Shown: positions 1 to 34,168 of the stretch, one piece after another | Numbering within the stretch: the stretch's first letter is position 1 | Layout of the letters: every line of letters starts with the position of its first letter | Origin: Deltaproteobacteria bacterium | GTDB lineage: Bacteria > Desulfobacterota > Binatia > Binatales > Binataceae | Assembly (NCBI GenBank): GCA_021827495.1 | Contig: JAKAVN010000019.1 | Span: forward strand, 1 to 34,168 | DNA: 34,168 bases | Direction: 5' to 3' | Made by a program: the position numbers and the translations under genes | Notes under the pieces: generated by a model | What the model was told of the DNA's origin: nothing | The model's input: the letters and a program-made list of their open reading frames with translations, nothing else | Database searches by the model: none

Positions 1-624
1 TCCGATCTGAACGCCCTGCTCAAGACGCTCGAGGAGCCGCCCGGCCATACGATCATTTTCATGGTCGCCGAGAGCGAGCGGGCGCTGCTCGACACGGTGC
101 GCTCGCGCCTGCGGCTGGTGCGCTTCGCGCCGCTCGAAGTGGGCGACCTCGAGGCGATTGTCCGCGTGCGCGCCGGACTCGAGGGCGAGCGCGCCGCGGC
201 GCTCGCGCGGCTGGCGCGCGGCAGCGCCGGCCGCGCGCTCAAGCTCGCCGGTGGCGCCGAGCCGCCGATCCGGGACCTTGTGAGCGCGCTGGGCGCGGCG
301 CGGCGGCTCGACTTCGCGCGGGCGCAGGCGCTGACGCAGGAATTCTTCGCCAACCGCGAGCAGGCGGCCGAGAACTTCGAGTTGATCGCGCGGGTGCTTG
401 AGGAAATACTGTGTCTCAAGCTGCTGCGGACGGCGCCCGCCGCGGCCGCGCCCGAAGTCGCCGAGGCGATGGCGCAGATGGCCGGGAGCTTTGCGCTCGA
501 CGCGCTGCTCAAGAGCCTCGAGGGCGCGGTCAAGGCGGGCGCCGCGATCGACGCGATGGCGAATCCGCGGCTGCAGGCCGAGCAGTGGTGGATGGCGGTG
601 GGCGACGCGCTGAGGAGCCAATAG
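1..624 (+). CDS. holB: DNA polymerase III subunit delta' (C-terminal part, cut by window start)
   Basis: The reading frame is open from base 1 and ends in TAG at 622-624, so the N-terminal ATPase core lies outside the window. The first visible residues, SDLNALLKTLEEPP, are the clamp-loader AAA+ motif shared by delta' and gamma/tau. The roughly 200 residues that follow are mostly helical-looking and Ala/Leu/Arg rich, as in the delta' lid and collar domains. Delta' is preferred over tau/gamma because the tail is short and because ricT follows directly, as in Firmicutes holB-yaaT loci. The protein is part of the clamp loader that places the beta clamp on DNA. The stop codon shares one base with the GTG of the next gene, so translation is probably coupled. 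Confidence 0.85.
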   Translation, partial: SDLNALLKTLEEPPGHTIIFMVAESERALLDTVRSRLRLVRFAPLEVGDLEAIVRVRAGLEGERAAALARLARGSAGRALKLAGGAEPPIRDLVSALGAARRLDFARAQALTQEFFANREQAAENFELIARVLEEILCLKLLRTAPAAAAPEVAEAMAQMAGSFALDALLKSLEGAVKAGAAIDAMANPRLQAEQWWMAVGDALRSQ

Positions 625-1475
625 TGTCCGACCAGATCGACCCCTTCGAAGGCGCCCCGGAACTGCCGCGGATTGTCGCGGTCAGCTTCCTTGCGGTCGG
701 CCATTTCTACAACTTCCGCGCCGCCGGCCTCGCGCTCAAGCGCGGCGACCGCGTGGTGGTCGAAGGCGACGACGGCGTGCGCATCGGAAAAGTCGAGATC
801 GAACCGTACGAGCCGGCGCGCACGCTCGACCTTCGATCGCTCCATCCGGTGCTGCGCCTGGTCGCGGCGGGCGATTTCGACGGCGAGGGCGATAACCTCG
901 GCCGAGAGGCGGCGGCGCGGCACGTGTGCCTGCATCGCATCCGCGAGCGCAACCTGCCGATGAAGCTGATCAGCGTCGAGTACATGCTCGACGGGCGCAA
1001 GGCGGTGTTCTACTTCACCGCCGAGAACCGCATTGATTTCCGCGACCTGGTGCGCGACTTGGCCAACACGCTGCGCGTGCGGGTCGAGATGAAGCAGATC
1101 GGCGCGCGCGACGAGACCAAGGTGACCGGCGCGGTGGGGCCGTGCGGGCGGGAGCTGTGCTGCTCGACGTGGCTGCGCGACTTCGAGGCGATCACGGTCA
1201 AGATGGCGCGCGAACAGGGCTTGGCGCTCAATCCGTCGCGGCTGGCCGGGATGTGCGGGCGGCTGAAGTGCTGCCTGCGCTACGAGTACTCGACCTACCT
1301 CGAACTCAAGCGCGGCCTGCCCAACCCCGGCAAGCGCGTGCAATCGGTCAAGGGCGACGGCAAAGTGCTGCGCCAGAACATCCTCAAGCAGACCGTCCTG
1401 ATCCAGCGCGACGAGGACGGCGGGGTGGTCGAAGCCACGCTGGAGGATCTGGTGGGCGAGCGCGCGCAGGCTTGA
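624..1475 (+). CDS. ricT: PSP1-domain protein RicT (YaaT family)
   Basis: The GTG at 624 overlaps the holB stop (TAGTG) and gives a 283-residue protein, the normal size for this family. An upstream extension of the open frame is only the shadow of holB. The PSP1 region includes VGHFYNF near the start and KLISVEYMLDGRKAVFYF in the middle. It is followed by the cysteine-rich part typical of RicT: GPCGRELCCSTWL and MCGRLKCCLRYE. In Bacillus, RicT forms a complex with RicA and RicF that carries iron-sulfur clusters and affects RNase Y-dependent mRNA processing. No RicA or RicF homologue is visible here, so the role in this organism is inferred. Its position between holB and metG suggests one transcription unit. 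Confidence 0.9.
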   Translation: MSDQIDPFEGAPELPRIVAVSFLAVGHFYNFRAAGLALKRGDRVVVEGDDGVRIGKVEIEPYEPARTLDLRSLHPVLRLVAAGDFDGEGDNLGREAAARHVCLHRIRERNLPMKLISVEYMLDGRKAVFYFTAENRIDFRDLVRDLANTLRVRVEMKQIGARDETKVTGAVGPCGRELCCSTWLRDFEAITVKMAREQGLALNPSRLAGMCGRLKCCLRYEYSTYLELKRGLPNPGKRVQSVKGDGKVLRQNILKQTVLIQRDEDGGVVEATLEDLVGERAQA

Positions 1476-1568
1476 GCCGCCCCGGCCACGCCAAGTAGCA
1501 TCGCGGGGCCGGGTTCCACGCGCGCGCAATGGCGGGCGCGCGGGCCGGTCCAGGAAACGCATCCCCAG

Positions 1569-3119
1569 ATGGCCGAGCGCATCCACATCACCACCGCGAT
1601 TTTCTACTGCAACGGTGCGCCGCACGTCGGCAGCGCCTACGAGGCGCTCGCCGCCGACGTCTTCGCGCGCCATCAGCGGCGCAAGCTGGGGCGCGAAAAC
1701 GTAAGCTTCCTGAGCGGCACCGACGAGCATGGCGATAAGATCCGGCGCGCCGCGCTGGCCCAGGGGCTCACGCCGCAGGCCTACACCGACAAGATGAGCG
1801 CGCTGTTCGACGAGGCCTTTCGCGGGCTCGGCGTCAGCTACGACTACTGGGTGCGCACCACCGACGGGGTCCATCAGGAGTGGGTGCGGGAGATGCTGCG
1901 GCGCACGCACGCGCGCGGCGACATCTACTTTCGCGACTACGAAGGACAGTACTGCGTCGACTGCGAGCGCTTTTATACCGACAAGGAACTGCTGCCCGCA
2001 AACGTGTGTCCGGTCCACCACCGTCCGGTCGAGCTGATCAGCGAAGGCAACTACTTCCTGCGCCTCGAGAAGTACCGCGAGCAGGTGCTCGAACACATCC
2101 GCCGCAACCCGGACTTCATCCGGCCCGAGCGCTACCGCAACGAGGCGCTCAACATGCTGGCCGAGCCGCTAGCCGATCTCTGCATCTCGCGGCCCAAGAG
2201 CAGGTTGGACTGGGGCGTCGAACTGCCCTTCGATTCCAACTACATCACGTATGTCTGGTACGACGCGTTCTGGGCCTACGTCAGCCATCCGGCGAGCCGA
2301 GACCCCGAATTCAGGGATAAGGTCTGGCCCAACACCGAGCACTTCATCGGCAAGGACATCCTCAAGACCCACGCGGTGTACTGGCCAGCGATTCTGCTGG
2401 CGGCGGACTGGCCGCTGTTCAAGCATCTCAACGTTCACGGATGGCTCAACTTCGGCGGCGCGCGGATGTCGAAAAGCTCGGGCAACGTGCGCGACCCGGT
2501 CTCCTACGAGCAGGCCTTCGGCGCCGACGTGCTGCGCTACTTTGTGATGCGCGAGGTGGTCTACGGCCTCGACGGCGATTTCTCCGAGGAGCGGCTGGTC
2601 GAGCGCTACAACGCCGAGCTGGCCAACGACCTCGGCAACCTGGCCAGCCGGGTGCTCGCGATGGCGGCGCGGTATTTCCAGGGCGAGATCACCGCCACGC
2701 CGGGCGCGGGCGGCGAGGAAATCGATCGCAACCTGTGCGAGGCGTTCCGCGCGGCCCCCGCGCGCGCGGGCGCGATGGTGGATGAACTCGCTTTCAACCG
2801 CGGGCTCGACGCGGTATGGCAGGCGCTCGACGCGGCCAACAAGTATATCGTCGCGACCTCGCCTTTCACGCTCGCCAAGGACCCGGACAAGCTACCGCGC
2901 GTGGCGCAAATACTCGCCCATCTGCTCGAGGGGCTGCGCGTGATCGCCGCCACGCTGGAGCCCTTCATGCCGCGGCAGGCGCAAAAGATTCTCGACCTGC
3001 TAGGGCTCGACGAGGCGGCGGCTTATGTGCCGTTCGGCGCGGGACTCAAGCGCGGCGATCGGGTCAAACCCGCGCTCGCGCTGTTTCCGCGCATCGACAA
3101 AAAAGATCGCGCCAAATAA
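1569..3119 (+). CDS. metG: methionyl-tRNA synthetase
   Basis: Class I aminoacyl-tRNA synthetase of 516 residues that charges tRNA-Met in the cytoplasm. The HIGH-type motif is PHVGS at about residues 18-22 and the KMSKS-type motif is RMSKS at about 298-302. A zinc-knuckle insert is seen at about 128-148 (YCVDCERF, then VCPVH), giving a CxxC plus CxxH set. The C-terminal half has the helical anticodon-binding domain, with NDLGNL near residue 355. The protein ends at RIDKKDRAK and so lacks the C-terminal EMAP/Trbp111 tRNA-binding domain found in many bacterial MetRS. It lies 93 bases after ricT on the same strand. Confidence 0.95.
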   Translation: MAERIHITTAIFYCNGAPHVGSAYEALAADVFARHQRRKLGRENVSFLSGTDEHGDKIRRAALAQGLTPQAYTDKMSALFDEAFRGLGVSYDYWVRTTDGVHQEWVREMLRRTHARGDIYFRDYEGQYCVDCERFYTDKELLPANVCPVHHRPVELISEGNYFLRLEKYREQVLEHIRRNPDFIRPERYRNEALNMLAEPLADLCISRPKSRLDWGVELPFDSNYITYVWYDAFWAYVSHPASRDPEFRDKVWPNTEHFIGKDILKTHAVYWPAILLAADWPLFKHLNVHGWLNFGGARMSKSSGNVRDPVSYEQAFGADVLRYFVMREVVYGLDGDFSEERLVERYNAELANDLGNLASRVLAMAARYFQGEITATPGAGGEEIDRNLCEAFRAAPARAGAMVDELAFNRGLDAVWQALDAANKYIVATSPFTLAKDPDKLPRVAQILAHLLEGLRVIAATLEPFMPRQAQKILDLLGLDEAAAYVPFGAGLKRGDRVKPALALFPRIDKKDRAK

Positions 3120-3201
3120 AGACCCCGCGTAAGACTGCTGACGCCCTGACGGTCTCCCGATCGGAGGCCGCACTCATGGATCAATTCAGGCGCGCCCGTC
3201 G

Positions 3202-3393
3202 TCACGCAAATCTGTGCTTGAGCTGCTCGGTCGGTTCATCGACCACGATACTCAGGTCGCTGTCGAAGCATACCCTGGTTTCCGCCCGCTTTGATCCGTC
3301 CTGCGCCAGGGACTCGACCGGCTCGAAGTAGGCGATCCGATCGCTGTTTATCCATATTGATTGTCCGCTTCGGTTAAGCCTCACAAACGCCAT
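3202..3393 (-). CDS. small FlbD-like protein
   Basis: A 63-residue acidic protein. The ATG at 3393 is preferred to the GTG at 3405 because GGTGGAG lies about six bases upstream of it. The sequence starts MAFVRLNRSGQSIWINSDRI and ends with SIVVDEPTEQLKHRF. The pattern of an initial xVRLN strand, INSDRI, a central V-F strand and VVDE-x-x-x-x-L resembles the flagellar FlbD/YlzI family. No flagellar gene is nearby, and such proteins also occur in non-motile bacteria, so no function is assigned. It is convergent with metG across an 82-base gap that holds a weak GC hairpin around 3151-3169. Confidence 0.55.
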   Translation of the reverse strand: MAFVRLNRSGQSIWINSDRIAYFEPVESLAQDGSKRAETRVCFDSDLSIVVDEPTEQLKHRFA

Positions 3394-3556
3394 CGTCCAC
3401 TCCACCTGCCTAATCTTGGATTGGCCACTTCACGCACGCGGCCCTTCAGCCTTAAAGATTGGCCGTGCGCAATCAATAGCGCGGATACGCTGGCCGGGCG
3501 CCGCACCAGGCCGTTTGCGGCAGCGGGCCAAGGCGGCCGCGCAGGGCTTGGGCGGC

Positions 3557-4441
3557 TTACAGCTTGGCTGCCGCGTCGACCCACTTGCGGGCCGCTTCCT
3601 CGATTCCCTTCGCGGCTTCCTCGGGCGTGCGCGGCGAGCGGATGGTGGCGATCACCACCTCGTCGACGCCGGCGTCGCGGTAGCGCTTGAGGTCGTCGGG
3701 CGTGATCGGCTTGGTATACGGCGAGACCGCAATCTCCACGTCGGAGCGCTTGCGGCCGTTGGACTTGAGCAGCGCCTCGATACGGCGAATCCTGTCCGCC
3801 GCCTCCTCGGGCACCAGGTTGAAGCCGCACCATCCGTTGCCATACTCGGCGGCGCGGCGCAGCGCGGGGCCGCTCTCGCCGCCGAAAAAGACCGGCAGAT
3901 CGGCGCCGCGCACGGGCTTGGGAAAGCTGCGGACGTTTTCGAAATTCACGAACTCGCCCTTGTACGAGCTGAGCGCGTCGCCCCACAGCCGGCGCATCGC
4001 CTCGATGTACTCGCGGGCGCGCTGCGCGCGCCGCTCCCACGGGATTCCGAGCGCGCGAAACTCCTCCTCCAGCCACCCGATCCCGACCCCCAGGACGAAG
4101 CGGCCCTCGCTCAGCGCGTCGAGGGTCGCGACCACCTTGGCCAGCACCAGCGGATTGTGCTCGGGCACCAGGCAGATGCCGGTAGCGAGGCGGATCTTCC
4201 GCGTCACCGACGCCATCGTGCACAAGGTCAGGAAGGGGTCGGCGATCGGCGCGTTGCTGGGCGCGGGCAGCGTGCCATCCTCGCGGTAGGGATAGCGCGA
4301 GGCGTAGGAATCGAGCAGCACGACGTGCTCGGGCGCCCACAGGGTCGAAAAGCCGACCCGCTCGGCGTTTTCAGCGAACGCCTTCATCACCGCCATCCCG
4401 CCGGCCCGCCCCGAAACGACCGTGAAAAGTCCGACCTTCAT
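3557..4441 (-). CDS. luciferase-like (LLM) F420-dependent-type oxidoreductase
   Basis: A TIM-barrel flavin/F420 oxidoreductase of 294 residues starting MKVGLFTVVSG. The ATG at 4441 has AAGGAG about nine bases upstream, so an upstream extension to 4504 is not used. Family signatures are FSTLWAPEHVV, the IRLATGICLVPEHNP strand-loop, LDALSEGRFVLGVGIGW and FFGGESGPALRRAAEYGNGW. It resembles the TIGR03619-type subgroup of F420-dependent LLM proteins. Whether it binds F420 or FMN, and which substrate it reduces, cannot be told from sequence. A PPOX-type flavoprotein gene lies about 1.3 kb away on the same strand, which fits F420 use but does not prove it. Confidence 0.88.
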   Translation of the reverse strand: MKVGLFTVVSGRAGGMAVMKAFAENAERVGFSTLWAPEHVVLLDSYASRYPYREDGTLPAPSNAPIADPFLTLCTMASVTRKIRLATGICLVPEHNPLVLAKVVATLDALSEGRFVLGVGIGWLEEEFRALGIPWERRAQRAREYIEAMRRLWGDALSSYKGEFVNFENVRSFPKPVRGADLPVFFGGESGPALRRAAEYGNGWCGFNLVPEEAADRIRRIEALLKSNGRKRSDVEIAVSPYTKPITPDDLKRYRDAGVDEVVIATIRSPRTPEEAAKGIEEAARKWVDAAAKL

Positions 4442-4697
4442 TATGCGATGCTCCTTGCGCGCGGCGTTTCGATGCGCGTCGCAGCGCGAATTACTGCGAT
4501 CCATCTACCCACGGTCCGTTTACTACGGCGCGATCGCGCTGACAAGTGGCGTGGGGTGCGGGTACGAAGCTGTTTTGAACCCAAAATGAACCACTACCGC
4601 GGTGCGAGGCTCTCACCCGTGATTGCGCAGCCGCAGCGCGCGCGGATGCGGTTCGACATCCATCACTCAACGGTAGCGCGAACAGGCCCGGCGGGCG

Positions 4698-5456
4698 CTA
4701 GACGAGCGCGTGCGGGTAGCCGGCCGTCAGTTGCGGTATCGCGAGCCCCACGTTGCCGAGCCGCCGCTCGAGCATCGAGAGATATAGCTCCGTGAGTTCA
4801 CCGTTGTCGCGCGCCTTGAGCCCGAAGCGCAGGCAATCGTAGCCGAACCCGCTGCCGGGCGGGCCGAAGAAGTTGGCCGCCGCCGGCAGCCATTGCTTGA
4901 GCGCCGCCGCCACCGCCTCAAGGCCGAAGCGATCGACCGCGCTGGCGAGTTCGCCCGCGGCGAACATCTCGTGCGCGGCCTCGTCGTCGAGGATGTACTC
5001 GGCGGCGCGCGCATGCGGCGCGTAGCTGGAATCCTTGTAGTTGACGCCGATCATGAGGCGCCCGGTCATGTCGAGGCTGAGCGCGCCCATCAGGAAGTCG
5101 AGTTCGCCGGCCGCGCTTTTGGCGAAGCGCAGCGGCGCTTCGAACGACGGCGCCTTGAGCGTGGGGATCATTGCGCGGTCGGCTTCCTCCTGCGTGATGC
5201 CGATCTCGCGCAGCGCCCGGTAGACCAGGGCCGCGTGGCGGCGCTCCTCGGCGAGATTCTTTTCGATCACCGGGCGCAGCGCTTTGTCGGCCATCGTGTC
5301 GAGCGCGCGCTGATAGCCAAGCGCGGTCAGTTTCCCGACCAGCGCATGGGCCGCGAGCAGCCGGATGAGAGTCTTGGCGTAGTGCGGATCGACGCGCTGG
5401 AGCCTCAGATCCTCGGCCTCGACAGTGCGCGCGGGAAATTCACGCCGCGGCGGCAT
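4698..5456 (-). CDS. ferritin-like di-iron protein related to PaaA/PaaC
   Basis: A 252-residue, mostly helical protein. It carries two ExxH pairs typical of carboxylate-bridged di-iron ferritin-like folds: E71-RR-H74 within AEERRHAALVY and E159-AA-H162 within DDEAAHEMF. Length and layout resemble the phenylacetate-CoA epoxidase subunits PaaA/PaaC. No paaB, paaD or paaE partner is present, so a phenylacetate pathway role is not supported. It could be a stand-alone oxygenase or oxidase. It lies 256 bases upstream of the LLM gene on the same strand, too far to assume one operon. Confidence 0.7.
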   Translation of the reverse strand: MPPRREFPARTVEAEDLRLQRVDPHYAKTLIRLLAAHALVGKLTALGYQRALDTMADKALRPVIEKNLAEERRHAALVYRALREIGITQEEADRAMIPTLKAPSFEAPLRFAKSAAGELDFLMGALSLDMTGRLMIGVNYKDSSYAPHARAAEYILDDEAAHEMFAAGELASAVDRFGLEAVAAALKQWLPAAANFFGPPGSGFGYDCLRFGLKARDNGELTELYLSMLERRLGNVGLAIPQLTAGYPHALV

Positions 5457-5495
5457 GGTGGACGCCCTCCGCCTTCCCTTAGCGTGCGCGCGCCG

Positions 5496-5648
5496 TCATT
5501 GCGCCCGTGCCGCGGCCCGCGCGGCCGAGCGCGAGGGCAGAATCACGGTGGCGCTGCCGATCGTGGTCCGCTCACCCTTGGCGGTTCCCAACCAGATTTC
5601 GCAGTCGACCATATGCTCGCGTCCCTGTACGTATGCCGCAGCCATCAT
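5496..5648 (-). pseudogene. C-terminal remnant of a MaoC-like (hotdog) dehydratase
   Basis: A 50-codon minus-strand frame reads MMAAAYVQGREHMVDCEIWL and then GERTTIGSATVILPSR before an Ala/Arg-rich tail and TGA at 5496-5498. The part GERTT-IGSATV-LPSR looks like the final two strands of FAS1-like or MaoC acyl dehydratases. An in-frame TAG lies just upstream of the ATG pair and no N-terminal hotdog domain is found in any frame up to the next gene. The family assignment is from memory of the C-terminal motif, so it is tentative. It could also be a real short ORF. Confidence 0.45.
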
Positions 5649-5713
5649 AGCGGCCTACACGGCGCCGCGCACTGCTCGGTAGCCGCCCACCAGCTCAGTA
5701 ATCACCCACGATC

Positions 5714-6151
5714 TCAGTGGCCGCCCGCGATCCTGGAGTGATCCCAACTGGTCCAGCGCTCCGGATGAAACCGCATCACGACGCGTTTCCGCACGCGGCG
5801 CACCGCCGCCGCGTTGGTCGAGTCCGCGCCGGTCAGGCGCAGCACCTCGGCGACCGCCGCCGGGCCTTCGACCAGTTCGACACGTCCGCGGATCATCACT
5901 CCGCAAAGCTCCTTGTACTTGCCGCCGCTTTCGACCAGCAGCGTGGCGCGCGGGTCGCGTCTTAAGTTCACGATCTTCTGCGCGCGCGCGTAGCTGGTCA
6001 TCAAGATCGCGCCATCCTGCGTCGTATACCACATGGCCACGACGTGCGGATAACCGTCATGCCCGTTGGTGGCGAAGGCACAGGTATGGCGCGAGGCAAC
6101 GTAGGCGGCCGCCTGCTCGGGCGTCATCTTGATCGAATTGCGCTGCTTCAT
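5714..6151 (-). CDS. PPOX-family flavin/F420-binding split-barrel protein
   Basis: A 145-residue protein starting MKQRNSIKMTPEQAAAYVAS. It has the pyridoxamine-5'-phosphate-oxidase-like split barrel: TCAFATNGHDGYPHVVAMWY, ILMTSYARAQKIVNLRRDPR and ATLLVESGGKYKELCGVMI. The K-x-x-N-x-x-x-x-P segment is the usual phosphate-binding loop of small PPOX proteins. Members use FMN, F420 or heme, and many reduce unsaturated or nitro compounds. The exact cofactor is not shown by sequence. It is divergent from phhB. Confidence 0.83.
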   Translation of the reverse strand: MKQRNSIKMTPEQAAAYVASRHTCAFATNGHDGYPHVVAMWYTTQDGAILMTSYARAQKIVNLRRDPRATLLVESGGKYKELCGVMIRGRVELVEGPAAVAEVLRLTGADSTNAAAVRRVRKRVVMRFHPERWTSWDHSRIAGGH

Positions 6152-6286
6152 GGCGCCGCTGAAACCGAACGTAGCCGAAATGTGGCCGGGGTACTTGGCG
6201 CGCCCGCGTCCGCAGTTGTTTAATATGGGTCGGCCCCGGGATGCAAGGCGGGTAACCCGCCAGGCGGATAGGCGGAGGATGCCCCG

Positions 6287-6580
6287 ATGGCGAAGCTTGA
6301 GCAGGCCGAAGTCGAGCGGCGGATGGGCGCGCTGCCCGGATGGGAGTTAAAGGACGGCGCGATACGCAAGCTCTACCGCTTCAAGGAATTCATGGATGGA
6401 ATCCGGTTCCTCAACCGGGTGGCCGAGATGGCCGAAGCCGCCGACCATCATCCCGACGTGCAGATAAATTACACGCGCGTCACCTGCACCTGCTCGACCC
6501 ATGGCGAGGGCGGCGTGACCGGCAAGGACTTCAAGCTGGCGGCCCAGATCGAGGACGCGTTCAAGTCTTACGCCGGATGA
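6287..6580 (+). CDS. phhB: 4a-hydroxytetrahydrobiopterin dehydratase (pterin-4a-carbinolamine dehydratase)
   Basis: A 97-residue protein of normal family length. Motifs are LPGWELKDGAIRKLYRFK, FMDGIRFLNRVAEMAEAADHHPDVQINYTRV and STHGEGGVTGKDFKLA; the AADHHPD histidines are the active-site signature. The enzyme recycles the pterin cofactor of aromatic amino acid hydroxylases. No phenylalanine hydroxylase gene is in the window, and many bacteria keep phhB without one. GGAGG lies about six bases before the ATG. A short GCGGGTAACCCGC palindrome sits in the leader at about 6247-6260. Confidence 0.93.
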   Translation: MAKLEQAEVERRMGALPGWELKDGAIRKLYRFKEFMDGIRFLNRVAEMAEAADHHPDVQINYTRVTCTCSTHGEGGVTGKDFKLAAQIEDAFKSYAG

Positions 6581-6611
6581 TTTTGCCGCGCCGGATGACT
6601 TTGCCGGGCGG

Positions 6612-7253
6612 CTAACCCTTGCGCGGAACGTAGTGATGCGACCCGCTGCTGGTGCGGTCGATTTCGCGCAGCAGGTCTTCGAGATCGCCGGGGTCCGCGA
6701 CGAAGTCGATTTCCGAGCTGTCGACCACCAGCAGCGGCGTCTCGTCGTAAGAGAAAAAGAAGTCGCGGTAGGCGGCCGAGACGCGCGCGAGATACTCGAA
6801 ACTGATATGCCGCTCGAAGGAGCGGTTGCGCTTGCGCAGCCGCTCGGCGAGGACCTCGACCCGGGCGCGTAGGTAAACCACCAGGTCAGGCTTGGCGAGC
6901 TGTCCGTCGAGCAGGCGGTAGACGCCCTGGTAGAGCACCAGCTCGTCGGGATCGAGGTTGAGCCGGGCGAAGATGCGATCCTTGGCGAGCAGGTAGTCGG
7001 TGACCGTGGCCTGCGCGAAGAGGTCCTGCTGGGCGAGCTGGCGCTGCTGGTTGTAGCGGGTCAGCAGGAAGTAGAGCTGGACCGGGAAAGCGTACTTTTC
7101 CGGGTCCTGATAGAAGCGCGCGATGAATGGATTGCTGTCGGTATCCTCGAGCACGATGCGCGCGCCGATTCTCAGCCCCAGCGCCTGCGCGAGGCTGGTC
7201 TTGCCGACGCCGATCGGCCCTTCAATCGCGATATAGCCGCCGCGCCGCCGCAT
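6612..7253 (-). CDS. deoxynucleoside kinase
   Basis: A 213-residue P-loop kinase. The Walker A loop is GPIGVGKTS near residues 13-21. It is followed by LEDTDSNPFIARFYQDPEKYAF, a typical dNK substrate-binding stretch, and by TDYLLAKDRIFARLNL, the D-R-I/F motif. The RLRKRNRSFER segment matches the lid region. It phosphorylates deoxynucleosides for salvage; base specificity cannot be read from the sequence. It is convergent with phhB (31 bases apart). Confidence 0.88.
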   Translation of the reverse strand: MRRRGGYIAIEGPIGVGKTSLAQALGLRIGARIVLEDTDSNPFIARFYQDPEKYAFPVQLYFLLTRYNQQRQLAQQDLFAQATVTDYLLAKDRIFARLNLDPDELVLYQGVYRLLDGQLAKPDLVVYLRARVEVLAERLRKRNRSFERHISFEYLARVSAAYRDFFFSYDETPLLVVDSSEIDFVADPGDLEDLLREIDRTSSGSHHYVPRKG

Positions 7254-7389
7254 CGGGCCCCCGCCGCCTTGGCGACCGCCTCCTCCTCGCGCGGCCGCGA
7301 CGGCGCGGCCCGCAATCCGCCATGGCGCGCCGCTTAGCCCGGCGCCGCTAGGCGGGCGTACCCGCCCGTACCTTGGCTAATCCGGCGCG

Positions 7390-8331
7390 CTAATCGGCCG
7401 GCATCGGGAGCGGGAAATGCACCCGCTCCTTGGCGACGCTCAGCAACTCCACCGACGCTCCGTTCTTGGCAAACGCGCCGATGATCTCCTCGACCAGCCA
7501 TTCCGGCGACGAGGCGCTGGCGGTGACACCCAGCGCACGCACGTTCTCGAGCATGTCGGGGCGCACGTCGGCCAGCGAGTCGACCAGGAAAGCGCGCGCG
7601 CCGCGCATGCGGGCGACTTCGACCAGGCGGTTGGCATTGGAACTCTGCTTGGAGCCAACCACCAGGATCGCATCGCTCTGCCCGACCAGATCCTTGACCG
7701 CGTTCTGGCGGTTCTGCGTGGCATAGCAGATGTCGTCGGTCTTGGGCGCGACCATCGCCGGAAAGCGGCGCTTGAGCGTTTCCATGATCTCGCGCGTGTC
7801 GTCGACGCTGAGCGTGGTCTGGGTGACGGCGGCGACCCGCTCCGGATCGGGCACCTCGGCCACTTCGGCTTCCTGCACGCTGCCGACCAGCAGCACGCGG
7901 CCGGGCGCGACGCCGAGCGTACCCTTGACCTCCTCGTGGCCGGCATGGCCGACCAGGATTACGCTGCGGTCCTCGCGCGCGTAGCGCTCGACCTCGAGAT
8001 GGACCTTGGTGACCAGCGGGCAGGTGGCGTCGATCACGCGCAGGCCGCGGCCGTGCGCGCGCTCCCATTCGCTGGGCGCGACGCCGTGCGCGCTGAAGAT
8101 CACGCGCTGGCCCTCGGGCACTTCGCCAAGGTCTTCGACGAAGATCGCGCCCTCCTCTTCGAGCGCCTCGAGCACGAAGCGGTTGTGCACGATCTGATGG
8201 CGCACATAGAGCGGACGGCCATAGGTGCGCAGCGCACCGCGCACGGCCTCGACCGCGCGGTCGACGCCGGCGCAAAAGCCGCGCGGCTCGGCCAGGATGA
8301 TTTTTTCGACGCGATGTTGACCCAGAGACAT
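7390..8331 (-). CDS. ispH: 4-hydroxy-3-methylbut-2-enyl diphosphate reductase
   Basis: Last enzyme of the MEP isoprenoid pathway, a [4Fe-4S] protein of 313 residues. The three cluster cysteines are present: C20 in RGFCAGVDRAV, C104 in DATCPLVTKVH and C202 in DDICYATQNRQNAV. Substrate-binding residues of the family are also visible: H49 in IVHNRFV, H132/E133 in GHAGHEEVKG and T170 in VTQTTLS. It forms isopentenyl and dimethylallyl diphosphate from HMBPP. A 263-base stretch without a recognisable gene or structure separates it from the divergent membrane-protein gene. Confidence 0.96.
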   Translation of the reverse strand: MSLGQHRVEKIILAEPRGFCAGVDRAVEAVRGALRTYGRPLYVRHQIVHNRFVLEALEEEGAIFVEDLGEVPEGQRVIFSAHGVAPSEWERAHGRGLRVIDATCPLVTKVHLEVERYAREDRSVILVGHAGHEEVKGTLGVAPGRVLLVGSVQEAEVAEVPDPERVAAVTQTTLSVDDTREIMETLKRRFPAMVAPKTDDICYATQNRQNAVKDLVGQSDAILVVGSKQSSNANRLVEVARMRGARAFLVDSLADVRPDMLENVRALGVTASASSPEWLVEEIIGAFAKNGASVELLSVAKERVHFPLPMPAD

Positions 8332-8594
8332 CAGGGCTTCTGATTAACCGATACTGGCCGGTCGGTCAACCTGCCGCCCGGCGTCCTGTCCACCTCCCGC
8401 TGGAGGTTCAGCATGCCGCTTAGGTGTTATCCATCTCCTTGCACCCCCGTTGCCCAGGTCTCGCGCACAAACACCCATTTTGAACCGGCTCTAATCGCAA
8501 CCGCGCATCGCGGCCACCACACGCTTGCGCGCGATTGCTTGTCTGGGTGCCGTAGCGGCCCGTATCATGGGTTGCCCGCTGGCGCGGGCAAGCG

Positions 8595-9293
8595 ATGGCG
8601 GCGATAAGTCCGATACACCGCCCAGAGGGGCAGCCCCGGCGTTTTCTCACGCCGCTGGGCATCATCAAGCTTCTGCTCGTCCTGATTCTGCTAATCGGGT
8701 CGGCCTACCTTTTGTGGGCGCATTCCGAGTGGTTCGAGAATCCGCGCCTGGTCAAGGTCGAGGTGCTCGCCTGGGGCGTCTGGGGACCGATCGTTTACAT
8801 GCTGCTCTACGCCTTCGGGCCGTCGTTCCTGGTGCCGGGCGCGGTGATGACGATCGCGGGCGGACTCGCGTTCGGGACGCTGTGGGGTTCGGTCTACTCG
8901 CTTGTGGGCGCGGATGCGGGAGCGCTGGTGGCGTTTGCGGCGGGGCGATTTTTGGGGCGGTCCTTCGTGCGGAGCATCGTGGGCACGCGCTTCGAAAAAG
9001 TGATGCGTCGGATCGAGCGCCACGGCTTCCAGATCATCTTTTACCTGCGGCTGGTGCCGATAGTCCCGTACAACGCGCTTAACCTGCTGGCCGGCGCCTC
9101 GCCGATAACCTTCCGCGATTACTTCTGGGCGAGCATGATCGGGATGGTGCCGGGGACTATCCTGTTCGCCTTCCTAGGCGACGCGCTATGGCATCCGACC
9201 TCGCCGCGCTTTTTCCTCGCGCTCGCGCTGATCGCGGTCTGCTTCGCGGGCGGCGAGCTGGCGCGCCGCTGGCGCCTGCTGCCGGGAAGCTGA
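8595..9293 (+). CDS. VTT-domain (TVP38/TMEM64, DedA-like) membrane protein
   Basis: A 232-residue inner-membrane protein. An N-terminal membrane segment (IIKLLLVLILLIGSAYLLW) is followed by the VTT domain: GPIVYMLLYAFGPSFLVPGAVMTIAGGLAFG, then GADAGALVAFAAGRFLGR, and FYLRLVPIVPYNALNLLAGAS with the family's R-x-x-P-x-x-P-x-N pattern. The C-terminal end has another membrane helix (FFLALALIAVCFAGG). Relatives act in lipid scrambling or undecaprenyl-phosphate transport in some bacteria; for this clade the role is not established. Confidence 0.88.
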   Translation: MAAISPIHRPEGQPRRFLTPLGIIKLLLVLILLIGSAYLLWAHSEWFENPRLVKVEVLAWGVWGPIVYMLLYAFGPSFLVPGAVMTIAGGLAFGTLWGSVYSLVGADAGALVAFAAGRFLGRSFVRSIVGTRFEKVMRRIERHGFQIIFYLRLVPIVPYNALNLLAGASPITFRDYFWASMIGMVPGTILFAFLGDALWHPTSPRFFLALALIAVCFAGGELARRWRLLPGS

Positions 9294-9341
9294 GCCGGCG
9301 CTCCCGCGGCCGCGCCGGCTGATGCGTAGCAGGCCAACGCG

Positions 9342-10136
9342 CTACGGCGGCGACGCCGCGCCGGAGTCGCCGCCCGGCTTGAGCAGCGCGAAGAACTCAC
9401 GGATGCGGTTGTAGTTCGCGCCGAAGTCGCCTGTGCCGTCGCGCGCGCGCGAGCGCATCTCGACCAGGCTGCTGTTCGCGCCGGGGCCCGGACGCACCTG
9501 GATCACGAAGTCATCGCGAAAGCGGAACAGGTAGGAGGTCTCGACGCCCTCGATTGTTCGCGTCGCCGGGTCGACATAAACGATGAACCAGCCCGGCCCC
9601 GCTGGTATCTGATCGGCCATCTGCGGACCAACAAGGCGCGCGGCGTTGGCCGCGGCTTTCATGCTGGCGAAGGCGGCGTCGGGCTTCTCGTCGAGCCGCA
9701 GCGGATCGAGCTGCGGATAATACTTGCTCTGGATGGGCTCCAACCTGGCGCGGTCGTACTTCATCGAGTCGGCCAACAATCCCGGCGGGTTAACGAACTG
9801 TGGCGGATTATCGTAGTCGGTTGTGATGTCGTTAATGTTCGGATACGGCATCGACCACCAGCGCCACATCGTGAATCCAACCGGGACGGCGATGAGCAGG
9901 CCCAGCACGATGCCGGCGATGGCCTTGGGCCGCCCGGGCCGGCGCTCGGGGACCGCAGTGCGGGCGAGGCCTATCAGTCCGAACAGCAACGCCAGGATCG
10001 CGATTACGAAGCTCAGCAGGAACGCCAGGAAGCCGATCATCGGCGGGATCGCGCCCAGATGGGCTCCCGCCACGCCCATTTCCACCAGCAGAACGGCGAA
10101 TATCGCATTAAATATGGAAAGCCAGGCCGGGACCAT
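9342..10136 (-). CDS. membrane protein with C-terminal DUF1499 domain
   Basis: A 264-residue protein in two parts. Residues 1-100 contain three likely membrane helices (first FNAIFAVLLVEMGVAGAHLG, then FLAFLLSFVIAILALLFGLIGL and IVLGLLIAVPVGFTMW). Residues from about 105 on look like DUF1499: NDITTDYDNPPQFVNP, YPQLDPLRLDEKPDAAFASM, GVETSYLFRFRDDFVIQVRP and SLVEMRSRARDGTGDFGANYNRIREFF. The end sequence with R-S-x-S/A-R-x-G-x-x-D-x-G-x-N-x-x-R is the family signature. Function is unknown. The Gly/Pro-rich tail is unremarkable. Confidence 0.82.
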   Translation of the reverse strand: MVPAWLSIFNAIFAVLLVEMGVAGAHLGAIPPMIGFLAFLLSFVIAILALLFGLIGLARTAVPERRPGRPKAIAGIVLGLLIAVPVGFTMWRWWSMPYPNINDITTDYDNPPQFVNPPGLLADSMKYDRARLEPIQSKYYPQLDPLRLDEKPDAAFASMKAAANAARLVGPQMADQIPAGPGWFIVYVDPATRTIEGVETSYLFRFRDDFVIQVRPGPGANSSLVEMRSRARDGTGDFGANYNRIREFFALLKPGGDSGAASPP

Positions 10137-10231
10137 CGTCGTTTGTCCTTGGCTGGGCGGCCCTGCGCGTCTTGATGCGCGCCCGCGTCCAGCATTAGCG
10201 AAGCGGCCCGGCCTACCGCGATATGTCCCCT

Positions 10232-11305
10232 TTAGCTCCGCGCGTAACCAAATTCGTCGAACATTCCAGGCCAGCGAGCTTGTACCAGCGGGCGCCAGTC
10301 CTCGGCGGAGTGCGTCGCGGAGGGTGGATTTCGCGCCATATACGCGCGCACCTTCGGCAACAGCGGGGACGGGTCGCCGAGCGCCAGTCGTTCGTATAGC
10401 AGCTCAATGGTGTGGCAGGGGTCAGCCACCAAGTCCTCGTAGCGGACGGTCGCAATCCTGTCGGCCGGCAGAGTCCGCAAGGCGCTTTGCAGGCTTCGTT
10501 CCAGCGCCAGCCGCGTTCCCAGAATGCGCTCGATCAAAACTTCCTGCACGAGCGGTGGGGCTAGCGCATAGCGCTCCCACATGCTCTGCCAGAGCCTCAG
10601 CGTCGAAGCAAAAACGGCGCAGGGCTCGCGTACAAGCCGAATGAACATCGCGCCGGGGAAGAGCGTGTTGAGCCTCGGAATCCGAAACGAGTTGGCCGGA
10701 GATTTGACCAGCAGCCGCTTGTCCGCACCGCACACGTAGGCCGTCGCTTTCAACATCCACGTAATCGCGTCGTTCCATCGAGGCTCCCGTGCATGCTCGA
10801 AGAGGTCTGGATCGCATAAGGCCTCGAACTGACGGAACGCGGAGGGAAACACGAAGGCTTCATAGGGTGACGTCGCGCCCATGCAGAGCAGGGCGAACTC
10901 TTCCTCCTGCGGTGAGGAAGCTGAAACGGTCATGTCGCCGGTCGGGCGGGCGAGTCGTGCCGCAGCGGGCGCGCGGTGGTGCGCGAGCAGGAAATGATGG
11001 GGATTGAAGCAGGCGTATGTGCTGGGAGCGGCAAAGTGCTCGTCCAGCGCGAGCAACTCGTGCAGCAGCGTCGTTCCGCTGCGCCAATGCCCTACCAGGA
11101 AGAGCGGCGGCCTGAGGTCGAGTTGGTCCAGGATGCGCCGGTACAATCGCTTCTGGAGCATCCCCAGCGCCGACAGCGCGCTCCCCGCCAGGTAGAAACG
11201 CAATTCGAGGCGGCGATCAATCGGCTCAGGATGGCGGACGCGAATACTGCGCCATGCGGAGAGATTCAGATTGAATGCCGGCCGTGACCAGGCCCCCGAA
11301 CTCAT
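10232..11305 (-). CDS. sulfotransferase family protein
   Basis: A 357-residue PAPS-dependent-type sulfotransferase. The 5'-phosphosulfate loop is VGHWRSGTTLLHELLALDEH from residue 71. The 3'-phosphate-binding part is FIRLVREPCAVFASTLRLW around residues 221-239, preceded by LLVKSPANSFRIPRLNTLFP. This is the sulfotransf_3-like group, whose members sulfate sugars, lipids or other small molecules. The ATG at 11305-11303 overlaps the stop of the sulfatase-fold gene (11304-11302) by two bases, so the two are co-transcribed and probably coupled. No PAPS synthesis genes are nearby. Confidence 0.87.
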   Translation of the reverse strand: MSSGAWSRPAFNLNLSAWRSIRVRHPEPIDRRLELRFYLAGSALSALGMLQKRLYRRILDQLDLRPPLFLVGHWRSGTTLLHELLALDEHFAAPSTYACFNPHHFLLAHHRAPAAARLARPTGDMTVSASSPQEEEFALLCMGATSPYEAFVFPSAFRQFEALCDPDLFEHAREPRWNDAITWMLKATAYVCGADKRLLVKSPANSFRIPRLNTLFPGAMFIRLVREPCAVFASTLRLWQSMWERYALAPPLVQEVLIERILGTRLALERSLQSALRTLPADRIATVRYEDLVADPCHTIELLYERLALGDPSPLLPKVRAYMARNPPSATHSAEDWRPLVQARWPGMFDEFGYARS

Positions 11306-13218
11306 GGATGTCTGGCCGGCGGGCGGGAATTGAGCGCATCGACGAAGCGCCGCTGGAGGTCTCCGACCAGCGCCATCGCCATGCCGGAAGGATAAGGAGG
11401 ATAAAGTGTGAACACGTAGTGCTTTTCCTCGGGGTCACGGGCGATATCGAAAAGCTCGACGCCCCCGGAGGGAAAATACCACACTAGATGATAGGCGCCC
11501 GAATTCACGGCGATCGCCCCGGTGGTGGGACGGCTGAAGGCATTCGATTGGGCGAGATACATCGAAAAGGAGGGTTCCGGCGGGGCTGGCGCGCGCGCGG
11601 TGCCAATGAGCGAGTGGCCATCCATCCATGACGGCTTTCCGATTCCGAGCACGGCAAGCAGCGTGGGCGCGATATCCGTGAGATCGCCGTCTTCGGTTTC
11701 GGTGTAGCCGCGGTTCTGGTGGGGCAACGAAATCAGCAATGGAATGTGGGTTTCGGCATAATGCAGATCCGGCGATTCGTGGGTCCACCAGCCGCCGGAA
11801 AAGCTCTCGCCATGATCGGCGGTCACAACCAGGACCGTGTTCGCGTCTCGATGGCTTGTCGCCATCCAGTCAAGGAACTCCCCCAAAGCGCTGTCGCACT
11901 CGGTGATACTCTCGTCATAGCGCAGCCTCAGCAAGTCGACTGCGTGCTGCATCGCCGGCGGATAGCTCGCCTCGGGCGCTTGCCAAAAGTACTGCGCTTG
12001 AGTGGTGAAGTCGGAACCCGGCAGAAACCGGCCGCGGAAGCGCGCGTCCGTCAGGTAGGGCGCATGGGGGGGATAGAGGTGAACCCACAGGAAGTAGGGC
12101 GCGCGCGCGCCGCGGATAAAGTCCTGGGCCGAGGCGAAGACCGCATGCGGCTCGACCCAGCCCACTTTGTTGTATAGGCCGAAAAGGGAACCGAACCTGA
12201 GGATCGCGTTGACCGTAAAGCCATTGGCGGCGTTGAACAGCAGGCTATGCCGTAGCTGCAGCAGGAAGGTTCCGGGAAAAGTCCATGACGACATCGGTGG
12301 CCAGGGCAGGCTCGAAAAGGAATTCGCGAGCCGCAAAGCCAGGGGATGGGCCGCTGGATTGGTAACGATTGCCGCGGTTGTATATCCGTGTCGCTGCAGT
12401 ATCCAGGCGAGGTTGTTTTCGCGCAGGCGGTGAGGGATATGCCCATAGAGCTGGAACACCCGATTCGTCAGCGGGTACTGGCCGGTCAACAGCGACGCGA
12501 CCGCCGGCGTGGTGAAATCCGCGGCCGAGACGAAATTGACGAAATTGTAGCTGCGCTTGGCGAGCCGCTCGAATTGCGGAGTGGTCGGCAGCCTGTAACC
12601 GTAGAGTGACATGTCCTGCGCCGTCAGCGCATCGAAACTGATCAGCACCACGTTAGGCTTCGCCGCGGGGCTCGGGGCGAACCGCCGCGCCCGCGGCATC
12701 GCATCAAAGCTGCGCCAGCCAAAACCCCCGGTAAGTACAGGAATCAGCAGGAGCGGACAGACCGCCAGTACCATCTGCGCCGATTGGTTGAGGCGGTTGA
12801 ACCGCGCGAAAGCACGCTGCCAACCAGAGAACGTAAGCAGGGCGACTGCCGCGAGGATCAACGCCGCCTGCAGGCCGGCGCCCGCGATCTGGCCGATAAT
12901 TCCATCGAGCGGATACAGTAACGCAAGGCCGCATAGGATGGCGCTGGCGAATGTGAGAAAGCCCGCACAATTGGCATCGGCCCGATCCTTCCACAGCTTG
13001 AGTGCGTGGCCCGCCGAGAGAATGAGCGCGAGAAATGTCACGCACAAAGCTTCGAGCAAAAGAATCGCCGAGATTTCCACTGCCAGCTCGGCGACTGCGC
13101 CCCTAACCGAGAGCAGATAGGACAACGGACGCAGCTCCTGGATCGTGAGCGCCGGCGCGAGAAAAAGGACCGTTACAACTGCGAGGCCGCGGAACAGCAA
13201 CCACCACCGCGCACCCAT
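11302..13218 (-). CDS. membrane-anchored sulfatase/alkaline-phosphatase-fold enzyme with Thr at the usual FGly position
   Basis: A 638-residue protein. Residues 1-165 hold about four to five membrane helices; the rest is a sulfatase domain starting KPNVVLISFDALTAQDMSLYGY with metal ligand D196. The nucleophile region reads DFTTPAVASLLTGQYP, so the position of Cys/Ser in C-x-P-S-R sulfatases is T236 and the Arg is missing. Other metal-site parts are intact: HLYPPHAPY (H380, H385) and VTADHGES (D468, H469). Threonine nucleophiles are typical of lipid phosphoethanolamine and glycerophosphate transferases with this fold. A membrane-bound transferase or phosphodiesterase is therefore at least as likely as a sulfatase. 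It is co-transcribed with the sulfotransferase downstream and the small membrane protein upstream. Confidence 0.85.
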   Translation of the reverse strand: MGARWWLLFRGLAVVTVLFLAPALTIQELRPLSYLLSVRGAVAELAVEISAILLLEALCVTFLALILSAGHALKLWKDRADANCAGFLTFASAILCGLALLYPLDGIIGQIAGAGLQAALILAAVALLTFSGWQRAFARFNRLNQSAQMVLAVCPLLLIPVLTGGFGWRSFDAMPRARRFAPSPAAKPNVVLISFDALTAQDMSLYGYRLPTTPQFERLAKRSYNFVNFVSAADFTTPAVASLLTGQYPLTNRVFQLYGHIPHRLRENNLAWILQRHGYTTAAIVTNPAAHPLALRLANSFSSLPWPPMSSWTFPGTFLLQLRHSLLFNAANGFTVNAILRFGSLFGLYNKVGWVEPHAVFASAQDFIRGARAPYFLWVHLYPPHAPYLTDARFRGRFLPGSDFTTQAQYFWQAPEASYPPAMQHAVDLLRLRYDESITECDSALGEFLDWMATSHRDANTVLVVTADHGESFSGGWWTHESPDLHYAETHIPLLISLPHQNRGYTETEDGDLTDIAPTLLAVLGIGKPSWMDGHSLIGTARAPAPPEPSFSMYLAQSNAFSRPTTGAIAVNSGAYHLVWYFPSGGVELFDIARDPEEKHYVFTLYPPYPSGMAMALVGDLQRRFVDALNSRPPARHP

Positions 13219-13224
13219 GATGGT

Positions 13225-13566
13225 TTATTTCCTGGCCTCGTGCGCGGCGCCGCGCGAATCGATTCTTTTCCATCTGTCACGGACGGACTTGACGAATCTT
13301 CTGATTTCCTTACGGCAGTAAAAGAGAAACGAAAGGAAAATCGATACCAGCGGGGCTAGAATCTGCGCCAGGAATCCTCCTGCGTTAGGGTCGATGTAAG
13401 CCCAGCATTCGCCTCGCCATGACAACACGAGCATGATCACGGTTGCGCCGATTACCATCGCGGACGAGCGGCGCGCGTATGGCACGCGACCTGCGCGGCT
13501 GCAGGCCGAAGCGCCAGCGCTCCCATGTTTTAGCGCAAATTTGCGTGGATATCCGCGGTTATTCAC
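13225..13566 (-). CDS. small secreted/membrane protein with YIDPNAGG motif
   Basis: A short protein whose conserved part is a signal-like helix (MVIGATVIMLVLSWRGECWA) followed by YIDPNAGGFLAQILAPLVSI, another membrane helix, and a basic tail (CRKEIRRFVKSVRDRWKR). The YIDPxxG motif after a signal peptide recurs in small membrane proteins beside exopolysaccharide or sulfatase genes; its function is not known to me. Three starts are possible. The GTG at 13566 has a good GGGAG five bases upstream and gives 113 residues. The GTG at 13485 gives the best signal peptide (MPYARRSSAMVIG..). The ATG at 13458 gives 77 residues. It ends six bases before the sulfatase-fold gene, so the three genes form one operon. 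Confidence 0.65.
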   Translation of the reverse strand: MNNRGYPRKFALKHGSAGASACSRAGRVPYARRSSAMVIGATVIMLVLSWRGECWAYIDPNAGGFLAQILAPLVSIFLSFLFYCRKEIRRFVKSVRDRWKRIDSRGAAHEARK

Positions 13567-13690
13567 AATACTCCCTGATTTACGAGTACCATCTTTGTTC
13601 GGGTGCGGGGCTCGAGGCCGATGACTGGTTGATTCTCCACCTCGACGTAGCTGTCAGACATCATAAGACACTCGTATGCCAAGTAAATAA

Positions 13691-13724
13691 ATCCCTCGAC
13701 GCACGCTCGCGTGCGTCGAGGGAT
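13691..13724 (-). terminator. strong intrinsic terminator for the HpaB-family gene
   Basis: A perfect 15-bp stem (left arm 13691-13705, right arm 13710-13724) with a four-base loop, rich in GC. On the minus strand it is followed by the T-rich run TTTATTTACTT. It lies 67 bases after the stop of the HpaB-family gene, on the same strand. It insulates the downstream sulfatase operon, whose promoter should lie between 13690 and 13566. A second 9-bp hairpin (13768-13794 area, arms AAGCCGGCT and AGCCGGCTT) touches the stop codon but lacks a T run. Confidence 0.8.
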
Positions 13725-13790
13725 ATCGTTAAACTCCCGCTTCATTTACAAAATTCGGAACGCGCTCAAGCCGGCTTCAAACCAGCCGGC

Positions 13791-15221
13791 TTATACCCCC
13801 GCGAGCTTGCGCGCGTAAGCGGTGACGCTCTTGAAATCGTACTCGCGATAGGCCTGCAGCTTTTCCGCCTCGAAGCCGCCTTCGGCGTGCACCGCCAGCA
13901 CTTCCTGGTAGCCGCCGAAGTCCGACGCCGTCAGATCGCCGATCAGGTTGAGCAGCCGCAGCCGCGCCTCGGCGTCGAAGCCCTTGGCGCCGCCCATGTA
14001 CTTCAGCACGTAGGCGCGCGTCGCCTCGCTGGTCAGGTCCTCGGCCGCCGGCGCCGTCACCAGCAGCCCGCCCGCGAGGTCCTGCACGACCTGCACCGCC
14101 TCGTGGTAGTTGTGCGCGAAATGATACTTGGCGACGTTGGTGAGCAACGTGTTGGGCACCGCGATGCCGTCCTCGATAGTGCAGGCTGCGGCCGCATGCT
14201 CGAGCAGGCCGCGCACGGTGGCGTGGTAGGCGGCCAGATGGGTTAGCTTGTCGCGCACGTGCGCCGCGCGCAGCACGCCGTTGGCCTCGGCGATCGCGTA
14301 GCCCGCCCCCGCCATCAGCTCGAGCAGCGGCAGCTTGTACGAGACCGCGGTGAAGCGATGGTAGCGCACGAAAGTCAGCGCCAGCAGCCCGGCGAACTCG
14401 ATCTCGCCGCACATGAACACACGCTCCTTGGGCACGAAGACGTCGTCGAAGACCGTCAGCGTCTCCATCATCTTGTGCCGCGCGCTCAGCGGATGCTCGA
14501 AGTCGTTCTTGTGGCCCGCGCCGTGCGGGCTCGAGATCAACTTGAGTCCGGGCGTGTCGATTGGCAGGGCGAAGGCCACCGCGTAGGCCTTGTCCTCGGC
14601 GCGCATCGCGCGCGTCGGCAGCACGATGACCTCGTTGCTGTTGGTCGAGACGGAGGTATGGACCTTGGCCCCGCGCACCACGATGCCGTCGGGGCGCTCC
14701 TCGACCACGCGCACGTAGTAGTCGGGATGCTCTTGCGCGGTGGGGCCGAGCGAGCGGTCGCCTTTGACATCGGTCTGCGCCACGGCGATCGCAAGATCAT
14801 TGTCGCGGCAGTGGCGATGGAACTTCGCGATGCGCTCGCGGTATTCGGGCTTGCCCGCGGCCGCCAACCGCTCGCCGATGATATGCAGCGCGTAAAGCGC
14901 GTCGGTGCCGATCTCCTTGATCAGCACCACCAGCGTCGCGCCTTCGCGGGTCGAGGCCGCGATGAGCTGGCTGCGCTTGAGCAGGTCCTCGGCGTTGCGC
15001 GGCAGGTGGAAGTAGCGGCTGTACTCGCCGCCGCCCTCGCGCATCACGGCCAGTTCGCGGTACTTCGGATCCTCGGCCATCCGATAGTCGATGCAGGCGT
15101 GCTCGACCGCGATCCCGATCACGGGATGCCGCGTCACGTCTGCGACCTTCTCGCCGCGAAAGTATACCGCCCGCCCGTCGCGTAGCGACTGCTTGTACTG
15201 TTCCGGTGTTCTCAGTCCCAT
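13791..15221 (-). CDS. 4-hydroxyphenylacetate 3-hydroxylase / 4-hydroxybutyryl-CoA dehydratase family flavoprotein
   Basis: A 476-residue FAD-dependent acyl-CoA-dehydrogenase-fold protein. It has MGLRTPEQYKQSLRDGR at the N terminus, VHTSVSTNSNEVIVLPTRAM, and FDDVFVPKERVFMCGEIEF with YHRF near residue 287. The latter resembles the AbfD (4-hydroxybutyryl-CoA dehydratase) branch. AbfD binds a [4Fe-4S] cluster through Cys99, Cys103, His292 and Cys299. Here the aligned positions look like V99, E103, H288 and Y295, so the cluster ligands are mostly absent and a dehydratase of the AbfD type is unlikely. A two-component flavin monooxygenase is an alternative; no flavin reductase is adjacent. AGGTGAAG lies about five bases before the ATG. 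Confidence 0.82.
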   Translation of the reverse strand: MGLRTPEQYKQSLRDGRAVYFRGEKVADVTRHPVIGIAVEHACIDYRMAEDPKYRELAVMREGGGEYSRYFHLPRNAEDLLKRSQLIAASTREGATLVVLIKEIGTDALYALHIIGERLAAAGKPEYRERIAKFHRHCRDNDLAIAVAQTDVKGDRSLGPTAQEHPDYYVRVVEERPDGIVVRGAKVHTSVSTNSNEVIVLPTRAMRAEDKAYAVAFALPIDTPGLKLISSPHGAGHKNDFEHPLSARHKMMETLTVFDDVFVPKERVFMCGEIEFAGLLALTFVRYHRFTAVSYKLPLLELMAGAGYAIAEANGVLRAAHVRDKLTHLAAYHATVRGLLEHAAAACTIEDGIAVPNTLLTNVAKYHFAHNYHEAVQVVQDLAGGLLVTAPAAEDLTSEATRAYVLKYMGGAKGFDAEARLRLLNLIGDLTASDFGGYQEVLAVHAEGGFEAEKLQAYREYDFKSVTAYARKLAGV

Positions 15222-15384
15222 CGTGCTTCACCTGCCATGCTGATTTCGCACCGCCGCCGCGCGCCCAGCGGCGCTCGACTTGGCCAACTCCGACAGGCCA
15301 ATATAGGACCCTGCGGCGGCTACGTCCAACGGATCGCGCGCGCCCGCGCCGGCGCTCGCGTGAGCGGCCCGGGGAGATTCGGTT

Positions 15385-16149
15385 ATGGCGGCGCTTGAGA
15401 TGTTCAACCTCGACGGCCGCGTCGCGGCGGTCACCGGCGGCAACGGCGGAATCGGCCGCGGGATCGCGCTGGGTTTGACGGCGGCCGGCGCGGCGGTCGC
15501 GGTGCTCGCGCGAAACCACGAAAAAAACCAGGCGGTGCTCGATGAGCTGCGCGCGATCAACTCCGCGGCGATCGCGGTCCGGCTCGACGTGACCGACCGC
15601 GCCGCGCTGGCGCCCGCGATGGCGCAGGTCGAGCGCGCGCTCGGCCCGGTCGATATCCTGGTCAACAACGCCGGCATCGCGATCCCCGGCGGCGCGCTCA
15701 AGGCCGAGGCCGCGGCCTGGGACCGCGTGCTCGAGACCAATCTCAACGCGAGCTTCCTGCTTTCGCAGATCGCGGCGCGCTCGATGGCGGCGCGCAAGCG
15801 CGGCAAGATCATCAACATCGCCAGCGAGTACTCGCACTTCGGCAATTCGATCGCGCCCTCCTACGCCGCTTCCAAAGGCGGCCTCATCCAATTGACCAGA
15901 TCGATGGCGGTCGAACTGGCGCCGCACAACATCCAGGTCAACGCGATCGTTCCGGGATGGATCGAGAGCGAGATGACCGCGCCAATGAAAGGGCGCCCGT
16001 TCTACGACGAGATCATCAGGCGCACGCCGGCCGGACGCTTAGGCACGCCTGAGGAATGCGCCGGCGCGGCGATTTTTCTCGCCTCGCGGGCCTCCGGTTT
16101 CGTCACCGGCGCGACCATCTTCGTCGATGGCGGTTACGCGATTCGCTGA
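15385..16149 (+). CDS. short-chain dehydrogenase/reductase
   Basis: A 254-residue classical SDR. The cofactor motif is TGGNGGIGRGIALGL, followed by LDVTD, NNAGIAIPGG and the catalytic S-x12-Y-x-x-x-K set (INIASEYS...SYAASKGG). The C-terminal end VTGATIFVDGGYAIR is typical of FabG-like or 2-deoxygluconate dehydrogenase-like SDRs. NAD(P) preference and substrate cannot be told. GGGGAG lies eight bases before the ATG. It is divergent from the HpaB-family gene with a 163-base gap. Confidence 0.9.
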   Translation: MAALEMFNLDGRVAAVTGGNGGIGRGIALGLTAAGAAVAVLARNHEKNQAVLDELRAINSAAIAVRLDVTDRAALAPAMAQVERALGPVDILVNNAGIAIPGGALKAEAAAWDRVLETNLNASFLLSQIAARSMAARKRGKIINIASEYSHFGNSIAPSYAASKGGLIQLTRSMAVELAPHNIQVNAIVPGWIESEMTAPMKGRPFYDEIIRRTPAGRLGTPEECAGAAIFLASRASGFVTGATIFVDGGYAIR

Positions 16150-16249
16150 GCGGCGCGGGCGCGTTTCGGTGGCGGCGGGCGCGCGCCGGGTGTGAAGCCC
16201 GGCGGCCGGAGGGTTTAACCGGCGCCGCGCAACCACGTATCATTCCGGC

Positions 16250-17905
16250 ATGACGGGCGGCATCATGGAGCGCACCAACCGTATCACCGCACGCAATATC
16301 AATAGCCGCGGCGCCAAGGCCTCGCGCGTCGCCGACGGCGCGAGCGGGCGGGTCGAGCTGCCGGCGCTCAAGCCGCTGCGCGTGCTGGTCGCCGGCGAGG
16401 TGATCCTCGACCGCTACATCTGGGGCGACGTCGCGCGCGTCTCGCCCGAGGCGCCGATCCCGGTGTTGCAGGTCCATCGTATCGAGGAGCGCCCGGGCAA
16501 CGCGGGCTTCGTGATGGCGAACCTGCGCGCGCTGGGCGCGCAAGTGAGCGCGCTCAGCGTGGTCGGCGCCGATCGCAACGGCGAACTGTTGCGCGAGATG
16601 TTCGGCGGCCTCGGCATCGACACCCGCTCGATCCTGATCGATCCCGGCCGCCCGACGATCGTCAAGGAGCGGATGCTGGGGTCGGTGCAATCGGCCAACC
16701 GCGCGACCCAGCAGCTCCTGCGCGTCGACCGGGAAGACCCGCGCGCGCTCAGCCCGGCCAACGAGCGCGCCCTCGTGCGCCATCTGGCCCGCGAATTGGC
16801 GCGCGCCGACGGCGTGCTGATCTCGGACATCAACAAGGGCCTGCTTACGCCGGGGCTCCTGCGCACGCTTATCGACGGCGCCCGCCGCCACGGCATCCCG
16901 GTCATCGTCGACCCGCGCCTGACCGAGGATTTTTCGATCTATCGCGGCGCGACCGCGCTCACGCCCAATCGCTACGAGACCGAGTTCGCCACCGGCGCGC
17001 GCCTGGTCGATCGCGACGCGTGGATGCGCGCGGCAGACGAGCTGATGCGCAAGCTCAAGCTCGAGGCCTGCCTGGTGACACTCGACCGCGACGGGATGTA
17101 CCTCGCCGAGCACCGCGGAGCGCATACTTATATCCCGACCACGCCGCGCGCGGTCTACGACGTGACCGGCGCCGGTGACGTAGTGCTGGCGGTGTTCGGC
17201 CTGTTCGCGGTCGCCGGACTGAGTTTCGCCGCGGCGGCGCGCCTGGCGAACCTCGCCGCCGGGATCGAGGTCAGCCGGCTCGGCACGGAGATAATCTCGC
17301 GCGAGGACCTGGCGCGGGCGCTCAGCCCGGGGCCTGAGAGCGCGCAGCGCAAGATCGTATCGGCCGCGGAATTGCGCCCGGCGCTCGAGCGCCAGCGCCG
17401 CGCCGGCCGGCGGATCGTCTTTACCAACGGATGCTTCGACCTGCTGCACGCGGGCCACATCGAGATGCTCTCGTTCGCGCGCGCGCAGGGCGACGCGCTG
17501 GTGGTTGGAATTAACAGCGATCGCAGCGTGCGGCTGATCAAGGGCAGCGGCCGCCCGGTCTATCCGGCCGCCGAACGGGCGCTGATCCTGGCCGCCCTCG
17601 AAGTGGTCGACCACGTGGTGGTGTTCGACGAGGTTCGCGCCGAGCGCATCGTCCGCGCGGTGCGTCCCGACGTGCTGATCAAGGGCGAGGACTGGAGCGG
17701 CAAAACCGTGGACGGCCAGGCCTTCGTCGAGTCCTACGGCGGAAGGGTCACGCTCGCGCCGCTGTTGCCCGGCTACGGCACGACGCTGACGCTCGAGCGG
17801 ATGCGCGGCGCGCCGGTGCGCGGCGCCGGCCACGCCCTAGCGCTTAAGGGAACGAAGGCCGAGGCGGGCGGCAAAATAGCCCGCCGCCCGCTTAAGCTCC
17901 GGTAG
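16250..17905 (+). CDS. hldE: bifunctional D-glycero-beta-D-manno-heptose-7-phosphate kinase / 1-phosphate adenylyltransferase
   Basis: A 551-residue fusion of a PfkB-type kinase and a nucleotidyltransferase, as in HldE/RfaE. The kinase part has VLVAGEVILDRYIWGDVARVSPEAPIPV, ERPGNAGFVMANLRALGA and the catalytic DVTGAGDVVLA. The transferase part (from about residue 390) has TNGCFDLLHAGHIEML and IKGEDWSGKTVDG. It makes ADP-heptose precursors for the lipopolysaccharide inner core. The usual kinase motif RPGGAANVA is here RPGNAGFVM, a mild divergence. A roughly 40-residue N-terminal extension precedes the kinase; starts at 16250 and 16265 are both possible. The 3' end overlaps murJ tail-to-tail by 69 bases. 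Confidence 0.93.
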   Translation: MTGGIMERTNRITARNINSRGAKASRVADGASGRVELPALKPLRVLVAGEVILDRYIWGDVARVSPEAPIPVLQVHRIEERPGNAGFVMANLRALGAQVSALSVVGADRNGELLREMFGGLGIDTRSILIDPGRPTIVKERMLGSVQSANRATQQLLRVDREDPRALSPANERALVRHLARELARADGVLISDINKGLLTPGLLRTLIDGARRHGIPVIVDPRLTEDFSIYRGATALTPNRYETEFATGARLVDRDAWMRAADELMRKLKLEACLVTLDRDGMYLAEHRGAHTYIPTTPRAVYDVTGAGDVVLAVFGLFAVAGLSFAAAARLANLAAGIEVSRLGTEIISREDLARALSPGPESAQRKIVSAAELRPALERQRRAGRRIVFTNGCFDLLHAGHIEMLSFARAQGDALVVGINSDRSVRLIKGSGRPVYPAAERALILAALEVVDHVVVFDEVRAERIVRAVRPDVLIKGEDWSGKTVDGQAFVESYGGRVTLAPLLPGYGTTLTLERMRGAPVRGAGHALALKGTKAEAGGKIARRPLKLR

Positions 17906-19612
17906 CCCGAGCCACCACGCGATTCCGAGATACACCGCGCCGTAAGCGGGCAGCACCGCGAGCGCGGTCAGGCGCGGACCGGCGTGCCCCATGCCGAGTT
18001 TGACCGCCCATCCGGCCGCCGCCGCCACCAGCGCGATCGCCCACAGCCGCGCCACGAGCCCCCGCCCCACGCCGGTCGCGCCGATCGTGGAATTGAGTTT
18101 CCAGCGCAGCAGTGCGAACTCGACCCACGCGGCTGCCCCGGCCGACGCGCTCAGCCCCGCCACGCCCCACCGCTGGGCGATACCAAGCGCGGGCGGCAGC
18201 GGCACCGCGCAGAGATATCCGAGCACCAGGGTCAAGCCGAAGCGCACCAGCGCAAACTTCAGCGGCGTCCGTGTATCCTTGAGCGCGTAGAACGCGGAGT
18301 TGTACAAGCGTCCCCAGGTCGCCGCGAGCAGCCCTACCGCCGATCCCGCCAGAATCGCCCATACGTAGATCGCGTCGCGATGGATGAAGCTGCCTGACTG
18401 GAAGATGAGCGCCGCGATCACCCCGCCAAGGAATAGAAACGCCGCCGCCGAGGGCACCACCAGGAACGCGATCTGTCTCAGCCCGGCGTTGAGCCGCAGC
18501 CGCAAAACCTGCGAGATCTCCTCCATGGTGCCGGTGGCGCGCGACATGCTGGGCAGCTCGGCCGCCGCAACCGACATCCCGAACAGGCTTATCGGCAAAA
18601 CATACAGGATGCGCGCGTAGCTGAGCGCCGCGACCGCGCCGGTCGGCAGCAGGCTCGCGAGCAGGTTGTCGACGTAGCCCGAAATCTGGCCGGCGCCGCG
18701 TCCGGCCACAACCGGGCCGAGGTTGCGGAACACGGCCGCCAGCGCCGCGCGCGTGCGCGCAAAATCGGCCCGCATCCGGCCGGCCAGCCTGAGCGTCTGC
18801 GGCGCCTGGACCGCGATTTGGAGAGCCGCGCCGAGCACCGCGCCCCAGGCCACGTCGGTCGCGAGCTGCGATTGCGTGCGCTGCGGCCCGTAGATCACCA
18901 GGGCGCCGATGATCGCGGCGTTCCATGCGACCGGCGCGGCGTAGGCGGCAAAGAACCGATGATGGCTGTTGAGCACGCCCAGGCACCAGGCCGACATCAC
19001 CAGCAGCCCGGCGCCGGGAAACAGGATGCGCACCAGCGTGATCGTCAGCGCGCGTTTGGCACCGCCAAATCCGGGAGCGATCACCGCGATCAGCCACGGC
19101 GTGGCCCATACTCCCAGCGCCACCAGGAGCGCGACGCCGAGCGCCAGCATCGCGCCCACGCCCCACGCCAGCATCGCGGCCGTCTCCTCGTCGCCCTCGC
19201 TCAAAAGCTTGCTGTAGATCGGGATGAAGGAGGCGGAGAGCACTCCTTCGCCAAAGAGATTCTGAAGAATGTTGGGGATGCGAAAGCCGGCCTTGAACGC
19301 GTCAGCGGCATCGGAGTTGCCGAGGTAGTGGGCGAAGATGCTCTCGCGGATGAGGCCGGCGATGCGGCTCAGCAGAATCCCGGCCGCCACCAGCCATGCC
19401 ATGTTGGGACCCAGACGCGCGGCGAGCAGCCGGCCGGCCGCCGAATCCGCCGCCGCGGCCGGGTGCGGCCGTGGCCGCGCTTCTTCGTCGTGCGAGCTGG
19501 TTACGATGGTGATGCGCGCTCCTTTGGGGCGTCGTCGCGCTAGAGTATAGCGGCGCGCGGCGGCGGCTTGTAGGCGGTGCGCGATAATCGCGCACGCCGC
19601 GCGCAGGCGCAT
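17837..19612 (-). CDS. murJ: lipid II flippase MurJ (MviN family)
   Basis: Polytopic membrane protein of the MOP superfamily that flips lipid II for peptidoglycan synthesis. Signatures are GILLSRIAGLIRESIFAHYLG, ADAFKAGFRIPNILQNLFGEG and LSASFIPIYSKLL, then about fourteen hydrophobic helices. The coordinates give the longest ATG frame (591 residues). Its first 33 residues are Arg/Ala-rich and look non-coding. A strong AAAGGAG sits five bases before an ATC codon at 19513, which would give 558 residues. The next ATG, at 19402, gives a family-normal 521 residues but has no ribosome binding site. The 3' end overlaps hldE, which is convergent. Confidence 0.92.
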   Translation of the reverse strand: MRLRAACAIIAHRLQAAAARRYTLARRRPKGARITIVTSSHDEEARPRPHPAAAADSAAGRLLAARLGPNMAWLVAAGILLSRIAGLIRESIFAHYLGNSDAADAFKAGFRIPNILQNLFGEGVLSASFIPIYSKLLSEGDEETAAMLAWGVGAMLALGVALLVALGVWATPWLIAVIAPGFGGAKRALTITLVRILFPGAGLLVMSAWCLGVLNSHHRFFAAYAAPVAWNAAIIGALVIYGPQRTQSQLATDVAWGAVLGAALQIAVQAPQTLRLAGRMRADFARTRAALAAVFRNLGPVVAGRGAGQISGYVDNLLASLLPTGAVAALSYARILYVLPISLFGMSVAAAELPSMSRATGTMEEISQVLRLRLNAGLRQIAFLVVPSAAAFLFLGGVIAALIFQSGSFIHRDAIYVWAILAGSAVGLLAATWGRLYNSAFYALKDTRTPLKFALVRFGLTLVLGYLCAVPLPPALGIAQRWGVAGLSASAGAAAWVEFALLRWKLNSTIGATGVGRGLVARLWAIALVAAAAGWAVKLGMGHAGPRLTALAVLPAYGAVYLGIAWWLGLPELKRAAGYFAARLGLRSLKR

Positions 19613-19783
19613 CGCCGCCGCTGAAGCGCGCTCGCTTGTGCCGCTCGGCCGGCGTGTCTAAGCTCGTGGGCTCAGCGGGAATTACGGCGGCGCAGGGAGG
19701 ATCGGCTTACGCTCGCGGGCAGCAATCCGGCACAGAGCCGTTGGGATATCGAGCAATGGATCAACGTCGACGCGATCCAGCTG

Positions 19784-20101
19784 TTGGTCCATCACGCGAG
19801 CGCCGTGGCCGCCGCGATCGTGATCTTCGCGCTGGTCGCGCGGCTGGCGATCTGGCTGCTGCCGCACGGACTGGTGCGCGAGATCGTGGTGATCATCGAC
19901 GACATCGTTTTGATCGGACTGGTCGCGTATTTCGGATGGGAGATGTTCGTCTACCTGTTGAACCGGCGCCCGGCGGCGCACCATAACGCGGCAATCAGCA
20001 CGGGTTTCGCCGCCGCCAAAGCGTATTTGCCGACGCCGTTGGCGAAACCGCTCGATGTATTGGCGCACGCGCTTTGGCGCCGCGCCGCCGCCCCGTGGTA
20101 A
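19784..20101 (+). CDS. small two-helix membrane protein, unknown
   Basis: A reading frame with two clear membrane segments: AVAAAIVIFALVARLAIWLL and EIVVIIDDIVLIGLVAYFGW, followed by a polar tail. No family is recognised. The frame stays open upstream to 19625 and reads sensibly (NPAQSRWDIEQWINVDAIQL), but contains no ATG, GTG or TTG before the TTG at 19784. A good AGGGAGG at 19694-19700 suggests the real start may be a non-standard codon near 19709 (ACG). It ends 46 bases before the hemW start, so co-transcription is likely. Confidence 0.55.
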   Translation: MVHHASAVAAAIVIFALVARLAIWLLPHGLVREIVVIIDDIVLIGLVAYFGWEMFVYLLNRRPAAHHNAAISTGFAAAKAYLPTPLAKPLDVLAHALWRRAAAPW

Positions 20102-20147
20102 GACACACGTCGCGGGCATAAACTTCAAGGGGGACCGGCGGCCCGCG

Positions 20148-21335
20148 ATGCTCATCGGCGGCGACAATAGCAACGGGGCGAAGGCGTTTTCGCTCTACCT
20201 GCACATCCCGTACTGCCAATCCAAGTGCCCGTATTGCGATTTCAACTCGCACGCCGCCGCGAGCTGGCCCGAGGACGATTACGTTCGCGCACTGGTCGCC
20301 GAGATCGAACGCCGTGCCAGCGAGGCGCCGTGGGCGGGCCGGCCGCTCAAGACGATCTTCTTCGGCGGCGGCACGCCGTCACTGTTCCAGCCGGAATCGA
20401 TCGCGGCGATTGTGGCCGCGGCCGCGCGCAACTTCGGCATCGAAACCGGCGCCGAGGTCACGCTCGAGGCGAATCCGGGAACGGTCGATGCGGCCAAGCT
20501 GGGCGGGATGCGCGCCGCGGGGGTCAATCGGATCAGCTTCGGCGCGCAGTCCTTCAATGAGGCGCGGCTAAAGTTTCTCGGCCGCATCCACAGCGTCGGC
20601 GAGACTCGCGAAGCGGCCCGCATCGCTCATCGCGCGGGCTTCGAACGCCTCAACCTCGACCTCATTTTCGCGGTCCCCGGCCAGAGCGTCGACGAAGTGC
20701 TGAACGATATCGCGCAGGCCGCGGCGCTCGGCCCCGACCACATCTCGGCCTACAACCTGACCTTCGAGGAGGGCACCGCGTTCTTCACCGAGATGAAGCG
20801 CGGGCAAATCCGGCCGCTCGACTCCGACCGGCAGGCCGAGTTCTACGCGGCGGTGCGCGAGGAACTGCCGCGGCGCGGCTACCGGATGTACGAGATCTCC
20901 AACTACGCGCCGCCCGGCCACGAGGCGCGTCATAATCTCAGCTACTGGCGGGCGGAGAGTTACCTGGGGCTGGGCGCCGGAGCGCACAGCTTCGCGCGCG
21001 GCGAGGGCGGCGGCAGCGGGCGGCGATGGTGGAACGAGCGCGTGCCCGTGCGCTACGTCGAGCGGGCGCTGGCGGGCGGCCTTGCGGAGGCGGGCGGCGA
21101 GACGGTGAAGGCCGACGGCGCACGGGGCGAGTTCGTGTTCCTGAACCTGCGGCTGCGCGAGGGCTTCGCGCTGGCCGACTTCGAGACGCGCTTCGGCGCG
21201 AGCTTCGACAGTGTTTTCGGCGCGCGCGCCGCGCGGCTGTTCGAGGGCGAGCTACTGGTTCGCGACGAGGGCCGGATTTATCTGAGCGAGCGCGGGCTGG
21301 AACTCGCCGACTCGGTCTTCGCCGAGTTCATCTAG
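20148..21335 (+). CDS. hemW: heme chaperone / radical SAM protein HemW
   Basis: A 395-residue radical SAM protein. The cluster motif is HIPYCQSKCPYCDFNSHA (C-x3-C-x2-C-x-F), followed by the SAM-binding FFGGGTPSLF and TLEANPGTV. RISFGAQSFN, RLNLDLIFAVPGQS and HISAYNLTFEEGTAF are diagnostic of HemW/coproporphyrinogen dehydrogenase-like proteins. The HemW group is preferred to HemN because of the C-x-x-x-C-x-x-C-D-F motif and the short length; HemW is a heme chaperone, not a coproporphyrinogen oxidase. The ATG at 20148 is chosen because it lies just before the conserved LYLHIPYC. Confidence 0.92.
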   Translation: MLIGGDNSNGAKAFSLYLHIPYCQSKCPYCDFNSHAAASWPEDDYVRALVAEIERRASEAPWAGRPLKTIFFGGGTPSLFQPESIAAIVAAAARNFGIETGAEVTLEANPGTVDAAKLGGMRAAGVNRISFGAQSFNEARLKFLGRIHSVGETREAARIAHRAGFERLNLDLIFAVPGQSVDEVLNDIAQAAALGPDHISAYNLTFEEGTAFFTEMKRGQIRPLDSDRQAEFYAAVREELPRRGYRMYEISNYAPPGHEARHNLSYWRAESYLGLGAGAHSFARGEGGGSGRRWWNERVPVRYVERALAGGLAEAGGETVKADGARGEFVFLNLRLREGFALADFETRFGASFDSVFGARAARLFEGELLVRDEGRIYLSERGLELADSVFAEFI

Positions 21336-21385
21336 TGTGGTGAGTTACAAATCGGCTTGCAAACGTTCAGCACCGGCCATGGTCC

Positions 21386-21513
21386 GTCATCCTGAACGAA
21401 GTGAAGGATCTCGCGCGGTCCTCCGCGCGCTAATCCCGAAATGGTGGAGTACGCGCGGAGGACCGCGCGAGATCCTTCGACTCCGCTCGCGGATTCGCTT
21501 CGCTCAGGATGAC
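21386..21513. repeat. long imperfect inverted repeat (REP/MITE-like)
   Basis: Two perfect 27-base arms, 21403-21429 and 21452-21478, are separated by 22 bases. The outer ends (21386-21402 and 21497-21513) also pair with two mismatches, interrupted by about 18 extra bases on the right side. The arm ends read GTCATCCTGAACGAAG and its complement. This GTCATCCTGAGCGAAGCGAAGG type of repeat is common and intergenic in many GC-rich soil bacteria. It lies directly after hemW and just beyond the 3' end of lysS, where it may act as a bidirectional transcription end. The frames that run through it are translations of the repeat and not genes. Confidence 0.85.
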
Positions 21514-21533
21514 CAGCTCTTTTATGCAACTTA

Positions 21534-23417
21534 TTAACGGGACGCAACATAGCTCATCCTGGCGACGTGGCCCAAGTACACGAGCTGCTCAGCTTCCGGC
21601 CGATTGGGGCTTCGAGGGATCCAAGCGTCGAGTTGACGCACCCGCTGCAGCACGTCGTTCCAGAGTACGGCTGGGATGGTGCTTAGCGCCGTGGATACGG
21701 GGTTCGTCTGATCTGAGTCGAGAGCACGCAAGAATGTCTGTAAAGCCTCCCTCTCTTCATTCGACAAGTCGGTCAAAGGTCCCACCGGAAGAAATACCGA
21801 ACTGATTATCTTAAAAATTACGAATCCCGGAGTAGCAAGCCAAATGAAAGTGCCCAATCGCGGACCGCGTTCCTGACCTAAAATCACACGATACAGTAGC
21901 GAAAAAATCTTGCCCGGCTTGTCGTAATGTTTCCGGCCGAGTTCATAGATCGCTTTTTCGATCTCATCGGCACTGGCTTCAGCGTTTCGCTCGAGCCAGG
22001 TTACAAGAGCACGCAATTGCTCGCGCTCATCGTCGCTAGGCGTGTAGTGAAACTTAGTCGGCTCGATAAAGTCTCGATAGAAATTAATTGCACAATCAAT
22101 CAGTTCATGGAAAAGATCCTGAGTATCAGGGTCCGGCATAGCCAAGTTGTCGTAGACTTTAAGGTATCTAGAGATAAGCCCGCGATCATTCGTCCCCAAT
22201 GCCCCAACCAGGTTCATCACCAGGCCAAAACTGAGCGTCGAGTTGAAGCGCCGGGCGCTTTCGCTTTGCAACACGAACTCGAGCGGCGAGTTGCGCCGCG
22301 CGCCCTCCTTTGCCGCGCTCCACGCGCGCAGGGCGTCGAGGTATTCGTCGGTGTACTGCGGAATCGATTCCAGGAAAAGTTTGCGCGCGCGGCGCGGATT
22401 CAGAATCAAAAAATACTTGAGCACCTCGATCGGCGCGTAGCGCCGCCATTGCTCGACGCCGACGCCGCGGCCGATCGACTTCGAAACCTTGTGCCCCTCT
22501 TCGTCGAGATACATCTCGAACGGGAAGCCCAGTGGCGGGCGGCCGCCGAGCAGGCGCAAAATCTGGCCCGAGAGCCGCGCCGAGTCGATCAGGTCCTTGC
22601 CGTAAAGCTCGTAGTCGACCCGCAGCACGTGCCATCGCAGCGCCCAGTCGACCTTCCATTGCACCTTGGCCTTGCCGCCGAGCACGCTCTGCTCGCCCTT
22701 AAAGCCGCATCCATGCGCGCCGCCGAAGCTGCGCTCGCAGGAGAACTCGACGGTATCGCGCTCGGGATGGTACGCCGTGACCAGGGTCGAGTTGATCTGC
22801 CCGCACGCGGGGCATAGCGGCATGAAGGGCGACCATCCGGCGCGGTTCTCCTCGCGCAGCGTCGGCGTGACGATACGGATTATTTCGCCGTGCCGGGCAA
22901 GGATCAGGCTGAGCGCGCCGTCGAAACGGCCGGCCGCGTACATCTCGCTCGAGCGCATCAGCTCGTAACCGACCGCGACCGGCTCAAGGAATTTTTCCAG
23001 CAGCCCGATCATGTGCGCGGCGAAGCTTGGATGGCATCCGCCGAAGGGGTCGGGGATGCGCGATACCGGCTGGCCCAGGTAGCGCGCCGTCGGCTCGCGG
23101 TTGGGGATGCTCTCGGGGACCTTGCGCAGTCCGTCCATGTCGTCGATGAAGACGATGAGGCGGCTTGGGCGACGGTACGCCGCGGCCCCGGGGGCGGTTT
23201 CGGCCAAGACCTTTTCGGCCAAGACCTTGAAGGCGTGCCGCACGTAAGCGGGCCGCAGCACCTCGCCCATCGTGCCCAGATGCGGCAGGCCCGAAGGGCC
23301 GAAGCCGCTTTCGAAGATTACCTCGCGCTCCGGCGGGTAATTCCCGACCCGCTCGGCCAGCCGGCGCGCCTCTTCGTATGGCCATAGATCGAGTTCGGTT
23401 CGCTCCGCCGCCGCCAT
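21534..23417 (-). CDS. lysS: lysyl-tRNA synthetase, class I
   Basis: A 627-residue class I LysRS that charges tRNA-Lys. HIGH-type motif GPSGLPHLG ends at residue 48; KMSKS-type motif KVSKS is at 310-314. A zinc-binding insert is suggested by CPAC (202-205), C227 and C237. Class I LysRS is usual in archaea and scattered bacteria. The conserved core ends near ILGQERGPRLGTFIWL. About 89 further residues (from about 539), with WIPRSPNRPEAEQL near the end, are extra compared with the roughly 520-550 residues I recall as usual. Codons from about residue 400 on are visibly AT-richer than the N-terminal two thirds. Confidence 0.92.
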   Translation of the reverse strand: MAAAERTELDLWPYEEARRLAERVGNYPPEREVIFESGFGPSGLPHLGTMGEVLRPAYVRHAFKVLAEKVLAETAPGAAAYRRPSRLIVFIDDMDGLRKVPESIPNREPTARYLGQPVSRIPDPFGGCHPSFAAHMIGLLEKFLEPVAVGYELMRSSEMYAAGRFDGALSLILARHGEIIRIVTPTLREENRAGWSPFMPLCPACGQINSTLVTAYHPERDTVEFSCERSFGGAHGCGFKGEQSVLGGKAKVQWKVDWALRWHVLRVDYELYGKDLIDSARLSGQILRLLGGRPPLGFPFEMYLDEEGHKVSKSIGRGVGVEQWRRYAPIEVLKYFLILNPRRARKLFLESIPQYTDEYLDALRAWSAAKEGARRNSPLEFVLQSESARRFNSTLSFGLVMNLVGALGTNDRGLISRYLKVYDNLAMPDPDTQDLFHELIDCAINFYRDFIEPTKFHYTPSDDEREQLRALVTWLERNAEASADEIEKAIYELGRKHYDKPGKIFSLLYRVILGQERGPRLGTFIWLATPGFVIFKIISSVFLPVGPLTDLSNEEREALQTFLRALDSDQTNPVSTALSTIPAVLWNDVLQRVRQLDAWIPRSPNRPEAEQLVYLGHVARMSYVASR

Positions 23418-23466
23418 CAGCCGTCATTCCTCGCGGTCATTGTCTGCCTCGGGCTCCGCCTCGGGG

Positions 23467-23700
23467 TCATTCTTTACCCTTGAGCACGCGCGCCAGCGCC
23501 TCGTGCAGCCAGGGATCGATCTGGAGGTCGCGGTTTTTTTCGGAGGCTAGGCGCAGCTTGACGCCGCAATTGGCACAAATAAAGGCGTCTTGGCTAAATC
23601 CAGCGCGGTCCTCCACGGCCAGGTGCAGGAACCATTCGTTTATCGGACGCCGGCAGATTTCGCAACTTTGCTCGCTCATAGCGCGCAGACACAAGGACAT
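23467..23700 (-). CDS. small zinc-ribbon-like protein
   Basis: A 77-residue protein (or 70 from the second ATG at 23679). It has two CxxC pairs, CEIC and CANC, spaced about 28 residues apart, as in zinc ribbons. The end of the protein is charged (LQIDPWLHEALARVLKGKE). No named family is recognised. The first ATG lies at the expected transcription start of an extended -10 promoter, so the mRNA could be leaderless. It is 50 bases upstream of lysS on the same strand and may be co-transcribed. Confidence 0.6.
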   Translation of the reverse strand: MSLCLRAMSEQSCEICRRPINEWFLHLAVEDRAGFSQDAFICANCGVKLRLASEKNRDLQIDPWLHEALARVLKGKE

Positions 23701-23706
23701 TTGATA

Positions 23707-23715
23707 ATTATATCA
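23707..23715 (-). promoter_or_regulatory. extended -10 promoter for the zinc-ribbon gene
   Basis: On the minus strand the sequence TGATATAAT contains a perfect TATAAT (23712-23707) with the TG of an extended -10 element. No -35 match is seen about 17 bases upstream. The expected start falls within a few bases of the ATG at 23700. Confidence 0.4.
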
Positions 23716-23864
23716 TTGATCAGGCCGGGGAGGGCGTGTTAGAGGATTTTGCTCAAGCTGGTGGCTGCCCCCCGCAGAGCCCTCGACTTGCCTATCCTCC
23801 GAAACCACTGAATCCGACGGCGACCGGAGCGGCGGGTGGTTTGTCTTGGGCTAAGCTGTCTTTA

Positions 23865-23901
23865 GGCTTCACGGACGAGGCTCTCCGGCTTCATGGACGA
23901 G
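23865..23901. repeat. short direct repeat over the start of the DHH gene
   Basis: GGCTTCACGGACGAG at 23865-23879 recurs as GGCTTCATGGACGAG at 23887-23901, with a 22-base period. The second copy contains the start codon of the DHH gene; one C-to-T difference makes the ATG. It looks like a small tandem duplication. Confidence 0.6.
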
Positions 23902-24909
23902 AATCTGACAAAGCAGAAAATCAAGGAACTGCGCGCGCTGGTGTCGGAAGGCGACCGGGTCGCGATTCTGTTGCAGGACGATCCCGACCCTGACGCGATG
24001 TCGAGTGCGATTGCACTGCGCACGCTGCTGGGCCGCAACAAGCTCACCACGCCGATCTTCAGCTTCACTCCGGTCACCCGGCCGGAGAACAAGACCATGA
24101 TGCATCTGCTGGAGATCGAGATCGCGCCGGCTGATACCGAGGAGTTGGCGGCGTTTGACCGGGTGGCGATGGTCGACGTGCAGCCGCCCTATTTCAACGG
24201 CCGCCTGCGCCGCGCCGACATCGTGATCGACCACCATCAGGGTTACGCGCCGAACGATGCCGCGTTCCAGGACGTGCGCCCCGGCTACGGCGCCACCGCC
24301 ACCATCATGACCGAGTACCTGGTGGCCGCCGACGAGCGCATCAGCGAGCGTCTGGCCACGGCCCTGCTCTACGGCATCCGCAGCGACACGCTGATGCTCA
24401 AGCGGCGCGTGACCGACAACGACATCGAGGCCTTCACCCAGCTCTACCCGCACGCCAACTACAACCTGCTGCGCCAGATCGACCGGCCCGAACTGCCGGT
24501 CCGCTTCGCCCGCGTGCTGGCGCGCGTGATGCGGCGCTTCGAGGTCCACGACGGGATCGCGCTGCTGCATCTGGGGCGCGTCGAGCGCGACGACCTGATC
24601 GTGCAAATGGCGGACTTCTGCCTGCAGTTCGAGGGGGTGGAGTGGGTGGTGGTGTCGGGCAAGCTCGACGACAACCTGGTAATTGCGGTGCGCAATCACG
24701 GGATCGGACGGGCCAACGCGGGCGAGGTGGTGCGCAAGCTGTTCGGCGAGATGGGCAGCGCCGGCGGCCATCGCAACATGTCCAAGGCGGTGATCGCGCT
24801 CAAGGACTGGCGCGCGCGCACCCATACGCTGCGCGACAGCGCGATCGAAGCGCGCCTGCGCGAACTGTTCGAGGCGCAAATCCGCGGCGAGAGCGACGCC
24901 AACAACTGA
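23893..24909 (+). CDS. DHH-family phosphoesterase (NrnA-like)
   Basis: A 338-residue DHH/DHHA1 protein. The DHH domain has LLQDDPDPDAMSSAIAL (residues 27-42), MVDVQPP and VIDHHQG with D113-H114-H115 as metal ligands. The C-terminal DHHA1 domain has the RNA/nucleotide-binding GSAGGHRNMSKA near residue 290. Relatives degrade short oligoribonucleotides, pAp or cyclic dinucleotides; which applies here is not shown. The protein is normal in length. No good ribosome binding site precedes the ATG. Confidence 0.88.
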   Translation: MDENLTKQKIKELRALVSEGDRVAILLQDDPDPDAMSSAIALRTLLGRNKLTTPIFSFTPVTRPENKTMMHLLEIEIAPADTEELAAFDRVAMVDVQPPYFNGRLRRADIVIDHHQGYAPNDAAFQDVRPGYGATATIMTEYLVAADERISERLATALLYGIRSDTLMLKRRVTDNDIEAFTQLYPHANYNLLRQIDRPELPVRFARVLARVMRRFEVHDGIALLHLGRVERDDLIVQMADFCLQFEGVEWVVVSGKLDDNLVIAVRNHGIGRANAGEVVRKLFGEMGSAGGHRNMSKAVIALKDWRARTHTLRDSAIEARLRELFEAQIRGESDANN

Positions 24910-24997
24910 ACCGCACACGCCCGGCCGAAGCCGCGCGCGGGCCGCGACTGCGCGCACGCGGTTTACCGGACACCCGCCAGCGTCTATCGTGGAATGG

Positions 24998-25270
24998 ATG
25001 AGCGTGCTGGAGGAGACAGTGGAGGTTAGCAATCGTCTCGGGCTCCATCTGCGCGCCGCCACGACGCTGGCCGAAACCGCGCGGCGCTTCCAGTCCAAGG
25101 TGACAATCATCGGCGGCGACGGCCAGGCCGACGCGCGCAGCGTGATCGGCCTGATGATGCTCGGCGCGGCGCTGGGTGCGCGCCTGAAGGTTTGCGCCGA
25201 AGGCACTGACGCGCGCGCCGCGCTCGACGCGGTGCAGCGCCTGTTCCAGGATCGTTTCGGCGAAGATTGA
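24998..25270 (+). CDS. HPr-like phosphocarrier protein
   Basis: A 90-residue HPr-fold protein. The phosphorylated His sits in NRLGLHLRAATTL, giving H16 with the ATG at 24998 (a GTG three codons earlier is possible). The usual Pro after Arg17 is Ala. The regulatory Ser is kept in DARSVIGLMML. HPr relays phosphate from Enzyme I to sugar transporters or to regulatory proteins. No other PTS gene is in the window. It lies 88 bases after the DHH gene on the same strand. Confidence 0.85.
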   Translation: MSVLEETVEVSNRLGLHLRAATTLAETARRFQSKVTIIGGDGQADARSVIGLMMLGAALGARLKVCAEGTDARAALDAVQRLFQDRFGED

Positions 25271-25456
25271 TTGTTTCGGTGAAGGTTGATTGAGCGGCCG
25301 TCGGCGGCGCGCCGGTCAGCGACCGCCGCCTTGATCGCGCCGCGGCGGTTGGCTATACCAAGGATTCGTTTTTCGTACCGGATGGAATATCTTCATTTAT
25401 CGAGCGTTGTGCGGCGAGCGCTCGCTCTGCGACAAACCCAACTTTACGTTGCCGCT

Positions 25457-25508
25457 GGGCCGGACGAGCCCGCTGAGGACTGACGCGGGCGCTTAGGCAA
25501 ACCGGCCC
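25457..25508 (+). other. possible structured 5' leader of metK
   Basis: An outer 7-bp stem GGGCCGG/CCGGCCC (25457-25463 with 25502-25508) encloses an inner 6-bp stem GCCCGC/GCGGGC (25468-25473 with 25485-25490) with an 11-base loop. The ribosome binding site AAGGAG is just downstream. I could not match it to the SAM or SAH riboswitch classes I remember. In DNA of this GC content such pairing can arise by chance. Confidence 0.3.
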
Positions 25509-25531
25509 CACCCCCAAGGAGACATCGCGAA

Positions 25532-26719
<1,188 letters not shown>

Positions 26720-26798
26720 AAGAAGACGATTCGGATGCCAGCCTGAGGCGCACGGCGCACTCGCGTACGCGCGCCTTGTGAAATTCGGAGAAGGTTAA

Positions 26799-28112
26799 AT
26801 GGAGGCGAAAGCCAGCAAGCGTAAAGCCACGTCCGCCGAGCCTCGCAACGGGCGGGCCCTACCCCACGACGTGCGCGACCTCGGACTCGCCGAGGCCGGA
26901 CGGCGCAGGATCGAATGGGCCGACGAACAGATGCCGGTGATAAGGCTCATCCGCGAGCGCTTCGCCAAGCATAAGCCGCTGCGCGGCCAGCGCCTGGGCG
27001 CCTGCCTGCATATCACCACCGAAACCGCCAATCTCCTGCGCACGCTCAAGGTCGGCGGCGCCGAGGTGCTGTGCTGCGCCTCCAATCCGCTGTCGACCCA
27101 GGACGACGTCGCCGCCGCGCTGGTCAAGGAATACGGCATCTCCACCTACGCCGTGCGCGCCGAGGATCGCGACAGCTATTACAGGCACCTGCGCGCCGTG
27201 CTCGAGGCCCATCCGACCATGACGATGGACGACGGCGCCGACCTGGTGAGCCTGTTGCATACTGAGTATGCCGACCAGGCCGCCGAGGTGCGGGCCTCGA
27301 TGGAAGAGACCACCACCGGCGTCATCCGCCTGCGCGCGATGGAGCGCGACCGCGCACTGCGCATCCCGGTGGTCGCCGTCAACGACGCGCAGACCAAGTA
27401 CCTGTTCGACAACCGCTACGGTACCGGCCAATCGACGCTCGACGCGATCATCCGCGCCACCGGCGTGCTGGTGGCGGGCTCGGTGCTCGTGGTGAGCGGC
27501 TACGGATGGTGCGGGCGGGGCGTGGCGTCACGCGCGCGCGGGCTGGGCGCCAACGTGATCGTGACCGAAGTCAACCCCATTCGGGCGCTGGAGGCGGCGC
27601 TCGACGGCTACCAGGTAATGCGGATGGCGGAGGCGGCGCACGTCGGCGATATCTTCGTCACCGTCACCGGCGACAAGGAGATCATCGGCCCCAACCATAT
27701 GACCGCGATGAAGGACGGCGCGATCATTTGCAACTCGGGCCACTTCGATGTCGAGATCGATCTTCCCGCGCTGCGCAGCCTGGCGCGCCGCGTCGACCGC
27801 AACCCCGAGCGTGAGGTCGAGGTCTTCCATCTGCGCAACGGGCGCAAGCTATACCTGCTCGGCCAGGGGCGGCTGGTGAACCTCGCCTGCGCCGGCGGCC
27901 ATCCCGCACAGGTGATGGACATGAGCTTCGCCACCCAGGCGATGGCGGCGGCGTGGGCCTCCGAGGCCCAGCTCGAGGTCAAGGTGCACAACGTGCCGCT
28001 GAAGATCGAGGATGAAGTCGCGGGGCTGAAGCTGGCCGCGATGGGGATCAAGATCGATCGGCTGTCAGCCGAGCAGAAGCACTACCTGGCGAGCTGGCAG
28101 AGCGGAACGTAA
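26799..28112 (+). CDS. ahcY: adenosylhomocysteinase
   Basis: A 437-residue NAD-dependent hydrolase that splits S-adenosylhomocysteine into adenosine and homocysteine, relieving inhibition of methyltransferases. Substrate residues are in LHITTETANLL (residues 69-79), EETTTGVIRL and NDAQTKYLFDNRYGTGQS. The NAD-binding loop is GYGWCGRGVASRARGLGA near 233. The short C-terminal end ...AEQKHYLASWQSGT lacks the K-x-x-H/Y-Y-R/Y tail common in animal and many bacterial enzymes, as in the archaeal-type branch. The first 30 residues are basic and Ser/Lys-rich. GGAGAAGG lies five bases upstream of the ATG. Confidence 0.95.
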   Translation: MEAKASKRKATSAEPRNGRALPHDVRDLGLAEAGRRRIEWADEQMPVIRLIRERFAKHKPLRGQRLGACLHITTETANLLRTLKVGGAEVLCCASNPLSTQDDVAAALVKEYGISTYAVRAEDRDSYYRHLRAVLEAHPTMTMDDGADLVSLLHTEYADQAAEVRASMEETTTGVIRLRAMERDRALRIPVVAVNDAQTKYLFDNRYGTGQSTLDAIIRATGVLVAGSVLVVSGYGWCGRGVASRARGLGANVIVTEVNPIRALEAALDGYQVMRMAEAAHVGDIFVTVTGDKEIIGPNHMTAMKDGAIICNSGHFDVEIDLPALRSLARRVDRNPEREVEVFHLRNGRKLYLLGQGRLVNLACAGGHPAQVMDMSFATQAMAAAWASEAQLEVKVHNVPLKIEDEVAGLKLAAMGIKIDRLSAEQKHYLASWQSGT

Positions 28113-28289
28113 AAAAGCGGTTCGAGGGAGCGCCACCGAAAGCGGGCACCCGGCGCTTCCTCGCGCGATTCTCATCCCATCCCTCTCCAAACCGAAGCCG
28201 GGGGAGCACACAGCGCTCGTTCTAACCCGCGGCGGTAGGGCGCCGAAGCCGCGCCGCCCGAGCGCCGCCGCGCCACGCGAGCGCGCGGA

Positions 28290-28682
28290 CTATACGCCGC
28301 TTTTACGCAGTTCGACCGTATTGCCGTCGGGATCGAGCACCCAGATTTGGCGGCCGAGCCGGTGCCGGTCCTCTTCCTTAAGTGTCGCGCGCATCGCGTC
28401 GCCGTCGAGGAACGGTACGCCCATTTCGCGCAGCGAGGCCTTGGCCGCATCGAGGTCCTCGACCTCGATCGCGACATGCGGACCGGTCGGATCGGGGCCG
28501 TCGTGTTGCTGGCTGACGATCAGGTGGATCTGCCCGCTGCCGACGCCGTACCACATCCCCTTGAAACTGAACTCGGGGCGCGCGATCGGCTTGAGGCCGA
28601 GCACCTTCTCGTAAAATTCGCGGCTCTGGCCGACGTCGCTTATCCGAAACGCCGAATGGGACAAGGCAACCGGCTTGATCAT
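28290..28682 (-). CDS. VOC (glyoxalase/bleomycin-resistance/dioxygenase fold) protein
   Basis: A 130-residue two-module VOC protein. The N-terminal module has LSHSAFRISDVGQSREFYEKVLGLKP; the second has HVAIEVEDLDAAKASLREMGV and WVLDPDGNTVELRKSG. Metal ligand candidates are H9, H57-type residues in GQIHLIV, H94-type in GPHVAIEV and the final E. The family is functionally diverse and the substrate is not known. It lies about 80 bases downstream of the SDR gene, on the same strand. Confidence 0.85.
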   Translation of the reverse strand: MIKPVALSHSAFRISDVGQSREFYEKVLGLKPIARPEFSFKGMWYGVGSGQIHLIVSQQHDGPDPTGPHVAIEVEDLDAAKASLREMGVPFLDGDAMRATLKEEDRHRLGRQIWVLDPDGNTVELRKSGV

Positions 28683-28762
28683 CTGGGGCCTCCTGGGCGG
28701 CGCCGACGTGCGCGCGATCCCGCAGGGCGCCGCCTGCGATTCGCAGTTCCCCTAACGCGCTT

Positions 28763-29578
28763 CTAATGAACTTCCGCACCGCCGGCCACCACCAACGAAG
28801 TGCCGGTGACGTTGTCGGCGCGCGCGAGGTAGACCACCGCCTCGCCGATATCCGCCGGGGTCTGCTCGCGGCGCAAATAGCACGCGCTCCCGACGGTTTT
28901 GTCGAATGGCGATTCGGCGTTGCCGCGCATCGCCTTGCCCAGGTACTGGTTGAGCACGTCGGTCCACATCGCGGTGCGCAGCAGCCCCGGGCATACCGCG
29001 TTGACCCTGATGTTGGCCGGGCCGAGTTCCTCGGCCAGCGCCTGCGTCAGCGCCATCACCGCGAACTTGCTCGCGCTATATGCCGATAGGCCGCGGCGCG
29101 CGGTCTTGCCGGCGATCGACGCGATATTGATGATCGCGCCCTCCTGGTTGCGCATCAAGTGGGGGATCGCGGCCTTGGCGCACAGGAACGGACCCTTGGC
29201 GTTGACCGCCATCACGCGGTCCCAGGCTTCTTCGGAAAACTCCGCCACCGGACCCGCCGCGATAATGCCGGCGTTGTTGACCAGGATGTCGATCGAGCCC
29301 AGCGCCTTCGCCACCTCGGCGGCCATCCGCTCGCAGTCGGCCAGGCGCGTCACGTCAGCCAGGATCGGCGCCGCCTTGACGCCGCGCGACTTCACCTCGT
29401 CAACCGCGCTTGCGAGGTCGCCATGCGCGGCGAGGTTGTAGGTTAGCGCCGGGTCCCTGGGATTGCCGAGGTCGACCAGCGCGACGTTGGCGCCGGCCTC
29501 GGCGAGCTTGAGCGCGATCCCGCGCCCAATCCCGCGCGCCGCCCCGGTGACGATCGCGTTTTTGCCCTTGAGTTCCAT
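28763..29578 (-). CDS. short-chain dehydrogenase/reductase
   Basis: A 271-residue classical SDR. Cofactor loop TGAARGIGRGIAL, then NNAGIIAAGPV and catalytic residues in IINIAS and AYSASKFAV. Between the second and third strands it carries an insert with PRDPALTYNLAAHGDLAS, common in SDRs with a longer cofactor-binding region such as mycofactocin-type SDRs. No mycofactocin gene is present here, so this is only a similarity. GGAGAG lies about eight bases upstream of the ATG. Confidence 0.88.
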   Translation of the reverse strand: MELKGKNAIVTGAARGIGRGIALKLAEAGANVALVDLGNPRDPALTYNLAAHGDLASAVDEVKSRGVKAAPILADVTRLADCERMAAEVAKALGSIDILVNNAGIIAAGPVAEFSEEAWDRVMAVNAKGPFLCAKAAIPHLMRNQEGAIINIASIAGKTARRGLSAYSASKFAVMALTQALAEELGPANIRVNAVCPGLLRTAMWTDVLNQYLGKAMRGNAESPFDKTVGSACYLRREQTPADIGEAVVYLARADNVTGTSLVVAGGAEVH

Positions 29579-29637
29579 CGCGCCTCTCCTCTGTCCCGCT
29601 ATTTAGCACGCCGGGCCTGCGCCGGGGCAAACCCGGC

Positions 29638-29757
29638 CTACAGAAACACCTCGGGCGAAACGCGGAAGTATTCGGCGAGGCGTTTGATGTTGGTCTTGCT
29701 CAGGCCGCGCTTGCCGTCGAAGCCGTCACGCCGATCTATCCCGAAGACTTTCGCCCG
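29638..29757 (-). pseudogene. C-terminal fragment of a HigA-like antitoxin
   Basis: The last 25 codons read GKRGLSKTNIKRLAEYFRVS and end PEVFL before TAG at 29638. This is the C-terminal part of the HigA/XRE antitoxin helix-turn-helix region (pattern SGKRxLxxxxIxxLAxxFxVSPxVFL). Upstream the frame runs on into sequence that does not look like the rest of HigA, and no toxin gene is seen. It is probably a broken antitoxin. The opposite strand is also open here and ends at 29835. Confidence 0.45.
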
Positions 29758-29831
29758 GACTCCGAGCGCACGCCGGAACTGGCGCGCGGCGAGGCTTGGC
29801 GGCGCTTGCGCGACCGGCCACGGCCCGATAA

Positions 29832-30185
29832 CTAATCGCTTGGCTTTGGTTCTGCCGCTGCGGCCTGCGCCTTCTCCTGCTTCGGTTTCATAGCTTCCTG
29901 CCACTTTCCCGCCACATCTCCGAACTGCGTCAAGTCATGCTGGTCGGTGCAGACGAACACACTTTCAAGGCTCGCATGAGGCACGAAAAAATCCCAGTTC
30001 GTAGCCGATCCCAAAATCCAATCGATCAATGTCAGGCGCACGCCTTGAGTGTCGATTGCCTGAATCTGGCCGACGTAACAACGGAGTGGTGCCGCGCCGG
30101 ACTTGAGCACCACCGCCGCCCACCGGCCGGGCTTCAGAGTTGGTTCGGTCGGTTTGGTCGCTGGTTTAGTCGCAGATTTTTTCAT
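29832..30185 (-). CDS. hypothetical protein, 117 residues
   Basis: A protein not recognised as a known family. A basic Lys/Thr/Pro-rich start is followed by GRWAAVVLKSGAAPLRCYVG and GVRLTLIDWILGSATNWDFF, then a charged Ala/Lys/Glu tail. The middle looks like a small beta-rich domain. AAGGGG lies about nine bases before the ATG. It is next to the tRNA scar on the chromosome side and could be accessory DNA. Confidence 0.6.
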   Translation of the reverse strand: MKKSATKPATKPTEPTLKPGRWAAVVLKSGAAPLRCYVGQIQAIDTQGVRLTLIDWILGSATNWDFFVPHASLESVFVCTDQHDLTQFGDVAGKWQEAMKPKQEKAQAAAAEPKPSD

Positions 30186-30424
30186 TTGGTTATTTCCCCT
30201 TCAGGCGCGGATCGTCGCTGACGATGCGGTGGGCGGGATTCCATGCCGACCGATTTTAGCAGCGCCGGTCCTCCCTGCGACCCTTTTGGCCTAAGGCGAC
30301 AGAAGGCGAATCCACAAATCTACCCGTTGATGTGCGTTGCAACGTGCCGGGCAGGCCGGGCGGCCATCTGCCAGTTGGTGAACTGGCAGGCTCTAAATAC
30401 CCGTCAAATAAGCGTTTTCTGGAT

Positions 30425-30484
30425 TGCCGAGGGCGGGACTTGAACCCGCATGTGCTTGCCCACGGAGGATTTTGAGTCTCCCGA
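30425..30484 (-). repeat. 3' fragment of a tRNA-Leu gene; probable attachment site of the trb element
   Basis: Read on the minus strand, the sequence has ACTCAAAATC (loop with CAA anticodon), a long variable region, the T arm GCGGG-TTCAAGT-CCCGC, and the acceptor end CCTCGGC plus A. These are features of tRNA-Leu(CAA). No matching 5' half (GCCGAGG acceptor strand or D arm) is found upstream, and the anticodon stem does not pair fully. CCA is not encoded. Partial 3' tRNA ends are the usual scars of integrases that use tRNA genes, with the host side carrying the displaced end. That fits a trb element starting to the right. This is an inference. Confidence 0.7.
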
Positions 30485-30594
30485 CAGATAAACGGCGATG
30501 CGTCGTGATCTGTCATTATCGAGCATAATCAAGGGCTTTTCCTGTACCACCCACCCCTCAAAAAGCCCGTTCAGACCGATTCCGGTCGATAGAA

Positions 30595-30726
30595 CAGCCA
30601 AAGTAGAGCCAAAGTCAGGGGCGAAATTGGCTCGTCAATCGCGGAGGACTTCGCGGAGGTTTTTCGCGATCCAAATCTCTCCGCACCTGGATCCGAGCGC
30701 TCGCGACTTTGGCTCTACTTTGGCTG
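30595..30726. repeat. perfect 22-bp inverted repeat upstream of trbF
   Basis: The arms at 30595-30616 and 30705-30726 are exact complements, 88 bases apart. Each arm contains the motif GCCAAAG twice, so it is also internally repeated. The right arm ends 17 bases before the trbF ATG, at a place where an operator, or a recombinase arm site, would be expected. Confidence 0.75.
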
Positions 30727-30743
30727 AAGGACGGTGAAGGCTC

Positions 30744-31412
30744 ATGGCTGCGAATCCATACGTCGAAGCACGCCGAGAATGGGATGAGCGCTACGCCGAT
30801 CTCGTTCTCGGCAAACGCAACTGGCAGATAGCGGCGGGCGGGCTGCTTGTTCTCTCTCTGATACTCGCGAGCGGCATTGTCTGGCTCGCGACGCGAAGCC
30901 GCTACATCCCCTACGTCGTCGAAGTCGACAAGCTCGGCTACGCACTGACGGTTCCACAGCCTCTTACGGCGGTTTCAGTACCAGACGTAACCGCCCGGAT
31001 GGAGCGCTACGAAGTTGCCGCATTTATCTGCGACGCGCGATCGGTATCCAGCGACACTCAAGTCGAGCAGCAGATGCTCAATTCTCTGCTCGCGCACGCG
31101 CGCGGCGCCGCGGATAGATTTTTGGATGAGTATTACCACTCGGACGACTTCGCTCGTAACCCGTTCAAGGTTGCGCAGCACCAGACCGTCACCGTCCAAA
31201 TCGATTCCATTCTCAGTCTCTCAGCACGCAGCTACCAAGTGCGATGGACTGAGATGACGCACGATCTGAACGGCGTGACGCTTGGTGCGCCGACGCATTG
31301 GGAAGCGGTTCTGCAGACACAGATCGTACCGCCGAATTCCGACGACACGATCGTGAGCAATCCGCTCGGTTTCTACGTGACGCAAATCAGCTGGACCGAG
31401 CAGCAGGGCTGA
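30744..31412 (+). CDS. trbF: conjugal transfer protein TrbF (VirB8 family)
   Basis: A 222-residue inner-membrane protein of a type IV secretion system. It starts MAANPYVEARREWDERYADL, the usual TrbF N terminus, followed by one membrane helix (IAAGGLLVLSLILASGIVWL). The periplasmic VirB8-like domain has IPYVVEVDKLGYAL, ERYEVAAFICDARSVSSD and YQVRWTE. TrbF/VirB8 links the inner-membrane platform to the core complex. GAAGG lies six bases before the ATG. The next genes follow at 14 and 5 bases, so this begins a trb operon. Confidence 0.9.
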   Translation: MAANPYVEARREWDERYADLVLGKRNWQIAAGGLLVLSLILASGIVWLATRSRYIPYVVEVDKLGYALTVPQPLTAVSVPDVTARMERYEVAAFICDARSVSSDTQVEQQMLNSLLAHARGAADRFLDEYYHSDDFARNPFKVAQHQTVTVQIDSILSLSARSYQVRWTEMTHDLNGVTLGAPTHWEAVLQTQIVPPNSDDTIVSNPLGFYVTQISWTEQQG

Positions 31413-31426
31413 AGGGAGGGATTGCG

Positions 31427-32374
31427 ATGAAGGCGATCAAATTCGCAGGCACGATCGCACTGGCGCTGACGCTGAGCGCGTGTGCGGCCCAGCAGCCGCC
31501 CGCGCCCCCGCCGCTCAAGATCGTAACCGAGGCCGCGCCCAAGTCCGCAGCAACTCCGGCGTCGTCGACCAGAGCACAGCTTCTGGCGCAGCAGCCGGCA
31601 GAGGTTCAGCAGGCGATCAAAGATCATGACCAGGACGGCACGTGGCCAGTCTACAAGACCCCTCAGTTGGTCCTCTATCCCTACAGCGGAGCATCGGAAC
31701 CTGTAGTGGATTGCGCGCCGCTGCGCACCACCGACATCCAGCTGCAGCCGGGCGAGACCATCACCGATGTGGCCATGGGAGACAGCGAGCGCTGGATGGC
31801 GACCCCAGCGGCCTCGGGCGACCCGCGCAATCCGGTGCCGCATCTGGCGGTGAAGCCGCAGCTTCCCGGCATTGAAACCAACCTCACTATCTACACGACG
31901 AAGCACATCTACCACCTGATCCTGCGCTCGCGTGGACACGCGATGCAGGAGGTCGAGTTTTACTATCCGGACGAACTGCTCGCAGCGATGAAGCAGGCCG
32001 ATGCGGCAGCGGCCGACGCCAAGCAAGTGGCAATCGATCCGCCGGCTGATTCCGACGACGTGGTGAAGGTCGCGAACGTCGACCCGGCGCAACTCAATTT
32101 CTCGTACAACGTGGCCGGCGCGAAAGTGCCGTGGAAGCCGATTCGGGCCTTCGATGACGGCTCGCACGTTTACATCCAGATGCCCTCCGGAATGAAGACG
32201 AGCGATGCTCCCGCTCTGCTAATCGACGCGGGCAGCGGAACCCAGATGGTCAACTATCGGGTCGAGGGCAACTACTACGTGGTCGATCGGCTGTTTAGCA
32301 ACGCGATTCTGGTCTCCGGAGTCGGCCGGGACCAAGACCGCGTGACGATCAGCTACGCGGGCGCAGCGAGGTAA
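31427..32374 (+). CDS. trbG: conjugal transfer protein TrbG (VirB9 family), lipoprotein-like
   Basis: A 315-residue exported protein. The ATG at 31427 has GGGAGGG upstream; an in-frame extension to 31298 is shadow sequence over trbF. The signal peptide MKAIKFAGTIALALTLSAC carries a lipobox with C19. VirB9/TrbG features are PQLVLYPYSGASEPVVDCAP, LQPGETITDVAMGDSERWM, HLAVKPQLPGIETNLTIYTT and the C-terminal NYRVEGNYYVVDRLF. TrbG forms part of the outer-membrane core complex with TrbI. Confidence 0.92.
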   Translation: MKAIKFAGTIALALTLSACAAQQPPAPPPLKIVTEAAPKSAATPASSTRAQLLAQQPAEVQQAIKDHDQDGTWPVYKTPQLVLYPYSGASEPVVDCAPLRTTDIQLQPGETITDVAMGDSERWMATPAASGDPRNPVPHLAVKPQLPGIETNLTIYTTKHIYHLILRSRGHAMQEVEFYYPDELLAAMKQADAAAADAKQVAIDPPADSDDVVKVANVDPAQLNFSYNVAGAKVPWKPIRAFDDGSHVYIQMPSGMKTSDAPALLIDAGSGTQMVNYRVEGNYYVVDRLFSNAILVSGVGRDQDRVTISYAGAAR

Positions 32375-32379
32375 CAGTC

Positions 32380-33510
32380 ATGGCAAACCCAGAGCCAATC
32401 CAAGAGGTCGAGGAGCAGGATCAGGAACGGCTCGGAGGCGGTCGATTCAACCGCCTGCTCGGGCTGCTGGTCATCGCTGTTGCAATGATCGGCGGAATCG
32501 CGTTGGCGCTCGGCGTGGAGTCGTCAGGAAAGAGCGAGGAAGCGGCGGTTCAGAAGGCGCTCGAAGACCCAGGGTCAGTGGCGCGCGATCGCGGCGAAGT
32601 GGAAGACCTCGCCGTGCATGGAATGAGGCCCCATCCAGCGCCTAGTTACGTGGCAACTCCCGCGATCGTTGCGAGCGTTCAGACACCGGTCCAGCACGGC
32701 GCGCCGAAGCCCCCGAGCCGTTACGCGCAATGGGCGCAGGAGAAGTACATGAAGGCGCTCGAAGCGCCCGAAATGGTCGCGGCGTTTCACGGCGGGCAGG
32801 CCCTCGAAATCGCGAGCACCAAAGGTCAATCCGGCAACGGTTTAGAAGCCAATTCTTCGAGCGATCCGACAGTTACTTTGCATCCGCCTGCATCGCCATT
32901 CACGGTGACGGCGGGGAGCGTAATTCCGGCCGTTTTGGTCAACGGAATCAACTCCGATTTGCCCGGCCCGATTCTCGCTCAGGTGAGCGAGAACGTCCTC
33001 GACAGTGCAACCGGAAAGTATCTGCTCATTCCCCAGGGCAGCAGGCTGATCGGCGCTTATCGCAACGCCTCCGCATACGGTCAGGAGCGCGTCCAGATCG
33101 CGTGGCAGCGGCTCCTCTTCCCGAACACCGCAAGCATGGATCTGCCGCAGATGCCGGGAGCGGACCAGAGCGGCTTCGCCGGGTTCACCGACCAAGTCGA
33201 TCACCACTATCTCGCGACGTTCGGAACAGCCGCGGTCATGAGCCTGATCAGCGCGGGCCAGATGGTGGGACAGATGGGCGCTTTCGGCGGCGGAGGCCTC
33301 TACGGCCCCTATGGCTACTACCAGCCGAATCAGTGGGCGATGTCCGGCGAGATGGCGGGCTCCGCAGCGTCGTCACAGTTCGGCGCACTGGGCCAGCAGA
33401 TGATGGGCAACGGCCTCAATCGTCCGGCGACGATCGAAATCCGGCCGGGCTACCAGTTCAACGTGATGGTGACCGAGGACCTGGTGTTTCCCGGTCCCTA
33501 CGGAAAGTGA
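32380..33510 (+). CDS. trbI: conjugal transfer protein TrbI (VirB10 family)
   Basis: A 376-residue protein. One membrane helix (LLGLLVIAVAMIGGIALAL, 26-44) follows an acidic N terminus. After a Pro-rich linker comes the VirB10 domain: FTVTAGSVIPAVLVNGINSD, SENVLDSATGKYLLIPQGSR, RVQIAWQRLLFPN and the C-terminal YQFNVMVTEDLVFPGPY. A Gly/Tyr/Met-rich loop (from MGAFGGGGLYGPYGYYQPNQ) lies where VirB10 proteins have the antenna. It spans the periplasm and couples inner and outer complexes of the transfer channel. Confidence 0.92.
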   Translation: MANPEPIQEVEEQDQERLGGGRFNRLLGLLVIAVAMIGGIALALGVESSGKSEEAAVQKALEDPGSVARDRGEVEDLAVHGMRPHPAPSYVATPAIVASVQTPVQHGAPKPPSRYAQWAQEKYMKALEAPEMVAAFHGGQALEIASTKGQSGNGLEANSSSDPTVTLHPPASPFTVTAGSVIPAVLVNGINSDLPGPILAQVSENVLDSATGKYLLIPQGSRLIGAYRNASAYGQERVQIAWQRLLFPNTASMDLPQMPGADQSGFAGFTDQVDHHYLATFGTAAVMSLISAGQMVGQMGAFGGGGLYGPYGYYQPNQWAMSGEMAGSAASSQFGALGQQMMGNGLNRPATIEIRPGYQFNVMVTEDLVFPGPYGK

Positions 33511-33542
33511 GCGGCCATCAATTCGCAGAAAGGAGACGAGCG

Positions 33543-33788
33543 ATGGGAGTTCTGAAACGCAAACAGGAGAACGAAGCGATCACCTTCAAGTTACCGGCGG
33601 CGCTGAAACGCGAGATCGAAACGCTGCGCACGCGCGCCGAGGACGCGGGCTTCGATCTCGGCGAGACGATCACCGCTGCGATGTGGCGGCTCTGCAAACA
33701 AATCAAAGCCGAGCTCGAAGGAGCGCCGCGACCGGGCAGGAAAGTGAACGGTCGCGCAAACGGCCAATCGGCGGAGCAGGTGCAGTGA
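33543..33788 (+). CDS. DUF2274-like small protein of the trb operon
   Basis: An 81-residue protein starting MGVLKRKQENEAITFKLPAA, with AGGAGACG upstream of the ATG. The sequence AITFKLPAALKREIETLRTR is the strand-helix of ribbon-helix-helix proteins. A small DUF2274 gene usually follows trbI in integrative elements, so this assignment rests on position plus the VELPAAL-like start. It may be a DNA-binding regulator; this is inferred. Confidence 0.65.
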   Translation: MGVLKRKQENEAITFKLPAALKREIETLRTRAEDAGFDLGETITAAMWRLCKQIKAELEGAPRPGRKVNGRANGQSAEQVQ

Positions 33789-33970
33789 AGTCCGCGGGCG
33801 ATTTCTCCGCCGCCTGGCGGCGCGCGGAGACGGCAGTTCCGGAAGTGGATTGGGAGTCGGGAAAAGGGCGGTCGGTCGTAGAGCAAGATAAAGGACCTGC
33901 GGTGCGGCACGGCATTTTCGACCGATTCCCGAGTGAACTCGCGCCCTTTTCCCGTCGGAGAGGGTCATAA
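33785..33970 (+). CDS. small unknown ORF in trb operon
   Basis: A 61-residue frame starting with GTG at 33785 that overlaps the stop of the DUF2274-like gene (GTGA), a typical translational coupling overlap. Sequence begins MKSAGDFSAAWRRAETAVPE and ends FSRRRGS. No family is recognised and no ribosome binding site is clear. Confidence 0.45.
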   Translation: MKSAGDFSAAWRRAETAVPEVDWESGKGRSVVEQDKGPAVRHGIFDRFPSELAPFSRRRGS

Positions 33971-34168
33971 GCGCCAAACTGTACAGTACAGCAGAAAACG
34001 CAGCCGGATCGCTGATTCAGCGCGTCCATCTACAGCAATTGGAAGGCGCGCGGGGACCTGTCGCGGCGCTGGCCGGAACTGCGTTTGCGGCAGCGCTTCT
34101 GATCGCGGCCGGAAACGCGTTCGGGATTCTGATTTCGAACACCGACAGCGCTGCGCCGGCAGGCGTCT
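33967..34168 (+). CDS. unknown protein with a membrane helix, cut by window end
   Basis: The frame is open to the end of the window. It reads ISAKLYSTAENAAGSLIQRV and then RGPVAALAGTAFAAALLIAA, a likely membrane helix. The only standard start is TTG at 34039, which has no clear ribosome binding site. GGAG at 33957-33960 instead precedes an ATA at 33967 with six bases between, and this ATA overlaps the previous stop (ATAA). The product is unknown; it belongs to the trb region by position. Confidence 0.4.
   Translation, partial: MSAKLYSTAENAAGSLIQRVHLQQLEGARGPVAALAGTAFAAALLIAAGNAFGILISNTDSAAPAGV

Follow-up and report, generated by a model that had tools for sequence, protein, structure and literature searches.

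A displaced tRNA-Leu(CAA) end and paired heptamer repeats mark the probable edge of an integrative conjugative element in Binataceae

The stretch of contig C56 that begins at position 30425 is very probably one end of an integrative conjugative element (ICE) inserted in tRNA-Leu(CAA), in which heptamer repeats would serve as integrase arm sites and the integrase gene would lie at the opposite end. The window analysed is the whole of this contig (34168 bp), which belongs to draft genome G000 (Binatota, Binataceae; 3.63 Mb in 264 contigs). The close relatives compared were MAGs labelled 'Deltaproteobacteria' or Candidatus Binatus, i.e. Binatota. The sequences themselves contain a tRNA scar, an intact copy of the same tRNA gene, repeats at both ends, a complete relative on one contig and an integrase beside the same repeats.

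The scar, a displaced 3′ part of tRNA-Leu(CAA) extending from the anticodon loop to the 3′ end, occupies 30425–30478 (minus strand) and forms the attachment core at the junction of chromosome and element. It aligned with positions 30–83 of the sole intact tRNA-Leu(CAA) of the genome, an 86-nt gene on contig C107 (20767–20852), with 94% identity over 54 nt (3/54 positions differ). Similarity broke off in the anticodon stem, leaving the scar with no 5′ half. ARAGORN detected no tRNA gene in the window and Rfam returned no match at the scar and repeat region. An earlier interpretation made from the letters alone (hereafter the sequence-only reading) had proposed a tRNA-Leu 3′ piece without a 5′ half, in agreement with this alignment; its start at 30425 stood, whilst its end at 30484 had to be drawn back to 30478. 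The scar was closer to the tRNA-Leu(CAA) genes of G002, G010, G013 and G014 (98% over 54 nt) than to the intact copy of its own genome, particularly in the variable arm, as an original 3′ half displaced by integration would be. This pattern would fit an insertion in which the element carried its own 3′ half and displaced that of the chromosome, and is supportive although the differences are few. Just left of the scar, a short ORF (29638–29904) whose end reads like the tail of a helix-turn-helix antitoxin-type protein is probably a gene remnant.

The first gene of the element is trbF (VirB8-like; 30744–31412, plus strand; Pfam VirB8, E = 9e-43), whose best NCBIfam match was TrbF at 140.9 bits, slightly below the cut-off of 152. 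It is followed on the same strand by trbG (VirB9-like; 31427–32374; TIGR02775 TrbG_Ti, above cut-off), trbI (VirB10-like; 32380–33510; Pfam TrbI, E = 4e-58) and a small ORF (33543–33788) with no family match in profile searches. All three trb genes are intact open frames. The sequence-only reading had placed the edge of a conjugative element here, with trbF next to the scar, and this gene order bears it out. The contig stops 3.4 kb into the element, and the window from ~30740 (3 bp before trbF) to the contig end at 34168 was collinear with an element in G022 (75.5% DNA identity). No match was found between the tips of the two elements. Since the trb DNA matches G022 while the tips do not, the two elements share a transfer backbone and differ in their attachment module. 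Further trb copies occur in G000 on C29, C20, C32, C149, C231 and C7, none of them beside a GCCAAAG tip. A draft metagenome assembly with several trb copies could in principle yield a chimeric junction of scar, tip and trbF. The same arrangement, i.e. a tRNA 3′ piece, a heptamer pair ~100–120 bp away and trbF as the first gene, was nevertheless seen at Ala, Lys, Leu and Arg tRNAs in several independent assemblies, which makes an assembly artefact extremely improbable.

The G022 relative is a 50-kb ICE with both ends on one contig (C15, 175317–225299). Its trbF-side scar (175317–175363) and the 3′ end of an intact tRNA-Ala(GGC) gene (225253–225328) form a perfect 47-bp direct repeat, and CGGACA repeats are present at both tips. 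Gene content, in order, comprises trbF-G-I, a MobA/VirD2-like relaxase, TraG, TrbB, TrbE, TrbJ, TrbL, SSB and a tyrosine integrase (219592–220659) near the far end, followed by ~4.5 kb of cargo before the tip. Thus, the direct repeat that includes attB is linked and perfect in G022 and is split between unlinked contigs in G000, and the full transfer set with relaxase and TraG is seen in G022, with trbF, trbG and trbI visible in the window before the contig ends. The check proposed with the mobile-element reading was to look for an intact tRNA-Leu(CAA) and to map the other element end by genome comparison; the outcome was as predicted, with the C107 gene in G000 and, in the relative, the two G022 ends 50 kb apart. 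By synteny, no empty site was recovered: the genes to the left of the scar (glyoxalase, SDR, 117-aa ORF) are not found after ahcY in G001, G002, G003 or G018, and other genes follow the metK-ahcY region in G001–G003. The right flank of the G022 element, with tRNA-Ala, is conserved in congeners and its left flank is not found beside it.

With G022 as the reference, the G000 element might instead be a decayed genomic island or conjugation remnant, immobile and marked by an old scar. The three mismatches in the scar, set against the perfect G022 repeat, and the lack of linkage to an integrase in the G000 assembly would agree with this. However, the trbF, trbG and trbI frames are intact, a trbF copy with 95% identity occurs in G012, a genome of another genus, and a donor-derived 3′ half accounts better for the mismatches. 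We consider decay unlikely.

Between the core and trbF lies the element tip, a presumed attachment arm region of 265 bp (30479–30743) that holds no convincing genes and can be aligned with the tips that other genomes have at tRNA-Leu(TAA) and tRNA-Arg(CCT). The inverted repeat reported here earlier, a perfect 22-bp match with internal GCCAAAG copies, was recovered, with arms at 30595–30616 and 30705–30726 and four copies of GCCAAAG/CTTTGGC in all. Longer arms (30595–30623 and 30698–30726) are 90% complementary and enclose the perfect 22-bp match. In Markov shuffles of the window preserving dinucleotide frequencies, perfect inverted repeats with arms at most 150 bp apart averaged 0.15 at a length of 14 bp and did not occur at 16 bp or above. 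The heptamers start at 30597 and 30608 (GCCAAAG) and at 30707 and 30718 (CTTTGGC), an 11-bp spacing within each pair. The first pair (GCCAAAG-TAGA-GCCAAAG, 30597–30614) lies 118 and 129 bp from the core, a distance kept in other elements. For the second, inverted pair (CTTTGGC-TCTA-CTTTGGC, 30707–30724), the distances to the core are 228 and 239 bp and those to trbF, downstream, 37 and 26 bp. Both are putative arm-type sites, and the second is a possible operator as well. The only other long inverted repeat in the window is a hairpin at 21.4 kb (21391–21491, TCATCCTGAACGAAGTGAAGGATCTC...), which has near-perfect 28-bp arms and sits between convergent genes. Weak Rfam matches of this hairpin to miRNA or sRNA families were dismissed, as similar pieces on C217, C82 and C238 mark it as a dispersed palindromic repeat.

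Searching the whole G000 genome with the 265-bp tip returned, besides itself, only C107:20919–20953 and C233:9613–9639. On C107, CTTTGGC occurs at +44, +83 and +94 from the 3′ end of the intact tRNA-Leu(CAA), followed by a gene for a 1234-aa ATPase. On C233, an intact tRNA-Leu(TAA) is followed after 82 bp by the pair CTTTGGCTAAACTTTGGC and, 0.6 kb beyond that pair, by a gene for a 385-aa tyrosine integrase reading towards the tRNA. As the search found these two places alone, the motif connects the 3′ ends of tRNA-Leu genes with element tips and with an integrase under no prior assumption. The intact tRNA-Leu(CAA) that the sequence-only reading proposed looking for is thus present on C107, with the same heptamers on its 3′ side, and we infer that C56 and C107, separate contigs unlinked in the assembly, are two ends of one copy. 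The statement that the element has no integrase survived in part. The window contains none, but it ends 3.4 kb inside the element, so this absence is uninformative by itself, and the G022 relative carries its integrase near the far end. In the G000 assembly, the only clade-matching integrase is the one at tRNA-Leu(TAA) on C233, which is not linked to the C56 copy. A second integrase of the clade, on C197, was rejected as the cognate enzyme; it is 43% identical to that of C233, and the nearby tRNA-Arg(CCT), towards which it is not oriented, has another repeat (GCCCGCTGT). The ATPase directly inside the far tip (L010, 8589–12290) resembles the PADLOC model PD-Lambda-4_A (E = 6e-26), and the element may therefore carry phage-defence cargo. 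In the G022 element, a cargo gene between integrase and tip (L199, 12756–15005) is weakly similar to the IetA/TRIP13 ATPases of defence systems.

We further compared the repeats across the family. In 12 genomes, a total of 13 intact tRNA-Leu genes (CAA or TAA) are followed at 74–84 bp by CTTTGGC-N4-CTTTGGC, and most of the 30 tRNA-Leu(CAA) loci in the family do not have this motif. Whole-genome counts of CTTTGGC-N3-5-CTTTGGC (34) were not much above those of a backward control (~24), so only location beside tRNAs is informative. Among 95 distinct tRNA 3′ flanks, a 7-mer direct repeat with 11-bp spacing was present in 35, a proportion that is not a population frequency because many flanks were fetched for their motif or integrase; any other spacing of 8–15 bp occurred at most twice. 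The repeats in 21 of these 35 flanks carry motifs other than CTTTGGC.

The identity of the heptamer follows the integrase clade. Elements with a CTTTGGC tip (G002, G011) encode integrases 63–89% identical to that of C233. Those with TGTCCG/CGGACA encode integrases about 68–100% identical to that of G022 and about 45% identical to that of C233, and further element types use TGTGGCTG, TTTGATAG, AGTGTGCC and others. In G022, G002 and G011 the integrase lies within the element. For some members of the broader integrase clade, the neighbouring tRNA is not accompanied by an exact 11-bp repeat. On the trbF side, the first arm pair lies 99–119 bp from the core regardless of motif (117–119 bp in three elements of GCCAAAG type, each at a different tRNA; 99–120 bp for other heptamers in other elements), with the exception of an extra CGGACA at 60 bp in L061. 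The same repeat thus stands at fixed distances on both sides of the core, i.e. on C107 and in the window. Given the spacing of 11 bp (one helical turn), the occurrence to either side of the core and the co-variation with the integrase, the GCCAAAG/CTTTGGC repeats are best read as putative integrase arm-type sites, a well-supported assignment. This favours the recombination arm site that had been offered as one option in the sequence-only reading: the intact tRNA is bordered by the same heptamer, and another integrase type comes with another heptamer on an unchanged trbF backbone.

The other option offered was an operator, in which the repeat (or a hairpin formed by it) would serve an element-encoded repressor of the trb operon and its resemblance to a recombination site would be incidental. 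The second pair is indeed found 37 and 26 bp before trbF both in the window and in the element at tRNA-Arg(CCT) (L066/L067), even though its distance to the core differs (228 vs 277 bp). Yet the same heptamer stands next to the intact tRNA at the opposite, trb-free end of the element, homologous trbF genes accompanied by another integrase have a different heptamer, and the first pair holds its distance to the core and not to trbF. Nor was a sigma-70-like promoter found between scar and trbF, a weak test as this consensus may not be that of the phylum. An operator role alone found no support and is very unlikely. The conserved position of the second pair relative to trbF hints at a possible second role, and a combination of the two functions, in which arm sites are bound by the integrase and the trbF-proximal pair lets it modulate trbF transcription, may be tentatively entertained. 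A precedent is the integrase IntS of ICEMlSym-R7A, a repressor of its own promoter, which lies inside attP (PMC11963761). Set against this, the second pair is absent from the G003 element, and the kept position comprises only two independent cases.

Returning to the arm-site reading, binding of these sites, excision and transfer of the element might proceed as follows. The integrating element would supply a new tRNA 3′ half, making the gene whole at the far end (C107), and the old half would stay behind as the scar on C56. The GCCAAAG/CTTTGGC copies would be arm-type sites bound by the integrase through its amino-terminal domain. In the excised circle, the arms would flank the core, three on the integrase side (+44, +83 and +94) and four on the trbF side (118, 129, 228 and 239 bp), and the integrase would bridge arm and core sites, cutting and joining in the anticodon loop. 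Its gene would sit at the opposite end of the element, reading towards the tRNA, as in this family. The integrase gene points to the tRNA end in nearly all cases, and trbF points away from the scar; with these orientations the two would be codirectional across the joined ends of the circle. A broader proposal, which we regard as rather doubtful, is that the ICEs of Binataceae share one fixed att layout with interchangeable heptamers and integrases, and that, given this codirectionality and the arms located just before trbF, integrase occupancy together with excision would switch trb on only in the circle. This layout would consist of the core, an arm pair ~50–95 bp away on the integrase side and another 99–131 bp away on the trbF side, each with 11-bp phasing.

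The kind of element proposed is already known, and several characterised systems resemble it. In ICEMlSym-R7A of Mesorhizobium, five arm sites (consensus TGKTGGTATC) lie in 283 bp of attP (PMC11963761). The likeness extends to a tyrosine integrase, a core with several short arm-type repeats to either side, conjugation genes and a tRNA target. In contrast, the integrase here may be separated from the tRNA end by as much as 5 kb, trbF is first at the other edge, the heptamer is GCCAAAG/CTTTGGC and the host is a member of the Binatota. Phage lambda-type attP is likewise bivalent, with a core and phased short arm repeats on both sides, whereas here the core is the anticodon-to-3′ segment of a tRNA and the arms keep an exact 11-bp spacing. 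Members of the Tn4371 family carry trbBCDEJLFGI in one run at one end, with an integrase and site of Tn4371 type. They share with the present elements a TraG, TrbB, TrbE, TrbJ, TrbL, TrbF, TrbG and TrbI system, the genes of this Trb-IncP-type transfer module being listed in PMC7385641. Here, the order seen in G022 is trbF-G-I, relaxase, traG, trbB, trbE, trbJ and trbL, and a different integrase inserts in the tRNA anticodon loop. Membership of the Tn4371 family was therefore rejected, as trbF-G-I precede the relaxase and traG in G022 and insertion is in tRNA genes. In Tn916, transfer genes are expressed only after circularization (PMC11658703). Judged from gene direction only, the orientation here would similarly allow transcripts to reach the transfer genes through the joined ends once the element has excised, and not before, although the integration target and transfer system of Tn916 are unrelated.

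Among the papers searched, none on such conjugative elements in Binatota was found, which is not proof of absence; they are apparently unreported in this phylum. The finding would explain both the strange repeat and the whereabouts of the integrase, and exposes a conjugative-element family in an uncultured soil phylum. As the heptamer differs between related integrases whilst the 11-bp spacing stays constant, these elements offer a natural series for the choice of DNA by the arm domain.

Finally, several junctions depart from the simple arrangement. At L172 (G023:C8) and L169 (G011:C16), a GCCAAAG tip and a tRNA-Arg(CCT) core are followed by a GGACACTTT tip with trbF, which is what two successive insertions of different att type would leave. 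L177 (G017:C5, 39336–39489) combines a tRNA-Leu(CAA) 3′ half with three GCCAAAG arms and no tRNA 5′ half, which suggests a junction inside an element or an end altered by rearrangement. At L079 and L080, a tip type with TGCCAGAA repeats lies ~200–300 bp before trbF and follows a half of tRNA-Ser(GCT) that is the 5′ one instead of the 3′ one, the element beginning right after the anticodon loop. Either this tRNA-Ser(GCT) would be disrupted or its 5′ half would be restored by the element.
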